Shown piece after piece: positions 1 to 64,000 of a stretch of 64,000 nucleotides of DNA. Below the pieces are notes generated by a model. The model made no database searches. It had not been told where the DNA came from and saw only the letters and a program-made list of their open reading frames with translations. The first letter of the stretch is position 1. Every line of letters begins with the position of its first letter. The DNA is from Tardiphaga sp. 709 (GTDB taxonomy: Bacteria; Pseudomonadota; Alphaproteobacteria; Rhizobiales; Xanthobacteraceae). A program made the translations under genes and the position numbers. The stretch is from positions 434,001-498,000 of the forward strand of contig NZ_CP135529.1 of NCBI RefSeq assembly GCF_032401055.1. The letters are read 5' to 3'.

Positions 1-111
1 TTCGAGCTCAGCCTGACGTGCAGCAACTTTTTCCGCCAGCTTGTCGGATGCATGATCACGCAGTGCCGCAAGTTCCTCGATGCTCAGTGAGTCCAGATCG
101 ATCTTGGCCAT
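1..111 (-). CDS. H-NS family histone-like protein, N-terminal part
   Basis: The minus strand from the ATG at 111 reads MAKIDLDSLSIEELAALRDH and continues as a charged helix to the window edge. This N-terminal oligomerisation helix is typical of alphaproteobacterial H-NS/HvrA-like nucleoid proteins, which silence AT-rich and acquired DNA. Only 37 residues are present and the C-terminal DNA-binding domain lies outside the window, so the family call rests on the N-terminus alone. Confidence 0.7.
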   Translation of the reverse strand, partial: MAKIDLDSLSIEELAALRDHASDKLAEKVAARQAELE

Positions 112-264
112 GGAAATCTCCGTTTGTTCGGAACTAGCGGTAACATCCATGCGCCGCAAGCGCGGCAGCGCGATCATCCACCGAAGACATCATGATGGAT
201 GCAATTCAATTGACGTCGAGCTCTTGCTTCGCAGACAATGCATGCGGGATTGAGGAAACGCGTC

Positions 265-738
265 ATGGCATCCTGGAAAGAAGAGCGTGACCGGCTGGTC
301 GCGCAGACGCTCGCTTTCGTACAGGAAGTCGCCGCGGCGCATCCGGTCGCGGCCCAGCGACTGAACATCTGGCAACCGCCGAGCCACGCACCGTCGTACG
401 CGTCCGATTCAACGGAAACCGTCACCTCGCCTGCCATCACGGACGTCGATCGCTTGACGGCCCCTGCATTGATTGTACATGCGGCGAACGCGGCAATTGA
501 AACCTCGGAGCGTAGTTCGCAGGACGTTCCTGTTGCAGGTCCAACCAACACGGCATCTCCGGTCCGGAAAGATCCGCTCTATTCGGGCCCATCTGAACGG
601 GCCGAGATCCTCAAGCGCGTTGCGTCGTTCAAGGCTCGCCAGGCCCAGATGATCCACGAGCGCGACGTCTACTACGAAGCCATGCAGACGCGTATCCGAA
701 CAACGCTGCGGAACGATTCCGGGCGCGACCGGTTGTAA
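265..738 (+). CDS. Small hypothetical protein with C-terminal coiled-coil motif
   Basis: Starts at MASWKEERDRL; an upstream in-frame ATG at 238 is also possible. The middle (about residues 45-115) is low-complexity and rich in Ala, Ser and Thr. The C-terminal 45 residues form a charged helix (RVASFKARQAQMIHERDVYY) that closely resembles the small protein at 2465-2650 (RVAEFREKQAKFQREREDYY), so the two share a module. No signal peptide or membrane segment. Function unknown. A terminator follows 33 bases after the stop. Confidence 0.6.
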   Translation: MASWKEERDRLVAQTLAFVQEVAAAHPVAAQRLNIWQPPSHAPSYASDSTETVTSPAITDVDRLTAPALIVHAANAAIETSERSSQDVPVAGPTNTASPVRKDPLYSGPSERAEILKRVASFKARQAQMIHERDVYYEAMQTRIRTTLRNDSGRDRL

Positions 739-771
739 AGCCGGAGCAGCTTCCCCGATGCTCTGTTTTTA

Positions 772-802
772 GAAAGCCCCGTCCTCCCCCGGCGGGGCTT
801 TC
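772..802. terminator. Intrinsic terminator-like hairpin
   Basis: Inverted repeat GAAAGCCCCG ... CGGGGCTTTC with an 11-base loop, lying between the plus-strand gene ending at 738 and the minus-strand gene ending at 862. It suits both convergent genes, although the T tracts are short. Confidence 0.6.
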
Positions 803-861
803 GCCTTGGGGCTTCTACTCGAGAGCCGATCTGTTTGAGGGGGACGACCTGTCGGTCCGGG

Positions 862-1059
862 TTATTTGCCGAGGTGTCGCCGCACGGCGGCAACCGACGA
901 GCCGACCTTTTCGATCGCGGCGTTCAATTCGGTCGGCGAGACGCTCAGCCGATAGGCCCAGTAGTCGCGTTGGGAAGCATCACTGGAATCGATCACCGGC
1001 GCCGGCCGGACGCCGCGTTCGGACGCCAGGACGGCGGCGACTGGCACAAGACTGATCAT
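862..1059 (-). CDS. DUF3606-like protein with altered N-terminus
   Basis: The C-terminal 40 residues (YWAYRLSVSPTELNAAIEKV) match the DUF3606 pattern Y-W-x5-V-S-x2-L-x2-A-[VI]-x-x-V-G and resemble the better-preserved copy at 4357-4530. The N-terminal half (MISLVPVAAVLASERG...) does not look like the usual charged DUF3606 start, so this is either a truncated copy with a new start or a decaying gene. Function of the family is unknown. Confidence 0.5.
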   Translation of the reverse strand: MISLVPVAAVLASERGVRPAPVIDSSDASQRDYWAYRLSVSPTELNAAIEKVGSSVAAVRRHLGK

Positions 1060-1175
1060 GCTGGCAGGGTAACACGTCGCCCATACAGCCCAAGTGAGCG
1101 CTCGCTCCAACGTTAACAGGCGATTGATGCAATCTCGGAAAGCCGCCCAGCCAAAGCAAGCCTTGCCGCGAGCGG

Positions 1176-1424
1176 TTACTGAACCACCGAGCCCAGCGAG
1201 GCCTGGATCTCATTGAGCGGGATGCACAGCTTCTTGCGGCGCAGGCCGCGAATGCCGCCGGTGACCTTCAAGATCTTGCCGGCCGCACATGACCCGTCCT
1301 GGACCAGCGCGCTCTCGTAAGGCGCCAGGATGAGCGGTTCAGCTGTCCGAATGGACTGAGCGGCGGAAGGTGTGGCCAACGCCACCAGAGAAATTCCAAA
1401 AGTCCCCAAAACCCAAAAACGCAT
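1176..1424 (-). CDS. Secreted small protein, DUF6719-like
   Basis: 82 residues. An N-terminal hydrophobic stretch (residues 1-20) ending in ATPSAAQ reads as a Sec signal peptide with an AXA-type cleavage site. The mature part has two cysteines, in DGSCAAGKILKVTGG and KKLCIPL, which could form a disulfide. The CxxGxIKxVTGG pattern recalls small periplasmic proteins of Bradyrhizobium annotated DUF6719. Role unknown. Confidence 0.6.
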   Translation of the reverse strand: MRFWVLGTFGISLVALATPSAAQSIRTAEPLILAPYESALVQDGSCAAGKILKVTGGIRGLRRKKLCIPLNEIQASLGSVVQ

Positions 1425-1585
1425 GGTCGTCCCCAACGCAGCAAATACGCACCGGTCCAAGGGTAATCGTTCACGCCCTTCAATTTTTGCAGTCAGCTCT
1501 CCCCGAGCCGTTACCGCAATTATTGCCCCGGACCACCGCGAAACACAAAGCAATTTTCGCGCCGATTTCCGGTTTCAGTATAGGG

Positions 1586-1792
1586 TCAGAGCGTGACCTG
1601 CTCGTGACCGCACTCCTTGCAGGTGAAAGACACCCGCGCGACGCCCTTTGGCGCCGAAACCTTGTTCGCCGCGCCGCACTTGCCGCAGGTCGTCATAATC
1701 CGTGTGTCGCCCTGCTTCACCACCAGCGCCTTGCGCTCCATAGTCTCGCGGATCAGACGCTCGGCCTCTTCGCGCATTGCCTGCTTGCTCAT
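1586..1792 (-). CDS. Zinc-ribbon protein
   Basis: 68 residues: an N-terminal charged helix followed by a zinc ribbon with two CxxC knuckles, CGKCG at about 36-40 and CKECG at about 58-62. Probably cytoplasmic. The four-cysteine spacing suggests structural Zn binding; no enzyme domain is attached. Partner and function unknown. Confidence 0.65.
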   Translation of the reverse strand: MSKQAMREEAERLIRETMERKALVVKQGDTRIMTTCGKCGAANKVSAPKGVARVSFTCKECGHEQVTL

Positions 1793-2073
1793 GCAGCTCT
1801 CCTGACAGACGCCGAAGCAAAAGGCCCCGATCGAGCGGCCTTATAGCTGATGACAATGACACTCTCCATCGCGATCAGAATCGCCCCCCTGATCGCACCA
1901 TTCCCCTGCAGAATTTCCGTGCATTCCAATCGGCCGCAGCGATATCCCGATGGACAGAACTGATGACCTGAACTAGAACAAATAGCGAACATCATTCGCC
2001 AATGTTTTATCGCGACGTCACAGGAATCGCCGGGTTGGCGGGGCATACGCGGCTGGAAAACAGGGAGACTGAC

Positions 2074-2241
2074 ATGGATTTGCAGGCACGTATCGACCTT
2101 TGGAAAAGCATCGATCCGGATCCGGAATTCTGCCGCAAGGCAGAACGAGAAATGCTGCTGTTGAGTTGTCAGGACGAAGACTGGGTCAACGCGCGGATGC
2201 GGGATTTCGAACAGGCGCTCGCATTGGAGAGTGTTGAATAA
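2074..2241 (+). CDS. Small acidic hypothetical protein
   Basis: 55 residues, starting at the ATG preceded by a good ribosome binding site (CAGGGAGA, about 6 bases upstream). Acidic and helical with no recognisable domain. Followed about 45 bases later by a terminator-like hairpin, which supports a short monocistronic unit. Confidence 0.6.
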   Translation: MDLQARIDLWKSIDPDPEFCRKAEREMLLLSCQDEDWVNARMRDFEQALALESVE

Positions 2242-2287
2242 CGGAACCCTTTGGCGTCGGCGGCGTTACGTCTGCGCTGGAACATCC

Positions 2288-2317
2288 AACCTCGCTTCAC
2301 CGCGGTGATGCGAGGTT
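2288..2317 (+). terminator. Intrinsic terminator
   Basis: AACCTCGC ... GCGAGGTT stem, with a further TCACC/GGTGA pairing inside, followed by TTGTTTTG. Lies 46 bases after the stop of the 55-residue protein gene. Confidence 0.65.
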
Positions 2318-2464
2318 TTGTTTTGCCGGTGATTCGGTGCGGGAGATCTCAGCTTGCGTGAGCGTCGCGCGCTGCGACTTATCCACCGGTCGCCTTGCAA
2401 AGATCGGATTGATGCCGCATTCGGCATCGATGCTCTCCTTGGGGAGCGAAACGAAGAGAAGAGA

Positions 2465-2650
2465 ATGAACGAAGAAAGAATTTCAGCGGCACGCGCCGAC
2501 ATGGAACGCCGGGTGGCAGAATTTCGCGAGAAGCAGGCGAAGTTTCAGCGCGAACGCGAAGACTATTACGAGACCACGATCGAAAAGGTACGGGCCACCG
2601 ACTGGAACGAGTTCGTGACACCCCGTCAGGAGCGCCGCGTGCGGCACTAG
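2465..2650 (+). CDS. Small coiled-coil protein
   Basis: 61 residues, almost entirely charged helix, with a purine-rich RBS (GAAGAGAAG) before the ATG. Its core RVAEFREKQAKFQREREDYY is shared with the C-terminus of the 265-738 protein, pointing to a small paralogous family. Function unknown. Confidence 0.65.
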   Translation: MNEERISAARADMERRVAEFREKQAKFQREREDYYETTIEKVRATDWNEFVTPRQERRVRH

Positions 2651-2670
2651 CTACGATCTGCTCGCAGCAG

Positions 2671-2717
2671 CATTCAATAAAAAGCCCGCCATTATCTGGC
2701 GGGCTTTTTATTGAATG
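2671..2717. terminator. Strong bidirectional terminator
   Basis: Perfect inverted repeat with 21-bp arms (2671-2691 and 2697-2717) and a 5-base loop. The GCCCGCCA core is flanked by A5/T5 tracts on both sides. Placed exactly between the convergent genes ending at 2650 (+) and 2777 (-), so it can serve both strands. Confidence 0.9.
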
Positions 2718-2776
2718 CGAGTCACTGCGCGTGCAGCTCAATAGGCCCGAAGCAATGCTCCGGGCCGTGTTGGGCC

Positions 2777-3106
2777 CTACCAATAACCATAGCTGCGATA
2801 GTAACGCGGGCCATAGGCATAGGGGCCGGGACCATAGTAACCGCCATAATAAGCCGGACGGTAATAGCGCGGTCGATAATAGCCGTAGCCGGGACCGTAG
2901 CCATAATAGCGTGGGCCATATCCATATCCGTACGGTCCGTACGCGCCGCCATAGGCCCCCGCGGCCAGTGCACCTGCGGCAATACCAAAGCCGATTGCGG
3001 GACCCGGTCCCCAACCTCTACCCCATCCGCGCGCTTCAGCCGGCGCCGTCATGGCGGTCGTGCCGATGGCTGCGACAGTGGCCAGGATCAATGCTGCCTT
3101 TTTCAT
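2777..3106 (-). CDS. Secreted Gly/Tyr-rich protein
   Basis: 109 residues: a classic signal peptide (MKKAALILATVAAIGTTAMT, cleavage near APAEA) followed by a Gly/Tyr/Pro-rich repetitive tail (YGPYGYGYGPRYYGYGPGYG). Small exported proteins like this are common in Rhizobiales; their role is unknown. No catalytic motif. The terminator at 2671-2717 lies just downstream. Confidence 0.75.
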   Translation of the reverse strand: MKKAALILATVAAIGTTAMTAPAEARGWGRGWGPGPAIGFGIAAGALAAGAYGGAYGPYGYGYGPRYYGYGPGYGYYRPRYYRPAYYGGYYGPGPYAYGPRYYRSYGYW

Positions 3107-3210
3107 GTGATACCCTTTCTGTTCACCACCGGCCAAATAACGCCAAGCTTTTTTGTTGGTTTCAGGGCCTGTAAGATTTCACCGCTCGGGTTCCAGACCG
3201 GAAGTGTGTC

Positions 3211-3429
3211 ATGATGCCCATTCGCTATCGCCGTGCGCAGCTCGCACGCCAGCTTCAGGCCTTTCACGCGGCGCACCCCGAATTCATCAGAGAGCGGCTT
3301 CGCGCTTTCGATGAGCACAACGGACGCGACAAGATGATTCCCGTGACGCATCGCAAAATGAAACCGTCACCCTATACGCGTCGCTTCGCTACGCTCCCCC
3401 GCGACAAGGCGCCGATTAGCTCCGGATGA
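3211..3429 (+). CDS. Small basic hypothetical protein
   Basis: 72 residues, basic, starting MMPIRYRRAQLARQLQAFH after a weak GGAAG site. No recognised domain. Coding status is moderate because a minus-strand reading frame (3103-3351) overlaps it; the plus frame has the better start context. Confidence 0.4.
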   Translation: MMPIRYRRAQLARQLQAFHAAHPEFIRERLRAFDEHNGRDKMIPVTHRKMKPSPYTRRFATLPRDKAPISSG

Positions 3430-3567
3430 AGCCTTAACGCGCCCCACACCGGCTTCACGTTTCATTCACCATGAGGGGCCGGTTATCGGAACGGCTCGCA
3501 AAGCCGACGCTTTCCTCTCCATGAATGTACGCGGTGTCGCACGGACACGCGTGCGAGCAGTGGAGTA

Positions 3568-3819
3568 ATGGCGATGATTGAACAGATCGCGAAGATCGAC
3601 AAAGCGCTCGACGAATTGCTCGTCGGCCTCGGCCAGATGGTGCTGCGCCTGTCGAGTCCGCATGTCACACGCACGCGCGAAGAGCGCAAGGCTCTTGTCC
3701 GCTCCGTCAATCAGTTCTCAACCTGCGCGGCCCGCTCCAGCGATCCGCGGGTCCTCAAGCTTGCCGAGGATCTGCAGGACACGCTCAAGCCACGTCTGCG
3801 CCTAGTCGCCAGCCGCTGA
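3568..3819 (+). CDS. Small helical hypothetical protein
   Basis: 83 residues, start preceded by GTGGAG. Predicted all-helical and cytoplasmic (MAMIEQIAKIDKALDELLVG), with a basic centre. No domain recognised. Confidence 0.5.
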   Translation: MAMIEQIAKIDKALDELLVGLGQMVLRLSSPHVTRTREERKALVRSVNQFSTCAARSSDPRVLKLAEDLQDTLKPRLRLVASR

Positions 3820-3914
3820 CGGCACGACGTGCCCAAAACGTCCGCGCGGCAACGACGCAGGAACGTTTCTCCCTTTCACCGGTTGGCGAGACACAACCAG
3901 AAGGGAGACGGCTT

Positions 3915-4280
3915 ATGCCCATCGAAGCAAGTGAACAAGGCAACCTCATTGGCAGCGACAAGGTCGAAGGCACCGCGGTGTTCGGCGCCGACGACCAGAA
4001 GATCGGATCGATCGAACGCGTGATGATCGACAAGAAGAGTGGCCGGGTGTCCTACGCTGTGCTCAGCTTCGGCGGCTTTCTCGGCATCGGCGACGATCAC
4101 TATCCTCTCCCTTGGCAGTCGCTGAAATATGACACCGCACTCGGCGGCTATCGCACCGGCGTGACACAGCAGCAGCTGGAGAACGCCCCGAAATACGGCA
4201 ATGACAATAGTTGGAATTGGGCTGACACATCGCGGGCCCGCGCGGTGAACGATTACTACGGCGTTCCCATGGGCATCTGA
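3915..4280 (+). CDS. PRC-barrel domain protein
   Basis: 121 residues. A PRC-barrel fold is suggested by residues about 8-75: LIGSDKVEGTAVFGADDQKI followed by GSIERVMIDKKSGRVSYAVL, the usual pattern of a conserved G-x-x-V and a D-x-x-x-G-x-[VI]-x-Y-A-V strand pair. Such stand-alone barrels in rhizobia are often stress-associated; the partner is unknown. RBS AAGGGAGA precedes the ATG, and a very clean terminator follows at 4304-4329. Confidence 0.85.
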   Translation: MPIEASEQGNLIGSDKVEGTAVFGADDQKIGSIERVMIDKKSGRVSYAVLSFGGFLGIGDDHYPLPWQSLKYDTALGGYRTGVTQQQLENAPKYGNDNSWNWADTSRARAVNDYYGVPMGI

Positions 4281-4303
4281 CGCCCGGGATATACCACACA
4301 GCG

Positions 4304-4329
4304 GAACGGCACCCGATCGGGTGCCGTTC
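4304..4329 (+). terminator. Intrinsic terminator after PRC-barrel gene
   Basis: Perfect palindrome GAACGGCACCC-GATC-GGGTGCCGTTC followed by TTGTTT. Lies between the plus-strand PRC-barrel gene and the minus-strand DUF3606 gene, so it may serve both. Confidence 0.85.
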
Positions 4330-4356
4330 TTGTTTGCCCAGTCCGATGTATCGGCT

Positions 4357-4530
4357 CTAGCGCGCCAGTTCCTTGCGCACGGCCGCAGCCGCATTGCCGA
4401 CTTTCTCTACTGTTGCCTGCAACTTCTCGCGGGACACGCCGAGCTGGTGGGTCCAGTATTTCACCTCATGCGCCTCGTGCATGTTGATCTTGCTGCGATC
4501 CGGTTGACCCTTGTTCTTCAGGTCGTCCAT
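4357..4530 (-). CDS. DUF3606 domain protein
   Basis: 57 residues from the ATG at 4530. Full DUF3606 layout: charged start (MDDLKNKGQPDRSKINMHEA), Y-W, GVSREKLQ and VEKVGNAAAAVRKEL. Intact paralogue of the degraded copy at 862-1059. The family is small, cytoplasmic and of unknown function. The 5' side overlaps another possible small reading frame on the same strand, which I did not accept. Confidence 0.75.
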   Translation of the reverse strand: MDDLKNKGQPDRSKINMHEAHEVKYWTHQLGVSREKLQATVEKVGNAAAAVRKELAR

Positions 4531-4785
4531 CGTCGTCGGCCTCTTCAATCAACTGGTTGATGTAAGTGGCGAGTTGCTCGCCGGCGTCATTGAATTCTTC
4601 GTCCACGCAAGGTGTCCCATATGCCGTTTGGTGAGTGCAAAACATGCACGACTGTGACTTGTTCCGGGCGCCGCTCACCTGCCACACAAGCAATTGTTCA
4701 AATGCCGGAGATTCCGCCAACCCGGCTTTAACTGCACTTCCAGAGCTCGGAGAACCCAATCGCACCCGCGGCATTATGGGAGATG

Positions 4786-4953
4786 ATGTCCACAGCCCTT
4801 GTCGTTCAAACCGTCGAACTGAGGCCGAACCCGCCGCCTTACGGTCGGCTGTCATTGCGCACGGGGGCATGGGACCAGTTGCAGGCGAAACGGGCCTATG
4901 ACGACCATCACGAGCCGCCGGAGGCGCCGGTCGAGCTCGACAAGAAGGTCTGA
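4786..4953 (+). CDS. Small hypothetical protein
   Basis: 55 residues, MSTALVVQTVELRPNPPPYG..., with GGGAG directly upstream of tandem ATGs (4783 and 4786). Ends in an acidic tail. No known domain. Accepted because the RBS and amino-acid composition look coding; not certain. Confidence 0.4.
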   Translation: MSTALVVQTVELRPNPPPYGRLSLRTGAWDQLQAKRAYDDHHEPPEAPVELDKKV

Positions 4954-4983
4954 GGTAGCCAGCAGTCCGCGGCGATCCACGCT

Positions 4984-5202
4984 CTAGTGCGAAACACCCC
5001 CACCAATGCCGACGCTCCCGCCGACCCTGATGCAGGTCGACGTCCCCTCAACCTGGACGAAGCCGGCGCCGTATTGCTTACACGGATCTGCTTTTCGTGG
5101 TGCCGGCGTCATGCTGTGCTTCGTTGCCACTGGCTTCTTCGACGCCGCAGCAAAGGCCTGCAGCGGGATGACAGCGATCAGCAGTCCAACGATAATTCTC
5201 AT
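4984..5202 (-). CDS. Secreted mini-protein resembling a porin N-terminus
   Basis: 72 residues: a signal peptide (MRIIVGLLIAVIPLQAFAAA), a short basic linker, then CKQYGAGFVQVEGTSTCIRV-GGSVGIGGG. That last block is the conserved N-terminal strand pair of alphaproteobacterial outer-membrane porins, here standing alone without the barrel. Either an independent two-cysteine periplasmic protein or the relic of a porin gene. Start chosen at the ATG at 5202 because it gives the signal peptide. Confidence 0.65.
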   Translation of the reverse strand: MRIIVGLLIAVIPLQAFAAASKKPVATKHSMTPAPRKADPCKQYGAGFVQVEGTSTCIRVGGSVGIGGGVSH

Positions 5203-5275
5203 GGTCTTCCCTCGCCGCTTGTATGCGGTCGTATAGCTCATTGGAACGAATGCCGCAGTGCGGTGTTTCCATGGC

Positions 5276-5488
5276 ATGGGACCGAGAGAAGAAGATAATG
5301 GCGTATTGCTGCTCAGCGCGGTCGCGCTTGTCTGCGGAATGATCGCCTTCGTACCGTGGCTCCTCGAGCCGACACCCGCTGTTGCAAGCAAAAACACCCA
5401 GCGTGTCGCCCATGAGCGACCTGTGTCGCAAGAGCCGGTGCGCGTGATCATGCCCTTTAGCCCGAACACAACGCCGAGCCAGCGTTGA
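5276..5488 (+). CDS. Small single-pass membrane protein
   Basis: About 70 residues from MGPREEDNGVLLLSAVAL: an acidic start, one hydrophobic helix (LLLSAVALVCGMIAFVPWLL), then a polar tail. Start uncertain. Function unknown. Confidence 0.4.
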   Translation: MGPREEDNGVLLLSAVALVCGMIAFVPWLLEPTPAVASKNTQRVAHERPVSQEPVRVIMPFSPNTTPSQR

Positions 5489-5500
5489 CGCCTTGCTTGG

Positions 5501-5686
5501 CTAGTTGGCAGCCACAGGCTGGCCGGCGGTACGAGTGAGCTTGTCGGCTTTCAGCAGGACATGGTCCGTTGCCAGCTGCGGCCGGGCGAAGAAGCTCACG
5601 GCGACAAAGGCTGCGCAGAACAGAAATCCTACCAGCATCACCCGTCGATGCGTCGGCTTGTCGGCATTGTGAAACGAAGCGGACAT
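5501..5686 (-). CDS. Small single-pass membrane protein
   Basis: 61 residues from the ATG at 5686, preceded by the RBS GAGGGAG. A polar N-terminus, one transmembrane helix (VMLVGFLFCAAFVAVSFFA), then a basic tail. Function unknown. Confidence 0.55.
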   Translation of the reverse strand: MSASFHNADKPTHRRVMLVGFLFCAAFVAVSFFARPQLATDHVLLKADKLTRTAGQPVAAN

Positions 5687-5893
5687 GGTCACTCCCTCGA
5701 TGGGAAATGAATAGCTCACTCTTATTTCCGCGCAATCATACTCTGGTTTTAACCTAACCGATGAAGGTGGCTTGGCTGAGCGGATTTTAACGAAGCCGTT
5801 GTGGACTGTTAATTTTCGGCGCTCCCGCGATCAAACTAAACTACAGAACCGCATCGTAAAGCGACCCCGCCCGGTCGTTACTTCCTCGGCGTG

Positions 5894-6130
5894 TTACTTC
5901 TTATCGACGTTGTCCTGCGAGATCGGGGGAGCGCAGGTCTCCTTCGCATACTTCTCAGCGAGTTCGAATATTTCGCGACGGCGCTCCGGCTCGTTAATGG
6001 TGAGGTAAGTCACAACCATTTTTAAGGCCTCCTCGTCCGAAGCCCTTCCAAACCGCCACACGAGTAACACTCCCAAGTTGTACAGAAAGGTTTCGGAACC
6101 TTTTCCCTGTACGTTGAATTGAATGCCCAT
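5894..6130 (-). CDS. Hypothetical protein
   Basis: 78 residues, MGIQFNVQGKGSETFLYNLG... with a charged C-terminal helix. No domain recognised. Divergent from the PAS gene at 6181; the 50-base gap between them is AT-rich (TACGTAATATTACG) and probably holds promoter elements. Confidence 0.45.
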   Translation of the reverse strand: MGIQFNVQGKGSETFLYNLGVLLVWRFGRASDEEALKMVVTYLTINEPERRREIFELAEKYAKETCAPPISQDNVDKK

Positions 6131-6180
6131 CAATATACGTAATATTACGATTAATTGGCCAATAAGTTCCGGGAGCGGTG

Positions 6181-6705
6181 ATGATTGTCGGTCGGCCCAT
6201 CTCGGAGATATGCAGGGAGCTTGCCATCTCGGCGCAGGCGAGCCATCAGACAGTTCTCGCGCAGATCCTGCGGATGGCTTCGCTCGAAGCCGCCCAGAGC
6301 GGCGTGCGTCATCATGAAGGCGATTCCAGTATCCAGGATCGATTGGTTGGCATCTGGGACTGGGACATCGCCAATGACCGCGTCTATGCAGACAGCAAAT
6401 TCGCCCGCCTGTTCGGCGTCAATGCAGATTTGGCCTCGCGGGGCACGCCATTACAAGACTGGCTGGATGCCATTCATCCGGACGATATCAATGATGTCAC
6501 CGCCGCCATCAATCGCTCACTGACGACCGGTCAGGTGTTCTCCCGTGAATATCGCGTCGTCTCTCACGGCGACACGCATTGGGTCTATGCGCGCGGCAAG
6601 TGCACGCTCGATTCGTCAGGCAAGGCGGTTCGGTTTCCCGGCGCCATCGTCGACATCACGCAGGAGAAGATCGAGGACTATAACCTCAGCATCGCTCCAA
6701 CCTAA
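6181..6705 (+). CDS. Stand-alone PAS domain protein
   Basis: 174 residues, RBS GGGAG before the start. Residues about 10-40 look like a helix-turn-helix-type segment (ISEICRELAISAQASHQTVL). Residues about 50-165 are a PAS/PAC fold: GIWDWDIANDRVYAD..., AIHPDDINDV, REYRVVSHGDTHWVYARG and ends DITQEK. There is no kinase or cyclase output domain, so it probably acts as a sensor partner or a DNA-binding sensor. Ligand not readable from sequence. Confidence 0.8.
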   Translation: MIVGRPISEICRELAISAQASHQTVLAQILRMASLEAAQSGVRHHEGDSSIQDRLVGIWDWDIANDRVYADSKFARLFGVNADLASRGTPLQDWLDAIHPDDINDVTAAINRSLTTGQVFSREYRVVSHGDTHWVYARGKCTLDSSGKAVRFPGAIVDITQEKIEDYNLSIAPT

Positions 6706-6815
6706 TTCTGACCTTTGGGCTGCCCGCTTCACGACAAAATCGCCGGCAAAACGACAAGGGAGCCGACGGCTCGTTGCCTGCGGGAACGTAGCCTTACGCT
6801 ACCCGTTATACTCGC

Positions 6816-7034
6816 ATGGCAAAGAAATTTTTTAGCGTCGTCGTCGTTCGCTCCGTCGAGGAATCCGTGGAGATTGTTGTCGAGGCCAAGAGCGCCGACG
6901 ACGCACATGTGGCGGCTATTCAGCATCTTCGGCAAAGCGGTGACGAATATGTGTGGGGAAAGCCGCGCAAGGATTTGACTGTCTGGCAAAAGCGGGAGAT
7001 CGATACGCCAGCCATTGTCGATGTGAGCGCTTAA
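6816..7034 (+). CDS. Small hypothetical protein
   Basis: 72 residues, MAKKFFSVVVVRSVEESVEI..., with a predicted alpha/beta pattern including SADDAHVAAIQHLRQ. It resembles in style the 14144-14332 protein (xxADSDEQALKFAEKIV), a short beta-alpha-beta unit. No catalytic motif. Confidence 0.55.
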   Translation: MAKKFFSVVVVRSVEESVEIVVEAKSADDAHVAAIQHLRQSGDEYVWGKPRKDLTVWQKREIDTPAIVDVSA

Positions 7035-7170
7035 AAGCCAGCTAACCTCGCAATCCCGCAGATGTCCCGTCGTTGCCGCTACGATACCTGCCATTTGTCG
7101 TATTAAGCTGCTATGGCAAGCACCGCTGCCTTTGCAGTTGCAGGCCTGCGTCGACCATGGAGACAATCCA

Positions 7171-7620
7171 ATGCGCTACCTTCACACCATGCTGCGCGTC
7201 CGCAATCTGGATGCGGCCCTGAAATTCTATGCCGATGCGCTCGGGCTCAAGGAAGTCCGCCGGGTCGACAACGACAAGGCGAAATTCACTCTGGTGTTCT
7301 TGTGCGCCGCCGAAGACGAGGCGCTGCTGGCCGACACCAAGGGCCGCGGCGCGCCGCTGGTCGAACTCACTTACAACTGGGACGAAGAGAAATATGGCGA
7401 GGATCGCTATTTCGGTCATCTCGCTTATGAGGTCGACGACATCTACGCGACCTGCGACCGGTTGATGAAGCTCGGTATCACCATCAATCGTCCGCCGCGC
7501 GATGGCCAGATGGCCTTCGTGCGATCGCCCGATCTGCATTCCATCGAGCTTCTGCAGAAAGGCGACGCACTGCCGCCGCAAGAGCCATGGTCGTCAATGC
7601 CCAACACCGGACATTGGTAA
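7171..7620 (+). CDS. gloA: Lactoylglutathione lyase (glyoxalase I)
   Basis: 149 residues. Converts the hemithioacetal of methylglyoxal and glutathione to S-lactoylglutathione in the cytosol. Glyoxalase signature at the N-terminus (MRYLHTMLRVRNLDAALKFY, with the metal ligand His5), then ELTYNWDEEKY (metal Glu), YFGHLAYEVDDIY (second-half metal His), and SPDLHSIELLQK carrying the last Glu. Length and order fit GloA. The adjacent glutathione S-transferase at 7951 fits a glutathione-dependent detoxification neighbourhood. Confidence 0.93.
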   Translation: MRYLHTMLRVRNLDAALKFYADALGLKEVRRVDNDKAKFTLVFLCAAEDEALLADTKGRGAPLVELTYNWDEEKYGEDRYFGHLAYEVDDIYATCDRLMKLGITINRPPRDGQMAFVRSPDLHSIELLQKGDALPPQEPWSSMPNTGHW

Positions 7621-7712
7621 CTCACAAAACGCATCGCTGCAGGTGCCGCGGTGGAACGCCATGAGCAGTGCCGCGTTGTTGATGCGATACTGATTTCATG
7701 GAGGCTGAGACA

Positions 7713-7793
7713 ATGGGACGTGGAATTCTGCTCTGGCTGCTGGGTGTACCGATTCCGGTGATCATTCTGCTGTGGCTCTTCTTCGGTCGCTGA
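7713..7793 (+). CDS. 26-residue membrane peptide
   Basis: MGRGILLWLLGVPIPVIILL then a short WLFFGR end; essentially one hydrophobic helix with a Pro kink. GGAGG lies 8 bases upstream of the ATG. Peptides of this type (MGRG-[IV]-LLWLLG-[VI]-PIP) recur in Rhizobiales genomes. Followed directly by a terminator. Too short for most gene callers. Confidence 0.7.
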   Translation: MGRGILLWLLGVPIPVIILLWLFFGR

Positions 7794-7815
7794 CGCCTCC
7801 CAAGCTGAACCCATG

Positions 7816-7843
7816 AACAGGCCTCGCTCACGCGGGGCCTGTT
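7816..7843 (+). terminator. Intrinsic terminator
   Basis: AACAGGCC ... GGCCTGTT stem followed by TCGTTTG, 22 bases after the stop of the membrane peptide. Confidence 0.65.
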
Positions 7844-7950
7844 TCGTTTGCGGGCTCGCTCCTTTGTGAGAGGTCAGCACGAGACCGGCCTTGCGATGGC
7901 GGCGCGTTGCTGGCTAAACCTGCGGCGCTTATTCGCCAGCGAGGTTCATC

Positions 7951-8598
7951 GTGTCACAGACTCCCACTCCATCCCTGCAGATCTGGGGCCGCGCCAATTC
8001 GGTCAATGTGCAAAAGGTTCTGTGGTGCTGCCATGAACTCGACGTCGCCTATGAGCGCATCGATGCCGGCATGCAATTTGGCCGTAACAGCGAGGCCGAC
8101 TATCTGGCGATGAATCCCAACGGCCGCGTGCCCACCTTGGTGCAAGGCGATTTCGTGCTGTGGGAATCCAATTCCATCATGCGCTATGTCGCCCTGGCCT
8201 ATGGCGCTACATCGCGCCTCTACCCATCCACGCCAAAGGTGCGCGCCGGGATGGAACGTTGGCTCGACTGGACACTGACGACACTGCAGCCGGCCGAGCG
8301 CCCGTTGTTCTGGGGACTGGTGCGGACGCCCGTCGCCGACCGCGACATGGCCGCGCTGCAGAAGGCTGCGGACGCCAATGCGGCACTGTGGGAGATGGTC
8401 GACCGGCAACTTTCCCATCAGACCTGGATGGAAGGCGACGATTTCAGCCTCGCCGATATCGCCATCGGTTGCTACGCACGGCGCTGGTTCGGTGTCGTGG
8501 GTGTCACGCGCCCTGCACTTCCGCATCTGCAACGCTGGTATCAGGTGATCTCGGCACGGCCGGGCTTCCAGACCTATGTCGCGCCGCCCCTCTCCTGA
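7951..8598 (+). CDS. Glutathione S-transferase
   Basis: 215 residues, GTG start. N-terminal thioredoxin-like domain (LQIWGRANSVNVQKVLWCCH), the cis-Pro region GRVPTLVQGD, the glutathione-binding WESNSIMRYV (E-S motif), then the all-helical C-terminal domain with the N-capping motif FSLADIAIGCYARRW. Conjugates glutathione to electrophiles; substrate not predictable. The usual N-terminal catalytic Ser/Cys is replaced by Asn-Ser around residues 16-17. Confidence 0.92.
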   Translation: MSQTPTPSLQIWGRANSVNVQKVLWCCHELDVAYERIDAGMQFGRNSEADYLAMNPNGRVPTLVQGDFVLWESNSIMRYVALAYGATSRLYPSTPKVRAGMERWLDWTLTTLQPAERPLFWGLVRTPVADRDMAALQKAADANAALWEMVDRQLSHQTWMEGDDFSLADIAIGCYARRWFGVVGVTRPALPHLQRWYQVISARPGFQTYVAPPLS

Positions 8599-8619
8599 AC
8601 GCAGGCGTTCGTTCGAACG

Positions 8620-8772
8620 TTAGTTCAGCGAACGTTCAAGCAGCAGGATGCCCATGATCACCACCAGCGTGATCGCGGCCACGACCAGGCGCATGGTCCA
8701 GTTCATGCCGCGGCCGATCCACCACAGCAGCGCGCAGCCCATCAATACGGGAATGACGATATCGGGGCGCAC
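8620..8772 (-). CDS. Small two-helix membrane protein
   Basis: 50 residues from a GTG 12 bases after the PilZ stop: two hydrophobic helices (IVIPVLMGCALLWWIGR and MRLVVAAITLVVIMGILLL). Position right behind the PilZ gene suggests co-transcription. Start codon uncertain. Confidence 0.5.
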   Translation of the reverse strand: MRPDIVIPVLMGCALLWWIGRGMNWTMRLVVAAITLVVIMGILLLERSLN

Positions 8773-8784
8773 GATCGTGGGGCC

Positions 8785-9039
8785 CTACGCGATGAAGCGA
8801 ACGCCCAGCGTCTTGCCGCGGCGCCAGACCACTTCACACATACGCCCGGTGCGTGCGTCGCGCGAGAAGGCCAGCTTCATCTTGTTGGGGACCGACGTGG
8901 GATCGTCGACGACGACCTTCGCGCCGGAGGTCGAGAGATCCAGCACATTGCATTGCCGGGCCGCGAATCCACCGTCCAGCGTGATCCATGCGGCCTGGTG
9001 TACGGACCGGCGTGTGTCGCGTTTTTTCGTCACTGCCAT
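8785..9039 (-). CDS. PilZ domain protein
   Basis: 84 residues, a single PilZ domain. It carries both c-di-GMP binding elements: RDTRR near residue 8 and the D-x-S-x-x-G motif in LDLSTSGAKV. Probably a c-di-GMP receptor acting by protein-protein contact; the target is unknown. Confidence 0.88.
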   Translation of the reverse strand: MAVTKKRDTRRSVHQAAWITLDGGFAARQCNVLDLSTSGAKVVVDDPTSVPNKMKLAFSRDARTGRMCEVVWRRGKTLGVRFIA

Positions 9040-9368
9040 CGCATCACTCCACGCCCCCGGGAGAGAGCCTTAAGCCTGCATGCTTTAAGAACCGTTGAGA
9101 GGTGCAGAAGAGTTCGAAATGTCCTGTGCACAAGGTCCGTGCGCCGCGCATGGGGATCATCCACCTGATCCCTCACCGCCCACTTGCCGACCCGAACAAA
9201 CGTCACTATACGTTCGGCCGCTGGCACCAAACTGATTTGCTTTCGGTCGGTGCCGCCCGCGATAGATCAGCCCTAAAGCTTTGATGTTGCGGCGATTTTA
9301 GAAATAGCCGTGCAGAACCGCGGTATCCTTGGCCTGATTTCGGGCCGCTGGATCGGCCGGGGTTTTTT
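9040..9368. other. Intergenic region without a supported gene
   Basis: About 330 bases upstream of tRNA-Glu. Short reading frames exist on both strands but none has an RBS or a recognisable product. The last 60 bases should contain the tRNA promoter; I see no convincing box. Confidence 0.5.
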
Positions 9369-9443
9369 GCTCCCTTCGTCTATCGGTTAGGACGCCACCC
9401 TTTCACGGTGGAGAGAGCGGTTCGATTCCGCTAGGGAGCGCCA
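9369..9443 (+). tRNA. tRNA-Glu (anticodon UUC)
   Basis: Full cloverleaf: acceptor GCTCCCT/AGGGAGC, D-arm GTC/GAC with GGTTA, anticodon stem CCACC/GGTGG around CTTTCAC (anticodon TTC), T-arm GCGG-TTCGATT-CCGC, discriminator G and encoded CCA. Its 3' end is repeated at 12240-12252, marking it as an integration hot spot. Confidence 0.97.
9430..9442 (+). repeat. tRNA 3'-end repeat, left copy (att-like)
   Basis: GCTAGGGAGCGCC, part of the T-arm/acceptor 3' half of tRNA-Glu, repeated exactly at 12240-12252. Direct repeats of tRNA 3' ends flanking foreign DNA are the usual scar of tyrosine-recombinase integration. Confidence 0.65.
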
Positions 9444-9765
9444 AAGCCGCCTTCCCCCAAAAATTCTTCAATGAATTCAAAGGTGTTTTCTGCGGCCGAT
9501 CTCCGTGTTGGACGTTTTGTTGGACGTTTTTCGGGGTCGCTTTTCCGCCTCCCGTTCACCGCCTTTGCGCCCGGTCTGGGGCCTCATCGACCCCGTGACA
9601 CAGTCCCCCACGCCGTTGCTGGCCGGCGCAATGCTCCACGGCGCGTTCACAGTCTATCGTGACGGCCTCCCCGCCATCCAATGCGCCGATAAGAGGCGAA
9701 TGGTTGCACAGCTGCTAACGGCGCTACGTGTCAGAAGGCGCCCTTAAAAAGCCTAGGGATTGCAG
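9444..9765. other. Non-coding stretch collinear with 12253-12370
   Basis: No gene supported. Two further blocks here, a 15-bp block at 9505-9519 and a 19-base block at 9645-9663, recur in the same order at 12308-12322 and 12345-12363 (18/19 in the second). With the att-like repeat this makes three collinear blocks at both ends of the 2.8-kb insertion, so one side is a diverged copy of the other. Confidence 0.5.
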
Positions 9766-10578
9766 CTATTCGATCGTTGGCTGCGAAGCCATATCAACAG
9801 AATGTCGTCCGGGCCGCTGCGGGAGGATGGCGATGAGCAGAGCAATTGCAATGAGAATGACGACCGAAGCAATCGGTCGACTTATGGCGAGCCCGCCATG
9901 GCTAACCGGCTTGTCGAGAAAATCGCCGACGGTAGCCCCAAGCGGGCGAGTGAGAATGAAGGCAGCCCAGAACAGAAACACGCGCGACACCTTGCTTAGG
10001 TAGTACAGCGCAGCAAGTACGACTAGTCCCGCACCAAACAGCACAGCTCCTCCATCGTAGCCAAGTCCGGTGCCGTCAGCGATCCAATCTCCGAGAGCAG
10101 TGCCCAAGGTTTGCGAGAAAGTAATTGTGACCCAATAAAAAAGCTCAGCCTTTGGGGAAGTTACCGTGTCGACATTGACCGATCCCAAAGTCATGTACCA
10201 GGCACCTAGGGAGCAAAGGACGCAGGCCAGCAAAATAGATGAGCCGCCTACGTAGCCGATGCCCAGTGAGCGATCGAAAAAATCCGCCATCGCCGTACCG
10301 ACCGTGGTGGAAGCCACGATGGCAATCCAATAGACCCAAGCGTTAAACCTCGTGGTTGATATCTGAGCGATGACCGCCGCGACGAAAAGCGCTAGAAAAA
10401 TCGCTGTTCCGATTAAATAGCCGCCGTTTTGAGCGTTTTGATCTGCATGCAGCCAGCTCATGGTTACGGCGTCGCCGCCTGTTTCTCCCAGAGTGGTCGC
10501 AAGGATCTTGATTACCCAGAAGCCGAGCGTGACCGCAGGTACCTTGCTGAGAACGTCGTCTGCGCTCTGAAACTTCAT
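9766..10578 (-). CDS. COG4705-like membrane protein with four internal repeats
   Basis: 270 residues, about eight transmembrane helices. A repeat unit recurs four times: KILATTLGETGGD, IVASTTVGTAMADF, ITFSQTLGTALGDW and FILTRPLGATVGDF, with pattern hydrophobic-T-x-G-x-x-x-[GA]-D. Each acidic residue lies at the end of a helix, suggesting a cation-binding or transport core. Similar proteins are listed as COG4705, uncharacterised membrane-anchored protein. Lies inside the tRNA-linked insertion with no partner gene. Confidence 0.75.
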   Translation of the reverse strand: MKFQSADDVLSKVPAVTLGFWVIKILATTLGETGGDAVTMSWLHADQNAQNGGYLIGTAIFLALFVAAVIAQISTTRFNAWVYWIAIVASTTVGTAMADFFDRSLGIGYVGGSSILLACVLCSLGAWYMTLGSVNVDTVTSPKAELFYWVTITFSQTLGTALGDWIADGTGLGYDGGAVLFGAGLVVLAALYYLSKVSRVFLFWAAFILTRPLGATVGDFLDKPVSHGGLAISRPIASVVILIAIALLIAILPQRPGRHSVDMASQPTIE

Positions 10579-10850
10579 AGAATGCGCTCCTGGATACTCA
10601 CCTTTCTGGCCTGTTGTGCAACGCCTCAAACATCAGAATGTGCCGCAAGAATATCTTAGTGCGGGTGATGGGACGACGGCCGCTTTTCCATTCAAGAAGC
10701 GAGTTTCCAGTCGTGGGTAACTCCGCGCGCGCCCGCCACATCGCGCTGTTTGGGCCACCAATTTTGCTGGCCACACTAGTTAGCAACTACCGGACTCGGA
10801 AAGAGGCCAAGGCGCCTCGCATCGACCAACGCCGGTCGTGAAGCTTCGAG

Positions 10851-11102
10851 TTAAACCGCCCTTGGTGCGTCCGATACGTTGGCCGCCGTGCGGTGGGCCT
10901 TCAAATGGCTGGCGTCGATCATCAGCTGATCCGGCTTGCCGCTCCTCTCTGCGAGGGCCGCAAATCTTGTTGAACACGCAATCGGCTCCAGCCGATAAAC
11001 CGATTGTAGATCGTCTTCGACGCCGTAAGCCGCAGACGCGTGACGCCAACGCAGACCATTCCTGATGATGAAGATAATCCCGCTGACGATCCGGCGGGTC
11101 AT
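10851..11102 (-). pseudogene. IS5-family transposase remnant (N-terminal part)
   Basis: The minus strand reads RRIVSGIIFIIRNGLRWRHA, then a degenerate stretch, then KPDQLMIDASHLKAHRTAAN, both typical of IS5-family DDE transposases (the D of MIDA is catalytic). Further sequence (GQRIGRTKGGL) continues in another frame at about 10780-10890, so there is at least one frameshift. No complete ends found. Confidence 0.75.
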
Positions 11103-11198
11103 CGACGGCGGAAGCTACGACATCGGAAAATATCGTCGGCGCATCTGCGCCTCTCGCGCAGTCATTGAAGCGACCTGAAACGACACCCCACGCGCTTT

Positions 11199-11230
11199 AG
11201 TTTGCCAAATGGGAAACTTTTAGCTATAGT
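11199..11230 (+). promoter_or_regulatory. Promoter and operator of the ArsR/SRPBCC operon
   Basis: TTGCCA (11202-11207), 17-base spacer, TATAGT (11225-11230). An imperfect palindrome AGTTTGCC-AAAT-GGGAAACT (11199-11218) covers the -35 box, a natural autorepression site for the ArsR protein. The ATG lies 8 bases after the -10 box, so the transcript probably starts at or next to the start codon. Confidence 0.75.
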
Positions 11231-11237
11231 TCTCCAC

Positions 11238-11588
11238 ATGGAAAACCATCAATTATCACTTGATGCGGCCTTTCATGCCCTCGCTGACCCAACCAGACGG
11301 GCGGTCGTCAGTCGTCTTACGAAGGGCCCTGCACCGGTCAAGGAATTGGCGGAGCCCTTCGCCATGGGGCTGCCGTCCTTCATGAAACACCTTCGAGTGC
11401 TTGAGACAGACGGACTGATCCGTTCCAAAAAAGTCGGCCGGGTCCGCACCTGCTGGGTGAATACCGAGAGGCTGGAGGCCGCCGAGTCCTGGCTCTCCGA
11501 GCAACGTGCGCTTTGGCAGGGCAGGACGGACCGGCTTGCCGATTATGTTGAAACTCATATGACCGGGAGTATTGAAGATGCCGACTGA
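11238..11588 (+). CDS. ArsR-family transcriptional regulator
   Basis: 116 residues, a winged-helix ArsR/SmtB-type repressor: AFHALADPTRRAVVSRLTKG followed by LAEPFAMGLPSFMKHLRVLE (recognition helix) and DGLIRSKKVGRVRTCWV (wing). It lacks the cysteine-rich metal site of ArsR proper, like the non-metal subgroup that is regularly paired with an SRPBCC gene. It overlaps the next gene by 11 bases, so the two are translationally coupled. Confidence 0.9.
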   Translation: MENHQLSLDAAFHALADPTRRAVVSRLTKGPAPVKELAEPFAMGLPSFMKHLRVLETDGLIRSKKVGRVRTCWVNTERLEAAESWLSEQRALWQGRTDRLADYVETHMTGSIEDAD

Positions 11589-12048
11589 ACAATCCGAACT
11601 GACCATTGCGCGTTTCATCAAGGCGCCGCCAGCCATTGTCTGGAAGGCATGGAGCACGCCCGAGCACCTGGCGAAATGGTGGATACCCGCCCCCATCGAA
11701 TGCAAGGTAATCAAGCTCGACCTCCGCCCGGGTGGCGGATTTGAGACGCGAATGCGCGAGGGCGGCGGCGAATTTCAACCACATCTCGAGGGCTGTTTTC
11801 TGGAAATCGTTCCTGAAGCCCGCCTGGTTTTCACGACGGTCCTGACAGAGGGGTGGCACCCGGCTGAACCCTGGCTGGCGTTGACCGCGATCACAACGTT
11901 CGAGCCAGAAGGAAGCGGCACCCGATATTCGGCCCGCGTACTGCACAAAAATGCTGCGGACTCCCGAAAACATGAAGAGATGGGGTTCCGCGATGGCTGG
12001 GGGACCACGATCGATCAACTCGCGGCATTTGTCGAGCGATTGGGGTGA
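11578..12048 (+). CDS. SRPBCC domain protein (AHSA1-like)
   Basis: 156 residues. START/Bet v1-like fold with the AHSA1 hallmarks: IARFIKAPPAIVWKAWSTPE, HLAKWWIPAP, DLRPGGGFETRM and the C-terminal FRDGWGTTIDQLAAFVERL. Binds a hydrophobic ligand; the substrate is unknown. Pairing with an upstream ArsR repressor is the standard arrangement of this family and suggests the regulator responds to the ligand or its source. Confidence 0.9.
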   Translation: MPTEQSELTIARFIKAPPAIVWKAWSTPEHLAKWWIPAPIECKVIKLDLRPGGGFETRMREGGGEFQPHLEGCFLEIVPEARLVFTTVLTEGWHPAEPWLALTAITTFEPEGSGTRYSARVLHKNAADSRKHEEMGFRDGWGTTIDQLAAFVERLG

Positions 12049-12239
12049 ACGGGCGACGAGGTCGCGTAAAGCAAGTCAGGCCGCAAAAGTGACCCTTTGG
12101 GCCCAAAGCGGTTATCGCCGTTCTGCTCCTTGGGTCCATCAAATAGGCCAGCGAACCGGGCAGCGAGCCTAAACCCAAGGAGTGCCGTAGAGCGGGATCG
12201 CTTGGTGTCAGCTCAGTCCCAATTTCTCGTTGGCGTATT

Positions 12240-12252
12240 GCTAGGGAGCGCC
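12240..12252 (+). repeat. tRNA 3'-end repeat, right copy (att-like)
   Basis: Exact 13-bp copy of the tRNA-Glu 3' segment at 9430-9442. Bounds a 2.8-kb insertion on its right side. The 320-base gap 12049-12367 holds this repeat and the two collinear blocks described at 9444-9765, and no gene. Confidence 0.65.
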
Positions 12253-12367
12253 GGTCGCTCTAAAACATTCATCAATAATTTCAATGCTCTTGCATCGGCC
12301 AACATTGGTGTTGGACGTTTTGCAAAGACGTTTGTTCTCTTCTTGTTCACGGTCTATCGTGACCGTC

Positions 12368-12829
12368 ATGTCCCCGAAACGTCACCCCACGCCTCTGTCC
12401 GGAGGCGATCGCAAGGCTCTGAACAAGGAGCTGACGAAGGCGCGTGGGGTGACGCTGATGCTTGCTCGACAGTCGGACGAGCTACGGGCCAAAGGCGAGT
12501 CGCTGATCCGTGAAGCCGACAAACTGGCCTGCGAAAGCTGGAACGAGCGCATGTGGGCGGACGGCGAACCAATCGACCCGTCACCGACCGTCGACCAGGC
12601 CCTTAACGGCGGATTTCCGTGGCTCGAAATCGAATGCTCACGATGTCGGATCAAACGCGACGTCAGCCTAGCCGAACTCCCGCATGTCGACACGACATGC
12701 ATCCACGATCTCGCGAGCCGTCTGCGCTGCGAGCGATGCGCGAAGAGCGGCAAGCGCCCGCTAGCGACATTGCTGCAACTGGCGCATGGGCGACGGCACA
12801 CCCCGGAGGCGCCATGGTGCCGGACCTGA
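12368..12829 (+). CDS. Hypothetical protein with cysteine pairs
   Basis: 153 residues: a basic N-terminus, a coiled segment (MLARQSDELRAKGESLIREA), then two CxxC pairs (IECSRC and LRCERC) that could bind zinc. Intact-looking and proline-poor, so probably genuine. Overlaps the next start by 16 bases. Function unknown. Confidence 0.65.
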   Translation: MSPKRHPTPLSGGDRKALNKELTKARGVTLMLARQSDELRAKGESLIREADKLACESWNERMWADGEPIDPSPTVDQALNGGFPWLEIECSRCRIKRDVSLAELPHVDTTCIHDLASRLRCERCAKSGKRPLATLLQLAHGRRHTPEAPWCRT

Positions 12830-13263
12830 CACGGCGGCGCATCGATGATCGTCTGGAGACCTGGGAAATCTGGTACGGCGACGTGCAGGTCGGTACCATC
12901 GCTCAACAAGACTGGGATCCGAACCCAGAGAGGTCCGGCATCTGGAAATGGTCTTGCGGCTTTTACCCGCTCCATCGCGACCAATGTTTTAGGGGCGAAG
13001 CAACAACCTTTGAAACGGCCCACGCCGCATTTTCTGCCGCGTGGAGGATGTTCTTGCCACAACGCACGAAGGCGGAGTTCGAAGCGTGCCGCCGGCAGAA
13101 ACAGTGGACCGCCAACAAATACACGCTATGGGATGCCGGATATCGCAACAAGCTGGGTCGAGGCCCGATCCGGTGCGCATGTGGCGCGATGTTCAACCCG
13201 GGGATTCACGAAGAGACCACGGCCCATATCGAGCACATCACCGGACGCCCTCCGGGAACGTAA
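12814..13263 (+). CDS. Hypothetical protein with C-terminal zinc-ribbon-like end
   Basis: 149 residues from [20 protein letters not shown]. Residues 10-75 form an alpha/beta unit with many Trp ([19 protein letters not shown]). The end has [20 protein letters not shown], possibly a C-x-C ... H-x5-H metal site. Operon with the upstream gene (overlap) and followed after 16 bases by the SRAP gene. Confidence 0.6.
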
Positions 13264-13279
13264 TGGACAGGAACGTTGC

Positions 13280-14011
13280 ATGTGCAATCTTTATTCGATG
13301 ACGAAGAACCAGGCCGCGATCCGCAACTTATTCAAGGTCGATCGCGACATCACCGGAAACCTGCCGCCGCTACCGGGCATCTTCCCCGACAAGCTGGCGC
13401 CGATCGTGCGAAACACTGGCGGCGAACGCCAGTTGGCGATGGTGCGATGGGGAATGCCGTCGGCTCAGAATGCTCTCCTTGAAGCAGCAAAGAAACGTGC
13501 GGCAAAGCTGGAGGCCAAGGGCAAGACCGTCGATTTCAGCGAGTTGCTCCGCATGGAGCCCGATGGTGGGGTGACGAACATCCGCAACCTGAGAAGCAAG
13601 CACTGGACCCGCTGGACCGGCATAGAGCACCGCTGCATCGTACCGTTCACATCGTTCAGCGAGTTCAACAAGGACTATGGCGGCAACGTCTGGTTCGCAC
13701 TCGACGAGAGCCGGCCGCTCGCCTGCTTCGCCGGGCTATGGAAAGACGCATGGACGTCAGTGCGCAAGGTCAAGGAAGGCGAGTCCACCAATGACCTGTT
13801 TGCCTTCCTGACCACAGACGCCAACGATTTCATGAAGCCCGTTCACAGCAAGGCGATGCCGGTCATCCTCACCAAGCCGGAGGAAGTCGAAACATGGATG
13901 CGCGCACCATGGGATGAAGCGAAGGCGCTGCAGGAGCGCCTATTGCCTGACGACGCTCTCAAAATCGTGGCAAAGGGGCCGTCGAAGTACGATGGTAAGC
14001 CTACCGACTGA
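13280..14011 (+). CDS. SRAP-domain protein (HMCES/YedK family)
   Basis: 243 residues. Starts [10 protein letters not shown]: after Met removal Cys2 would be the catalytic nucleophile that forms a thiazolidine crosslink with abasic sites in single-stranded DNA. Family core motifs are present: [19 protein letters not shown] (the Asn/Arg DNA-binding loop), [13 protein letters not shown] (active-site Glu near 130), [10 protein letters not shown] and [10 protein letters not shown] (His). The longer spacer around [14 protein letters not shown] is common in alphaproteobacterial members. Probably protects abasic sites during replication. Part of the same small accessory stretch as the ligase at 16022. 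Confidence 0.93.
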
Positions 14012-14143
14012 ATGCTCCGTGGCCTGGGCAGAGATATGCCGCCTACCACCCGCAGACGTGCTACGCTGATCTATCACCGCTCGACCAAGGACAACTATCG
14101 GTGCCGAGAGTCAGGTTGCTCCCGTCTTCTAAGGAGCAGAACG

Positions 14144-14332
14144 ATGCCTGATTATCGCGCATATTTCGTAGGGAATGACGGACACTTTGAAAGCGTCGAA
14201 ATCGTCCAGGCCGATTCCGATGAACAAGCCTTGAAGTTTGCAGAAAAGATCGTCGATGGTCACGACGTCGAACTATGGCACCTTGGTCGCAAGGTGGCGA
14301 TGCTCAAGCGCAAACCCCAGTCCCCACGTTGA
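14144..14332 (+). CDS. Small hypothetical protein
   Basis: 62 residues with AAGGAG upstream. A beta-alpha-beta unit (MPDYRAYFVGNDGHFESVEI, then ADSDEQALKFAEKIV) seen in many small rhizobial proteins. The ending VELWHLGRKVAML is also typical. Function unknown. Confidence 0.65.
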   Translation: MPDYRAYFVGNDGHFESVEIVQADSDEQALKFAEKIVDGHDVELWHLGRKVAMLKRKPQSPR

Positions 14333-14455
14333 ACAAAGTCTCTTCCGCCGTAAACGGGGATATGTCGGGTACCGGGCAGACGGCTTTGACTCTTCGGCTT
14401 TAGCTTGTTTCCTAGAGTGGATCGCCGGTCCACGGCAATAGTTCGAGTATCAGCC

Positions 14456-14656
14456 ATGCCGCGCACTCGAACCCTACCCTGTCCAAATTGCGGAGCCGGC
14501 GCTTATTGGATCCGATGCTCCTCCCCCGAAAATAGTTTGGTTACGCATACCTTCGAGTGCGCAAAGTGCAGCTTTATCCATGCAGTTGTTGAGCCAGATC
14601 CAGCGGTCCTGGCCGCGGGCTGGCTGAAGGGCGAGCTGCGACCTCTGGAGAAATAG
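14456..14656 (+). CDS. Zinc-ribbon protein
   Basis: 66 residues with two CxxC knuckles, CPNCGAG and CAKCSF, spaced 26 residues apart, with a helical tail. Likely zinc-binding; role unknown. Stop is 2 bases before the GTG of the next gene. Confidence 0.6.
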   Translation: MPRTRTLPCPNCGAGAYWIRCSSPENSLVTHTFECAKCSFIHAVVEPDPAVLAAGWLKGELRPLEK

Positions 14657-14658
14657 CA

Positions 14659-14886
14659 GTGATCAGGCGCCTGCTTGCGAAACCATGGCGCACGGAAGAC
14701 GTCGCCAAGTTGATAGAGCTCGGTGCCAGTGGAGCCTCCGTCTTGCGTGCCGCGGCAGCGCTCGGCCGGCCCATTGCCTCGGTAAAAAGGAAGGCTTACG
14801 ACCTTGGCATTCAATTGTCTGGCGTGCGCAAGCTGAGGGCGAAACTTCGCGAGCGGGCCGCGATCGAGGCCCCGCAGCGCCGTTAG
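14659..14886 (+). CDS. Small helix-turn-helix protein
   Basis: 75 residues, GTG start with GGAG upstream. PWRTEDVAKLIELGASGASV followed by RAAAALGRPIASVKRKAYDL fits a compact three-helix DNA-binding fold of the SANT/GcrA-like type. Co-transcribed with the zinc-ribbon gene. Could regulate neighbouring genes. Confidence 0.6.
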   Translation: MIRRLLAKPWRTEDVAKLIELGASGASVLRAAAALGRPIASVKRKAYDLGIQLSGVRKLRAKLRERAAIEAPQRR

Positions 14887-14888
14887 CG

Positions 14889-15119
14889 TCAATCATCGGA
14901 GCGAGCATGCTCTTTATGAACCGGTACCCGGACCACTTCTTGACCGCCCTCCTGGACAACTGAAACGAAGCGTTGCGGCCCGTTGTGGTTGGGCGACACG
15001 TTCACGATGTTGAAAGCGATCCCGTGCGCGTGAGCAATCGCCGCCTCGTCCGTCGCGAAATCAATGCCGCTAACATCTGGAAGCTTCGTCCCGTCCACCA
15101 AATTAAAAAAGTACCGCAT
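14889..15119 (-). CDS. DUF6894-like small protein
   Basis: 76 residues, MRYFFNLVDGTKLPDVSGID, then a helix with ATDEAAIAHAHGIA. The M-x-R-[YF]-[FY]-F-x-[LV] opening plus D-x-x-G-x-[ED]-[FL] is characteristic of the DUF6894 family of rhizobial small proteins. Function unknown. Its start overlaps the stop of the next gene upstream. Confidence 0.75.
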   Translation of the reverse strand: MRYFFNLVDGTKLPDVSGIDFATDEAAIAHAHGIAFNIVNVSPNHNGPQRFVSVVQEGGQEVVRVPVHKEHARSDD

Positions 15120-15370
15120 TACTGAGATCCTTTCTCCCGGCGGACGCCCTTGAATTTCTTGGCGACCGTCGTTTTCCTGGCAGTCTTTTTCTTTGCAGCG
15201 GCGGTCTTCGTCGGTGCTGACTTCTTGGCCTTCTTGATCGCCATAAACTCACCGGACGTCTTGTCACGCTTCGTCCAGGTGGAGGCGCCGTCCATCGTTG
15301 TCTTGGTCTGGCTGCGCTTTTTGACGGCGCCTTTACGGGCATTGTCCCCCGTCGGTTTGTTGGTGGCCAT
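15119..15370 (-). CDS. Lysine/alanine-rich basic protein
   Basis: 83 residues with an extreme Lys/Ala/Thr composition in the second half (KKAKKSAPTKTAAAKKKTAR), like histone-H1-type bacterial proteins. Probably nucleic-acid binding by charge. Operon with the DUF6894-like gene (1-base junction). Confidence 0.6.
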   Translation of the reverse strand: MATNKPTGDNARKGAVKKRSQTKTTMDGASTWTKRDKTSGEFMAIKKAKKSAPTKTAAAKKKTARKTTVAKKFKGVRREKGSQ

Positions 15371-15503
15371 TCATCTGTCTCCCGAGCACCGCAATACCGC
15401 GGCAGAGGAAGGAACGAGAATTCGATCAACAGGTTCCAGCCCGCTCGGAACGAATCACCTGTGGCTAGCTTGAATCGGCCACCAGTTGCGTTGGAGTATC
15501 AGT

Positions 15504-15839
15504 ATGCGTCAGTCCCGTTGGACACCTTCCATTGTGCCGAGCATCGGCGATCAGAATGTCTATCTCGTTCTGGACTGCTTTGAGCGATCTGGGTGCGCCT
15601 GGCGAGAGGCTGACGCTGGCAAGACCGATCTCGAGACTGTCATCCGTGACCTGATGTCTGGACAGTACAACGACCCTCAGCGTGTCATCGCCTTCAACAC
15701 CTTCGAGCATTGGGCCGACGATGTCTCGGAAGGCGTCGCTCGATCCGGCGACGCGCCGACGCAGCCCACGAAGATCTCTCATCATCCATCGAGGACTTCG
15801 TGGTGCGACACGCCGGCAGAGACCAACAGCACAATTTGA
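15504..15839 (+). pseudogene. Conserved small protein gene with 3' frameshift
   Basis: Starts MRQSRWTPSIVPSIGDQNVY and runs in a convincing frame through FNTFEHWADDVSEGVA. It then switches to low-quality sequence. The expected C-terminus, RRRADAAHEDLSSSIEDFVV, is present in the -1 frame from about 15739. A single base loss near 15735-15745 would explain this. Intact family members end in a helix followed by a short acidic tail. Function unknown. Confidence 0.6.
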
Positions 15840-15846
15840 GGTTGGC

Positions 15847-16020
15847 ATGAGTGAAGCCCGCGCAGTTCGTTATCGCCGTCTCGCCATGGTTGAGCAAGAT
15901 CCCGAGCGCGCCCGCATTCTGCGACAAATCGCAGACGAGGCCGATCGTGGCGTCTTGTGCGTATCGTCGATCCATAAGCCTGTCACAGCACAGTCGCCTT
16001 TGGTCTCTCCGGCGAACTGA
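15847..16020 (+). CDS. Small hypothetical protein
   Basis: 57 residues, MSEARAVRYRRLAMVEQDPE... a basic helix (RARILRQIADEADRGVLC). Stop lies directly before the ligase ATG, so probably same transcript. Similar small helical proteins are frequent in Bradyrhizobium. Confidence 0.55.
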   Translation: MSEARAVRYRRLAMVEQDPERARILRQIADEADRGVLCVSSIHKPVTAQSPLVSPAN

Positions 16021-16021
16021 C

Positions 16022-16951
16022 ATGCCTTATCCAAAACCAAAGGCTCCCGAAGGCGGCGTGAAGGCGGCCTTCCCGGGATTCGTCGCGCCTGCTCTCGCGT
16101 CTTCGATCGGTAAAGTGCCCTCTGGAGACCGCTGGATACATGAGGTGAAGTTCGACGGTTATCGCGTGCAGCTGCACATCGTGAACGAAGGAATTCACAT
16201 TTACACGCGCAACGGCCACGACTGGACCGACCGCTTTAAGAAGATCGCAGCCGACGCTTGGCATTTGAAAACCAAGTCAGCGATTATTGACGGCGAAGTG
16301 GTCGTTCCGGCCGAAAACGGCACTACGGATTTCTCGGCGCTGCAAAACGCTCTGCGAGCAGGCAAACCTTCAGATCAACTTGTCATGTACGGCTTCGATC
16401 TTGTGTATCTGAACGGGTACGACATGCGAAAGGTCCCGCTGGTGACCCGGAAAGCGGAGCTGTCCGCACTTTTAAAGAACTCTCACATTCTGCTTAGTCA
16501 GAGTTTCGACGTTGACGGCGCGCACATGCTTAAAACGGCCTGCGAGATGGGCCTTGAGGGCGTGGTTTCAAAACGAAGAGACAGCCGGTACAGCTCTGGA
16601 CGCACGGACGCATGGGTCAAGATGACATGCCGGAACAGGGAAACCCTGCAGATTGTCGGCTTCGCGCTAAAAGAGAACCGCTTCGACGGGCTCTACGTCG
16701 GACGCCGAGAGGGCAACAACCTTATCTATGCCGGAAAAGTCGATCACGGTTTCACGTCTGCCGCCGTGACCGACGTTCGTAAGCGTCTGGCTCCATTGGT
16801 GCAAAAGGCGCAAGCCTACAGTCAGAAAATCAAGAAGCCCAACGCTGTCTGGGTGAAACCTTCGCTCCTAGCTGAGGTCGAGTATCGAGCAAAATCCGCT
16901 GACGGAAAACTTCGCCATCCAGTATTCAAAGGCGTACGGGAGGATCTGTGA
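16022..16951 (+). CDS. ATP-dependent DNA ligase, LigD-type minimal ligase
   Basis: 309 residues. Seals nicks using ATP. Adenylation motif I EVKFDGYR (Lys near residue 42 is adenylated), motif Ia YTRNGHDWT, motif III YGFDLVYL, motif IV GLEGVVSKRRDSRY, motif V WVKMTC, then the OB-fold domain (LQIVGFALKENRFDGLYVG). Length matches the stand-alone LigD/LigC-type ligase domain; there is no polymerase or phosphoesterase domain and no Ku gene in the window. Probably works in an accessory repair or end-joining role. Confidence 0.93.
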   Translation: MPYPKPKAPEGGVKAAFPGFVAPALASSIGKVPSGDRWIHEVKFDGYRVQLHIVNEGIHIYTRNGHDWTDRFKKIAADAWHLKTKSAIIDGEVVVPAENGTTDFSALQNALRAGKPSDQLVMYGFDLVYLNGYDMRKVPLVTRKAELSALLKNSHILLSQSFDVDGAHMLKTACEMGLEGVVSKRRDSRYSSGRTDAWVKMTCRNRETLQIVGFALKENRFDGLYVGRREGNNLIYAGKVDHGFTSAAVTDVRKRLAPLVQKAQAYSQKIKKPNAVWVKPSLLAEVEYRAKSADGKLRHPVFKGVREDL

Positions 16952-17142
16952 TGCGCGACATCGATATCGTCACAAAGGCTATGCAGGACGCTCAGGCAGA
17001 GTTGTCCGACTATATCAAGCCTGCCCCTCGCGACCCGCAAGCCGTTCTTCAGCGCATGCTGAGATATTGGATCGCGATGAATGTCGTCGCCGCACAACAG
17101 CGACTGCGCGTCAGCTATGGTCAGCTTCGCGTCATCAAGTGA
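16951..17142 (+). CDS. Small hypothetical protein downstream of ligase
   Basis: 63 residues, MRDIDIVTKAMQDAQAELSD... Its ATG overlaps the ligase stop (TGATG), so it is translationally coupled to the ligase. Predicted helical. A ligase-associated role is possible but unproven. Confidence 0.6.
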   Translation: MRDIDIVTKAMQDAQAELSDYIKPAPRDPQAVLQRMLRYWIAMNVVAAQQRLRVSYGQLRVIK

Positions 17143-17205
17143 ACACGGAGTCATTGTAGACATTTCGTCGCAGATCGATTGCGGCAGCGGCAATTAACCC
17201 TGACT

Positions 17206-17391
17206 ATGTCAGTTATCAGAGGCGCCGTTTCAACCGGTGATCACTGCCGCGAGCGCGTAACACGCCGACGCATCGCGCTCCTGACGAACGGTGGAATTTT
17301 CGTTCGCGAAAGAAAATATAAAGCGCTGGCATTCGCACACGCAGAGCGCGAAAAGTTCCTGACCAAGAACTACGAAGAAAATCATAGGTAA
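17206..17391 (+). CDS. Small basic hypothetical protein
   Basis: 61 residues, MSVIRGAVSTGDHCRERVTR... basic. No RBS of note. Followed 6 bases later by another small gene, so possibly a pair. Confidence 0.4.
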   Translation: MSVIRGAVSTGDHCRERVTRRRIALLTNGGIFVRERKYKALAFAHAEREKFLTKNYEENHR

Positions 17392-17397
17392 GACTTG

Positions 17398-17574
17398 ATG
17401 AACTCTCAGGAACACGCTTCGCTGCTTCGAACCGACGCTCGCATCATCGCTGAAGACGATACGCACGCAGTAGTGGCGCTACGCATTAATAAAAAGTGGA
17501 TCGGTCGAAATCTGCCATTTTTGGCTGCGATAGCTGAGCTAAGCGCCGTTCTCCGACAGAAAACCCGAGCCTAA
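17398..17574 (+). CDS. Small hypothetical protein
   Basis: 58 residues, MNSQEHASLLRTDARIIAED..., pattern of one beta strand pair and a C-terminal helix. GTAAGA upstream is a weak RBS. The 285 bases after it (to 17858) hold no supported gene. Confidence 0.4.
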   Translation: MNSQEHASLLRTDARIIAEDDTHAVVALRINKKWIGRNLPFLAAIAELSAVLRQKTRA

Positions 17575-17858
17575 ATCTTCATCGACAAGAGCCCGCGACC
17601 GGCACAAGGTCGCGGCTTAGGCGATCCTCTAGCCGGGTCTGTGCCCTCTTCCAGAAGTTTGAATTCTTTCGCTGTAGCGAACAACCAACGCTGGGGACAA
17701 GACAGACAATATTTAACGCGAATTTTAGTTCCGGGTCTGGCGGTAAAAGTTTTCTTGTGCCGCACATGGCGCGGCGCCTACTCTACTCTGCGACTCCCGT
17801 GCCGCTAAACGATGGCAGTTGACGCCCTCTGCCAGCGGGATCGGTTCGCGGAAAGTGA

Positions 17859-19790
17859 ATGATGCCAGCAACAAAAAACGAACACGCCCCCCAACTTTTT
17901 GAAAGCGAACACGCCTACCGGCTTCTCGTTCAGGGCGTCACAGACTATGCGATTTATCTGCTCGACCCTAACGGCATTGTATCAAATTGGAATGCTGGCG
18001 CCGAGACGATCAAAGGGTATGGCGCAGAAGAGATCGTAGGCCAGCACTTCTCGGTGTTCTATCCCCCGGAGGATCGCGAAGCCGGACTTCCCAACGCCGC
18101 ACTAGAGGCCGCACGCCGGAATAAGCGGTTCGAAGCGGAAGGCTGGCGGATGCGGAAGGACGGTACGCGGTTTTTCGCGTCCGTGGTTATCGACGCCATC
18201 TATGAAAACGATGTGCTTGTCGGCTTTGCCAAGATCACGCGGGACATCACCGAACGGATGCAAGCCCGCTCCGCATTGAGCGAAAGCGAAAATCTTTTTC
18301 GCCTGCTGGTGAGCAACGTCACGGACTATGCGTTATACATGCTTGATCCGGAAGGTCATGTCACCAGCTGGAACCTCGGCGGTCAGCGGATCAAAGGCTA
18401 TCTTCCTGACGAGATTATCGGTCAGCACTTTTCGCGCTTTTATACCCCCGGCGACCGAGACGCGGGAAAACCAGCGCGTGCTCTCAGCATTGCACGTGAA
18501 AAGGGCCGTTACGAAGAAGAAGGCTTACGCGTCCGCAAAGACGGCACGTTCTTTTGGGCGAGTGTGGTCATTGATCCTGTGCGCAATGACGCAGGCGAGC
18601 TGATCGGGTTTGCCAAGATTACGCGCGACATCACAGAGCGACGTCAAGCAGCACAGCAGCTTGAACGTATGCAAAAGCAGCTGGCGGAAGCGCAGAAGAT
18701 GGACGCGCTCGGTCAGCTGACCGGCGGCGTGGCTCATGACTTCAACAACCTGCTTATGGCAATCGCTGGTAACGTTCGGCTGATCAAACGGCATGCCATT
18801 GTCCCCCGCGTGATCGAGGCAGCAGGAGCGATTGAGGCAAGCGTTCGTCGCGGCGCGGCACTTACTCGTCAGTTGCTGACGTTTGCGCGGCGTCAGCAAG
18901 TCGCTCCGACGCTGCTCAATCTTGAAGAGACCGTGCAAGCTGTACGCGAAGTCTTGGCTACCGTTCTGGGTAGCGCGATCAAGCTCGAAATCTCCGTGCC
19001 GGCCGGAGTTTGGCCAATCTTCGCGGATCCAACCGAACTCGAAACTGCACTCATCAATCTCAGCATCAACTCTCGTGACGCCATGCCCGACGGGGGCACC
19101 TTGACGATTACGGCAGCAAATTACCGAGTCAGGGATGGAGAGGATAAAGGCGAGTACGTGCAGATCAAGGTGGCCGATACCGGCGCAGGTATTCCCGAGG
19201 ATGTCATAGCGAAGGTGTTCGATCCGTTTTTCACGACCAAACCCGTCGGCAAAGGAACAGGATTGGGACTCTCACAGGTGCATGGCTTTGCCAACCAGGC
19301 CGGCGGTCGTGTCGAAATCCAAAGCGAGCTCGGCGCTGGCACGGAAACCACCATTCGGCTTCCGCGTGGCGAAGGCCATGCCGGTGCGCACGAAGCAGAG
19401 GTTCTGGCCAAAGGCGCCGGCAATGTCCTTCTTGTTGAAGACAATCCGGATGTTGCCACCGCCAGCGCCCTATTTCTGGAAGAGTTGGGATATCGCGTGA
19501 AATGCGTACCGGACGCGGAGTCCGCATTGCGCGAGATCGAGCACGACGGCATCGACCTCGTTTTCAGCGATGTCGTGATGCCTGGAAAAATGGATGGTCT
19601 CGGCCTGGCCCGCCATCTTAGGCAGAATTACCCGAACATCCCCGTCGTTCTCGCAACGGGCTACAGTGAAGCAGCGCTGAAACTCGGCTCAGAATTTCCA
19701 CTATTGCGAAAACCTTACGAGCTTCATGAGCTGAGTAGTGCCTTACGGACGGCCCTTAACGGCGGGGGGAAGGGCGTAATGTTAAATTGA
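17859..19790 (+). CDS. Hybrid sensor histidine kinase (PAS-PAS-HisKA-HATPase-REC)
   Basis: 643 residues, cytoplasmic (no membrane helix). Two PAS/PAC domains at about 15-130 and 142-262 are close duplicates (each contains IGQHF/VGQHF, FY and ends FAKITRDITER). HisKA with the phospho-acceptor His at about 293 in GGVAHDFNNLL. HATPase N-box NLSINSRDA, G1 DTGAGIP, G2 GKGTGLGLSQVHG. A C-terminal receiver (about 525-640) has VEDN, the acceptor Asp in FSDVVMPG, ATGYS and the Lys of RKP. Senses a soluble or redox cue, then phospho-relays internally. No partner regulator nearby. Confidence 0.95.
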   Translation: MMPATKNEHAPQLFESEHAYRLLVQGVTDYAIYLLDPNGIVSNWNAGAETIKGYGAEEIVGQHFSVFYPPEDREAGLPNAALEAARRNKRFEAEGWRMRKDGTRFFASVVIDAIYENDVLVGFAKITRDITERMQARSALSESENLFRLLVSNVTDYALYMLDPEGHVTSWNLGGQRIKGYLPDEIIGQHFSRFYTPGDRDAGKPARALSIAREKGRYEEEGLRVRKDGTFFWASVVIDPVRNDAGELIGFAKITRDITERRQAAQQLERMQKQLAEAQKMDALGQLTGGVAHDFNNLLMAIAGNVRLIKRHAIVPRVIEAAGAIEASVRRGAALTRQLLTFARRQQVAPTLLNLEETVQAVREVLATVLGSAIKLEISVPAGVWPIFADPTELETALINLSINSRDAMPDGGTLTITAANYRVRDGEDKGEYVQIKVADTGAGIPEDVIAKVFDPFFTTKPVGKGTGLGLSQVHGFANQAGGRVEIQSELGAGTETTIRLPRGEGHAGAHEAEVLAKGAGNVLLVEDNPDVATASALFLEELGYRVKCVPDAESALREIEHDGIDLVFSDVVMPGKMDGLGLARHLRQNYPNIPVVLATGYSEAALKLGSEFPLLRKPYELHELSSALRTALNGGGKGVMLN

Positions 19791-19942
19791 ATGAAATTAT
19801 GAGCACCTGATCTTGGGTCGCCACAGCGCATCGTTTTTGCGATCCTTCCCTTATTCGAAAGGTATTGGCGGAGTCTATTTTTCGAGCCTCTTTACGTCCG
19901 GCTCGATTGGCGCAGAATGAGCAGCTCTGTAAGGAGGAAGCG

Positions 19943-20146
19943 ATGAAAGACCTTCTACGGGCGCGGGCCATGGAGAGCATGTGTCGACAACGAGCGTCTT
20001 TTTTTCCTGCGGAAAGCTGGAAATTCCTCGCTGAGGCCGAAATGTGGAAGCATCGAGCTCTTGCTTTGATTAGCGAGCATCACGTCGATTGTAATCAGCC
20101 GACGCAGCCGGATACTCCAGACATTTCCCGTTTCCAGCAGTCCTGA
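19943..20146 (+). CDS. Small hypothetical protein
   Basis: 67 residues with an excellent RBS (AAGGAGG, 7 bases before ATG). Sequence MKDLLRARAMESMCRQRASF with WKFLAEAEMWKHRALALI; helical and cytoplasmic. Similar short R-A-x-x-C-R-x-R-A proteins occur in Bradyrhizobium. Function unknown. Confidence 0.65.
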   Translation: MKDLLRARAMESMCRQRASFFPAESWKFLAEAEMWKHRALALISEHHVDCNQPTQPDTPDISRFQQS

Positions 20147-20191
20147 TAATTCATCTTCCACTTTCCTGAATAAACCATCCAGCGCGCGTTC

Positions 20192-20491
20192 CTAGGGCGT
20201 AGACTCATTAGCACGCAACCAAATTCGGATTGAGGCGAGTTTGACGAACGCGAGATAGTTAGCTGCGAGCTTGTCGTATCGAGTCGCAACACGCCGACAT
20301 TGCTTGATCTTGTTAAAGAACCGTTCGATCAGGTTGCGCGCGCGATACAAAAACGGGCAAAAACAGATCGGGTCTTTGCGATTTCGTTTCGGCGGAATGT
20401 TCGCCCAAGCTCCTTGCTGTCGGGCAAGCTCCCTGATCCAGTTCGCGTCGTATCCGCGACAAGAAAGGTCAGCCAGCTTAGGAAGGACCAC
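20192..20491 (-). pseudogene. IS5-family transposase remnant (C-terminal part)
   Basis: Minus-strand frame with CRGYDANWIRELARQQGAWA, IPPKRNRKDP and YRARNLIERFFNKIKQCRRV-ATRYDKLAANY. This is the end of an IS5/IS427-type DDE transposase including the catalytic Glu region (LIERFFNKIK). The N-terminal part is missing on this strand, so it is a fragment. Same family as the 10851-11102 remnant but not a simple continuation of it. Confidence 0.85.
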
Positions 20492-20716
20492 GCGATGAGT
20501 TTGAAATCCAATCTTCTCATGACAGCGATTGTTACTCTCCCGTTAGCATTGGCGCGGACGCCCGAGTTGATGTTGCTCTGGGTCGATTCATGAATCGAAC
20601 CGGACCCGCTATCGCATTTATCAAGGGTGGCCGATGGCGCGATGTCATCCTGTTTTGGTTGACGAGCCGCATTCGCTGGCGTCCAAGATAGGGGCGTCGA
20701 GTTGAGGTGAAGGAAA

Positions 20717-21426
20717 ATGCTCAAGCACACCGCCGCAGCCGCAGCCATCGTAGCTTTCACGCTCTCGCCCGCCCTGGTGCGCTTGCCCGCGCCGGACTTC
20801 CGGGCCAGGCCGCTCTTCGCGCAGGAGGCGTTCGCCAAGGACCTCGGTCGCAACGCCAAGCTTGCGGATGCCGCTTCGATCAACGAGGATCTGATCGATG
20901 CCGCCCTGGGCGGCAAGGCGGACAAGGTGGCTGAAAAGGTGGCGGCGATTCGCACGGCGCTCCCGATGCTACGTCCGTTGCTCGACGCCCCGACTTTCGA
21001 CGCGCTCGCCCGCGAACTGACTACCATGGAGCAGGCGATGGCCGGAAAAGACCTGCCGGCGATCGCGCTTGCATCTGTCGAAGCCTATCGCATCATCGAA
21101 GGTGCGACCGATCCTGCGCAGCGTCCTGCACCCATCGAGGTCGCGATGCTGGACTATTCGGGGTTCAAGCTGAGTATCCTGGCGGCGCGGCCGACCGCAG
21201 AATGGGTGGCCATCGGAGCCACGGCGAAGGACTCGGACAGCAATTGGTCGGCGCTGGCAAAAAAGTCCGCGACTCCGGCATCCGCGATCTGGCTGCAGCG
21301 ATCCAGGACGGTCTGAAAAGCGCCGTGGCACGCAAGGACATCGAAGGCGTGAAATTCGCAGCGAAGCTTCAGCTGGGCATAGTCGATGTCCTTGAGGGAT
21401 ACTTCAAGCGCGCGAAGAGTCGATGA
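20717..21426 (+). pseudogene. Secreted helical protein gene, split by a -1 frameshift at an A6 run
   Basis: Starts MLKHTAAAAAIVAFTLSPAL (signal peptide). Helical to about residue 180 (LMDYSGFKLSILAARPTAEW). At 21259-21264 (A6, followed by G) the first frame goes to a 20-residue tail, while the -1 frame continues with RDSGIRDLAAAIQDGLKSAV and KLQLGIVDVLEGYF to 21426. The two halves fit one protein of about 235 residues. Either one base is missing or frameshifting occurs at the A-AAA-AAG heptamer. Confidence 0.65.
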
Positions 21427-21674
21427 GCAGAAAACGGCGGAGTTTCTCCGCTACTCGGATTGCTCCGCTTTCGTCCGATTTCCGGTATTGGCACTTTTCT
21501 GACATGGGGCCCTGTCCGTCCGGTTGCTCTTTCGGGTCTCGTGACGGGCCGTAGCCTGAATTACCTTTCGCGCTGGCGATCAGCCAATCGCATTCCCCCC
21601 AAGTTCGACGCTGGCCGACCCCTTGCATTCTCAAGCAGGCTACTGTTGATAGCCACTTATCTTGGGGAGCAAGC

Positions 21675-21872
21675 ATGGGTTATCGAGTAAGGGCGGTTAC
21701 GGCTGGCGGGTCTGCCGTCGGGGTTATTGTAAACAGCCCACAGGCTGCACTCGCGAAAGTTCGGCAATACCGTGAAGACGGTTTTAGCGAGGTGACAGTC
21801 AGGGATCTGGACGGGAAGATAGTCGAAATCGACCAATTGGACGTCCAGCCGCCACCCGCAAATTCACAGTAG
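21675..21872 (+). CDS. Small hypothetical protein
   Basis: 65 residues, MGYRVRAVTAGGSAVGVIVN..., an alpha/beta unit with REDGFSEVTVRDLDGK. Preceded by GGGGAGCA. Function unknown. The stretch 21873-22234 after it contains no supported gene. Confidence 0.6.
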   Translation: MGYRVRAVTAGGSAVGVIVNSPQAALAKVRQYREDGFSEVTVRDLDGKIVEIDQLDVQPPPANSQ

Positions 21873-22234
21873 GGCCAATAGCGTTTATCGGTGATGCCCG
21901 ACCAATCAAGTAACACTGAGCAAATCCCCGCTAGCATCTCCGCACCTCTTCTCAGATCAACTCCTACCAGCACAGTAGCCAAGGCAGAGGCGCCACTCTT
22001 ACTGGTGAGCAACCTTACTTCCAATCAACCTGGACGAGAGCCTGATCGTGGAAACTTCCAGGAAGCAATGCTGACTGCCACCATTGGGATACCAAAAAGC
22101 AGGCTCCGATGGGACGCCTACAGTTTCGCCTTTGTGCGAGCTTTTGTGTGTGACAGGCTACGTCATCGCCGTTCTTCATTGTCTCATACCGGCGACTGAG
22201 AGACTTCACACCCCCAAGAAAGAGCGGTGATTTC
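21873..22234. other. Intergenic region between host genes near the prophage edge
   Basis: 362 bases with no clearly coding frame; a Ser/Pro-rich plus-strand frame at 21891-22199 looks non-coding. No direct repeat of an obvious att site was spotted by eye. Confidence 0.4.
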
Positions 22235-22432
22235 ATGCCCGATCTTTATGAAAGCAAAGAACGAAAGAACGCGCGCCAGAACGCGGCTTTGCAGATCCTG
22301 TCGGTGGACGAACTGCGCAAGCTCATTGAGCAAGTGGAAGCCGCAATCGTGCGATATGACCGAGCCGATCTAAAGATCATCACCCCGGACGCACTAACCC
22401 CGGCGGCAGTGTTACCAAGCCATTCCCCCTAG
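22235..22432 (+). CDS. Small hypothetical protein at left prophage border
   Basis: 65 residues, MPDLYESKERKNARQNAALQ..., with a basic N-terminal helix and VDELRKLIEQVEAAIVRYDR. Preceded by GAAAGAGCGG. It is the last plus-strand gene before the minus-strand prophage late genes; host or phage origin cannot be told. Confidence 0.55.
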   Translation: MPDLYESKERKNARQNAALQILSVDELRKLIEQVEAAIVRYDRADLKIITPDALTPAAVLPSHSP

Positions 22433-22449
22433 ATGCAGAATAGCGCCGT

Positions 22450-22770
22450 TCACTTCACCTTGACGATGAAGAATTCGCCGAACGCCTTCCATAACTGGGT
22501 CAGGCCAATGAACAGGCCGAACGCTGTCGCGCCCCCGATCCATAGAAACTTCCCGATAATGCCGGCAGCGTTCATGAAGCTGATCGTCGAATTGAGTTGC
22601 TTGATCTTTTCCTTATCGGCGCCCCGCAAGAACTCCTTAGCCTCAGGTGAGAGGTCGGCCCAATCGTCGGCCGCCTCCCACATATTCGCTACACGTTGCG
22701 GCGTCAGTCCGACCCAAAAGGCCTCTTGAACGTCAGTGATTTTCTCTGGATCGAACTTCCCGTGAGGCAT
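22450..22770 (-). CDS. Phage membrane protein in lysis cluster
   Basis: 106 residues, acidic helical N-terminus with the phrase DWADLSPEAKEFLRGADKEK, then one or two hydrophobic stretches near the C-terminus (IIGKFLWIGGATAFGLFIGL). Last gene of the lysis cluster, downstream of the holin. Could be a second holin/antiholin; no family is recognised. Confidence 0.6.
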   Translation of the reverse strand: MPHGKFDPEKITDVQEAFWVGLTPQRVANMWEAADDWADLSPEAKEFLRGADKEKIKQLNSTISFMNAAGIIGKFLWIGGATAFGLFIGLTQLWKAFGEFFIVKVK

Positions 22771-22800
22771 CTGCCCTGCTCCCCAATCTGACGCAGGGCG

Positions 22801-23421
22801 TCACTTTTTCTTGGTCACCGCTGCAACGACACTAGCAACAACGCCAGCTTTGGCCGGGACGCCGGTAATGGCGGTCTGCCGCTCGTTCGATCCCGTCCAG
22901 ACGTGCACACCGAGCACGCCGAACCGAGCGCCCCACCACACAGTCAAGATGCTCGCGGACGCGACGAGCTCATTGATTTTACCGTTGATGATGCACCAGC
23001 AGATCAGCGCCGCCCAAAATGGGCACTCCGCTGTCAGCTCGTATGCCATGATCGTCCGCCAATTGCCCCACCAACCGTCGGCACGCGAGGCCGACGCGGA
23101 CGCTTCGGCTCTGATCGACTCATTGACGGCATCGACCTGCGCTTTGCCGACGTCGGACTCCGCCTTGGCGAGTTCGGTGAGATAGCCATACTGAGCAATG
23201 ATCTTCTGATCGGCGGCAGACAGCGCTGCCGATACCGCAGCAGGATCGCCGGATGCGACCGCGGTACTCACCGCTTCAGGAGTTGGCTCGACGCCTAGAG
23301 CCGCAGCGATGGTGTTTCCGACGAGACCGCCGATCGCACCGCCCATCGGTCCGCCGAGGATGGTGCCGATCGCGGGTGCGCCGGAGCGCGCGAGCGTGCC
23401 GGCGATATCTTTCCAATCCAT
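22801..23421 (-). CDS. Holin, 3-TM family type
   Basis: 206 residues. N-terminal glycine-rich hydrophobic repeat (GTILGGPMGGAIGGLVGNTI), a helical middle with GDPAAVSAALSAADQKIIAQ, and C-terminal membrane segments starting at WWGNWRTIMAYELT. This fits the 3TM holins used by gene transfer agents and phages to release endolysin. Sits 9 bases after the endolysin gene. Confidence 0.8.
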   Translation of the reverse strand: MDWKDIAGTLARSGAPAIGTILGGPMGGAIGGLVGNTIAAALGVEPTPEAVSTAVASGDPAAVSAALSAADQKIIAQYGYLTELAKAESDVGKAQVDAVNESIRAEASASASRADGWWGNWRTIMAYELTAECPFWAALICWCIINGKINELVASASILTVWWGARFGVLGVHVWTGSNERQTAITGVPAKAGVVASVVAAVTKKK

Positions 23422-23430
23422 GTCTTTCTC

Positions 23431-24378
23431 CTAAAACCAGTTGCGAATGACGGCCGCTTTCTTGCGGGCGATGATGACGGTGAGGATGACGACGGCAACG
23501 ACCGCGACGCCGATGAGCCCATAAGCCATGCCCGACGACATCAGAGGTTTTCCGGCAACCTCGGTGCTGGTCTTGGCGCCCTCGTTGAGGCCCGCAGCAC
23601 TGCCGGCAGCGCCGGCTGTGGTCCGCGCATTGCGCTCTTTCTTGGTTGCATCCTTCACCACGGATTTGGGCGGCACAGGCGTCGCTGGCCCGCCAGGCAA
23701 AGGCTTGACCTTCGCGGCGGCCGTTGCTGCGACGGCCATCCGAGCAATGATCGGATCATTGCCCGCCATGAGATGTTCGCGGTCGGCAAGTCCGTTCGTG
23801 CCGCCGTTCCAGATCTTCACCAGCCCCTTGAAGTTACCGACGTCCGCCTTGGCGTTGAGCGCCTTCCATGACCAAAATGCTGCACAGATCTCCGGCTGCA
23901 GATCGAGCTGCGAGACGGCCTGCGGGATCGATACTGCAGGGACGCCGGAGCGCTTCTCGCAATTGGCGTAGCCATCGCGACCGGTCCACTGCGGTCCGCC
24001 GCGGCCGATAAACGTAGACCCATCGGATGTGCCGAGCCGATTGCCCATGCGACTGCCATAGATGTCGTCGAATGCCTTTTTCTGCCACCCCGATGCGGTA
24101 CCGTACTTGGCCTGCACCGCTGCGGCATTCTTGAAACGGTTAGGCCACACCTGCGCCATCCGGGCCGCGGTGTAGTTGATGTTTTCCGTGAGGTTCGGAA
24201 TGGTGAAGCCGCCGCACTCGTGCTCGATATTTGCGACAAAGTACGCGAGGCGCGTGCGGGTCTCCGTAATCCCAGCAGCATCGAGAACGGATTGCTTCGA
24301 CGCGAAGGCATCAATGACTGCCTGAGGGGCACGGGGAAAAATAGCCCGCCAAGCTTCGCGGGTGACTTGAACCGGCAT
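23431..24378 (-). CDS. Endolysin, GH19-type muramidase/chitinase fold, with C-terminal membrane anchor
   Basis: 315 residues. Catalytic domain at about 10-190: ARLAYFVANIEHECGGFTIP (catalytic Glu in HECGG), TENINYTAARMAQVWPNRF and the substrate motif FIGRGGPQWTGRDGYANCE. A Pro/Lys linker follows, then a transmembrane helix near the end (YGLIGVAVVAVVILTVI) and a basic tail. Cleaves peptidoglycan. A C-terminal anchor is unusual; signal-anchor endolysins normally carry theirs at the N-terminus. Confidence 0.88.
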   Translation of the reverse strand: MPVQVTREAWRAIFPRAPQAVIDAFASKQSVLDAAGITETRTRLAYFVANIEHECGGFTIPNLTENINYTAARMAQVWPNRFKNAAAVQAKYGTASGWQKKAFDDIYGSRMGNRLGTSDGSTFIGRGGPQWTGRDGYANCEKRSGVPAVSIPQAVSQLDLQPEICAAFWSWKALNAKADVGNFKGLVKIWNGGTNGLADREHLMAGNDPIIARMAVAATAAAKVKPLPGGPATPVPPKSVVKDATKKERNARTTAGAAGSAAGLNEGAKTSTEVAGKPLMSSGMAYGLIGVAVVAVVILTVIIARKKAAVIRNWF

Positions 24379-24398
24379 TTCGATCTCCCATGAGAAAG

Positions 24399-24427
24399 GG
24401 ATCGCCGACCGGGACGGTCGGCGATCC
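24399..24427. terminator. Hairpin between gpD and endolysin genes
   Basis: Perfect 12-bp stem GGATCGCCGACC / GGTCGGCGATCC with a 5-base loop in the 89-base gap between the tail hub gene and the endolysin gene. On the minus strand it is followed by CTTTCTC. Likely a terminator or attenuator separating tail and lysis genes. Confidence 0.6.
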
Positions 24428-24467
24428 GATGTACGAATGTGCGAAGGTCAGTTGGGGATAGCGCTCA

Positions 24468-25496
24468 CTACCGGCTGTCGGTACCGACGTCGCCTTCCGG
24501 ATGCTTCAGTTCGAGCTTGGTCTTGTAACCATCGCTACGCGTGAGCGTGTGCTCGACACTCTCAATCTTGTATGAGCCATCGACGCCAGGCCGCGCGCCG
24601 GCAACGATGCACCCGCCACCCGGCTGCGCCGCGGGATTGCCGACGATCGTTACCGAACCGCCGCCGCGCTCTTTCTCCGACGACTTCGAATTGTCGGTCG
24701 CCGAATTCTTGGCCTCATCCTCATCGGCCCGCGTCTGCCGATGCGTATGTGTTGCCGGCGACGACGCCCCCTGCCCCGGGATCTCGATCAGCTTCTCGAC
24801 CCACTTGGCCTTGTCTTTGTCGTAGAACCGCGCGCGTGCTTGCTGGAAGCGCGGGCGCGCGAAGGCCGGGGAGATATCCCATTCGATCAGATTATCGCCC
24901 CACAAGGCCGTCACGCCACCAAGGGCTAGTCCGGAAACGGACATGCCCGCGTTCTTCTCGGTGATGATCCCGGTTTTCCCCCGGATTTTGAAATTGCCGC
25001 CAACTTCTCGCGCGATCCGCTGACCGAGATGAATGAAGCTCTCGGTGCCGGCCGACCAGTAAGGCCGCTTGATCGAACCGAGACCGCCCGCGACTTTCAT
25101 CGACATGCCAGCCTTGCCGGCCGCCTCGCTCATAAAGTCCTCGAGCGACGCATCGTCCTTATGGAATTCGAGCGGCTCTTTCGCCTTGCCCTTCGGATCG
25201 AAGCCCTTGGCGCTGATGACCATCGTTCGGCCGCCGCCCCGTGTGCCGGCGGAACGGATGGTGTCAACGGTACCGTCGAACACAAGAGAAACGCCGGTCG
25301 TATCGAAACCGAGCAGAATGGTCATCGGATCGCCGATGCCCGGCATGGCGATCTGGGCATTGGCGTCGTCGAGCGTGATCGAGGCCGTGTCGGACGTCGT
25401 GCCCTCCTTATCGCTCACGGTCAGGCTTTCCAGCACCTGGTTGAAAGCGTTGCTGACGTCACTGCCGCCGACATTGATCTGAAACAGCGCGCGCAC
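24468..25496 (-). CDS. Phage late control D / tail hub protein (P2 gpD family)
   Basis: 342 residues. Early strands SLTVSDKEGTTSDTASITLD and FKIRGKTGIITEKNAG, plus ESFIHLGQRIAREVGGNFKI, are typical of gpD-type baseplate hubs. It ends in a VEHTLTRSDGYKTKLELKHP strand pair as in gpD. Forms the central hub under the tail tube. Order D-X-U-tape measure is the P2 order. Confidence 0.88.
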   Translation of the reverse strand: MRALFQINVGGSDVSNAFNQVLESLTVSDKEGTTSDTASITLDDANAQIAMPGIGDPMTILLGFDTTGVSLVFDGTVDTIRSAGTRGGGRTMVISAKGFDPKGKAKEPLEFHKDDASLEDFMSEAAGKAGMSMKVAGGLGSIKRPYWSAGTESFIHLGQRIAREVGGNFKIRGKTGIITEKNAGMSVSGLALGGVTALWGDNLIEWDISPAFARPRFQQARARFYDKDKAKWVEKLIEIPGQGASSPATHTHRQTRADEDEAKNSATDNSKSSEKERGGGSVTIVGNPAAQPGGGCIVAGARPGVDGSYKIESVEHTLTRSDGYKTKLELKHPEGDVGTDSR

Positions 25497-25500
25497 TGGA

Positions 25501-25728
25501 TCAGTCCCAGAGCTTGATCACGGGCACGACTCGCGCTTTAGCGGGCGCCTCGATCGGCAGCATGATGACCGTGCCGTTCGGGATGAACGGGCCAAGAGCC
25601 GCAAGGCCCGGATTAAGGGCGAGCGTCTTCTCGGCAAGCCGCGGCGTCTCGCGCCGGTACCGACGCCAAATCAGATTGTCGAGCATGACACTGCCCTCGA
25701 CCACATAGCGCTCGACGTTGTCGCTCAT
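25501..25728 (-). CDS. Tail protein X (P2 gpX, LysM-like)
   Basis: 75 residues: YVVEGSVMLDNLIWRRYRRE and LNPGLAALGPFIPNGTVIML, a LysM-like fold with the P-x-G-x-x-[IV]-x-[LI]-P element common to gpX. Stop is 4 bases before gpD. Thought to act in tail-hub assembly. Confidence 0.88.
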   Translation of the reverse strand: MSDNVERYVVEGSVMLDNLIWRRYRRETPRLAEKTLALNPGLAALGPFIPNGTVIMLPIEAPAKARVVPVIKLWD

Positions 25729-26147
25729 CGGAAGATATCCATCAGGGCGTTGAAGATGCCGGCCGCATTCGGACTACCGGACCGCTTCAGGTTGGCCTCA
25801 AACTCGATCACGCGGCCGACGCCGTTCGGTCCGATATAGGTCGACTTCTCGGTGACCCGCTCGATCACGACCCAGCCCATCGGCACACCGTCGCCGCGCA
25901 TAAAGAACTGCGCAGATCCGGTACGCCGCATCGCATGCAGGTTCGCCATCTCTCCGAGACCGCCGAAGCGCTCCGGAAACAACCGGCCCCGGATGGTCCA
26001 TGTCTCCGCGGCTTCGCCGACGAATTCGAGATCCGGCATCCGGCCAAGCACCTCGTGAGAGGCAAATGACGCGCCGGCCTCGTGATCGGTCTCGTGCATG
26101 TTGAATGGCGCTACCGTGAACTGGCAGGCCCCGAGCTGGCAGAGCAT
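25725..26147 (-). CDS. Tail protein U (P2 gpU)
   Basis: 140 residues. GpU pattern: TWTIRGRLFPERFGGLGEMA followed by GWVVIERVTEKSTYIGPNGV and a final basic/Phe element. Overlaps gpX by 4 bases. Structural tail-completion role in P2. Confidence 0.9.
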   Translation of the reverse strand: MLCQLGACQFTVAPFNMHETDHEAGASFASHEVLGRMPDLEFVGEAAETWTIRGRLFPERFGGLGEMANLHAMRRTGSAQFFMRGDGVPMGWVVIERVTEKSTYIGPNGVGRVIEFEANLKRSGSPNAAGIFNALMDIFR

Positions 26148-26150
26148 GGG

Positions 26151-28364
26151 TTACACCGTTTTGAAGCCGTAATCGGCAAAGGCTGCCTGTTGACGAGCAC
26201 TAACGCCGTTGAGGGCGGCGCCCTTCTGCCCGCCGCCCGATGGGACCGGGCCAAATTTCGGCGTGATCGTCGGCGATGCCGAGAAGCTGCCCAGCATGGC
26301 ACCCCACTGCGACATCTTCTGCGCAATCATGCTGGTAACGCCGTCAAGCTCGGCCTCGAAATTCTGTTTGTAAGACGCACCGGTCTTGGCGCCGGCACCG
26401 GCCGCCTGCGATGAACCGTCCAAATGCTGGACAGGATTGCTGCCGCTCTTGAACACGTCACCGCCGATTACCGGGACGCCGAGCCGGCCGCGATCTTCAT
26501 TGAACTGGCGTCGGTAGGCGTCCCGCGCGGACTTCGCCTTAGGGCTGCCGTCCGATCGGATGCCGAGAGCTGCCGCCCCCTCGCCGACCTTGTCCACGGC
26601 GTAGCGGCCGACGTCGAAGTTAAGCACGTCCTGAATCTGATTCCAGACGGACTTGAAGCTCTCCCATTTCCGGACCACGCCATCGAGGGCGTCTGCAATG
26701 CCGGTGATCGCGTTTGCGACGGACGTGCCCGCTCCGGCGCCCCAGGCCTCCCACTTCGCCGTATCGATCTCGCCGGTCACCAGCTTCCACGCTGCGCCAA
26801 GCTTCTCCATGGCCGCCGTAAGCGCCGGGAAACGGTCGCCATCGAGCCCGGCTTTGACAGCATTGAAGAACGCCGTAAAGCCGGCACCGATTCCCTTCAT
26901 GTTGTTCGCCACGAAGGCCGCCGCAGCGCCGATCGCCACCAGCGCGACACCGATGCCGGTGCCGAGCAGCGCCAGCTTGAATACCCGGAGCGCCGCAGTC
27001 GCCAGCGCCAGTGGCCGCGTCATCGCAACGAGCCCCGCCGCGAATGCGCCGATCGCGGCCGGCAGCAAGCGCAGCGGCGCCAGCGCCGTGAGCGCGGCAG
27101 CGCCCATGAACGCCATCGCGTAGCGGGCGCCGATCGCAGCGACGCGCAGCGCAATCAGCGAGGCTGCCACCTTGACGGCGCCGCCGACGAGATGTGGATG
27201 CGCGTCCGCGAACTTCTCGAAGCCCTTGATCACCGGGGCCAGGCCACCCATCAAGCTATTCATCGCCGGCAGCAGGATGTTGCCGATCGACATGCCCAGC
27301 TCCTTAAGCCGGATGCTGAAGGCCGCGGTGCGAGCTGCGTTCGTTACCATCCGGCGCGCAAAGTCGGCATCGACGACGCCCTTGGCACCGAGCGCCTTGT
27401 CCCGGATTTTCTTGTACTCGTCGAGGTTCTGCATGAGCGGGCGCAAGAACTTCTGTACCTGCGCATCTTCGAAAAGGTCCCCGAGCTTCGACAGATCCCC
27501 TTTGAGCGCCTTGTTTGTCTGACCTGCGATCATCTCGAAGACGTCGCCCCCGGCTTCTTGGGTTTTCTTTAGCTCCTTGCGGATGTCGACCCCGAGCTTG
27601 GTGAATTTCTTCGTCGTCTCCGGCGAGATGATTTTCTGCATCAGGTTGGCGGTGTTCGTCGCGGCCTCACTGCCGCTTGCAGCGCCCTTGCGCGCGATCT
27701 GCAGCGCCGCCGTCAGCCGGCCGATCGCCGTCACACCTTCCATCTTCAACGCCTGGGCGGACGCCGTGAGCGACGGAAACTCCGACGCCATGTCCTTAAT
27801 TTCGAAGGCGCCTTCCTTGCCCGACTGCGCCATGACGTCGAGCGCCTTGCCGAAGTCTTCCGCCTTCAGCTTCAGGTTATCGAGCGCCGAGTAGCCCGCC
27901 TTGGCCAGATCGTCGACCGACGCCTTGTAAGCGGTTGCCGCCTTGCCGATCGGCTTGATCAGGGTCTCCGCGCGCTCCGGATCGAGACCGAAGCCAACCA
28001 GCGTATCGATGCCCTTCGCCACTTCGGCCGACGTCTGGTTGATCAGCGGCGCGAGGGCGCGGATCCGCTCCCCCAGCGTTTTAATCGACCCATCGCTGAG
28101 GTCCGCCTTCTGCCCGATATCGAGCAGCGACGACTCGAATTGCGACGCGATCGAGATCGGCGCCGAAAGCGCCTTCTGCAGGCCGTAGCCGGCGGCGACG
28201 GCCCCGAGCATCTGGCCTTGCAGACGTGAGGCTGCCGCCGCCTGCGTTGCCGTCACCGACTTGATGCGGCCACTCAGATTCTGCATCGAATTGCCCACGG
28301 TCTTGGCTGGACCGGTGACCCTATCGATCAAAGAAACGATGAGCTGGCTAGTGAGCGTTCCCAT
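26151..28364 (-). CDS. Tail tape measure protein
   Basis: 737 residues. N-terminal MGTLTSQLIVSLIDRVTGPA with coiled segments, TP901-type core (FESSLLDIGQKADLSDGSIK, LGERIRALAPLINQTSAEVA), several hydrophobic stretches around 380-500 (AALTALAPLRLLPAAIGAFA) and a Gly/Pro-rich C-terminus. Sets tail length and threads into the membrane at infection. Directly follows the E/E' chaperone genes. Confidence 0.95.
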   Translation of the reverse strand: MGTLTSQLIVSLIDRVTGPAKTVGNSMQNLSGRIKSVTATQAAAASRLQGQMLGAVAAGYGLQKALSAPISIASQFESSLLDIGQKADLSDGSIKTLGERIRALAPLINQTSAEVAKGIDTLVGFGLDPERAETLIKPIGKAATAYKASVDDLAKAGYSALDNLKLKAEDFGKALDVMAQSGKEGAFEIKDMASEFPSLTASAQALKMEGVTAIGRLTAALQIARKGAASGSEAATNTANLMQKIISPETTKKFTKLGVDIRKELKKTQEAGGDVFEMIAGQTNKALKGDLSKLGDLFEDAQVQKFLRPLMQNLDEYKKIRDKALGAKGVVDADFARRMVTNAARTAAFSIRLKELGMSIGNILLPAMNSLMGGLAPVIKGFEKFADAHPHLVGGAVKVAASLIALRVAAIGARYAMAFMGAAALTALAPLRLLPAAIGAFAAGLVAMTRPLALATAALRVFKLALLGTGIGVALVAIGAAAAFVANNMKGIGAGFTAFFNAVKAGLDGDRFPALTAAMEKLGAAWKLVTGEIDTAKWEAWGAGAGTSVANAITGIADALDGVVRKWESFKSVWNQIQDVLNFDVGRYAVDKVGEGAAALGIRSDGSPKAKSARDAYRRQFNEDRGRLGVPVIGGDVFKSGSNPVQHLDGSSQAAGAGAKTGASYKQNFEAELDGVTSMIAQKMSQWGAMLGSFSASPTITPKFGPVPSGGGQKGAALNGVSARQQAAFADYGFKTV

Positions 28365-28367
28365 GGA

Positions 28368-28547
28368 TCAATCCAATGCTGACATCTTGAGGCCCATCGC
28401 TTTAGCGATGCGCCTGGCTTCGGCGTGCCATTTGAGAAGCGCGGACCAACGTTCGCGCTTCAAGTGATGAGGGGAGTAATGCAGCATCGCCGCAACGTCC
28501 GCGGAGATCACGCGCCAGTGTGACCATCCGCCCCGACGAAAGGGGCG
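28368..28547 (-). CDS. Tail assembly chaperone E' extension (read by -1 frameshift)
   Basis: Frame of 60 codons opened only by frameshifting from the upstream chaperone gene; it has no start codon of its own. It reads HWRVISADVAAMLHYSPHHL-KRERWSALLKWHAEARRIAK, matching the P2 GpE pattern (ADIAAVFHW... L-x-x-W-[HR]-x-[RE]-A). Terminates 4 bases before the tape-measure start. The left limit is the point where the ribosome is expected to slip. Confidence 0.75.
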   Translation of the reverse strand, partial: RPFRRGGWSHWRVISADVAAMLHYSPHHLKRERWSALLKWHAEARRIAKAMGLKMSALD

Positions 28548-28777
28548 AGCGCATCCGAGATCTTGACCAGATCAGACGTACGGATTTTGCGCACGGCGGC
28601 GACCGGCCAATCGAACTCAGCGGCCAACATCTTGACCATGGCGGTCATGTCGCTTTCGTTCGCCGCCTTGGAATTCTCGAATGCCTCGATGGCGCCGACG
28701 CACGGCTCGTCGATCTCGACGGACGTGATCTGCTGGTCGCCGATCGTAATCGGCTTCTTGAGAGGGATCGTTGTCAT
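28508..28777 (-). CDS. Tail assembly chaperone (gpE/gpG-type)
   Basis: 89 residues: MTTIPLKKPITIGDQQITSV then EIDEPCVGAIEAFE and a C-terminal EFDWPVAAVRKIRTSDLVKI. Typical phage tail-assembly chaperone layout (the short N-terminal half of the E/E' pair). Ends ADGHTGA. Holds the tape measure during tail assembly. Confidence 0.88.
   Translation of the reverse strand: MTTIPLKKPITIGDQQITSVEIDEPCVGAIEAFENSKAANESDMTAMVKMLAAEFDWPVAAVRKIRTSDLVKISDALAPFVGADGHTGA
28538..28544 (-). promoter_or_regulatory. Programmed -1 frameshift slippery heptamer
   Basis: On the coding strand CCCTTTC lies in phase (C-CCT-TTC), 30 bases before the E stop. Slipping back one base reads CCC-TTT and joins E to the E' frame. 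Position just before the overlap of the two frames matches the P2 E+E' arrangement. Confidence 0.75.
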
Positions 28778-28787
28778 CGATCAGCCC

Positions 28788-29324
28788 TCAGCTCGCGCCG
28801 GGAATGCGGAGGATGTTGCGAATGTCGGCATTCTGCGACACCCCATCCACCCGCCAGTCCGATGTCCAGAAATCGTAGTAGTATTTCTCGACGCCGTTCC
28901 AGAAGAGCGCGTAGTGCAGAATTTCTTGGATGGTGTGCGAGTGGCCGACGAGTTCGCCCCGCTGCAGATCATCCCCTTCGAGGCGCAACATGCGCCCCTG
29001 AATCACCGCCTTCAGCTCGACCGGCGCATTCCCCTTAATGTCGCGGACCGCGCCGTACATGGTGTAATTCAGGCTGCGGCGAACTCCCAAGCCGAACTGG
29101 CTCATGATCTGCGGATCATAGCCCTTGATGCCAAACGTGACCTCAAGAGCGCTGAGGCCAAGCCCGCCGATGGTGATTTCGCCGATGGCACCGCCGCCGA
29201 AATGCGTCTGGCTCTTTTCTTCGAGCGTCGGCAATTTGATCGACGACAGGTTAAGGTGCTTGCTGTTGTTCGGGCCGTCGTCGCCGACGAACAGGGTGAC
29301 GGCCTCTTGAATATGAAGCGACAT
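28788..29324 (-). CDS. Major tail tube protein (P2 FII)
   Basis: 178 residues: the LSSIKLPTLEEKSQTHFGGG opening, then GAIGEITIGGLGLSALEVTF, RRSLNYTMYGAVRDIKG and VVKYYYDFWTSDWRV near the end. Forms the inner tube of the contractile tail. RBS GGAGA upstream. Follows the sheath gene as in P2. Confidence 0.92.
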   Translation of the reverse strand: MSLHIQEAVTLFVGDDGPNNSKHLNLSSIKLPTLEEKSQTHFGGGAIGEITIGGLGLSALEVTFGIKGYDPQIMSQFGLGVRRSLNYTMYGAVRDIKGNAPVELKAVIQGRMLRLEGDDLQRGELVGHSHTIQEILHYALFWNGVEKYYYDFWTSDWRVDGVSQNADIRNILRIPGAS

Positions 29325-29372
29325 GGATGTCTCCAGTTTTTGCGATGCGCGATGTGGATGGACCGGCCGCCG

Positions 29373-31220
29373 TTAGGCGACCAGGGTGTTCGCCTGCACG
29401 ATGAGCGTGTCGAGCATGTCGTCGAGCGCTTGGCGATAGCGGCGGCTGTCGATCGTGAGCTGACGAAGGACCGGCGGTTCCTCTGCCTGGAAGAACACCC
29501 GCAGACGGCCGAGCCGCAGGTTTTCCGGGCTGTTCTTGTCCTTCTCGAAGCCGACGCGATATCCGAGGATATGCTCATCGGACTTCAGGTCGCGCAGCCA
29601 GAACTCCATGTCGTTCTCCAGCGCCTGCACCGAATGCGGGGTGATGTTCGACGTGCCGAGCCGCTTGCGCAGGGTCTTCAAGAAGCCGAGGTGGATATAG
29701 TCGCGCATGCGGGTGACGTTGTAGAACTGCCAGAGCGGATCGTCGCCGGCATTGTCGGTCGCGATGAAGATGAAGCCGGATTGCGCGATCGCGGTCTCGA
29801 CACCCATTTCGCCGCGCGCGACGATACCGATATTGGACGCCAGCAACTCTTGGCCATCGGTCGCGCCGTCGGTCAGCGAGAAAGCGTCGTAACGCTTCAG
29901 GCCGATGATCCCCTGCACAGGCTCGTTTGCCCAGGAATGCGACGGGACGCCGCCGTGGAGATAGTCGCGCCGAACCGCGATGCCCATCGCGCGGGAAACG
30001 ATATCTTCCTCGACGGTCTCGGTGCCTGCCGAGACCTTGACGAAGCAATCGACCGGGATGAGCCGATCGCTGTTGAGCGTTTCGCGCCAGTCGATGGCAT
30101 CCCGCTTCGTGGTGGCCGGACCGCCGACGATGGCATGGGCGAGCATCGCCGAGCACACGGACGGAAGCGCGACGCAGATCGGGTTGGCTTCGGCCACGCC
30201 GCCGGTGATCACCACGGTGACATCGAAACCGTCGCCAATAGCGAAGTCCGTCGCCCCGTCTGCGATCGTGAACTTGATGTGGCCGCTGTCATAGAGCGTA
30301 CCCACGATCGCATCGGCCAGGCGCGCACCCGAGGGATCGACGACGGAGAACACGCCGCCATTCGCCGGCACGGCCGCCGCGACCGTCACCACGAACTCAT
30401 CGCCAGCCACGAAATCAATGCCGGCGTCCGACAGGGTGAAATTAATGCCGTTCGGGCTGTTGTAGGGCGCGCCGACCAGGGCAACGCCGTCGAATGCGCC
30501 ATCGGGACGAAGAACCGCGAAGGCTCCGCCGTCCGTGGATTGCGCCTGGCAGATCACCCGCCATGCGCCGGTTGCGGCTGCCGCATTAGCCGAGAGCGCG
30601 CCCAGCGTGCCGGTGCCGGTATTGCCAACCAACTTCGGTGCCGACACTGCCGAGCGCGCCCCGCCGATGCAGCGCACACTATATAGGCCGTTTTGCGCTT
30701 CGGCGCCATGGTTCGGCCCAGCAAGGGTCATGAGCCCCGTGCCGGTGTTGCCACCCGACTTCGCGGCGCGCGTGACGTTCACGTTCGGGTTGGTTCGGGT
30801 GAAGCGGCCGGTGTAGCCTGGCGCGCCAATGACGCGCGGAATGACGCCAAGCACCTCGCCTGCCCGCAGCAGCGCATAGATGCCACTGCCCGCCGCCTGG
30901 CTCCCAACGATGTTGGCGATGACCTGGTCGATGTCCTCGTCATCGGCGACACGTACCGCGACGACCCGGGCCGCTTGCTGATAGTCGTCGAGCTGGCCGT
31001 TGATGCCGACGACCGCGCGACATAACGCGCCGGTGCCGAGCTTCGTGAGATAGGCCGTGTCGCTCGAATTGAACTCGACCGGGGTATTCAGCGGAAACAC
31101 CGCCGCGTCGGCGTCGTCCGACGGCAATACGATGCCGAGAACGGACATGTCCGAAGGTACGACCGGACGGGGCTCATCGCTCGTCCGGTTGAAGGTAATG
31201 CCGAAAGTCGGATTGGTCAT
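29373..31220 (-). CDS. Tail sheath protein (P2 FI) with inserted repeat domains
   Basis: 615 residues. Sheath signature: N-terminal FGITFNRTSDEPRPVVPSDM, then VIGAPGYTGRFTRTNPNVNV, and the C-terminal contractile core MRDYIHLGFLKTLRKRLG... and MEFWLRDLKSDEHILGYRVG. Between about residues 160 and 340 there are two extra 65-75-residue modules (FAVLRPDGAFDGVALVGAPY and FSVVDPSGARLADAIVGTLY) not part of minimal sheath proteins; a closely similar module is in the head decoration protein at 42735. Start chosen at 31220 after the RBS GGAGAGA. Confidence 0.9.
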   Translation of the reverse strand: MTNPTFGITFNRTSDEPRPVVPSDMSVLGIVLPSDDADAAVFPLNTPVEFNSSDTAYLTKLGTGALCRAVVGINGQLDDYQQAARVVAVRVADDEDIDQVIANIVGSQAAGSGIYALLRAGEVLGVIPRVIGAPGYTGRFTRTNPNVNVTRAAKSGGNTGTGLMTLAGPNHGAEAQNGLYSVRCIGGARSAVSAPKLVGNTGTGTLGALSANAAAATGAWRVICQAQSTDGGAFAVLRPDGAFDGVALVGAPYNSPNGINFTLSDAGIDFVAGDEFVVTVAAAVPANGGVFSVVDPSGARLADAIVGTLYDSGHIKFTIADGATDFAIGDGFDVTVVITGGVAEANPICVALPSVCSAMLAHAIVGGPATTKRDAIDWRETLNSDRLIPVDCFVKVSAGTETVEEDIVSRAMGIAVRRDYLHGGVPSHSWANEPVQGIIGLKRYDAFSLTDGATDGQELLASNIGIVARGEMGVETAIAQSGFIFIATDNAGDDPLWQFYNVTRMRDYIHLGFLKTLRKRLGTSNITPHSVQALENDMEFWLRDLKSDEHILGYRVGFEKDKNSPENLRLGRLRVFFQAEEPPVLRQLTIDSRRYRQALDDMLDTLIVQANTLVA

Positions 31221-31328
31221 AGGTCTCTCCAACGAGTGTTGCCGCCCTTGCGGGGCGGTTTACGGGTGAACATGAATAGTCAGGGGTACGAGGCCGGCTG
31301 GTCTCGCGCGGATCGAATGATCCGCGAG

Positions 31329-31832
31329 CTAAGTGAACGTTTGCGCCAGCGAGAACAGCCCAATGAGCTCTTCGTCGCTCTTATTGAGCTGCTGTTTCGC
31401 GCCGATGATGAACGGGTGCGAGATCTCGAATTCGGTCGTAAATTGCCAGCTGTCACGCACGTCGATCGACTGTGACGCGACCCACGTCTCAATCTCGTCA
31501 CGCAGGCCAAGTTGGTTCATGGCAAGGCGGATTTGGCGAGCGGTTGCTTTCATCTGCATCGTATTCTCGGTCGGAAGATCGACTTCGAGAATTTGCACAA
31601 CTGTGCCCTCGACCCGCTCGAAACGATACCCCGTCACAACTGCACCGGGCATAGGCGCAGCGGCCGGCACGACCCGAAACACGCCGATAATCTCAAGCTC
31701 ATCAGAGGACCATAGATCGGTGATCTGCCACGGATGAACGACGTCACCAGTTACGATGCTGTTGCCGAAGGGGACCTCGGTGAACTTGTCCGCTTCAGTC
31801 TCTTGAACGATGAACATCTCGCTTAGCCCCAT
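31329..31832 (-). CDS. Phage protein of unknown function after tail fibre genes
   Basis: 167 residues. MGLSEMFIVQETEADKFTEV, then beta-rich ITDLWSSDELEIIGVFRVVP and helical MKATARQIRLAMNQLGLRDE. Its start overlaps the end of the glycine-rich gene, so it is translated with it. By position a fibre chaperone or tip-associated protein is possible; similarity to a known assembly family was not seen. Confidence 0.6.
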   Translation of the reverse strand: MGLSEMFIVQETEADKFTEVPFGNSIVTGDVVHPWQITDLWSSDELEIIGVFRVVPAAAPMPGAVVTGYRFERVEGTVVQILEVDLPTENTMQMKATARQIRLAMNQLGLRDEIETWVASQSIDVRDSWQFTTEFEISHPFIIGAKQQLNKSDEELIGLFSLAQTFT

Positions 31833-32758
31833 GAAATGTAAGAAGCGCCATTACCGCCCCATCCAGCCCCTTGCCGGATGTAGCCTTGGTCGGGACTGTC
31901 ACCGCCGGGAGCGCCGCCTTGGCCGACGATAATGACAAGCCGGGTGCCGGGCGTGAGAAGGCCGCGAGCGACGCCACGATATGCGCGACCACCGGGACCA
32001 CCGTTGCCACCGTAGTAGCGAAAGCTAGGTGCGTAGTCGGGATACATGACGCTGCTCGCGCCACCGCCAGCGCCGCCACCGGGGACGATGCCGTCGCCGC
32101 CCTGGCCGCTACCTGCGCCTCCGTCGCCGTAGACATAGTCGCTGCCGGTGTACTGCATGCCGGACCCGCCGCCGCCAGCCCAGCCAATCACGTTGACCTT
32201 GCCGCCGCCGGTTTCCTCGTCATAGATCTGCGAGTAGCCACCACTCCCGCCGGGACCGCCGCTGTAGTAATTTTGAACGGGAACGACGCCGCCGCAACCG
32301 CCACCACCGCCGCCAGCGCCGTACACATCGAAGTTGAAGCTGTTGTGATAAGGGATGGGGTAGTAGTAGGTCCCGGGCGTGCCCCATCCTGCGGAGCCGC
32401 CTGAGACGGCGACCGTCGTGACGTACCAAACGACAGACGCCTTGCCGACATTGACACCCATCGAAACAGTGCCGCTATAAGCGTTGCTCGACGTTTGACG
32501 AAGCTGAAGACATTGCCCCTTCTTGATCGAGCCGACCGTGCTCCAATCTTGAATGACGATGGTCTGCGTTGCATCCAGAACGCGGAACTGGCCGACATTC
32601 ACCGTGACCGGCACGGGAACGCTAATTCCCGTGATCTGCACAACGGCAGATGACACCAAAACATTCGGCGCCTGGCCGCCTGCCGTCGGGAAGGCGAACG
32701 GATTCGGCATCATGTCGATGTCCGCGCCGCCGATTCGCGCCTTCAGGAACGGCAGCAT
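31823..32758 (-). CDS. Glycine-rich tail fibre/tip protein
   Basis: 311 residues. N-terminal globular part (about 1-130), then a long Gly-rich stretch with phrases such as YGAGGGGGGCGGVVPVQNYY and GGGAGGGASSVMYPDYAPSF and VIIVGQGGAPGGDS. Polyglycine-helix tips of this type recognise receptors on the host surface. Start taken at the ATG at 32758 that overlaps the TAA of the fibre gene (TAATG). Confidence 0.75.
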   Translation of the reverse strand: MLPFLKARIGGADIDMMPNPFAFPTAGGQAPNVLVSSAVVQITGISVPVPVTVNVGQFRVLDATQTIVIQDWSTVGSIKKGQCLQLRQTSSNAYSGTVSMGVNVGKASVVWYVTTVAVSGGSAGWGTPGTYYYPIPYHNSFNFDVYGAGGGGGGCGGVVPVQNYYSGGPGGSGGYSQIYDEETGGGKVNVIGWAGGGGSGMQYTGSDYVYGDGGAGSGQGGDGIVPGGGAGGGASSVMYPDYAPSFRYYGGNGGPGGRAYRGVARGLLTPGTRLVIIVGQGGAPGGDSPDQGYIRQGAGWGGNGASYISWG

Positions 32759-33555
32759 TAAGTGGTGACCTTCCAGCCTGCGGCGAAGATCGTGCTCGCA
32801 TCCCACGCGGCGACACCGGTTACCACGCACGCGTGGGTGTTAGCGGCCGTCGACACTTCAGGCGCTGCAGCGCTCGGCCACTTGAAGCGAGCGTTCCAGC
32901 TCACCGTGCGCCCGCCGGTTGCGTCCTGCACCGGGATAATCTCGACCGGTTGACCGTCCTTCAGGTTTGAGACGTCGATGGTCACGTTGCCGGTCAGCGT
33001 GCCATAGAAGCGCGAACCGAGGCTGGCGTCGATGGTGACAGCGCCCGTCATGTTGCCAAGATTGACCCACTTCGCGGCATCCCATGCGGCGTCAACGCCG
33101 ACGAGATCGGTCCCGGTCTTCGCCCGCAGTTGAGCCATCGTGGCGATGCCCTTCAAAGCCGAGGCACCCAGCGACAGCGCCGTTCGAGCGGCAGCCTTAT
33201 CCGACAGGTCAGACAGGTTGGCGGCCTTGGCAAGCTTGGTGCCGAGCGCCGTCGTCATCGACGTCGTGAAGGCGTCGACATCATCGGCGAGATCTTCCAT
33301 CGACTCCACGACGGCATTGATCGCCGCCGTGATCATCGACTTCACACGCGCGACGACCGGCACGCGGTCGGTCGCAGTGCCCGCCGCTGCTTCGGCCGGC
33401 GTCGCGAGACGAACGCCGCCGGAACGTGTTTCGGACGCGCCGTCCATGTCGTCGCTGATGCGCTCGATCGCATCGCGGATCCGCCCAGCATCCTCCCGAG
33501 CAATGTTGTCGGGATGCGGGAGCGGATAGTCGCGCGTGGTGCTGTCGTTCGGCAT
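32758..33555 (-). CDS. Tail fibre-like protein
   Basis: 265 residues. N-terminus MPNDSTTRDYPLPHPDNIAR, then a coiled/helical stretch, KLAKAANLSDLSDKAAARTA (common in phage fibres), then a beta-rich C-terminus (GRTVSWNARFKWPSAAAPEV) similar to fibre distal domains. Located after the DUF4815 protein. Fits an adhesion fibre shaft. Confidence 0.78.
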   Translation of the reverse strand: MPNDSTTRDYPLPHPDNIAREDAGRIRDAIERISDDMDGASETRSGGVRLATPAEAAAGTATDRVPVVARVKSMITAAINAVVESMEDLADDVDAFTTSMTTALGTKLAKAANLSDLSDKAAARTALSLGASALKGIATMAQLRAKTGTDLVGVDAAWDAAKWVNLGNMTGAVTIDASLGSRFYGTLTGNVTIDVSNLKDGQPVEIIPVQDATGGRTVSWNARFKWPSAAAPEVSTAANTHACVVTGVAAWDASTIFAAGWKVTT

Positions 33556-33561
33556 TTTCTA

Positions 33562-36500
33562 CTAACCCGTCGTGGACTTGACTGCGACGATGCGGATGCT
33601 GCGGACGTTGGAGCGCGCGCTGGGACCGCCGGTGATTTTGACTTTGCCGCGCGTGATGGCGCTGTTGACGTGATCGAGCATGTACTGGCGCTCTTCCCAC
33701 CCATCGCCCAGCGGCGTCGCCTTTTCGAGTGTCGGTGCCGACCACACCGGGAGACCATCGCCGCCAACTGCCGATTGGATGTTCGCCGTGAAGGTCGACG
33801 TCGAGGGCAGATACACGTCGCAGATCAGACGGACCTTCGAGTCGGTCCCGGCATCGAAAGCGCGGCTGACATAGTCGCCTTCCGCCTGGATCGCGCCTGC
33901 CACGACCTGTATGTACGGCAACATCTGCGGAGCCAGAACACTCGACCCGGTGAGCCGAAGGCGGACCTTCACCGCGCCGGTGATCGCCGACGGCAGCTGA
34001 ACGTTGACGGACGGCCCCGTAATGTATTTAGCGCCGTTGGGCGCCTCGAACTCGACCTCGATCGCCGTGTTCTCCGGCCGCTCGGAAACCAAAAGCGGCA
34101 TCAGATCAGAACAGGCCACCACGTTGACCTCACCAATTTCGACGGTGCGCGTGACCGGAGAATACTTGGCGGTGCGCAGGCGAAAGGTCAGCGAACGGCC
34201 GGGCTTCGGAAGCCAGGTCCGCGCATCCGAACCGTCCAGGAACGTGCCCGCCGTGAACGCATTGCTCGTCACCCAACCATTGATCTGGTCAAAGCCGCCG
34301 AGATCGGCGATGGCGACCGAATGAGTGCCGTCTTCGGTCAGAATCGTGATCGAGTAGCTGCGGTCCTCCCGCAGGGTGGTGGCGCGCTCGAACCGTGCGA
34401 AGGTCCAATCGGCTTCCGTACGCGGCGCGACCGACAGCGGGTCGATGGCCGTAACGGTGTGCATGTCGATCAGAGCCTCCGCCACGACGCGCTCTGTGGG
34501 GATGCCGAGTTCGACTTCGCGGATCTGGATACGTACAGGCTTGTTGCGATCGCCGATCTTGGTGAACTTCACGTCCACCCCGAGAACCTGACGCGGTTCC
34601 TGCAGGCGGAAGGTCTGTGCAACAGGGTCCGATTCATACCAGAAGGTCGTAATGACGGTGCGCTCGTTCATCACCGTCGTCGTCCAGCCATAGGCCGTGT
34701 AGAGCGCGTTAGCCTTAGATCCGCCAAAGCCCTCGAAGGCGACGTGCTTCACACCGACCGGGACACCAGCCGGGATTGCAAACGACGATACGAGCGTACC
34801 GTTCGCATCCGCCCGAATTTCACCGGCCGGGGTCACGTCGATGTCGTCGAACTTGACCGACTTCAAAAGCTCATTGAAGCCCCATTTGTTGATCGTGAAC
34901 GTGACGTTGCGGGTACGAATGGTTTCCTGCGCCACAGTGTTCGACGACGTGACGCGGTCGATCACTTCCTGCTGCGAATTCATCAGCTGGCCGAAGACGT
35001 GCGTGCCGAAATACTGCATGACCGTGCGGGACGTGTTGATCGACGTCCAAACGTCCTGCGTGTCGGTCCAGAGATCGACAGATGGGTTCAGCGCGACATC
35101 GGTCGCGGGCGGGCCAAAGACCTGATAGGGATTGATCTTGGTCTCGCCCGTGATCTGGCGCTGCTCGAAAACGTTCTCGCCGATATAGGACAGCGTCGTT
35201 TCCAGAACGGGCAACGTCGTAACGGTCGGGATAACCGGCAGCCACAACTTGCCGCTGAAGATCGCACCGGTTTGGACGATGCCCTGGTCGCGCATATCGT
35301 CGTCGATCAGCGGATCGACGAACACGCCCCGCTTTGCCGCGACTTCCTTCCGATCGACGTCGCGTTGAAGCCGCTCTTCGGAAACGAGGGCATAGAGATC
35401 GCCGACCATGCCTTCGAGGCTGCGAAGATCGTTGAACGGCATGCGGACTGTCGCGACCTGGCGCACATTCGGCACAAGCCCCCATAGGTTCTCGACATCG
35501 GCCAATTTATGCAGCGTTGGCGGCACAACCACCACCTGCGGCGCATAGAGGGACGAAATGCCCTTCAGGTAAGAGATCGCACCCGTCTGGTCAGCGACCA
35601 CAGCGTCAAACCGCGGAAGCTTGGTCTTGTACTTGAGGAACGCGGTCGTATCGTTAGCTGCACCCGTGATGTCGAAACGATCACGCTGGATGTTGGTCGG
35701 CACTGCGTTGGTCAGGTACTGATAAGTGACCTGATAGGTCGAGCCCGGCGCGACTTCGGCACCGCCCGGCGACCAATCGACGGCAGCACCGGTCAGCTTG
35801 TAGCTGGTTGTCGCCGCATAGACTGTGGCGCCCTGCTTCACTTCGCGGATCGAGAGCACAGTGGGGTCCGGCAGCGCATCGGAGACGCCCGTGAAGGCGC
35901 CGTGCGTCAGTGTGACCGTCTTCTCTGCGATGATCGTGACTTCGAGGATCTCGGCGATCGGAGCGAAGCGGACCACGATCGTCTGCGTGCCGGAATTGAC
36001 AGCATGGGGCTCATCGTCGATCAGCAGGACTTCCGGCTCTTCGTCGACGCGAAGGCGATACGAAGCAGGCCGGGTACGCTTGTAGCCGTAGACGTTGATG
36101 GTGCCTTCCGAGACCGTGAAGACTTGCTTTGCGTTCTCGAGCCCAAGGGCCTGCACCTTGAAGCCCTCAACGACATAGCCGCCGTGCGCTTCGCGGTCAT
36201 ATCGTGCGAGCAGGTTTGCCCACGCGTCATCCATGCCTGGCTCTACCGGCGTGTCGATAACGCCATCTTTGATGGTGTGGATCGGGAAGAAATCGCCTTC
36301 CTCGCCGTCACCCTCGAATCCCCAGCGCCCCTTCATAACGAGGGCCGACGCCCCGGGCTCGCCCTGCGCGCGCGTGCCGGGAGCCTGCCCCTTCAGAGTC
36401 GGATCGTCCTCATAGCTTACAGTGTAGGTCCGCAGGCGGATGCCGATGACGACGGTACCGACGGCCGACACAACGAGGTTACGCGCCTCGATGTCATGAA

Positions 36501-36774
36501 CCGCGCCGCGGATGTAGACCTTGGCTGCGGCCAGCCGCGCTTCAACGGTCGCATTGACGATGGGACCGAGCACGATCGCACCGCCGCTGACGAGCGAGCC
36601 ATCTCGCCAGAAGGCGTCGGCAATCTGCTTCACGCGGTTTGCTTCAATGTCCTGAGCGACGTTCAGTTCATTCGCCGTCAGGAAGCGATCCCAATGATGA
36701 GCGAGACGCTGAAACCCCTTCGCACGATCGAACGTATTTTGGTAGGCGGGAAGATTGTTGCGAGCGTCAGTCAT
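33562..36774 (-). CDS. Large baseplate/tail protein, DUF4815 type
   Basis: 1070 residues, the longest protein of the phage. N-terminus AYQNTFDRAKGFQRLAHHWD-RFLTANELN is the DUF4815 hallmark; then beta-rich repeats with VRIQIREVELGIPTERVVAE in the last third. Proteins of this family act as tail/baseplate appendages of contractile phages and are often long and modular. Ends 7 bases before the next fibre gene. Receptor specificity not predictable. Confidence 0.8.
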   Translation of the reverse strand: MTDARNNLPAYQNTFDRAKGFQRLAHHWDRFLTANELNVAQDIEANRVKQIADAFWRDGSLVSGGAIVLGPIVNATVEARLAAAKVYIRGAVHDIEARNLVVSAVGTVVIGIRLRTYTVSYEDDPTLKGQAPGTRAQGEPGASALVMKGRWGFEGDGEEGDFFPIHTIKDGVIDTPVEPGMDDAWANLLARYDREAHGGYVVEGFKVQALGLENAKQVFTVSEGTINVYGYKRTRPASYRLRVDEEPEVLLIDDEPHAVNSGTQTIVVRFAPIAEILEVTIIAEKTVTLTHGAFTGVSDALPDPTVLSIREVKQGATVYAATTSYKLTGAAVDWSPGGAEVAPGSTYQVTYQYLTNAVPTNIQRDRFDITGAANDTTAFLKYKTKLPRFDAVVADQTGAISYLKGISSLYAPQVVVVPPTLHKLADVENLWGLVPNVRQVATVRMPFNDLRSLEGMVGDLYALVSEERLQRDVDRKEVAAKRGVFVDPLIDDDMRDQGIVQTGAIFSGKLWLPVIPTVTTLPVLETTLSYIGENVFEQRQITGETKINPYQVFGPPATDVALNPSVDLWTDTQDVWTSINTSRTVMQYFGTHVFGQLMNSQQEVIDRVTSSNTVAQETIRTRNVTFTINKWGFNELLKSVKFDDIDVTPAGEIRADANGTLVSSFAIPAGVPVGVKHVAFEGFGGSKANALYTAYGWTTTVMNERTVITTFWYESDPVAQTFRLQEPRQVLGVDVKFTKIGDRNKPVRIQIREVELGIPTERVVAEALIDMHTVTAIDPLSVAPRTEADWTFARFERATTLREDRSYSITILTEDGTHSVAIADLGGFDQINGWVTSNAFTAGTFLDGSDARTWLPKPGRSLTFRLRTAKYSPVTRTVEIGEVNVVACSDLMPLLVSERPENTAIEVEFEAPNGAKYITGPSVNVQLPSAITGAVKVRLRLTGSSVLAPQMLPYIQVVAGAIQAEGDYVSRAFDAGTDSKVRLICDVYLPSTSTFTANIQSAVGGDGLPVWSAPTLEKATPLGDGWEERQYMLDHVNSAITRGKVKITGGPSARSNVRSIRIVAVKSTTG

Positions 36775-37472
36775 TAGATCACCAAAACGTAAGAGTAACC
36801 TTCACGCTTGCTCGGCGAGCGCGTGACACCGGAGAAGCGATCAAGCAAGAGCAGATAACCGGGTTCGGCGACCTCATCAGGCGTCAGGTACAATTGCCCC
36901 TCCGGAACTCCGGCAGCGCGGACGCTGTCGACGAAGATGCCGACTTCACGGATCGTTTCGTCTTCCGCTTCGAGGAAGTCGAATTGCACGGCGACATAGA
37001 GATGTCGCGTCGCATAGTTGACGACCGACCATCGCTGGCCGCCTGGCGTGTAGATATTTCCATTCGGGTCGGGGATGACAAAATCGACGCTCGATGCGAT
37101 GCGGCGGCCGACCTCATCCACCAAAGCAGTGTCGCCCGAGTCCAGCGCCGTCGTTCCGTACACGGCCTGAGTCTGCACGGTCGCGCCGGGAGCAACGCCG
37201 CCGCCGTTCACCCGCGTCACGACGCCCGTATTGGAGTCGAAGACGTAGTCGGTCTGGGCCTCGTACACCTGAGAGCTGTTGGGATCGCTGACGGTCAATG
37301 ACGCGACGGGCGCGTGATCGACTGAGAACCGCTCCGGCGAACCTGAAAACGTCTTGCTCTTCACGTCGGTCTGACCCCACCACGAAGCGCCCCGCCCCCA
37401 AGCGAAGTACATCGTGCGAGCCTTGAGCGCCGATGCCAGACCGGCGCGACCGCTAGTTACTAGAAGCGCCAT
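36774..37472 (-). CDS. Tail protein next to gpI
   Basis: 232 residues from the ATG at 37472. Beta-rich: SLTVSDPNSSQVYEAQTDYV and VGRRIASSVDFVIPDPNGNI, GGQRWSVVNYATRHLYVAVQF and VREVGIFVDSVRAAGVPEGQ. The VREVGIF strand recalls the gpH-like tail-collar family. An upstream frame to 37502 exists, but the internal ATG overlapping gpI is the better start. Located between gpI and DUF4815. Confidence 0.7.
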   Translation of the reverse strand: MALLVTSGRAGLASALKARTMYFAWGRGASWWGQTDVKSKTFSGSPERFSVDHAPVASLTVSDPNSSQVYEAQTDYVFDSNTGVVTRVNGGGVAPGATVQTQAVYGTTALDSGDTALVDEVGRRIASSVDFVIPDPNGNIYTPGGQRWSVVNYATRHLYVAVQFDFLEAEDETIREVGIFVDSVRAAGVPEGQLYLTPDEVAEPGYLLLLDRFSGVTRSPSKREGYSYVLVI

Positions 37473-38346
37473 TATAGCCCCCGTAAATGGTGAAAGGTTC
37501 AAAGTCGGAATAGGTGACGTTCGGCCAGGGCGCGTTCGGCCACGGCATCAGAACATCGTCAGCAAGGTTGATCGTTTCGCCGGAGAGCGACGCCTGGATC
37601 GCGACGACGGACGGTTCAAGAGCCTCGCCATCGAGGGCCGAGCGGTCGAGAACGAACCCTTCCTCGAAGCGGGCCGTGCCTGATGTTTGGCCGATGCCGC
37701 CGCCGAAGACGTGAACGCCGAAGTCGACTTCCTCGCCATGCATCCCGCCAAACGAAAGCTTCGGCTTGATGCCGTCCAGATAGACGCCGGACCAATCATC
37801 GAGCAGAGCGCCGTCCAGGCGCATCATGTCGAGCCGCATGGGGCGGATGTCGTATCCCCCATAGATGCGACCTAGAACCGTCCCGGCGTTCCGCGACAGG
37901 TCATCGGCACCGATCAGCCGTACGACGTTGTTCAGTCCGTCAGGCGCCTCAGCCAAGGCGATCTGATACAGCCACCACTTGACGTCGCCGACCCGCTCTT
38001 CCTCGATCGGGCCCGAGCCGCCGTAACCGTCGGGCACATCGAGACCAACGAAGCCCAGCCAATCCAGGACAAAGTCTTCAGTCGCCGACGGCGTGCCTCG
38101 AACCCGCTGCCAAGGCCGGCCTTCGATCAGTGTGCGCAGAAGATCCCCGACATAGGGCGCGATCCGGTCCAAGCCATAATGAATGACCAACCAAGGAAGC
38201 CAGTCGGCCGGGAACTCCGTCGTTCCGATGGTGCCGAGACGCGGGATCTGCGGCGACAGCGGCGCGCGCGTATCCATCACCTCGGCAAGAGACCGCTCCA
38301 ACGCCGTCGAGTTCGGCGGAAGAACTGCTTCGAGCGTATCCACCAT
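37453..38346 (-). CDS. Tail protein I (P2 gpI)
   Basis: 297 residues. The N-terminal part has the gpI core: LPPNSTALERSLAEVMDTRA and PADWLPWLVIHYGLDRIAPY, then TEDFVLDWLGFVG. Baseplate wedge protein following J. The C-terminal 130 residues are extra compared with P2 gpI. Overlaps the J stop (TGATG). Confidence 0.88.
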   Translation of the reverse strand: MVDTLEAVLPPNSTALERSLAEVMDTRAPLSPQIPRLGTIGTTEFPADWLPWLVIHYGLDRIAPYVGDLLRTLIEGRPWQRVRGTPSATEDFVLDWLGFVGLDVPDGYGGSGPIEEERVGDVKWWLYQIALAEAPDGLNNVVRLIGADDLSRNAGTVLGRIYGGYDIRPMRLDMMRLDGALLDDWSGVYLDGIKPKLSFGGMHGEEVDFGVHVFGGGIGQTSGTARFEEGFVLDRSALDGEALEPSVVAIQASLSGETINLADDVLMPWPNAPWPNVTYSDFEPFTIYGGYNGASSN

Positions 38347-39233
38347 CACCAATCCCGACCCGCTTGGGTGATCAACGTCACCCCGCGTTTCGCGATCTCG
38401 TTAGGCGCGATGACCAGGTCGGCGGCCGGCTCGATCAAGTTGACGGACTTTACGCCCAGCGGCGAAAGCTGCGACGTCAGCCACGTGCGCGTGATGTCTC
38501 GACCGAGGCGGACATGCGCATCGAACGCCGCGGCAAAGCCGTCACGTGCCGCCTCAAATACCGGGTCGATCGCGTCGGGGTCGAGGGTCAGCTCTGCCCG
38601 GACATTGACCAGCTTAGGCACGGCCGGCGACACGGTGACCCGAATGCAGCGCGGCCGAACAGCCCGCGATGTAAGAACCGCGCGAAGGGCCGCCAACAAA
38701 GCAGCATCGGGAACACCGTCGCCGACCTTCGAGCGCACAGCGACGTCGACCCAGCCGCCGCCGTCATCGACATTGACTTCCGCGACATCCTTCGACGCCG
38801 CCTGCGCGTGCCAAAGATACCAGTCATCCGGCCCGGCGGCGGACGATCCGCGCCGACGCGTGACGACACGCGAGCGCAACTCCGGATCCTTCTCGTCCGT
38901 CCGGCGGGTCAGATCGACTTCGGCAGCATGGAGCTCAAGATCACTGCCCTGTGCGAAACTCACAACCCGCACCACGCGAGCGGTATCGTTCAACTCGCCG
39001 ACGAACAGCATGTCGCCGAAGGCTGCGACTTCGAGCAAAGCCTTGGCCGGATCACTTTCAAGCACGAGCGTATCGAACGCCGGCAGGTCCGGATCTGCAG
39101 CCCGCTTCGCCTCCCACAACGCCTTGAACTGCGCGGTGCGGGAAGCGAGCGACGCCTCATAATCCAGCTCCCGCACCACGACGGGAAGCGGCAACCGGTA
39201 TAGCGCAAGCTCCAGCGGGGAAGCCGTCGTCAT
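38346..39233 (-). CDS. Baseplate assembly protein J (P2 gpJ)
   Basis: 295 residues: the N-terminal helical part (PLPVVVRELDYEASLASRTA), AFGDMLFVGELNDTARVVRV, then RPRCIRVTVSPAVPKLVNVR and AFDAHVRLGRDITRTWLTSQ, the gpJ signature strand-helix. Forms the wedge ring of the baseplate with gpI and gpW. Confidence 0.92.
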   Translation of the reverse strand: MTTASPLELALYRLPLPVVVRELDYEASLASRTAQFKALWEAKRAADPDLPAFDTLVLESDPAKALLEVAAFGDMLFVGELNDTARVVRVVSFAQGSDLELHAAEVDLTRRTDEKDPELRSRVVTRRRGSSAAGPDDWYLWHAQAASKDVAEVNVDDGGGWVDVAVRSKVGDGVPDAALLAALRAVLTSRAVRPRCIRVTVSPAVPKLVNVRAELTLDPDAIDPVFEAARDGFAAAFDAHVRLGRDITRTWLTSQLSPLGVKSVNLIEPAADLVIAPNEIAKRGVTLITQAGRDW

Positions 39234-39670
39234 GAAATTGCTCCAGATCCGCTAAACACCCGGAGCCCGGATGCATTGCCTCCCACCCGGATGGATCGGA
39301 TGTCCTGCTCCGGCGTGAAGTCGCCGAGGTGACCGCGCGGCATGTAAACACCCTCGATTTCGAAACCGATCGCTCCCTTGATCATCTGATCCGACGATGC
39401 TTGCGGAACGATACGGATGACGCGATAGCGCGGCTCCCACGTGTCGATGGCGATGCAGATCGCCGTCCAGAACCGCAGGATCGTCGAGGGCGTCATGTTC
39501 TCGCCGAGGATCTTCGGCACGAACGAACCGAACCAGCGCCGCATGACGCGCTGTCCGAAATGCGTCGTGAAAATCACGTCCAACGACTGCAGCACGTGAG
39601 CCCAGCCCGTGAGCAATTTGCCGGTGCGCCGATCCATGCCGGCGCCGGGAAATGGTCCAATTTGTGCCAT
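39230..39670 (-). CDS. Baseplate wedge protein W (gp25-like)
   Basis: 146 residues from MAQIGPFPGAGMDRRTGKLL. The core WAHVLQSLDVIFTTHFGQRV-MRRWFGSFVP is the gpW/gp25 lysozyme-like fold, without the catalytic residues. Starts at the ATG at 39670; stop overlaps J. Role: baseplate wedge nucleation. Confidence 0.9.
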   Translation of the reverse strand: MAQIGPFPGAGMDRRTGKLLTGWAHVLQSLDVIFTTHFGQRVMRRWFGSFVPKILGENMTPSTILRFWTAICIAIDTWEPRYRVIRIVPQASSDQMIKGAIGFEIEGVYMPRGHLGDFTPEQDIRSIRVGGNASGLRVFSGSGAIS

Positions 39671-39680
39671 GGTCAATCCG

Positions 39681-40346
39681 TCACGAAACGAGGTCGCTCT
39701 CGGCTTCGAGATCGCCGTTGTCGATGAGCACGCGTGGCGACTTCTGGTCGCCCTCGACTACTGTCTTCTTGGTTTCGCTGTCCTCGGACTTGAGGCCTAG
39801 CTTCGAGATGCCGACGTCCTTCACCTCTGGCGAGGTGTTAGTGATGTTCTCTTTGGTCCAGACCGTCTTGGACCCATCCACATTCACCGTGATCTTTCCC
39901 GGCTCGAATGTGATCGACGACTTATCGACGGTGAAGCTCAAGTGATCCTTCTTGCGAACGATCTTGAACTTGTCGCCGTAGGTGTCGACGTGCTCGTCTT
40001 CCTTGTCTGACGGCGACTTATTGTCATCCGACCAGGTGAACGGCAGAAGCATCGCTTGCCGCACTTCACCATTCGGCGCGAACATCGTCATCTGCTGACC
40101 CTTGGTCGGCGGCCGGTGCGATTTATATTCGCCCGCAGCCTGGCCGTAGGGTATCCAAGCCGACTTCAAAGGCTGGCCGTCCTTCTCGCCGATCTCAATG
40201 CGCGCGAGATGCCTCTTTGTGTCGACGTCGGTGACCTTGCCGTGGCGCACCATGTTGTCCATGCGGCGCTCGTATTCGGCGACGCGCATAACCAGCTCGG
40301 TTTGACCGTCGAGCAATTCGCTCAGAATGCGTTCGATATCAGCCAT
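39681..40346 (-). CDS. Baseplate spike protein V (P2 gpV)
   Basis: 221 residues from MADIERILSELLDGQTELVM. The OB-fold at 25-105 (VTDVDTKRHLARIEIGEKDG) is followed by a beta-helix-like tail with repeated short strands, as in gpV spikes that puncture the outer membrane. The final helix carries a Ser/Asp-rich stretch. Start overlaps the upstream stop. Confidence 0.88.
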   Translation of the reverse strand: MADIERILSELLDGQTELVMRVAEYERRMDNMVRHGKVTDVDTKRHLARIEIGEKDGQPLKSAWIPYGQAAGEYKSHRPPTKGQQMTMFAPNGEVRQAMLLPFTWSDDNKSPSDKEDEHVDTYGDKFKIVRKKDHLSFTVDKSSITFEPGKITVNVDGSKTVWTKENITNTSPEVKDVGISKLGLKSEDSETKKTVVEGDQKSPRVLIDNGDLEAESDLVS

Positions 40347-41193
40347 TGGCGACCTCTTGAACGGGGACAGGCTCGCCATTCCCGATCGTCAGGGTTGCCC
40401 CGTCCGCGTCCACGGTCAGTTCGTCGCCCACATCGTCGCCAGCAGAAATTGTGACCGACAACGTCCCCTCGCCTGTTTCCTCTTCGGCGCCCTCGAACGG
40501 AGCCACGCCGAGTGCGCGAATGCCGGCATCGATCAAGCCAAGCTCAGCCTGCCACGAGCGCCATGCCGGCATCTGCGCGCCGATGGCCAACCGCCGCAGC
40601 ATGATCGCCAAATTCTTCGTTCGATCATCCGCGTCGAGCGCAGCAAGACAGTCCAACCAGAATTTCGGCAGGGCCGCGCCGGGGACCGGGTCCGAGACGA
40701 GCTCGATGCGCAACTCAACCCGCTTCGCAGCGAAGCGAACACCTTTTTCGACCGCGGCGCCGCGCTCCACGGAAATGGACCGCGTTTTAACCCGACAGTC
40801 CCGCCACAAACTCGCCCACACAGATGCGCCCGACTGCAACGTGACGATGGCCTGGCGCCGAATAACGTCAATGGTCATCTCCATGCCCTCATCCGTTTCG
40901 GGAATGAAGGTCTCGACGTTCTGGCCATCCGTGGTCAGCGCCTTTCCGACGCATCCGATTTCCAGCGCCAGGGTGACTGCAGCCTGCGCACCAAACAGAT
41001 CATTACCCTCGATCTGCGCATCCTCGGCACGGGCCGAGTCGGTGAACACCGCGATCATCGGGACCGGCTGAGGCTTTTCCTGCAGCTCATTCAATGGAAC
41101 GAGCAGCGAAGATCTCACTTCCGAGCCGGCAAGCGTCTGATCGGTCAGCGCGAGCACGGTCAGATTTCGAAAAACCAATTCGGCGAGGCTCAT
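40339..41193 (-). CDS. Conserved phage protein of head-tail junction region
   Basis: 284 residues, MSLAELVFRNLTVLALTDQT..., alpha/beta, with long Ala-rich helices (FWLDCLAALDADDRTKNLAI) and an acidic beta tail (TISAGDDVGDELTVDADGAT). Located between the small connector gene and gpV. Probably a tail-completion or minor head protein; not identifiable by sequence alone. Confidence 0.6.
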   Translation of the reverse strand: MSLAELVFRNLTVLALTDQTLAGSEVRSSLLVPLNELQEKPQPVPMIAVFTDSARAEDAQIEGNDLFGAQAAVTLALEIGCVGKALTTDGQNVETFIPETDEGMEMTIDVIRRQAIVTLQSGASVWASLWRDCRVKTRSISVERGAAVEKGVRFAAKRVELRIELVSDPVPGAALPKFWLDCLAALDADDRTKNLAIMLRRLAIGAQMPAWRSWQAELGLIDAGIRALGVAPFEGAEEETGEGTLSVTISAGDDVGDELTVDADGATLTIGNGEPVPVQEVANG

Positions 41194-41600
41194 CGCGCCG
41201 GCACCAACAAGAACGCGAAGCGCGACGGCCCATCGTTGACCACGGCCATGATTTCGAACGCCTCGATCGGCGTCAGATCGTCATCAAGACGCTGCAGCTG
41301 ATCTCCTCTTTGCGGGGCGCTATCGAGAAAATATCGGCGCTCGATCGACGCGCTCTTTTCTTGGTTCACGGTCTGCGCCGCGAATTCGCTGTTTCGCTTA
41401 TCGCCAGCGAGAAACTCGAACCCGGCCCGCCCTTCGACAATTCCGCCGACACAGTCGACGGACTGACGACCATCCGGCAGGCCGACGGGCTTCCCGAAAT
41501 TATCCACCTTCGGCTTTGGGACGAAGCGCAGCGGCTTGCCATGACGGGCATCCAGCACTTTTGACCCCCTCGCCACGGCACGCTCGAATGCAGATTGCAT
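41190..41600 (-). CDS. Phage protein of head-tail junction region
   Basis: 136 residues, MQSAFERAVARGSKVLDARH..., with AAQTVNQEKSASIERRYFLD and DGPSRFAFLLVPAR. RBS GAGAGAGA upstream. Overlaps the next gene. Position matches small connector/ head-tail adaptor genes; the family is not identified. Confidence 0.55.
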   Translation of the reverse strand: MQSAFERAVARGSKVLDARHGKPLRFVPKPKVDNFGKPVGLPDGRQSVDCVGGIVEGRAGFEFLAGDKRNSEFAAQTVNQEKSASIERRYFLDSAPQRGDQLQRLDDDLTPIEAFEIMAVVNDGPSRFAFLLVPAR

Positions 41601-41636
41601 CTCAGTCTCTCTCTTTTCAGTCCCTACCCTGTGACG

Positions 41637-41665
41637 CAAAAAGCCCGGCGCGCGGCGCCGGGCTT
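41637..41665 (-). terminator. Intrinsic terminator after the major capsid gene
   Basis: Perfect 11-bp stem AAGCCCGGCGC/GCGCCGGGCTT with 3-base loop (41641-41665), followed on the minus strand by T5. Placed between capsid and the next late gene; probably lowers downstream expression relative to capsid. Confidence 0.8.
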
Positions 41666-41690
41666 CAAGGCAGGCAGTAAGTCAGTCGTG

Positions 41691-42719
41691 CTACTGCTGC
41701 TTGGCGCGCAACAGCATCTCAGGGCGCGTACAGGCGAACAGCGGGTAGCTGTAGAGCTCGATGCGGTCCCACTCGTCGCGACCGGACTTGTCCTCGAGGA
41801 CGAGACCGACATAGGGCCTGCCGCGCTGGTTGACGTACGGCTTGAACTCACTGGCCGGTGCCCAGCCAACCTTGAACGCGCCGCGTGCGCCGATCGGGAA
41901 GAACCGTGCCTTCTGGCTGCCGATGGCGATCGTGGTTCCGTCGTCGGTGCCCTGATAATTGATGAAAGTGATGCCCTCGATCTCGATCGAGGAGAACCCT
42001 TCAATATTTTCCAAGACCGGCGCTCGCTCGGTGCCGAGCTTGGTTTCCTTGATCTGCGGATGATTCACGAGCGAGTCGAAAAACTCGTCGCCGACCAGCG
42101 CACCAACGCGCGTGCTGGGGGTCCAGACGCCCTTGGCTTTCTTCTGCATCGTGCGCTTCACGTCACGGCACTTCTTGCGAACATCGGTGCCGGCGTTATC
42201 GAGCTGAAAATTGATCTCCGCCGGCTCCGAAATACCCCACTCCTCGAACCAGTCGTAGAGCACCGTGGTGCCGTCCGCGTCGAGAACCTTTCCTTGGATG
42301 GCGCCGAAGCGCTGGAATTCCCAAGTCAGTTCCAGATCATCGACGATCTGGGCGGTCCGGTCGGTCACTTCCTGCGCGATGTCCTTCGTCTGCTGATCGA
42401 ACGGCAGCGCGAGCACGCCCGCCATCTCGATCGCATAGATGGTCGAGCCCTTGGCCAGGCGCACAGCGTCGAACTTGCGGACCTTGGAGCCCTTCGGCAC
42501 CAACTCCTCCGGCGGCGCGCCCATCTCCGAAGTCGGGATCAGGGACAGCGCGCCATCCTTGCTTGCGATCGCGATGGTGCGCGAGCGCGAATAGATCGGA
42601 TCGAACAGGTTCAGAGAACCGAGAAGCTGCGGCTTGTGATCGACCTTCTCCACGACTTCCTCGTGGAATTCGATCACGCCCCAGCTATTTTGATTAAAGA
42701 CGTCAGTTACGAGTGCCAT
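41691..42719 (-). CDS. Major capsid protein E (lambda gpE family)
   Basis: 342 residues, HK97-like fold of the gpE subfamily. Characteristic parts: YSRSRTIAIASKDGALSLIP, then FDQQTKDIAQEVTDRTAQIV, VGALVGDEFFDSLVNHPQIK and the C-terminal VGLVLEDKSGRDEWDRIELY. Assembles the icosahedral head. RBS GGGGGAGC upstream. Confidence 0.95.
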   Translation of the reverse strand: MALVTDVFNQNSWGVIEFHEEVVEKVDHKPQLLGSLNLFDPIYSRSRTIAIASKDGALSLIPTSEMGAPPEELVPKGSKVRKFDAVRLAKGSTIYAIEMAGVLALPFDQQTKDIAQEVTDRTAQIVDDLELTWEFQRFGAIQGKVLDADGTTVLYDWFEEWGISEPAEINFQLDNAGTDVRKKCRDVKRTMQKKAKGVWTPSTRVGALVGDEFFDSLVNHPQIKETKLGTERAPVLENIEGFSSIEIEGITFINYQGTDDGTTIAIGSQKARFFPIGARGAFKVGWAPASEFKPYVNQRGRPYVGLVLEDKSGRDEWDRIELYSYPLFACTRPEMLLRAKQQ

Positions 42720-42734
42720 TGCTGCGGCTCCCCC

Positions 42735-43409
42735 TTAGCGGCCAATGATGCCGCGCGCGGCCAAAGAGGCGAGCGCGGCGGTTTTCTGGTCATCCGTGAT
42801 GCCATCGGGCCAGGACAGAACGTCGATCTGGACCGAGGTATCGCGAACGGTGACGGTGCGACGGACGTCGCGCGTGGTCGCATCGCAGCCCTCGTAAAGG
42901 ACGGCGCAGGCGATCTCGCTGCCATTGGTCCCGTCCGGATCGAACGGGACATATTTGCCGACGCTGACAGGGTCGGCGATCGTCACCGGCAGCGTAAAAG
43001 CTGCCGGCGAGGCGAAGTCCGTGGCGCCATCGGCGATGGTGAACTTGACCTCGCCGTCATAGGCGACGCCGACCGACGCGAAGCCGTCGATCGCGCCATC
43101 CGGGCGCACAACCTCGAAGTCACCGGCGTTGGCGCCCTCGTCGATCAGCTGGATGCGGTAGGTGCCTTCCTGCACACCAGCGCCATAAGGCGTGCCGGCT
43201 TTCGTCAGCACACCGTTGCCGGTACCGGTGAACGCAGGCGCGCCGACGGTGACGGCGCCTTGGTTGGCCAGCAAGAACCCCAGGACGGCGCCGGCCGTCA
43301 GGAGACCGGAGCCGGCTGCGATCATGATCTGCTCGCGGCAGCGGTTGGGGTTATCCTCGGAGACGATGTAATGCGCCGTGCGCGCAAGACCTTCGGTAAG
43401 AACATCCAT
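42735..43409 (-). CDS. Head decoration protein D (lambda gpD family) with inserted repeat domain
   Basis: 224 residues, longer than lambda D (about 110). N-terminal and C-terminal parts carry the decoration fold. Residues about 70-135 form an inserted module, FEVVRPDGAIDGFASVGVAY with VKFTIADGATDFASP, that is closely related to modules in the tail sheath gene. Trimer caps the capsid. Confidence 0.82.
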   Translation of the reverse strand: MDVLTEGLARTAHYIVSEDNPNRCREQIMIAAGSGLLTAGAVLGFLLANQGAVTVGAPAFTGTGNGVLTKAGTPYGAGVQEGTYRIQLIDEGANAGDFEVVRPDGAIDGFASVGVAYDGEVKFTIADGATDFASPAAFTLPVTIADPVSVGKYVPFDPDGTNGSEIACAVLYEGCDATTRDVRRTVTVRDTSVQIDVLSWPDGITDDQKTAALASLAARGIIGR

Positions 43410-43421
43410 GTTGCGTGATCC

Positions 43422-43961
43422 TTATCGACGCTTGTTGCTGGCTGCGACGGCGGACGCCAGCGCAGTGGTGGTCTTGGTCTTGTCGCCGCCGCTCTGCGGC
43501 TGCGCGAGACTGGCGGCGGACGTGCGGTCCGCCACATACTTTTCAGCGCCGCTGGCGGGCTTGCCGGGTGCTGCAGCGGCGACGTTCGCGGTCACGAACG
43601 ACGCGACGTCAGCGCCGGACATGGCCGGCGACTTGACGGCAAGATCGAGCGCAGCGGCCATGCGGCCGGCATCGCCCTTGACGCCTTCTGCACCGAGTGC
43701 AGCAGAGAGACGCTCGGTCGCAGCCTTCGCGCCTTCGGCCATCGCCTCGTTGCGCGCAGACGCGATGGCCGCATCGTGATCCGCCTGAGTGACGGTGCCG
43801 GCCTTGGTTGCGCCGCCGGCGGGCGGGTTGTCTTTCGACATTGTGCTTTCCTTCGTGGTTGGCAGGTGCGCCGCGGCGCCGGTTTCGTCCTCGTCGAGGA
43901 CAGGTTCGGCCGCACCCACAACAGCGTTGTGGATGGCAGCCAATAGGCTGGTGTTCGCCAT
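43422..43961 (-). CDS. Scaffold-like protein (Nu3 analogue)
   Basis: 179 residues, Ala-rich with a helical middle (GTVTQADHDAAIASARNEAM) and a C-terminal AGVKSPAMSGADV-like element. Lies between the S49 protease and decoration genes, exactly where Nu3-type scaffolds sit. An internal ATG at 43841 (MSKDNPPAGG) could give a shorter form. Function inferred from position and composition. Confidence 0.65.
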   Translation of the reverse strand: MANTSLLAAIHNAVVGAAEPVLDEDETGAAAHLPTTKESTMSKDNPPAGGATKAGTVTQADHDAAIASARNEAMAEGAKAATERLSAALGAEGVKGDAGRMAAALDLAVKSPAMSGADVASFVTANVAAAAPGKPASGAEKYVADRTSAASLAQPQSGGDKTKTTTALASAVAASNKRR

Positions 43962-43963
43962 GA

Positions 43964-44887
43964 TCAGGCTCTCCGGTTGACTTCCTTGATGAACGCGGCG
44001 AACGCCTCGTGTCCGTCGCCGATCGCATCGATGATGCCGAGCTCAAGCGCTTCCTCTGCGCCAAAACAGGCGGCCTCGGTCTTGAGCGCCTGCGCTTTCG
44101 TGAGCCGCTTGCCGCGGCCCTGCGCGACGGCGCCCGCAAAGCGATCACGGATGACATCCATGCGCGCCTGGGCTTTCTGGCGGACTTCGTCCGGCAATGC
44201 CTCATAGGGATTGCCATCGGTCTTGTGGGCACCCGACTTGATCAAGGTGACCTTGATGCCGTCTTGTTCGAGGTTGCCGCTGAAGTCAGCATGCATCGTG
44301 AGCGCGCCGATATTCGCTCCGCCGCCGAATTCGGGCATCACGATCTGGCGCGCCTGGCTGCCCAACAGATACGCGGCGGAATATGCGAAGTCCGTCAGGA
44401 TCGAGATCGTCGGCTTCGCCTTCGAAAGCGCCCGCATCGCCGCGGCTGTCTCGAACACACCGTTGACCATGCCGCCGAACGAGTCGATCTCGAAAACGAC
44501 AGCCTTGACCTCAGCACTGCGATGCGCTCGCGCGATCTGGGTCATCAGACCCTGATACGATGTCTCGCCAGACTCGCTGCCGAGCCAGGCGCCCTTCTGC
44601 ACAAGCGTGCCCTCGATCGGAATGATCGCGACACCCTCGATCATGTCAAAAGGCGCGACGTTCGCGCGGTCGTAAGAACGCCCCATGCGATCGCCGATCA
44701 CGCCGGCAGACGGCCGGCCATGTGCAAACGCGACATGATCGGTCGTGCCTTCACCGTTCACGATCGTGACGGCATGCCCGACCAGGCGCGGCCCCAGCAT
44801 GCGAGCAACCGTTTCGGCTTTGCTGGGGTGATAAAGCAGCGGCGTATCGAACAGCATACCGCAAAGGCGTTCGTGAGCGAGCGACAT
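43964..44887 (-). CDS. Capsid maturation protease, S49 (lambda gpC-like)
   Basis: 307 residues. ClpP/crotonase-fold S49 peptidase: IIPIEGTLVQKGAWLGSESG, VVFEIDSFGGMVNGVFETAA and DFAYSAAYLLGSQARQIVMP with the nucleophilic Ser in FAYSAAY and the general-base Lys further on. Cleaves the scaffold and probably itself during head maturation. Start at 44887. Confidence 0.9.
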   Translation of the reverse strand: MSLAHERLCGMLFDTPLLYHPSKAETVARMLGPRLVGHAVTIVNGEGTTDHVAFAHGRPSAGVIGDRMGRSYDRANVAPFDMIEGVAIIPIEGTLVQKGAWLGSESGETSYQGLMTQIARAHRSAEVKAVVFEIDSFGGMVNGVFETAAAMRALSKAKPTISILTDFAYSAAYLLGSQARQIVMPEFGGGANIGALTMHADFSGNLEQDGIKVTLIKSGAHKTDGNPYEALPDEVRQKAQARMDVIRDRFAGAVAQGRGKRLTKAQALKTEAACFGAEEALELGIIDAIGDGHEAFAAFIKEVNRRA

Positions 44888-44899
44888 CAATCGTCCCCT

Positions 44900-45163
44900 T
44901 CAGCGTACGAAGCGCATACGTTTGGCGAACCGGGACCGGATGCCACTCTTGCGCTCGCACATGCGTTCATACTTCGAGATAAGCTCGGACAGGCCTGTAA
45001 GGCTGCCACGATCCCAACGGATTTCATTGTCGCGACCGAAGCGCGTCATGACTACGCCGCCGCCGGTCGCTAACTTCAATTCCGCGGCGCGCAGTGCCGA
45101 TACAACCGCGCAAGGATCATCCATGTCCACTTGTGCACCATCGATCTCGACCATCGCTACCAT
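44900..45163 (-). CDS. Head-tail joining protein W (lambda gpW)
   Basis: 87 residues: ALRAAELKLATGGGVVMTRF followed by GSLTGLSELISKYERMCERK, the gpW pattern of lambda (ALHDL-x-TG ... V-x-x-L-x-x-YIA-x-LE). Start ATG overlaps the portal stop (TGATG). Fills the head-tail opening after packaging. Confidence 0.85.
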   Translation of the reverse strand: MVAMVEIDGAQVDMDDPCAVVSALRAAELKLATGGGVVMTRFGRDNEIRWDRGSLTGLSELISKYERMCERKSGIRSRFAKRMRFVR

Positions 45164-46863
45164 CACGCGTCCTCACGCTGGCGCTGAGACTGCGATGCTG
45201 CCGGCTCATCCGCGCTGTCATCGGCCTTCGAGTTCGGGTTGCGTTCAAACGGCGACGGCAAGCCGGCGTCCGTATAGCGCTTGTGCTCGCGCAAGCGTTG
45301 CTCAAACACTTCGTCGGGATCCTTGCCCAATTCCGCGCACTCATCCGCAAGCGTCGTCGTGCCATTGTATAGCCGCTCGCTCGCGCCTTTCGCGCTCTTG
45401 AGATCGTCGGCGCTCGGCTTCGCCGGTCCTTGCCACAGAGCCCACGCGACGCGATCGCGATGCGCGAGAAAGAGGGCGTAGCCTCCCTTGAAGGCGATGC
45501 GCTCTTCACCGATCTCTTCGTCGAGCCAGCTCTCATAGAGCGGCTGCACCGTCGGCGCCGCAATACGGTCGCGACGACGCATGACGACGGGCCAGATCGA
45601 GGAATTTTCCATCCGCGTCGATGAATACGTGGCGTTCTCATGATTCATCGTCAAACCGCCGAACGTGATGCCGATCGCCCGCGCCATATCGCGCGCCAGC
45701 TCACGGTTGACGGGCAGGAATTGTGGACCCGGCGTCTGCGTCGTCAGCAGCTTCAGCTCTTCGTCGGGCGCAAGGTGCGACACCTGCGGCGCGTCGCTGA
45801 TAGCGATCTCACTCTCGGCCGCCTTATCGAGCCGCGACATGAAGTAGTCACGGAATTCGTCCGAATAAGTCGGCTTGCCGTTTCCTCCAACGTCGTCGCC
45901 CATAGCCTCGATTGCCTCGAAAGCTTCCTTCGAGGGAGTTTTGCTCGTGAGCACCGCTGCAAACACGGTCTGCAGGATCGCAGTCTGGATCGTGGTATCG
46001 ACCAAAATCTCACGCTGGATGTGCTGTCGGAACGCCGATGCCATTCGGCTGATACCGCGCACGTCGCCAGCGTCCAGCGGATCGAATGCATGCGCGACGA
46101 GCTGGCGGCCCTCGGCGTCATAGCCGCGATATTCCCGCTTGGTGACGATGCCGGCGTTCCGCTCTTCAATGCGATACGCGATAGGCCGCCCGTTCGGGTC
46201 ATGAACGACGCCCTGATAGAGGCCCTCGATCTCGTTGGTGTCCTGCACCAATCGGCTGGGAGTGACCATGCACATTTTGGTGCCGGTCGTGATGCCGTAG
46301 CGCTTTCGCTCGCTCGGCGCCATGAAGCTAACGACACCAAGCGACTCGCCGTAGACCATGTCCCAGCGCAGCGCGATGTCGATCATCTGGGGAACAGTGA
46401 ACTTGCCGCGCTGATCGCATTCGCGCGGCGACCAGGCATATCGCTTCCAGCGCTGCTTGATCGTCCGCACGAGGCTGGATGCTTCCTCCGGGCTATAACC
46501 AAGATCGCTTAGATCGGGTTGCGGATTCAGTACCAGCTCGACGCCGACCGTATCCGCGATCACCTGGTCGGCCGCGCCGCGCAGCATGCCGGAATTCTGG
46601 ATCAATTCCATTGCAAGCCCAGCTGCTCGCTTCCACGCAACACGGACTTCGTCGCGATGCTCACGCGTCGCCGACGACCGCATTGTCAGCACCCTGGACT
46701 TGTTGTCGCGCAGGTAGCCTGCGCGCGCCTTCGGCATCTGCGTAACTGCGGCTGGCTGTGAGACGCGCGCCGACACGGCGCGGCTCTTCGTTCCCGCTTT
46801 CGCGGGACGGGCCTTCGTTGCCGGAGTTGCTTGACGCCGTTTTGTCACTTTCGCTTCTTCCAT
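45163..46863 (-). CDS. Portal protein (lambda gpB family)
   Basis: 566 residues. Core: VAWKRAAGLAMELIQNSGML, DPLDAGDVRGISRMASAFRQ, EILVDTTIQTAILQTVFAAV, IGITFGGLTMNHENATYSST-R and a C-terminal ALFLAHRDRVAWALWQGPAK. Dodecameric vertex through which DNA enters. Overlaps the terminase stop by 19 bases and the gpW start. Confidence 0.95.
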   Translation of the reverse strand: MEEAKVTKRRQATPATKARPAKAGTKSRAVSARVSQPAAVTQMPKARAGYLRDNKSRVLTMRSSATREHRDEVRVAWKRAAGLAMELIQNSGMLRGAADQVIADTVGVELVLNPQPDLSDLGYSPEEASSLVRTIKQRWKRYAWSPRECDQRGKFTVPQMIDIALRWDMVYGESLGVVSFMAPSERKRYGITTGTKMCMVTPSRLVQDTNEIEGLYQGVVHDPNGRPIAYRIEERNAGIVTKREYRGYDAEGRQLVAHAFDPLDAGDVRGISRMASAFRQHIQREILVDTTIQTAILQTVFAAVLTSKTPSKEAFEAIEAMGDDVGGNGKPTYSDEFRDYFMSRLDKAAESEIAISDAPQVSHLAPDEELKLLTTQTPGPQFLPVNRELARDMARAIGITFGGLTMNHENATYSSTRMENSSIWPVVMRRRDRIAAPTVQPLYESWLDEEIGEERIAFKGGYALFLAHRDRVAWALWQGPAKPSADDLKSAKGASERLYNGTTTLADECAELGKDPDEVFEQRLREHKRYTDAGLPSPFERNPNSKADDSADEPAASQSQRQREDA

Positions 46864-47398
46864 TTGTCGCGCCGATCGGTCGCGCGCTGACTGCGCTCGG
46901 CCGGCGTTTCGGAGGACTTAGGTTCGAATGGCGAGGCCGCCGCTTCGAAGAGATCAGGCGCCGATGGCTGCCCATGAGTTGCGATCAGCAGCTCGGCCCA
47001 TTTCGCCTCATTGAGGCGACGCTTGTGTTCGAGGTGCCAGCCCAGCGCGGTGACGTAGACGGTCACGTCGAACCAGTCGTTCGGCCGTCCGAGTATCTTC
47101 TTCCACTCGCGCGCCGCGCTCGGCCTGATCATCCGCCGGGCGCGCCGGTTGATCGACGCCCGCGCTTCCTCATCGGGATCGACGAGGCGCTCCGCCGTGA
47201 TTTCCTTCGCGAACTCTTCGTCGCAAAGATGCGGCGTCAGATGCAGCGTGTTGCGCGGCCAATAACCCCGGGCATCAGGGCCAGCTACGAGATTGGCGAC
47301 CCCCGCAACGACTTCGGTCTTCACGTCGTACAAGCCGACCGGATAGAGCAGCACTTTCGCGACGATGCGTTTGTGCCGATCCTTGATGTCCTTTTTTT
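46845..47398 (-). pseudogene. Terminase large subunit C-terminal part, out of frame
   Basis: The minus strand from about 47398 to 46845 reads KDIKDRHKRIVAKVLLYPVG-LYDVKTEVV, then ARGYWPRNTLHLTPHLCDEE and WKKILGRPNDWFDVTVYVTA (the GpA C-terminal end with the N-E-[AL]-x-D-type helix). It continues the large terminase but in the -1 frame relative to it, beginning in the A7 run. It has no good start of its own (the nearest, ATG at 47414, reads into the same tract). Confidence 0.75.
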
Positions 47399-48955
47399 CG
47401 GCGTGCCCAGCCAAGGCAGACCGGCCTTATGCTGTCCGTCCAATGCATAGACATTAGGCCGGCCGGAACAGAACTTGTAGACGCGCTCCGTTGCGAAACC
47501 GGAGTCGACGCCGCTAAGGTCGATCGCCTTTTGCCCGCCGCCCGCCGCCTCATAGGTCCGTCCGAGCGCGTCGGCGAGCGCAACCCACGCATCGTCAACT
47601 TGATCGGGCGCACCTGCGAAGGTCTCGCGGTCGATCAACCAGCGCTGACCGCGCGGTCCGATCGCATAGCAGGCCCACTTGATCCCATACCCCTGGACGT
47701 CTGCCGCCGAGACCAGTAGTCCCGCCTCCGCCGGCACGACGCCGCGCGGATACGGATGCTTCCGTGCCGCCTCAGTGACCTTCTCGTGCTCGATCGCAAC
47801 GCCGCCGGGGTCGTAAGGCTCCGCGAGATCCTGCTGGAAGAACACCCGCAGCTTCGTCGTATCGCCCTGCGCGTCGGCCCAGCGCTTCATGATATCGGCG
47901 AAGCGCTCGCGCGGCGCGTAAGCCGCCCAGAGATGATAGCTCGGCTGCCAAGCGCTGCAGCGCCCCTCACATGGCGGACAACGCCAACGTTCGAGGTCGG
48001 CCGGCTTGATGATCAGCGGGACCGCTTCGTCGCCATCGTTAACGCGGCGAGCGATCCAGACGCCCTCGATCAGTATCTCTCGCTTATGGCCATCGAGAAT
48101 GACGCCGTCGCAAGCCATGCAGCGCATATGCGCCGGGAGATTCTGCTCATCGTCTGCCGCTCGCATCTGCTCAAACAAAAGCGGCTGGTAGGCACGACAA
48201 TGCGGGCATGGCAGATAGAGATAACGCTGATCCCCGGCCTCGAAATCGTCGGTGATCGGGCACTCGCCTGCCACGCCAGGGGTCGAGCCCTGCCATTCCT
48301 TGGCCAGATCGCCGTAGAACTTCTGCCGGGCGCGCGCCTGGTCACGAGGGCTTCCGCGCCCATCGACGTCGCGGGGATAGCCGGTGACCTCGTCCATCGC
48401 CAGGTACTTGATCGAGACCATCTGCAGGCCCTTAGAAGAACCTGCATTGACGATCTGACACCAGCCGCCGGCATATCGCTTGAAGGCCGTCGTCGACGCT
48501 TTCTCATCGCGACTGCTCATCGGAGCAACCTTGTGACGCCACTTTACTGACGCCTCGATGGTCGGATCGAGCTTGACGCGATTGAACTTGGTCGCCTCTT
48601 CCAACGTCGGCAACACGATCAGCATCGTTCCCGGCGCGCGATCGACGATAAAGCCAAACCAATTCTCAATCGCGGTCGACTTGCCGAGCTGCGCCGCCCA
48701 TCGCGCCGTCACCCGGCGCGCCGGATGATCAGGATGCAAGCAATCCTGTGGCTCGCGCAGATACGGCACGCGGTCGGTGCGAAACTTACCCGGCCAAGGC
48801 GAGCCCGATTCCGCGGACACTTCACGATTACGATCAGCCCATTCGCTGATGGTCAGCTCTTCGGTCGGCCGCGATGCAGCGGCCAGGCCGCCAAAGAGAA
48901 CCTTGGCGCCAAGCGGCAGATCAGGAAACCGCAGCCGCGGGTCGTGAAAGCTCAC
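47321..48955 (-). CDS. Terminase large subunit (lambda gpA family), C-terminally frameshifted
   Basis: 544 residues in this frame. N-terminal ISEWADRNREVSAESGSPWP is the GpA marker; ATPase motifs AAQLGKST (Walker A-like) and YLAMDEV (Walker B); zinc-finger pairs CPHC and CMAC; nuclease region DVQGYGIKWACYAIGPRGQR with SGVDSGFATERVYKF. After GLPWLGTPKK the frame leaves the family sequence and adds about 25 unrelated residues, while the true C-terminus lies in the -1 frame from the A7 run at 47392-47398. Confidence 0.9.
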   Translation of the reverse strand: MSFHDPRLRFPDLPLGAKVLFGGLAAASRPTEELTISEWADRNREVSAESGSPWPGKFRTDRVPYLREPQDCLHPDHPARRVTARWAAQLGKSTAIENWFGFIVDRAPGTMLIVLPTLEEATKFNRVKLDPTIEASVKWRHKVAPMSSRDEKASTTAFKRYAGGWCQIVNAGSSKGLQMVSIKYLAMDEVTGYPRDVDGRGSPRDQARARQKFYGDLAKEWQGSTPGVAGECPITDDFEAGDQRYLYLPCPHCRAYQPLLFEQMRAADDEQNLPAHMRCMACDGVILDGHKREILIEGVWIARRVNDGDEAVPLIIKPADLERWRCPPCEGRCSAWQPSYHLWAAYAPRERFADIMKRWADAQGDTTKLRVFFQQDLAEPYDPGGVAIEHEKVTEAARKHPYPRGVVPAEAGLLVSAADVQGYGIKWACYAIGPRGQRWLIDRETFAGAPDQVDDAWVALADALGRTYEAAGGGQKAIDLSGVDSGFATERVYKFCSGRPNVYALDGQHKAGLPWLGTPKKRTSRIGTNASSRKCCSIRSACTT

Positions 48956-49584
48956 TGAAGCGACGCCGCCTCGATCGGCGACCTATCGTCATCTTGCTCG
49001 GCAGCCATCTCGCCGCGATTGAGCGCGTCGAGATATTTCAGCATCTCGGTATGGAAGACCTCGACGCCCTTACGGGCGAAGGCCTTCAGGACGATACGGG
49101 CGATCCGCTCGTCCCAACCATACTTGACCGAGGCGGCTGATGCCTCGCCCTCGATTGCCCGTTCGAACGCGCTCTGCATCAGCGCTATGGCATTGCGCCC
49201 GCTCTTATCAACCTCGGACACCAGCGTCAGCTTGCCGAGACGCTCCGCGAGATCCAGCTCGCGGATCGCAGCATCGGCCTGCGCCTTGCGGGCGGTGCCG
49301 TCTGACTGCGAACCGGGAAACCGCATCGCCTGCTGGGCAGACGGGCTGGCCGGAGAAGCCGCTGGCGAGAACGACGGAACAGGCTTCCGCAGCCGAACGT
49401 TCTCCGTTCGATGCGCCGCCAGTGCCGAGAACTCGACCAGGTTCGATTTGCCCTCGCGCCGCTGAAGCAGCGCTTCCGAATGTTGCTTCACATAGCGCGA
49501 GAGGGTCGAGCGATCCACGGCATCGCCGGCAGCGGTCAACCGTTCCGCTGCAACCGTGATCGATAACCACTCACCCTCGTCCAT
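48952..49584 (-). CDS. Terminase small subunit (Nu1-like)
   Basis: 210 residues. N-terminal winged helix MDEGEWLSITVAAERLTAAG followed by RSTLSRYVKQHSEALLQRRE and EFSALAAHRTENVRLRKP, then a Ser/Pro linker and a C-terminal helix (ELDLAERLGKLTLVSEVDKS). Binds the cos/pac region and directs the large subunit. Overlaps the large-subunit start by 4 bases. Confidence 0.88.
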   Translation of the reverse strand: MDEGEWLSITVAAERLTAAGDAVDRSTLSRYVKQHSEALLQRREGKSNLVEFSALAAHRTENVRLRKPVPSFSPAASPASPSAQQAMRFPGSQSDGTARKAQADAAIRELDLAERLGKLTLVSEVDKSGRNAIALMQSAFERAIEGEASAASVKYGWDERIARIVLKAFARKGVEVFHTEMLKYLDALNRGEMAAEQDDDRSPIEAASLQ

Positions 49585-49814
49585 CGCGTGCTAATCCGTG
49601 CATTGTCACGTGTGAAACACGCGTTCGCGTGTACCGCTTTCAGAGCGATCTACTGGCGAAATTCCAGGGGCGGCGACCCCGTGTAAGGCGAAAAAACCGG
49701 CTTACGGTCCCTAAACCGGGGGGCCAGTGTTGCCCCCGGGCATCACCGTTCCGAGCCCCCGGTGGGCGTGCTTATGATGCGGTGTGGCGCTGAAGCCACC
49801 TATCGAGCGTGCCG
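49585..49814. promoter_or_regulatory. Candidate packaging (cos-like) region
   Basis: 230-base gap immediately upstream of the small terminase gene, GC-rich and full of dyad symmetry: 7-bp arms ACACGCG-TT-CGCGTGT at 49617-49632 and an imperfect CCGGGGG...CCCCCGG stem at 49716-49739. In lambda-type phages cos lies at this position. No cohesive-end sequence can be read directly, so this is inference. Confidence 0.45.
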
Positions 49815-50348
49815 CTAAACCAGCACGCGGGCTATTTCGTGCGCGACACGGTCGGCGATGCCCGCAGTACCCTTACGGAAGGCAGCTGCGGTCTCATCCT
49901 TCACCAGTTCGCGCGCGATGTTAGGACCGAAAAGCGGCTTAAGCGGACCACGCTCATCGCTGGTCCGGACATAGACGCGATTGCCGTAGGCCGGGACCAT
50001 GAACGAGTGCTTGAAAACCTGTCGCTTGCCCCAAGGTGCGGCGCTGACACCGCGCTTGCCCTGCCTCGCGTTGAACAGGTTGAGGTTGGTCTCATCTCCC
50101 GTCGCCTTCAGAACGTATTCCAGCGAAGCCGGCGTCGCTCGGATCGTTTCAACCGCCTTGTTGATCTGGCTGTACTTGATGCCGGTCTGCCGAACCAACG
50201 CACGCTTGACCTGCGTCCGCCCTTTGTCGCTCTCATGATTGAGAGCACGCATCATCACCGTGCGTGCCATGCCATCGCCGAGCGCTGCAAGCTGATTGCC
50301 GAAGCGCCAGATGATGCGGTCTCGCGCCTCGATCTTAATCTCGATCAT
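49815..50348 (-). CDS. Phage minor tail protein Z-like
   Basis: 177 residues from the internal ATG at 50348 (MIEIKIEARDRIIWRFGNQL). Contains TVMMRALNHESDKGRTQVKRALVRQTG (split here for reading) and FMVPAYGNRVYVRTSDERGP, a GpZ-type prophage tail protein pattern. Placed upstream of the terminases, which is unusual for a tail-linked gene. Longer start at 50435 gives only a low-complexity addition. Confidence 0.75.
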   Translation of the reverse strand: MIEIKIEARDRIIWRFGNQLAALGDGMARTVMMRALNHESDKGRTQVKRALVRQTGIKYSQINKAVETIRATPASLEYVLKATGDETNLNLFNARQGKRGVSAAPWGKRQVFKHSFMVPAYGNRVYVRTSDERGPLKPLFGPNIARELVKDETAAAFRKGTAGIADRVAHEIARVLV

Positions 50349-50579
50349 GCTGCAGCCCAAAAGGGCCGCTCCCGGAATCCGACAGCGGCCCAAGCTAGGG
50401 AGGAAACGCCCAAGGAGGGCAGCGATAGCACGCAAGCGCTACGCACACCCTCTGCCAACGGAAACGCCGCCGGCATTGCTGCCGACGGCGTGAGATGGTT
50501 CACCTTCCAAGCGATGATTACATGGCGACGCTCCAGGTTGCGAGACCAATGCGGCCTGTCACCCATGCTGGAAAAGCAA

Positions 50580-50603
50580 AAGCCCGGCACGAAGGCCGGG
50601 CTT
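50580..50603 (-). terminator. Intrinsic terminator between early and late genes
   Basis: AAGCCCGGC-ACGAAG-GCCGGGCTT stem (9 bp) followed on the minus strand by TTTTGCTTTTCC. Lies 30 bases after the NusG-like gene stop and before the late genes. A natural target for the antitermination protein encoded right upstream. Confidence 0.85.
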
Positions 50604-50632
50604 AACTGGAATCGTTCCGAACACCCTAAGAC

Positions 50633-51289
50633 CTATGAAGGCCGAGGGATGCGCCGTTGCTTGTGTCTAGCAACCCTGAGTGCGTGCGATGCGCCGGTCG
50701 GCGTATCGTCCGGCTCGATCTGCCCCTCGTCTAGTACGACAGGGGACAGGCGCCCGAAGATGTTCACAAGGACACTGAGTCGGCCCTTGGAGTCTAGTCT
50801 TTCGATTTGGCCGCTGAATGCGGCGAACGGGCCATCCACAACACGGACAAGCTGCCCCGTATTGAACATGCGCTTGCGCTTACTCAGAGGCACGTTGCAG
50901 ATCGCCTCGATGCGACGGATCTGCTCCATTCCATCGGGACCATCAGGCCGCAGCCTCATGAAGAAATCGCCGAACGTGACGAATCCGATCACACCATCGA
51001 ACAGGCGCGGATTTAGCAGGGACTCGTAGTCAGGCAACATGATGAGCCCAGGAAATAGCGGAACAACGACCTCACGCTTGCGTCCATGCACGATCTCGGT
51101 TCGCCGGATCTGCGGGGAATAAGCATCGATCTTGTTCCGTCGGAACGTTCGCATCACCATCGCATCCCTTCCGGGCCTTACTTCGAGCACGTACCAATGC
51201 TTAGGCGCCGGCTTTTCGACAACAGCGTTCCGGGCCAAAAGGTCAACGATGCCGACATGGTCGCCGATCTTGTAGTCACTCGCCATCAT
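50633..51289 (-). CDS. NusG/RfaH-like transcription antiterminator
   Basis: 218 residues. NGN domain: HWYVLEVRPGRDAMVMRTFR with YSPQIRRTEIV...PLFPGLIM, then a KOW domain at the end: GQLVRVVDGPFAAFSGQIER with RLSVLVNIFGRLSPVVL. This is the NusG/RfaH architecture with an N-terminal extension. Probably binds RNA polymerase and lets it read through the terminator at 50580-50603 into the late genes. Start overlaps the stop of the replication gene. Confidence 0.9.
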   Translation of the reverse strand: MMASDYKIGDHVGIVDLLARNAVVEKPAPKHWYVLEVRPGRDAMVMRTFRRNKIDAYSPQIRRTEIVHGRKREVVVPLFPGLIMLPDYESLLNPRLFDGVIGFVTFGDFFMRLRPDGPDGMEQIRRIEAICNVPLSKRKRMFNTGQLVRVVDGPFAAFSGQIERLDSKGRLSVLVNIFGRLSPVVLDEGQIEPDDTPTGASHALRVARHKQRRIPRPS

Positions 51290-52547
51290 TCTGTGTCCCC
51301 TCGTCTGCGGCCCATGTGCCGTCACGCCGCGGCGGCCAAGGCGCCGGCACGTGCAAAACCTGTTTCCACTTGCGGAATGCGAAATTGGGATGGATCACGG
51401 GCAGGCCATGCACCGCAGCGTTATAGGGCTCGGTGAAGACGCGCTGGCCCTTGACCTCATCGCCGCCGAGCAACTGCTGCAGCCTGTCACGCCATGCAGC
51501 GAATTGCGCTGATCCCTGTTCGACCTCGATCCAATCGGTCGGCTGCTGCCCGTGAAACACAGCCAGTGCGACGAGATCGTCTCGATGAGCCATCTGCGTC
51601 CAGAAACCCGCGCCGCGCTCCGGGTCGATCGACGATCTGACCCGGCGATCTGCCATCACGCCGGCTACTTCCATGCCTTTCAGCTCGGCACCGCAGAGCC
51701 ATCGTCGCACCGGTGGCGCCTGCGGCTCGACGATCTTAGCAGTCGGGAATTCATCGAAACCTCGGCGCCGGACCCACAGGTGAAAATTCTCGCGGTGCTT
51801 GGTTCGATGGTTTTTGTCCAATGCCGCGTGGTACGGCATGACCGCTGCGCGACAAAGACGCTGATCGGTCGCCGACAATTTCCGAAACTCGGCAAGTGCC
51901 AGATCCCGCCGCATGACCTCATGGCCACGCCAAGACGCCCAGGCCGGCCCAAAGTGTTCTGGTTCGCTTTCGACCTGATCAACTTCGCTGCTCTCTCGCC
52001 CCCTGGAAGGGGGTAAGGGGGAAAGTTCAGGTTCAGGTTCAGAGATTAGGCCCTCGCTACAGTGCGAGGGCTGGCCGAGTCCTGGCCGAGGGCTAACGGT
52101 TTCTGGCTCCGCATTTACCCCTTGTTGGCAGCTAGGGCTAAACGACGGTATTCTAGCTGCAGCTTCATCGTCGAAATCGCCTGTGGCGCGGGCTTCAATG
52201 ATGGCAGTGTCGACATCGTATCGCAGCCGGATCAGGTCCGTCGTACGCTTGCCTTTTCCGAGGCTGTTGCGGTTGCCCTTCTCGTCAATCCACTGTCCAG
52301 TGCGCGATATGGCGCCGATCTGTTCGAGCCACGCCAGACGCTTGCGGACCGTATCTGGCGACATCTCACAGTCTTCAGCAAGCGACGGGATGCTGACGAA
52401 GCAAACGCCCTCCGCGTCGACATATAGCGTCACCATGCTCAGGATGAGCTTGGCGTGGATGTTGCCGAGTTTCAGGTTGCGCGCCCACGAATGGGCCTCG
52501 TCTGCAGCGATGCGTCGCGGCCGCTGTTTGCGGTCGGATTTGGACAT
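51276..52547 (-). CDS. Replication-type winged-helix protein
   Basis: 423 residues. N-terminal winged helix (HAKLILSMVTLYVDAEGVCF, then SIPSLAEDCEMSPDTVRKRL) followed by DTAIIEARATGDFDDEAAA, a Pro/Ser/Glu-rich linker, and a C-terminal helical part with WASWRGHEVMRRDLALAEFR. The N-terminal helix-turn-helix plus long linker is the common organisation of phage replication initiators. No primase or helicase motif found; origin binding is inferred. Confidence 0.75.
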   Translation of the reverse strand: MSKSDRKQRPRRIAADEAHSWARNLKLGNIHAKLILSMVTLYVDAEGVCFVSIPSLAEDCEMSPDTVRKRLAWLEQIGAISRTGQWIDEKGNRNSLGKGKRTTDLIRLRYDVDTAIIEARATGDFDDEAAARIPSFSPSCQQGVNAEPETVSPRPGLGQPSHCSEGLISEPEPELSPLPPSRGRESSEVDQVESEPEHFGPAWASWRGHEVMRRDLALAEFRKLSATDQRLCRAAVMPYHAALDKNHRTKHRENFHLWVRRRGFDEFPTAKIVEPQAPPVRRWLCGAELKGMEVAGVMADRRVRSSIDPERGAGFWTQMAHRDDLVALAVFHGQQPTDWIEVEQGSAQFAAWRDRLQQLLGGDEVKGQRVFTEPYNAAVHGLPVIHPNFAFRKWKQVLHVPAPWPPRRDGTWAADEGTQNDGE

Positions 52548-52604
52548 TGTCGATCTCTTGATGTCAGAAATTCACCGGGACGCGGGACGCAACAATACGC
52601 AGGG

Positions 52605-52904
52605 TCATTCGTCGCCAAAGGGCGGCAATGGGATCAGGATCCGCTCGGCGATCGCCTTGGCGGACATGATTTCGAAGGCGCCGCGATCCACGGCATCGGC
52701 AAGGCGCGTGAACCATTCATCCGGCACCGTGAGCGACTTCCGGGCAACGCCGTGGACCATGACGTCCCGCTCAACAAGCGCGCCCAGCTTGTTCTCTGCG
52801 CCCTCTTGGACGAGCTGACAGATCACATCCGCCAGCTTACCGGCCGTGCGCGTATCCTCGCGGTCCGCTAGCACCCGCATCAGATAGAGTGCATCATCAG
52901 TCAT
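52605..52904 (-). CDS. Phage early protein, hypothetical
   Basis: 99 residues, MTDDALYLMRVLADREDTRT... helical, ends RILIPLPPFGDE. ATGA overlap with the upstream gene. No domain recognised. Confidence 0.65.
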   Translation of the reverse strand: MTDDALYLMRVLADREDTRTAGKLADVICQLVQEGAENKLGALVERDVMVHGVARKSLTVPDEWFTRLADAVDRGAFEIMSAKAIAERILIPLPPFGDE

Positions 52905-53173
52905 GCCGGCACCGTCTCAGCCCGTGCTGTCTCGGCCAGCTCAAGCCGCGCATCGCACGGCGGCACGCGCCCTTCCCGACTTTCGATCTGATCGCCATCA
53001 CGCCAAAACTCCGTGCGATGATCTTCGAATGCACCCTTCAGCTCATGACAGGTTACGCGCGCCATATCGCAACGGATGCAGGTCCGCTCGGTCTTGTAGT
53101 GATACGGGATCTCGTCTTTAGTCCAGAACTGCTGACCGTCGCCCCATCGGTGACGTGAGGATGGGCCCGGCAT
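52901..53173 (-). CDS. Phage early protein with cysteine pair
   Basis: 90 residues from the ATG at 53173 that overlaps the upstream stop (TGATG). CIRCDMARVTCHE suggests one CxxC plus a distal Cys/His zinc site. Overlaps the next start by ATGA. Function unknown. Confidence 0.65.
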   Translation of the reverse strand: MPGPSSRHRWGDGQQFWTKDEIPYHYKTERTCIRCDMARVTCHELKGAFEDHRTEFWRDGDQIESREGRVPPCDARLELAETARAETVPA

Positions 53174-53544
53174 CAGACCGTAGCTCCGTGAAGGGTGCGA
53201 AATTCGATCGTTAACCCGCGCAGGTTGGCTGTGTTGATACCGGCCTGCATGCCGCCACTGATGCCACGATCGGTGTAAACGACCATCGCGTGCAGATCGC
53301 CGAATATCCAAGCATGGCCGGCATTGATGCCATGAGCGCGCTCGTTCGGCTCGTCGTCGTTAAGAATACCCGCCTGCGTGTAAAGCAGGTGGCTCGCGAT
53401 AGGCGCCTCCCCGCGCACAAGGGAATCTCTGATGCAGGCTCTGGCGTAGGCAAGGTTCGCGTCAATATCTCCTGCATAGGGAGACTCGAGAATGACACGA
53501 CGCATATGTACGGGCGCTATGGTGTGATGACGCTCGATGGTCAT
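53173..53544 (-). CDS. DUF7768-like phage protein
   Basis: 123 residues starting at MTIERHHTIAPVHMRRVILE, the ATG overlapping the previous stop (ATGA). Core: RRVILESPYAGDIDANLAYA and ASHLLYTQAGILND and the aspartate-bearing DLHAMVVYTDRGISGG; this matches the nucleoside-deoxyribosyltransferase-like fold of DUF7768 proteins, which may process or sense nucleotides during infection. Catalytic function not confirmed. Confidence 0.75.
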   Translation of the reverse strand: MTIERHHTIAPVHMRRVILESPYAGDIDANLAYARACIRDSLVRGEAPIASHLLYTQAGILNDDEPNERAHGINAGHAWIFGDLHAMVVYTDRGISGGMQAGINTANLRGLTIEFRTLHGATV

Positions 53545-53723
53545 GATGCAAGCCTTTGCTTGATGAGACGTTCGTTGTCGGAGAGCCACACCAGCGTTGC
53601 GCGGGCAGCCTCTAGCCGGGTGATCTGGTACGCATCGACCGAATTTTTCTTGCCGCGCCGGCACTGCTCGATCTGGTGATCGACGGCCTCGATCTGTGCG
53701 GTCAGGGAGAATTTCTGACTCAT
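53541..53723 (-). CDS. Small phage early protein
   Basis: 60 residues, MSQKFSLTAQIEAVDHQIEQ, helical coiled coil with a basic middle. Overlaps both neighbours (ATGA). Function unknown. Confidence 0.65.
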   Translation of the reverse strand: MSQKFSLTAQIEAVDHQIEQCRRGKKNSVDAYQITRLEAARATLVWLSDNERLIKQRLAS

Positions 53724-54091
53724 GGGCGCACAGCGCCGATCAGTGCGTTAATCTTCGCCTTGTCGTCGGGCGTCAGATACCAACCGACACGGAACTGCGT
53801 TTTGAGCTCGATCTGATGGAGACGCAGCCGTTGTCGAACGCGCCAGACGTAGACATCGAGCCCCTTGATCTGCGGTTGTTCGGCTTCCGGCCGATTGCCG
53901 TAGATCACCACATAGGCCGCCTCTCGACGGACCACCACGCGCTTCAGAAGCAAGCCGAGAATGACGCTGCAGATCGCAGGCATTCCGAAGACAGCGAGAC
54001 GATCGAGATCCTCTTTGCCGGCGCCGAGCAGCCCTTCCAGCTCTTCAATTCGGTCGCGCAGGCACTGGATTTCGGAGATTCCCCCGTGCAT
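53720..54091 (-). CDS. Winged-helix DNA-binding protein (OmpR-like fold) with coiled N-terminus
   Basis: 123 residues. N-terminal coiled coil (IQCLRDRIEELEGLLGAGKE). The C-terminal 75 residues match the PhoB/OmpR-type winged helix: LLLKRVVVRREAAYVVIYGN, then DVYVWRVRQRLRLHQIELKT-QFRVGWYLT, the last being the wing hairpin (T-x-x-R-[VI]-G-[YW]-x-L). There is no receiver domain. Likely a phage transcription regulator; could easily be mistaken for a membrane protein. Confidence 0.7.
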   Translation of the reverse strand: MHGGISEIQCLRDRIEELEGLLGAGKEDLDRLAVFGMPAICSVILGLLLKRVVVRREAAYVVIYGNRPEAEQPQIKGLDVYVWRVRQRLRLHQIELKTQFRVGWYLTPDDKAKINALIGAVRP

Positions 54092-55797
54092 CAGGCCGCT
54101 CCCTGCAGAACTTCATCGAGGTCGATCTGCCGCGGCGGATTGAGGTCGAGGTTGTAACCAAGGGTTCGTCCGTGACGACGCTCGCAGCGCTCGACATACG
54201 CCTGCAGCGCGCGCAGACGTGTGAAGCCATCGGCGGTCAGTGCCAGTTTGTCTTCATTCAGGACGGCAGCCTGCCCATCGCCGATGACGCCGCGGGCCAT
54301 GTCGGCTGGAATGGCGTCGCCGCTGGCGATGCAATGCAGCGCTTGCCACTCGACGAACTCATCATCCGATAGTTCGCGCTCAAACGCCGCGCGGAAGTCA
54401 CCAGCAGCCGCCTCGATCGCAGCTGAATCGGGCGCACTTTGCCGCGGATACAGCGTCAACGAATGCGCAACGACACTTTCGGTTTCATGTGAATTGACGA
54501 TCGACTGCAGCGGTTGACGGACGATCTCATCGAACGCCGACTTCTCATCGGACGTCAGCGCGCCCTGCGGAACGGAATTCAGCTCTTCCAGAATCACGCG
54601 AGCGGCATTGACTTCAGCCGAAGCGGCCGTCTCCGGCATGACTGAATCTGTAACGCCGGCATCGGCGGCGGCCTGCGCCTGATTACCCCATGCAATCCAG
54701 TCCGCCGGGAGTGGGTGTTCGGCATCGACGCGCGCGAACAGCTCCAGCACCGGCACGCCGCCGGTCATGCGCTGGATTACCTCACGATAGTGATCTGGCT
54801 TCCGGGAGTGTTCGCGCTTGCGCTCGCGATGGTTCGACTTGAACTTTTCATTGGTCGCCGGCTTGGGCAGCCCACGCCCGCGCTTGAACATCAGGAGAAC
54901 CTCGTCCTGATCAAAGACCAGCACGCCGCCACCCTGATCCAGCGGATGCTCCTCGTCGGTCTTGGTCCAGATGAAGGCCGTGGAATAGGCGTCGAAACCC
55001 CACGACTTCGCGACGGCCCATGCCAGCGGCATATCCACCGCGGCCATGATGATCTCGCCGGTGCGGACGTCGGTCACCTCGGTCTCGATTACATGCAGCG
55101 CGAGCATGTGTGCCCGCGGGATCCAGAGGAACAGCCATGCATCCGGGAGCAATCGCTCAGCGACCGGCATGGCGCAGATCTCGTCCCACGACATTGTCGG
55201 ATAGTGATTTTCATATGAACGGTTGGTAACGCCCTGGTCGCGGTGCCACGGCGGATCCGCATAGATGCATGGGACCTTCTGGCCGGTCGGCGATAGCGCC
55301 GTCGCATGCGACATGGCAGCCGCGAGATCCCGACGCTTCCGGCGTTGCTCGTTCTCGGCGTCGATCTTGAGCACATCGACGATGACGCGCCCCTCGCCGG
55401 CCTGCTCGCGCATCATGGCCATCAGCGCCTCAAAGCGCACCGGACCGATCTCAGCAATGCGCTGCGCCCGCGAGGACAGCTTGCGATCGATACCGGCCTC
55501 CGCCAGGGTCATCGGTTGAGTGCTGTACTCTTCAGGAACAGCACTCGCGGCTTTGCCGATGCCCGCCGCGCCGGTCGCGAGGCCTACGGATTCTCGCTGC
55601 TGGATGAGCATTTCGCCCAGCCGCCGCTCGGCCCGAACACGGATTTGCGCAGCGTTGATTTCCATGTCGCGGTTTTTGGCTTGCCGCGCATAAATTCGTA
55701 GCGCATCGGCTTTGCTGCGCATATCGAGCACTTCATCGACGGCCGCGGCCTCGGCGAGCATGCGGCACGCTTCGTCGTATTTGAGGACCTCGCTCAA
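54091..55797 (-). CDS. MT-A70-type adenine methyltransferase with ParB-like N-terminus
   Basis: 568 residues. N-terminal helical region with RVRAERRLGEMLIQQRESVG (about 50-120), then the MT-A70 catalytic block at 175-340: VPCIYADPPWHRDQGVTNRS (DPPW motif), DAWLFLWIPRAHMLALHVIE, GFDAYSTAFIWTKTDEEHPL and CSRKPDHYREVIQRMTGGVP-VLELFARVD. Methylates adenine in DNA (N6). A 180-residue C-terminal tail is rich in acidic helices and has no recognised domain. May protect phage DNA from host restriction or regulate phage gene expression. Confidence 0.9.
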   Translation of the reverse strand: MSEVLKYDEACRMLAEAAAVDEVLDMRSKADALRIYARQAKNRDMEINAAQIRVRAERRLGEMLIQQRESVGLATGAAGIGKAASAVPEEYSTQPMTLAEAGIDRKLSSRAQRIAEIGPVRFEALMAMMREQAGEGRVIVDVLKIDAENEQRRKRRDLAAAMSHATALSPTGQKVPCIYADPPWHRDQGVTNRSYENHYPTMSWDEICAMPVAERLLPDAWLFLWIPRAHMLALHVIETEVTDVRTGEIIMAAVDMPLAWAVAKSWGFDAYSTAFIWTKTDEEHPLDQGGGVLVFDQDEVLLMFKRGRGLPKPATNEKFKSNHRERKREHSRKPDHYREVIQRMTGGVPVLELFARVDAEHPLPADWIAWGNQAQAAADAGVTDSVMPETAASAEVNAARVILEELNSVPQGALTSDEKSAFDEIVRQPLQSIVNSHETESVVAHSLTLYPRQSAPDSAAIEAAAGDFRAAFERELSDDEFVEWQALHCIASGDAIPADMARGVIGDGQAAVLNEDKLALTADGFTRLRALQAYVERCERRHGRTLGYNLDLNPPRQIDLDEVLQGAA

Positions 55798-56285
55798 AAC
55801 GGCATCTCCTGCAAAGACTGGATTTGCGTCTGGTGCTGGTGCAGCAGCCGATAAAGGATGAACTCAATCGATACCCGCTCACCGGCAGCTCGCGTGTTCG
55901 CGCGGTTTTCGGCCGGCGTTGCCCAGCGGAGGTTTTTGCGGCGATTATCGAGGGTGCAGCCGTTGACGTGATCGACATGCAGCCCCGCCACGATGTCATC
56001 GTCGCGGGGCTCCGCCTTGATCATAATCTCGCGATGCATCCGCACCGTCGCCCGCGCGACACCCACATTGCGCTTGGCATACAGCTGCCAGCGCGTGCGC
56101 GAGCCCCAGCTCACATTCCAGTTTTTCTCGACAAGCCAGCCGTAATCCTCGGCGTCTACGAGGCACCAAATGCCGTCGCGTTCGCTGAGTTCGATGCGCC
56201 GCCAGGGCGTACGCGACAAGTCAATCTGGCTGACAGAGGCCAACGTGACGGGCACGGCCGGCAGCGCGAGCGTAGCCGCTATCAT
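55794..56285 (-). CDS. HNH endonuclease with AP2-type organisation
   Basis: 163 residues. WCLVDAEDYGWLVEKNWNVS (beta-rich N-terminal part), then RATVRMHREIM and HVDHVNGCTLDNRRKNLRWA, the HNH-3 active site with the H-x-D/N core, and TPAENRANTR. Such free-standing HNH enzymes are mobile or assist packaging. Overlaps the methyltransferase start (ATGA). Confidence 0.88.
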   Translation of the reverse strand: MIAATLALPAVPVTLASVSQIDLSRTPWRRIELSERDGIWCLVDAEDYGWLVEKNWNVSWGSRTRWQLYAKRNVGVARATVRMHREIMIKAEPRDDDIVAGLHVDHVNGCTLDNRRKNLRWATPAENRANTRAAGERVSIEFILYRLLHQHQTQIQSLQEMPF

Positions 56286-56521
56286 GGCTGCGCCTCGGAT
56301 ATCTCGGTGACCATGCTGCCGTCGGCGAGGTAGGGCCGCGAATACTGATAGGTCGGTACCTCGGCTTGGACCTTGCCGAGAAGCAGATACGGCCTGCCCG
56401 CGAACATCACGACGCGCGGCGGCAACGCACTGCTCAACACCATCCGTACACGTGCAACGGGATCACCATCGCCATCGAGCAGAACAGCCTCGACCGCACG
56501 AACTGCCTTACGCGGCGTCAT
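56282..56521 (-). CDS. Small phage early protein
   Basis: 79 residues, MTPRKAVRAVEAVLLDGDGD, followed by a beta-rich part (VVMFAGRPYLLLGKVQAEVP). Overlaps its neighbours. Function unknown. Confidence 0.65.
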   Translation of the reverse strand: MTPRKAVRAVEAVLLDGDGDPVARVRMVLSSALPPRVVMFAGRPYLLLGKVQAEVPTYQYSRPYLADGSMVTEISEAQP

Positions 56522-56775
56522 TCGGCGCCCCGTTGATTTTGCACAGGGGTTACGGCCGTGGGATGCAAGCCCAACAGATAATCGCGAAGGCGGATCTCCT
56601 CGGCGAGGATCGCGTCGCTGAGGGCTTCGTGCGTGCTGCGCTTGGGATTTTGGTGCTCGACTACCTGGTACGCCGTCGAGCGAGCCATGCCCGATCGCAA
56701 AGACACGTCTGCCAGAGTCCAGCGAATGGCCTCGGCGCGCGATTTCATATCTGACAATTCGACAGTCTGTTTCAT
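56518..56775 (-). CDS. Cro-like regulator
   Basis: 85 residues with a small helix-turn-helix: SRAEAIRWTLADVSLRSGMA followed by RSTAYQVVEHQN. First gene of the leftward early operon, divergent from the CI-like repressor. On its own strand the sequence TTGACA (56808-56813) lies about 33 bases upstream of its ATG as a -35 box. Acts presumably as the lytic-side repressor. Confidence 0.78.
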   Translation of the reverse strand: MKQTVELSDMKSRAEAIRWTLADVSLRSGMARSTAYQVVEHQNPKRSTHEALSDAILAEEIRLRDYLLGLHPTAVTPVQNQRGAE

Positions 56776-56776
56776 T

Positions 56777-56829
56777 AATGCTAGGAAACGACTGATTTGG
56801 GAAACTCTGTCAAGCGCACAAATGCTAGG
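56777..56829. promoter_or_regulatory. Divergent early control region with paired 9-bp repeats
   Basis: AATGCTAGG occurs at 56777-56785 (against the Cro-like start) and at 56821-56829 (at the repressor ATG), 44 bp apart, about four helical turns. TTGACA on the minus strand (56808-56813) is a likely early-promoter -35 box. Candidate CI/Cro binding sites. Confidence 0.55.
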
Positions 56830-57514
56830 TGTAGTAGAAAAAACGTGTGTTCATACTCTCCGTCGTATTAGTACGACGGGAGTTCAAGCTTTGACGGATG
56901 CTACTGACACGGACCGTGAGGCTTTGAGGGTCTGGATTAGGGAAGGATTGGCCCGCAAAGGGATAAAGCCCACTCGTCTGGCGCGAGAAATCGACACAGC
57001 GACCACGACGATCACTAAGTTTTTGAACGACCCGTTCTACAAATTCACTCCGTCCACCCCAGTGATCGCCAAACTTGAGCGATATTTCGGGGCAAAGGCT
57101 CCCCGAGGTGTTGAGGACGGAGGATTATTGCCGGCCGGTGACATTGAGGGATCTGAGCTGGATGTGTCACAGCTTTCCGGTGGGCTTCAGGCAGCAATCA
57201 AAGGGCTCATTGGTTCACGTCGAGGCGTCGAGGTGTGGGAGTTGCGAAGCCGCGCATTGGCCGACGCTGGATACCATCCGGGCGACATCCTTTTAATCGA
57301 CACCCATGAGGCCGTTAATGCGGGTGAAGCAGTGCTGGCCACGGTCGTAGACGCCCAGGACGGTACCAGGCGTCCCCTCTTTCGACTTTATCAGAAGCCA
57401 TATCTGGTCGCCGCAAACACTGCTCCGGAGTTTCGAGATCCTCTCCCCGTGGACGATCGGTACGTTATCGTTAGAGGCCTCATTCTAGGGCGGATAAGCT
57501 GGCGGCACGGCTAG
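56822..57514 (+). CDS. CI-like phage repressor (HTH plus S24-type C-terminal domain)
   Basis: 230 residues from the ATG at 56822. Helix-turn-helix at about 40-75 (RKGIKPTRLAREIDTATTTI) and an S24-like C-terminal domain (VWELRSRALADAGYHPGDIL, with IDTHEAVNAGEAVLATV). The Ser in ELRSR is where the LexA-type nucleophile lies; the base Lys is not obvious (FRLYQKPYL carries Arg at its usual place), so self-cleavage is uncertain. A later TTG start at 56891 with GGGAG upstream would leave the palindrome at 56860-56879 in the leader. Confidence 0.85.
   Translation: MLGVVEKTCVHTLRRISTTGVQALTDATDTDREALRVWIREGLARKGIKPTRLAREIDTATTTITKFLNDPFYKFTPSTPVIAKLERYFGAKAPRGVEDGGLLPAGDIEGSELDVSQLSGGLQAAIKGLIGSRRGVEVWELRSRALADAGYHPGDILLIDTHEAVNAGEAVLATVVDAQDGTRRPLFRLYQKPYLVAANTAPEFRDPLPVDDRYVIVRGLILGRISWRHG
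56860..56879. promoter_or_regulatory. 8-bp inverted repeat at the repressor 5' end
   Basis: CCGTCGTA-TTAG-TACGACGG, perfect. It is inside the annotated repressor N-terminus but would be in the 5' leader if translation starts at the TTG at 56891. Candidate operator. Confidence 0.5.
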
Positions 57515-57572
57515 CTTGTTTGATGTGAACGACTTTTTGTAGCTTTAATCAAACAGACCAATTGTCTTTTAG

Positions 57573-57588
57573 TGTTTCATGTGAAACA
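57573..57588. promoter_or_regulatory. parS-like 16-bp palindrome
   Basis: TGTTTCATGTGAAACA, a perfect palindrome apart from its central AT, and differing from the bacterial chromosomal parS consensus (TGTTTCACGTGAAACA) at one position. It lies 33 bases upstream of the rightward early gene at 57621, after the repressor gene. Either a ParB-binding site or a phage operator between -35 and -10 boxes. Confidence 0.55.
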
Positions 57589-57594
57589 TTTACT

Positions 57595-57613
57595 CCCGGC
57601 AACTCAAGCCGGG
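57595..57613 (+). promoter_or_regulatory. Hairpin overlapping the RBS of the rightward operon
   Basis: CCCGGC-AACTCAA-GCCGGG directly in front of the ATG (57621). The right arm contains the G-rich ribosome binding site, so folding would limit translation. No ligand is implied. Confidence 0.45.
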
Positions 57614-57620
57614 GTGTTTC

Positions 57621-57986
57621 ATGGCTGACTACACGTCAGATGAGTTATTGGATGAGCAGCTAGATTCAATCGCTCGAGCTCTGCGCGAGCGACCGATGGA
57701 TAGTCTGCACCTGACGAATGACCTAAACGGAGAACGGCTGCGGGCACTCGCTCGCGACTGCGCCCGCCACCTGACTGACATGTCAAACGGCGCCGCCATG
57801 ATCATGGAGTTATTGGAGGGCATTCCAGCCGCCACCCTGCCCGAGCAGCTTCTGCGCCGCCGGGCCTTGCGCGTGCACTTTCATCTCGCCTACGCCGACG
57901 CGGTGCTCGACAACGAGTGCGTCAACATCAGCGCGGCTAACCTTGCAGCGCGTTACCCTCTTCGCGTGATTGAGGGCGGACGGTGA
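57621..57986 (+). CDS. Phage rightward early protein, hypothetical
   Basis: 121 residues, MADYTSDELLDEQLDSIARA..., helical with C-A-x-x-x-T. First gene of the short rightward operon. The next gene overlaps by 4 bases (GTGA). No family recognised. Confidence 0.65.
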   Translation: MADYTSDELLDEQLDSIARALRERPMDSLHLTNDLNGERLRALARDCARHLTDMSNGAAMIMELLEGIPAATLPEQLLRRRALRVHFHLAYADAVLDNECVNISAANLAARYPLRVIEGGR

Positions 57987-58126
57987 TAAGCCACCTGTCC
58001 GAGCGGGCATTCCTTGCTGAGATCGGCAAGAGCCTCGGGTCCGCCAGCGCTCTTTACGTAGGTGGCCACGCCGCCTTGATCGTCTTGGAAGCGAACGGCC
58101 TCTCGTGGCTAAAGGGCGCCAGATGA
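57983..58126 (+). CDS. Small phage protein
   Basis: 47 residues from a GTG overlapping the previous stop, VISHLSERAFLAEIGKSLGS..., and its TGA overlaps the next ATG (ATGA). Both junctions argue that it is real. Function unknown. Confidence 0.6.
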   Translation: MISHLSERAFLAEIGKSLGSASALYVGGHAALIVLEANGLSWLKGAR

Positions 58127-58341
58127 CGCGCGCGGTGCATAGCGAATTCACGGAGGAATGGCTGCTCAAAGCCATCGATACCGTGTCGTTCTGCATCGTC
58201 GAAGATGGCGCGGTCTACGCGCCAATCTTGGAGCGGCTCGAACACGAACTGGAATTGATCCGCCGCAAAGACGACGTCGTCGCCCGTGCGCGGCGGAACG
58301 TTGAGCTGCGTAACCAGCGTCTCTCCCAAGCCCTTCCTTAG
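58123..58341 (+). CDS. Small phage protein
   Basis: 72 residues from the ATG overlapping the previous stop: MTRAVHSEFTEEWLLKAIDT..., ending in a helical segment RRNVELRNQRLSQALP. Function unknown. Confidence 0.6.
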   Translation: MTRAVHSEFTEEWLLKAIDTVSFCIVEDGAVYAPILERLEHELELIRRKDDVVARARRNVELRNQRLSQALP

Positions 58342-58408
58342 AGCGACATCACATCCACCAACGAACCCGGCTTTGCGCAGAGATCCGCAACCACGGAAAG
58401 GACGATCG

Positions 58409-59101
58409 ATGACCTCCCCTATCCCCGCCCGCGACCCTCGATATGTCAATCAATCTGCAGAGCGATCTCTATTGGGCGCGATGCTGATCAACAATGACTG
58501 CTTTGTCATGACCGCCGGCAAAATCGACGGCGGCGATTTTTCAGAAAACCTGCACGCTTACATTTTCAACTGTATCGCTGAACTAATTAAAGCGAAAAAG
58601 TATGCGACACCAGTCACCGTAAGGGCATCTTTGCTGCAGAGACTACACAACAGCAATCCGCATATGCCGGAAACGGAAGACATGGACACTGGCCGCTATC
58701 TCGCGAAACTCGCGGCTGAAGCCCACAGCGGCGATCCGGTCAGCCTTGCCGTACGACTTCGTCAGTTAACCGCTTTGCATGGTATAGTTCAGCTGGCAAA
58801 AAGCTTTGAAGGATACGAAGCGGACGATATTCTTATGGCCGCTGAAGGACTAGCGCTCGACGGCGATTTCTTCGCTATGGCGATGAGAGGCACGAGCCAA
58901 CCTGTGCTTCAGCCGCGCAAGGAGCACGATGAGTTGGAGAAATTGCATAGCGCCGGTTGGAAAATAGCAATTCACAACCATTTTGGGCGCGGTGTTTACT
59001 GGATGATGACGCACATCGCCAGCAGCCGATTTATATATGCCACAGCCAACGATGACATCACAGCACTCGGCATTCTACTTTTGAAAAGCGGGCTCAAATG
59101 A
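58409..59101 (+). CDS. DnaB N-terminal domain-only protein
   Basis: 230 residues. N-terminal part AERSLLGAMLINNDCFVMTA-GKIDGGDFSENLHAYIF is the DnaB_N dimer-forming domain (replicative helicase N-terminus), with RYLAKLAAEAHSGDPVSLAV after it. There is no RecA-like ATPase or Walker motif; the second half (from about 110) is unlike DnaB. RBS AAAGGA upstream. Either a domain that interferes with or recruits the host helicase, or a decayed helicase gene. Confidence 0.78.
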   Translation: MTSPIPARDPRYVNQSAERSLLGAMLINNDCFVMTAGKIDGGDFSENLHAYIFNCIAELIKAKKYATPVTVRASLLQRLHNSNPHMPETEDMDTGRYLAKLAAEAHSGDPVSLAVRLRQLTALHGIVQLAKSFEGYEADDILMAAEGLALDGDFFAMAMRGTSQPVLQPRKEHDELEKLHSAGWKIAIHNHFGRGVYWMMTHIASSRFIYATANDDITALGILLLKSGLK

Positions 59102-59139
59102 ATTGTGCGCTCATGCTGTAAGGACGGCGCTTGTTTTTA

Positions 59140-59185
59140 GTACACCCAATAATGGTTGACATTCCCTAATTAATGGGTGTACGTT
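59140..59185 (+). promoter_or_regulatory. brnTA promoter with paired operator
   Basis: TTGACA (59156-59161), 18-base spacer, TACGTT (59180-59185). Inverted repeat GTACACCCAATAA (59140-59152) and TTAATGGGTGTAC (59170-59182), 12 of 13 matching, brackets the -35 box and covers the -10 box. A typical autorepression site for the BrnTA complex. BrnT starts at 59192, only 6 bases after the -10 box. Confidence 0.75.
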
Positions 59186-59191
59186 ATTCCC

Positions 59192-59449
59192 ATGAGCAAG
59201 CCATACGACGAAGCCAAAGACGCCATCAACCTCGCCAACCACGGCATTTCGTTGGCCCGCGCGACCGACATGGTGATCGCCCGCTTTATCGTCGATGACC
59301 GCTTTGAATACGGCGAAACGCGCTATCGCGCTTGGGGCCACATCGACGGCCAGCCTCACTTCCTTGCCTTCACGATCCGCGATGGCAAGGTGCGCCCCAT
59401 CAGCCTGCGCCGCGCCCATGCAAAGGAGATGAAACGAAATGTCCGTTAA
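59192..59449 (+). CDS. brnT: BrnT-family toxin
   Basis: 85 residues: PYDEAKDAINLANHGISLAR, then FEYGETRYRAWGHIDGQPHF-LAFT and RPISLRRAHAKEMKRN, which is the BrnT pattern (K-x-x-x-N-x-x-K-H-G-[IV], then R-x-x-[ST]-x-R-x-A-x-x-x-E). BrnT has a RelE-like fold and cleaves RNA. Overlaps the antitoxin gene. The start at 59192 is favoured over the earlier in-frame ATG at 59177. Confidence 0.9.
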   Translation: MSKPYDEAKDAINLANHGISLARATDMVIARFIVDDRFEYGETRYRAWGHIDGQPHFLAFTIRDGKVRPISLRRAHAKEMKRNVR

Positions 59450-59786
59450 AAAGAAAACACCACCAGCCACCCACGACGACAACCCGGAATGGACGAAGGA
59501 CGACTTCGCCGCCTCGCGCCCGGCCGAAGAGTTGCCGCCGGAGATCCTCGCTCAGTTCAAAAACAAGCCGGGCCGGCCGCGCTTGGAAAAACCTAAGATC
59601 CCCCTGAAGATCCGGCTCGACGATGACGTGGTGACGGCGCTGCGAGCGACCGGGCCAGGTTGGCAGACGCGCGTCAATGATATGCTGAAGACGAAGATCA
59701 ATGACGGCAAGTTTGATTTCTCTTTATCTGACGAGACGTCCAAGCCTCGCCGGACAGCCGGCACCACGAAACGCAAGCGCGCATGA
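59439..59786 (+). CDS. brnA: BrnA-family antitoxin
   Basis: 115 residues. ATHDDNPEWTKDDFAASRPA is the BrnA N-terminal toxin-binding motif; the C-terminal RIRLDDDVVTALRATGPGWQ-TRVNDMLK is a ribbon-helix-helix DNA-binding domain. The tail is basic. Overlaps BrnT, as is usual for this toxin-first pair. Neutralises BrnT and represses the operon through the inverted repeat upstream. Confidence 0.88.
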   Translation: MSVKKKTPPATHDDNPEWTKDDFAASRPAEELPPEILAQFKNKPGRPRLEKPKIPLKIRLDDDVVTALRATGPGWQTRVNDMLKTKINDGKFDFSLSDETSKPRRTAGTTKRKRA

Positions 59787-59861
59787 ATCGCCGGGCACGG
59801 CGCCGGTTGCCGCTTATCGGCGTCGCTCTCCCGCACAGAGCGAACAAAAAGGCCTGAACTA

Positions 59862-60020
59862 ATGAAGCTCATCTTTCGTGAAGGCAAAATAGAAATTTGG
59901 TCGGTCGGGCACGAATTTTATGTTTTCGGCATAACCCTCGGCGGCGACCCGATGGTCTGCCCCTCAATCGGGATGGCTTGGGCAATGGCCGCCAAATCCG
60001 GGGATAGGGCCAATCAATAA
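59862..60020 (+). CDS. Small hypothetical protein
   Basis: 52 residues, MKLIFREGKIEIWSVGHEFY..., beta-rich, ending in MAWAMAAKSGD. No RBS of note. Too short to be confident. Confidence 0.45.
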   Translation: MKLIFREGKIEIWSVGHEFYVFGITLGGDPMVCPSIGMAWAMAAKSGDRANQ

Positions 60021-60072
60021 TCGAATGCAACTTAAGATGCGACGCCCCCCCCCGGCCGAGCGAGGCCCGGAC

Positions 60073-60612
60073 TTACACGTCCAAGAAAGCATGGTGATCG
60101 GGCTCGATCCGGATAGGCAGTCCGCCTAAGTGTTTGACTATAGTCGAGAGATCCACCGGTCGCTGCCAAACATCAACACCAACATCACATGATTGACTGT
60201 CACCCGGCAGGCTTCCGTGGCTATGCCCGTAAAGATGCACCGCGCCCTTATGCGACCCTTTCCACACGCGCATTGCATAGTGACATAAAACTAGATCCGT
60301 GCCGTCGACGCTCAAGTACGCTAGGTCGCTTACTGACTGCCATAAACCTCCGTCAGACCTGACGCGGTTGCGATGATCGTGATTGCCCCGAATCAGGTGT
60401 TTGATTCCTTGAAGGCGGCTGAGGTACGAGCCGTGATCACAAAATGCGAAATCGCCTAAGTGATACACGGTGTCGCTTGTCCCAACCCTATCGTTCCAAG
60501 CACGAATCAGGGATTCGTCCATCTCCGAGACTGAGGAATACGGCCTGCGAGCAAGTCCAATTATGCGCTCGTGGCCAAAATGAGTGTCAGATGTAAAAAA
60601 TACCTTAGACAT
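60073..60612 (-). CDS. Metallophosphoesterase (calcineurin-like)
   Basis: 179 residues. All metal motifs are present: SDTHFGHE (D-x-H), HLGDFAF (GD), RGNHDHR (GNHD), LCHYAMRVW (His) and YGHSHGS (GHxH). Single small domain without fused parts; related to YfcE/phage-type phosphodiesterases. Substrate may be a cyclic nucleotide, oligonucleotide or small phosphate ester. Divergent from the GHKL gene at 60839; a joint regulatory region of 226 bases lies between. Confidence 0.92.
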   Translation of the reverse strand: MSKVFFTSDTHFGHERIIGLARRPYSSVSEMDESLIRAWNDRVGTSDTVYHLGDFAFCDHGSYLSRLQGIKHLIRGNHDHRNRVRSDGGLWQSVSDLAYLSVDGTDLVLCHYAMRVWKGSHKGAVHLYGHSHGSLPGDSQSCDVGVDVWQRPVDLSTIVKHLGGLPIRIEPDHHAFLDV

Positions 60613-60838
60613 CTCTACTTCCTACGTTCGCGCCTCGACCCATGTCAAAGCCTTGCTAATCTAGATGTTGGCACTCGACTATTTGGATCACAAATCTGCA
60701 TGGGCGATATATTTTCGTGGTCAATGCGGGCCGTTGATTGCTTTTCCGGCCAAGCCCGGTGCTAATGTCAGCACGCGCTTCGCGTGAGGTTTTCTTGTTC
60801 TGCACCCTGCCCTGAGCACCCCCTTATCGGAAATTACG

Positions 60839-63163
60839 GTGACCTTAGAAACCTTCCGGATCAGCTCTCATCTAAAGGACATAATCGGGCGGGACCTCGT
60901 GACGAACGAATTCGTCGCGATATTTGAGCTCGTCAAGAATTCGTTCGACGCGGGCGCAACTCGGGTCGAAATCGAGTTCGACCCTCACGATCGGACAATT
61001 GCCATCATCGATGACGGAAGCGGTATGACTGCCGCGGACATCCGAGATCGATGGCTTTTTGTTGCCTATTCTGAAAAAGCTCTCGCGGCACCCGAAAATT
61101 ACCGAGATAAGATCAAACCCGCGGGACAGTTCGCTGGCAGCAAAGGAATAGGCAGGTTCGCTTGCGACACGTTAGGCCGCGAGCTCGAACTATATAGCCT
61201 CGCGGCAGGCCGAAGCACGATCATCAAGCTTGAGATTGACTGGGCTCGTTTTGAGCATGACAGCACAGAGGAATTTCAACAAATCGATGTGACACTGTCG
61301 CCGGCCAAATCATTTCCTCCAATATACAACGCCGCGACGCCTGCGGACCATGGCACAGTCTTGTTGATTAAAGACACGCGACAAGATTGGGACGAAGTCC
61401 GAATTAGTCGGCTTCGCCGCGATCTCGCGAAACTGATCGACCCATTTGGTACGACCAAACACGTTACCGTCTCAACCTGGCTGGTTGATGATGAGCGAGA
61501 CTTCATCGATGGCGTGGACGGGCCCGTAGGCAATCAGATCGGAGATCTTCTCAGAGAGAAGACCAGCCGCATCGAAGTCGTCATCGAAAACGAGATAGTT
61601 CACACTACTCTATTCGACCGGGGGCGGAAGATATATGCCCTGCGTGAGCCGTCAGCATACGATGAGCTAAACGAGTGCAGGGTTGAGGGGCAAATTTACT
61701 TCTTGAATAGGTCCGCCAAGCAAACATTCACCACGCGGATGGGCGTGCGGCCTATTGAATTTGGTAGCGTGTTTCTTTTCTTAAACGGCTTTCGCATATT
61801 TCCAATAGGCGAGGAGTTTGATGACACGTTCGGCTTGAACCGCCGGAAGCAGCAAGGACAGGCGCGGTATCTGGGAACTCGCGACGTGATCGGGCGCGTT
61901 GACGTTACAGCCCGTCCCAAGCTTTTTCGCGAAGTTTCAAGCCGAGATGCCGGCCTCGTGGAGGATGCTCGCAGCCGCGCTTTGTATGACGCCATTCGAA
62001 AGCAGATGATTTTTCGGCTCGAACGCTATGTCGTCGGCGTCAATTGGCAAGACAGCCGCGATCAAGAACGTGACACGCCCGAGGGCCTAGAAACAGACAA
62101 GGCCCGCGAGCGCGTACTAGCCGTCGTAGGCTCCCTCGCGCGCTCGAAAGACACCGAGATCGTCTATTTTGATCAAGATCTGGTCCGCGTTTCCGATGAC
62201 CCAGACCAGATCACTGATTCAGCACTTAAGGCCATGTCTGAGCTCGCCCAAAATCAGGGAGACGCCAGACTCTTGCGGCAAGTCGAAGATGCTCGACGCC
62301 GCATCGAGGAGCTGAAATCTTCGCGGCAAGAGGCGCAAGACACTGCTCGGCGCGCAATGGAAGAGCGCCAGCGCGCAGACGCAATTATATCCAGATTGGA
62401 GCAGCAAGCGGCTTTTCTGGGAAGTAGCCGTGACGTCAATGTTGAGCGGGTGCAGTTACTTATGCATCAAGCAACGATTCATTTAGGGCATCTTCGCTCA
62501 GCTATCGTTAACGCGGCTCACGAAGTACGCAACGTACTAGAGGCAGCCACGGCGACCCAGGTGACTGGCGCTGATGATGACGTCGAGGACCTGTTAGCCT
62601 CGGTGCGACAATCCGCCAGACGCGCATCTGTTTCTATCGCGAGCGCAAATCTCTCTGGCGATAGACTACGGACCGTGCTGTCCTTCGCTCCGAACATTCG
62701 CGTCGATCTCGAAACGGATAAAGTTCATGGCGATCTGCTGAGATTTTTGAAAGAATATTTTGAGGTACGACTAGCCAACGTACCCGACATGCCAGCCGCC
62801 ACTTTTGAAGCCGCCAGCCTGTCATTGGTGAGAGACTTCTCACCCGTGGACGTCGCGGTTCTTATAGACAATCTTCTAGATAATGCTCGCAAAGCAAAAG
62901 CTTCGAAGATCGACTTCGTGACTTCTCGTAAAGGCCAAAGTTCCGTTGTTATTAGTGTTGTCGACGACGGTTTGGGTATCGACGAACGCAAAGTTGACCC
63001 AGCGAAGATATTCGAGCGCGGCTACACTGGTTCAGCCGGCGGGACCGGTCTTGGCTTGTACAGCGTCCGTCAAATTTTAGAAGGCATGGAAAGCACGATC
63101 GAGCTCGTCGGAGACGGCTCGCGGGCTGACTTTGAAATCACGTTATCGGGGGAAGCATCATGA
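60839..63163 (+). CDS. Dual GHKL ATPase protein (MORC/MutL-like plus histidine-kinase-like)
   Basis: 774 residues, GTG start. First ATPase (about 20-180): N-box E30-L-V-K-N34, D58-D-G-S-G62 and GSKGIGRFACD, as in MutL/MORC/Hsp90 proteins. A middle region 200-470 contains strand-rich VGVRPIEFGSVFLFLNGFRI. A coiled coil at about 474-525 (RLLRQVEDARRRIEELKSSR). A possible acceptor His near 560 in NAAHEVRNVL. Second ATPase (about 660-770): N-box IDNLLDNARKA, VVDDGLGID and GGTGLGLYSVRQI, as in sensor kinases. Translationally coupled to the receiver gene at 63160 (ATGA). No membrane helix; cytoplasmic. Function not known; defence or signalling suggested by context. Confidence 0.88.
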   Translation: MTLETFRISSHLKDIIGRDLVTNEFVAIFELVKNSFDAGATRVEIEFDPHDRTIAIIDDGSGMTAADIRDRWLFVAYSEKALAAPENYRDKIKPAGQFAGSKGIGRFACDTLGRELELYSLAAGRSTIIKLEIDWARFEHDSTEEFQQIDVTLSPAKSFPPIYNAATPADHGTVLLIKDTRQDWDEVRISRLRRDLAKLIDPFGTTKHVTVSTWLVDDERDFIDGVDGPVGNQIGDLLREKTSRIEVVIENEIVHTTLFDRGRKIYALREPSAYDELNECRVEGQIYFLNRSAKQTFTTRMGVRPIEFGSVFLFLNGFRIFPIGEEFDDTFGLNRRKQQGQARYLGTRDVIGRVDVTARPKLFREVSSRDAGLVEDARSRALYDAIRKQMIFRLERYVVGVNWQDSRDQERDTPEGLETDKARERVLAVVGSLARSKDTEIVYFDQDLVRVSDDPDQITDSALKAMSELAQNQGDARLLRQVEDARRRIEELKSSRQEAQDTARRAMEERQRADAIISRLEQQAAFLGSSRDVNVERVQLLMHQATIHLGHLRSAIVNAAHEVRNVLEAATATQVTGADDDVEDLLASVRQSARRASVSIASANLSGDRLRTVLSFAPNIRVDLETDKVHGDLLRFLKEYFEVRLANVPDMPAATFEAASLSLVRDFSPVDVAVLIDNLLDNARKAKASKIDFVTSRKGQSSVVISVVDDGLGIDERKVDPAKIFERGYTGSAGGTGLGLYSVRQILEGMESTIELVGDGSRADFEITLSGEAS

Positions 63164-64000
63164 ATCTCGACTTCGGAATCCTATGGATTGAAGACTCATG
63201 GAGCCCCGAGGAAAGCGAGACCCTCAAGCGACGCATTAGGGAATCCGGGTTCATCGCCAGAATTGAGACGATCGCAAACAGCAAGCGAATTGAAGACTTA
63301 GCCCGTGCACATAACCTGTACCACAAATACGACCTTATCCTCCTCGACTATCGCTTGCAGGACGAGAACGGAGACGAGATCGCTCCTCGCGTGCGCGCTT
63401 TGTTTCCATCCACAAACATACTTTTTTATTCGGGAACGGTTGACGAGCAGTCCCTCCGAGAACTGATTGCAAAGCAACAGGTCGAGGGCGTTTATTGCAG
63501 TCATCGTTCCCGCTTCATTGATCGCACCGGCTCGCTCATAGACCAAACGGCGAGAGCGTTGGATCGGCTTTCTGGCATGAGGGGGCTGGCCATGAGAGTT
63601 GTCGCCGAGTGCGACACGCTAATGAAATCAGCAATGCTCTCGATGTGCGAGCGGGACCCAAATTGCGTTGCTAAAGTGAGCGATCTTGATAAAGACGTTT
63701 TAGACTTCATAGCCAGCATGCAAAAAAAATATGAGCTCGCGATTTCCGGTGATCTTAGTGCACGGATCGATACGCGAGCCGTGGACTCCTTAAAGTTGTT
63801 CAAGCATTTTCGACGTTTGACGCAGATTGCCGCGACGGCACCTGCCACGTTTGGTATAAACGAAGCTGGGGTCGAGCGTTTGCGAGAGCTTCGGAGACAG
63901 AGCGCTCAATACAATGAGAACGTTTTAAACAAACGCAACGTCTTGGGTCACGTCGTTGAAGTGCAAAGCGACGATGGTTGGGTACTAAAGGGTAGCGATG
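63160..64000 (+). CDS. Receiver-domain protein, partial
   Basis: At least 280 residues, continues past the window. Receiver (about 5-120): E11-D12, the acceptor-position D63 in LILLDYRLQ and S91 in ILFYSGT. The usual K/P near 115 is replaced (YCSHRSRF). After the receiver comes a helical region of unknown fold (RRLTQIAATAPATFGINEAG). ATG overlaps the GHKL stop, so both proteins are made from one mRNA. Acts presumably as the partner of the GHKL protein. Confidence 0.85.
   Translation, partial: MNLDFGILWIEDSWSPEESETLKRRIRESGFIARIETIANSKRIEDLARAHNLYHKYDLILLDYRLQDENGDEIAPRVRALFPSTNILFYSGTVDEQSLRELIAKQQVEGVYCSHRSRFIDRTGSLIDQTARALDRLSGMRGLAMRVVAECDTLMKSAMLSMCERDPNCVAKVSDLDKDVLDFIASMQKKYELAISGDLSARIDTRAVDSLKLFKHFRRLTQIAATAPATFGINEAGVERLRELRRQSAQYNENVLNKRNVLGHVVEVQSDDGWVLKGSD

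Follow-up and report, generated by a model that had tools for sequence, protein, structure and literature searches.

Kinases that carry two ATPases and are encoded with receivers beside C5-methylases were already reported in 2021 as HEF_HK/Response_reg_2 proteins (PF19191/PF19192; PMC8011034). There the two-ATPase layout is described for 174 of 222 HEF_HK proteins, and the signalling pair is proposed to regulate restriction-modification (R-M) genes (PMC8011034). The paraMORCs are GHKL ATPases of R-M systems, in which an N-terminal GHKL domain is likewise found beside DNA methylases (PMC2292703, PMC3710099). Some of them carry HEPN as a fused effector, and HEPN (Ymh) joined directly to paraMORCs in R-M loci has been likened to PrrC and RloC (PMC3710099). 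GHKL-Shedu VcSduA, or paraMORC3, also has an N-terminal GHKL ATPase, and the phage PhiR44_1 has a gene called paraMORC3 adjoining Dcm; the output is a fused PD-(D/E)xK nuclease, and the system as described has neither kinase nor receiver (PMC12137116).

The window analysed here, a stretch of 64,000 nucleotides from Tardiphaga sp. 709, ends within a kinase-receiver pair that forms a three-gene module together with a cytosine-C5 methylase (Table 1). The kinase stop and the receiver start overlap by 4 bases, as a sequence-only reading of the window had noticed. Following the receiver gene beyond the window, as that reading had advised, gave both its end and the methylase partner. The methylase (PF00145, E 7.6e-49) overlaps the receiver gene tail-to-tail by 126 bp; its start codon is not settled, and the coordinate in Table 1 is the outermost limit of the gene. 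A promoter and terminator scan stayed near shuffle level (2 vs 2.6; 8 vs 5.9, s.d. 2.8).

Table 1. Features of the module and of the prophage that carries it (window positions unless L002 is named).
Feature	Position	Strand	Basis or remark
Sensor kinase gene, 774 aa	60839..63163	+	GTG start; ORF list
Receiver-effector gene, 316 aa	63160..64000, on to L002 4111 = window-equivalent 64110	+	ORFs
C5 cytosine methylase gene, 3' end	63985..64000, on to window-equivalent 65358 at most	-	ORF; PF00145
Predicted N-terminal MORC/HgiDII-like GHKL ATPase	kinase residues ~6-205		Pfam, NCBIfam, conservation
Kinase region after the N-terminal ATPase	to kinase residue ~400		holds invariant K294; conservation in 90 kinases
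Coiled coil, then H-box with H543	between the residue ~400 region and C-terminal HATPase_c
C-terminal HATPase_c	kinase residues 672-769		Pfam
REC domain	receiver residues 1-~130		acceptor D63
Helical C-terminal domain with R259-N-V-L-G-H264	receiver, after REC		models, conservation, hhalign
attL core, last 14 bases of tRNA-Glu (9369-9443)	9430..9443		tRNA call
attR core	L002 6924-6937 = window-equivalent 66923-66936
26-bp direct repeat within left prophage end	9506..9531; second copy L002 6816-6841
Integrase gene	L002 5474-6805	-	second 26-bp repeat copy just outside

The module had been placed beside a prophage; it lies inside one, an element of ~57.5 kb that is bounded by tRNA-Glu att sites and carries terminase and portal. 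An empty att site was found in two of the six same-genus loci compared (L184, L185). The BrnTA and metallophosphoesterase genes pointed out earlier are present, and neither belongs to the first 25 families of the lists made for the relatives' nearest and second-nearest neighbours. Elsewhere, 10 of 14 relatives on viral contigs are near full length, and the three matches in phages are all partial. Plasmids gave no receiver match at E<=0.01; the kinase matches 95 plasmid records, in no case over 80% of its length.

The 774-residue protein had been read as two complete GHKL ATPases coupled to a receiver, with the proviso that one ATPase might prove a false match. Pfam detects HATPase_c_3 at residues 25-147 (E 3.2e-25) and HATPase_c at the C-terminus (E 1.1e-21), both above cut-off. 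We aligned 90 of 93 kinases, dropping the interrupted L037 together with L082 and L085, duplicates of L028 and L034. In the N-terminal ATPase, E30, N34 and K102 are each kept in 89/90 and D58 in 90/90; in the C-terminal one, N678, N682, G735, G737 and G739 are kept in all 90, D709 in 89 and G713 in 87. Since catalytic residues are kept in 89-90 of 90 relatives, neither domain looks like a chance match and both ATPases appear genuine. The earlier candidate for the acceptor His, H561 (near residue 560), is His in just 16 of the 90, whereas H543 is His in every one and is the predicted acceptor. The invariant K294 presumably has an S5-type role, by analogy. The pair thus combines the invariant candidate acceptor His with intact kinase motifs (N-, D- and G-boxes kept in 87-90 of 90) and an acceptor Asp in REC, as expected of a two-component system. 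Its predicted GHKL N-terminus lies in an R-M-like context, which is the setting of paraMORCs. The N-terminus also matches the NCBIfam model of BbrUII/HgiDII restriction enzymes (NF050001) over residues 15-205 (E 6e-24), scoring 84.5 against a cut-off of 550 bits; unlike those enzymes, the rest of the kinase consists of a coiled coil and a histidine kinase.

The module thus has the layout of an HATPase_c_3 plus HATPase_c kinase adjoining a receiver and a C5-methylase. The sequence-only reading had called this layout non-standard for a two-component system, which is true, but it is not undescribed: HEF_HK/Response_reg_2 pairs share the HATPase_c_3, H-box and HATPase_c order, the adjoining receiver gene and the C5-methylase and Vsr neighbours (PMC8011034). 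The proteins nevertheless miss both Pfam models, which rules out filing them under that name. The PF19191 H-box model matched 0/12 module kinases at E<=0.01 and gave nothing for the Tardiphaga kinase at E<=1. With PF19192 the Tardiphaga receiver scored below cut-off (19.1 vs 27 bits), and its genome held no match at 1e-5. The eight PF19192 proteins recovered lie in open frames 567-817 aa long, and among the four with motifs listed, none has RNxxxH in the C-terminal part. Because the two models are missed, the module is a sister lineage of HEF_HK/Response_reg_2. What is added here is not the architecture itself; it is the methylase module, the absence of any recurring restriction-endonuclease family from the two closest genes per side, the receiver RNxL[AG]H motif with its Abi_2 alignment, H543 and the prophage location.

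A receiver frame lies immediately 3' of the kinase in 80/80 genome loci, and a C5-methylase is present in 87/92 loci, within 2.5 kb in 86 (the 92 include both L034 and its duplicate L085). The methylase is mostly convergent with the receiver. Across 65 non-redundant loci, pairwise methylase distances correlate with the corresponding distances of kinase parts (rho 0.41-0.55, each reached by 0/300 permutations). The genes overlap tail-to-tail in 52/55 convergent loci; this overlap, together with residence in prophages, would suit an addiction or lysogeny-maintenance device, in which the kinase-RNase pair attacks the host once the methylase, and hence the prophage, is lost, as in type II R-M. In five of the 92 loci no methylase is seen, three of them (L049, L050, L083) with no near contig end to explain it, and we consider addiction an unlikely account of the module.

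Vsr occurs within 26/92 loci and makes up 16/127 nearest neighbours. This frequency and the MutL-like N-terminus of the kinase would fit a repair function, in which the methylase would make 5-methylcytosine and the MORC-like ATPase would coordinate the repair of its deaminated form. However, in 66/92 loci, that of Tardiphaga included, no Vsr is seen, and repair would leave the kinase-receiver relay and the RNxLxH motif unexplained, so that we regard it as very improbable. Other nuclease families reach at most 2/127 nearest neighbours (HNH, 2) and 1/72 second-nearest ones, and the two nearest neighbours per side include no restriction-endonuclease family that recurs. These scans relied on a crude ORF caller and took one ORF per side at each step (130-599 aa, 127 proteins; then 170-599 aa, 72 proteins from 51/80 loci, six loci being omitted as near-duplicates); over so short a reach, diverse endonucleases could show as single matches, and L028 carries a SacI-type enzyme.

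The receiver was aligned from 76/80 loci plus our own (n=77), omitting L048, whose receiver is split in two, and L104, L119 and L121, which are truncated by contig ends. Pfam detects Response_reg in the 280 in-window residues above cut-off (E 1.4e-7). D63 is present in 77/77 and position 91 is S or T in 77/77, while the usual Lys is replaced by Arg116 in 75, with Lys and Gln in one sequence each, in agreement with the early description of a receiver keeping D63 and S91 without the usual Lys. D12 is Asn in 11/77, and in L031 the start was placed too far inward. Collectively, the kinase and receiver residues make a His-Asp relay from kinase to receiver a well-supported prediction.

The part of the receiver that follows REC, a domain of 189 aa, carries the motif R-N-x-L-[AG]-H, with R259 and H264 in 77/77 and N260 in 71/77; the R259/H264 spacing fits the Rx4-6H motif of HEPN. 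Pfam matches of members are weak and headed by Abi_2 (3/59), HEPN_RiboL-PSP (two, with a best E of 3e-4) and MAE_28990 (two), against a background of 76 families that match some member, most of them unrelated single matches and one reaching 2.3e-4 (PTRF_SDPR). The Tardiphaga receiver has no HEPN Pfam match at E<=1, and a PF18739 search gave no match anywhere. PADLOC matches among members are led by Csx1 (3) and Cas13a (2). A PDB profile search returned nothing significant; residues 1039-1074 of 6dtd, which we take to be Cas13b, appeared at E 1.7, suggestive at most.

Using sequences without a motif filter (11 RiboL-PSP, 23 Abi_2, 6 DUF4145), hhalign aligned the domain to Abi_2 with a score of 29.3 over 115 columns and RNxLAH in register, compared to 12.6 and 12.8 for reversed controls. 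Four other settings gave 22.7-30.0 (controls 12.6-13.1), and sixteen non-HEPN comparisons reached 20.3 at most, so that Abi_2 stands clearly above every control. The first HEPN sets (7, 12 and 2 sequences) had given 16.8 vs 12.2 for Abi_2. DUF4145 (5-6 sequences) and Ymh (4 sequences) stayed at control level. RiboL-PSP scored 27.3 over 100 columns in sets whose ORFs were picked by the R-x-H motif and trimmed where long, which favours the motif (11/14 RiboL-PSP, 22/26 Abi_2 and 5/12 DUF4145 loci were taken); unfiltered it was marginal, at 22.0 over 12 columns. One of its reversed controls was anomalous at 134, an effect gone under two of four other settings. MAE_28990 scored 23.0 vs 16.6, but its two proteins share their locations with RiboL-PSP members and are not independent. 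From the alignment and the motif, we predict that the C-terminal domain is probably a HEPN ribonuclease that cleaves RNA. Our confidence in this assignment and in the readings proposed below is lowered by the choice of sequences on the motif, by the overlap of the MAE_28990 proteins with RiboL-PSP and by the score of RiboL-PSP without the filter.

Structure comparison did not recover the HEPN fold: a Foldseek search of PDB with the C-terminal model (pLDDT 85) found nothing at E<=0.001 and no recognised HEPN among the 50 matches listed, and the full-length receiver returned mostly REC proteins among its 50. This would agree with a regulator of R-M genes that signals through the helical domain as a non-catalytic output, as would the architecture and methylase/Vsr neighbourhood shared with HEF_HK/Response_reg_2 (PMC8011034). 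Against such a regulator, Pfam scans found no DNA-binding domain in the receiver, the two nearest neighbours per side offer no recurring endonuclease family to regulate, and the motif R and H are invariant in 77/77 although 58 other members share just 11-54% identity with our domain. A purely regulatory role therefore seems quite improbable to us.

We give roughly even chances to the reading that the module is a prophage-borne alarm made of a methylase, a MORC-like sensor kinase and a receiver-controlled HEPN RNase. The cytosine-C5 methylase would mark DNA, and the soluble kinase would sense DNA or infection state through its N-terminal MORC/HgiDII-like ATPase. The coiled coil would carry an ATP-driven change on to the kinase at the C-terminus, and this kinase would phosphorylate H543 and pass the phosphate to D63. 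The phosphorylated receiver would then turn on its HEPN ribonuclease (R259/H264), which would arrest the cell or block a competing phage. Unlike the fused paraMORC effectors, the HEPN-like domain would thus belong to a distinct protein, the receiver, with a phosphorelay as the link. Detocs, a kinase-receiver phage defence, similarly relays phosphate to a receiver that carries a fused toxic enzyme, and differs in its effector and its kinase. The name Detocs does not occur in the PADLOC listings, from a release that may hold no Detocs models.

The comparisons show a conserved module, intact ATPase and relay residues and a prophage location; we infer unmethylated or invading DNA as the trigger, and abortive infection or superinfection exclusion as the outcome. 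The defence or conflict role suggested by the sequence-only reading is still an interpretation, yet a plausible one, and the association with a C5-methylase, the prophage residence and the probable HEPN effector all add to its plausibility. More tentatively, the module may perform restriction by signalling: in a self/non-self system set by the methylase, the MORC-ATPase histidine kinase would take the place of the endonuclease, sense unmethylated DNA and signal it by His-Asp relay to the receiver-controlled HEPN RNase, forming a superinfection-exclusion or suicide device borne by prophages across proteobacteria and beyond.

If the alarm reading is true, the self marking of R-M, the DNA-state ATPases of MORC/MutL type and a two-component phosphorelay would be joined to one HEPN toxin output. 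Relatives of the R-M-associated 'two-component-like' genes, whose description in 2021 named neither effector nor trigger, would then have a function that can be tested. It would also mean that a DNA methylase can be used for self/non-self recognition without DNA cutting.

Profile searches recovered both GHKL ATPases that the sequence-only reading had proposed within the 774-residue kinase: Pfam placed HATPase_c_3 at residues 25-147 (E 3.2e-25) and HATPase_c at residues 672-769 (E 1.1e-21). In NCBIfam, residues 15-205 resembled the N-terminal part of the BbrUII/HgiDII restriction enzymes (E 6e-24, far under the family cut-off) and, more weakly, MutL. Conservation was examined in 90 kinases (93 extracted, minus one interrupted and two duplicates). 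In the N-terminal ATPase, E30, N34, D58, G60, G62, K102, G103 and G105 were each kept in 89-90/90, as was K294 in 90/90; in the C-terminal ATPase, N678, N682, D709, G711, G735, G737 and G739 were kept in 89-90/90 and G713 in 87/90. One of the 90, from a viral-contig relative (L036), has lost the aligned C-terminal D-x-G box. The acceptor His, previously placed near residue 560, had to be moved, as position 561 is His in only 16/90 kinases versus 90/90 for H543, the only His kept throughout in the H-box region, with Gln as the next residue in 79. That the ATPase residues and H543 are kept across the 90 kinases indicates, at the level of sequence, selection on the two engines and on a single phosphoacceptor.

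The window lies at 434001-498000 of contig C1 in its own genome (G000). Reading beyond position 64000 completed the receiver gene, and the ORFs bore out the predicted overlap of its start with the kinase stop. The protein matched Response_reg (E 1.4e-7, Pfam), and a receiver HMM found a partner directly downstream of the kinase in 80/80 genome loci. One of these receivers is split in two (L048) and three are cut by contig ends (L104, L119, L121); the alignment comprised our receiver and the other 76 (n=77). As claimed from the sequence, the receiver keeps D63 (77/77) and S91 (Ser or Thr in 77/77) and lacks the usual Lys, Arg116 standing there in 75/77. Position 11 was Glu or Asp in 72 (gaps in 5), at position 12 there were 61 Asp, 11 Asn and 5 gaps, and R141 and G142 were both kept in 77/77. 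The modelled protein (mean pLDDT 82) has an N-terminal REC fold, and its best Foldseek rows were response regulators. The model of the C-terminal 189 residues (pLDDT 85) is a bundle of helices, with a hairpin following a conserved motif in which R259 and H264 were kept in 77/77, N260 in 71, L262 in 64, and position 263 was Ala or Gly in 77/77. Related kinases at four loci (L035, L040, L041, L042) have other receivers (229, 429-443 and 452 aa), all without the RNxLxH motif, which suggests the same sensor with swapped effectors; in L041 and L042, an R-x5-H (RYNKMLH) aligned close to the place of the motif.

We consider it fairly likely that the receiver C-terminal domain belongs to the HEPN ribonuclease fold family. 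The Rx4H motif counts in favour. Among 59 receiver members scanned against Pfam, the families matched most were Abi_2 (3), HEPN_RiboL-PSP (2, best E 3e-4) and HEPN_MAE_28990 (2), the latter two tying with Tfb5 (2); Abi_C and HEPN_Swt1 appeared once each among the 76 families matched, mostly unrelated single matches. PADLOC models hit were Csx1 (3), Cas13a (2), Cas9 (2), Csm6 (1) and AbiD (1). In profile-profile comparison, Abi_2 aligned collinearly across 113-121 columns in most settings, and RNxLAH fell on RNxxAH. Abi_2 scored 28.3 with motif-chosen sequences, 29.3 with 23 unselected sequences versus 12.6 and 12.8 for reversed controls, and 22.7-30.0 under four other settings, one of which spanned 86 columns. 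RiboL-PSP scored 27.3 over 100 columns (motif-chosen) versus 22.0 over 12 columns (unselected); one of its reversed controls scored an anomalous 134 (5% identity), gone under two of four other settings. The maximum of sixteen non-HEPN comparisons was 20.3. Several results count against HEPN. DUF4145 (10.0, 10.5) and Ymh (12.1) stayed at control level. MAE_28990 scored 23.0 versus 16.6, but its two proteins come from the very places that hold RiboL-PSP members. Our own receiver had no HEPN Pfam match at E<=1, and the C-terminal domain model no Foldseek match at E<=0.001.

The third partner is a C5 cytosine methylase, present in 87/92 loci, 86 of which have it no more than 2.5 kb away. It lay convergent downstream in 53, co-directional upstream in 23 and in other or mixed arrangements in 10; the 3' ends overlapped in 52/55 convergent cases (median 87 bp), the split L048 being one of the three exceptions. 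Across 65 non-redundant loci, with no control gene, methylase pairwise distances tracked those of the kinase parts (rho 0.41-0.55) and the receiver's did likewise (0.41-0.56), a sequence-level correlation that shows co-inheritance and does not imply contact. Vsr occurred within 26/92 loci (HMM from two seeds) and in 16/127 nearest-neighbour proteins, every other family reaching at most 3/127; among 72 second-nearest neighbours, Resolvase and Phage_integrase alone reached 3. By these counts, methylase, kinase and receiver-effector form the constant set and no restriction-endonuclease family recurs beside it, although single endonucleases may be missed because they are diverse. In G055, a related genome, Vsr precedes the module (locus L028), and after it (12922-15596) come another C5-methylase-like gene and a restriction endonuclease of SacI type (PF09566, E 9.6e-30). 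In the viral-contig relative L037, a transposase-like ORF (8102-9586, minus strand) interrupts the kinase gene while methylase and receiver remain. Phage PhiR44_1 (L012, 7983-11031) has a gene named paraMORC3 adjoining a convergent Dcm gene, the module's layout with a different output.

The kinase was matched in 8/150 related genomes at 1e-10, our own included, and besides our own was near full length only in G055 (40% identity). In IMG/VR, 14 loci matched, 10 near full length and four at 71-73% identity. Among genome contigs, 366 stretches fitted the search patterns and 321 encode relatives; the best 80 of the 321 include members of the Alpha- and Gammaproteobacteria, Bacteroidota, Acidobacteria and a Lysinibacillus.

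The module had been described as lying beside a prophage; the att sites place it inside, at the integrase end of an element of ~57.5 kb with terminase and portal genes. The empty site was found in 2/6 same-genus loci, whose flanks meet with a 14-bp overlap (flank identity 96% and 98% in L184, 95% each in L185). L186-L188 had the right flank only; L183 (genome G010) had, besides that flank, just 18 bp of junction. There, the tRNA-Glu junction (~2064-2081) is followed by DNA other than the left flank, which may be a different insertion into this site. The BrnTA pair noted nearby was confirmed by Pfam within the same prophage. The 26-bp repeats, themselves holding a short tandem, are possibly integrase or excisionase arm sites. 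A hybrid kinase was unexpected prophage cargo.

Features of the module and prophage (window numbering; L002 is the stretch following the window)
Feature	Position	Strand or place	Remarks
attL core	9430-9443		last 14 bases of tRNA-Glu
26-bp exact direct repeat	9506-9531 and L002 6816-6841	just inside both prophage ends, by integrase	
PAS-HisKA-HATPase-REC hybrid kinase	17859-19790	inside att-bounded element	
Second DNA methyltransferase of prophage	54091-55797	-	PHROG 359, residues 259-395 of 568
BrnT/BrnA toxin-antitoxin pair	59177-59786	inside prophage	Pfam E 1.8e-17 and 6e-21
Kinase gene	60839-63163	+	774 aa, GTG start
Receiver-effector gene	63160-64110 (end L002 4111)	+	316 aa
C5 cytosine methylase gene		opposite to receiver gene, tail-to-tail, 126 bp overlap	PF00145 E 7.6e-49; TIGR00675 over cut-off
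Integrase gene	L002 5474-6805	end of element	PHROG integrase E 4.7e-20; under Pfam cut-off
attR core	L002 6924-6937		second copy of 14-base core

The non-standard two-component layout is thus real and was partly anticipated. Bellieny-Rabelo et al. 2021 (PMC8011034) give the same two-ATPase layout in 174/222 HEF_HK (PF19191) kinases, receiver linkage in 91.6% of 644 regions and C5-methylase and Vsr as neighbours; they tie these kinases to paraMORCs, describe receivers without a further known domain, and propose NTP sensing and possible R-M control. Our kinase and receiver, however, miss both 2021 Pfam models. Eight proteins of the receiver family (Response_reg_2, PF19192) had open frames of 567-817 aa, and in the four of these eight whose motifs were listed the C-terminal parts held no RNxxxH motif. 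Iyer et al. 2008 (PMC2292703) assigned paraMORCs to R-M systems, Anantharaman et al. 2013 (PMC3710099) likened paraMORC-HEPN (Ymh) fusions in R-M loci to PrrC and RloC, and the abbreviations given for the predicted systems in Fig. 6F of DefensePredictor (PMC13092281) include HATPase and REC, which may belong to this or to a different family. We recognised no published receiver-HEPN effector in the sources covered, which is weak evidence of absence because most subscription papers lay outside the search.

The relay residues and the module are co-conserved in sequence, and the output of the relay is probably a HEPN RNase. The N-terminal ATPase may read DNA state, because its relatives act on DNA together with nucleases and methylases. 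The self mark would come from the methylase, DNA that lacks this mark or is damaged would trigger the relay, and RNA cleavage would halt the cell or the incoming phage. Such logic is reportedly similar to that of Detocs. Addiction, which would use the same parts and is not separable from this alarm here, seems to us less likely. The alarm reading builds on an observation that was real, correctly spotted and in part already in print; to it the analysis adds a likely effector, the methylase as third partner, a corrected acceptor His and the ends of the prophage.
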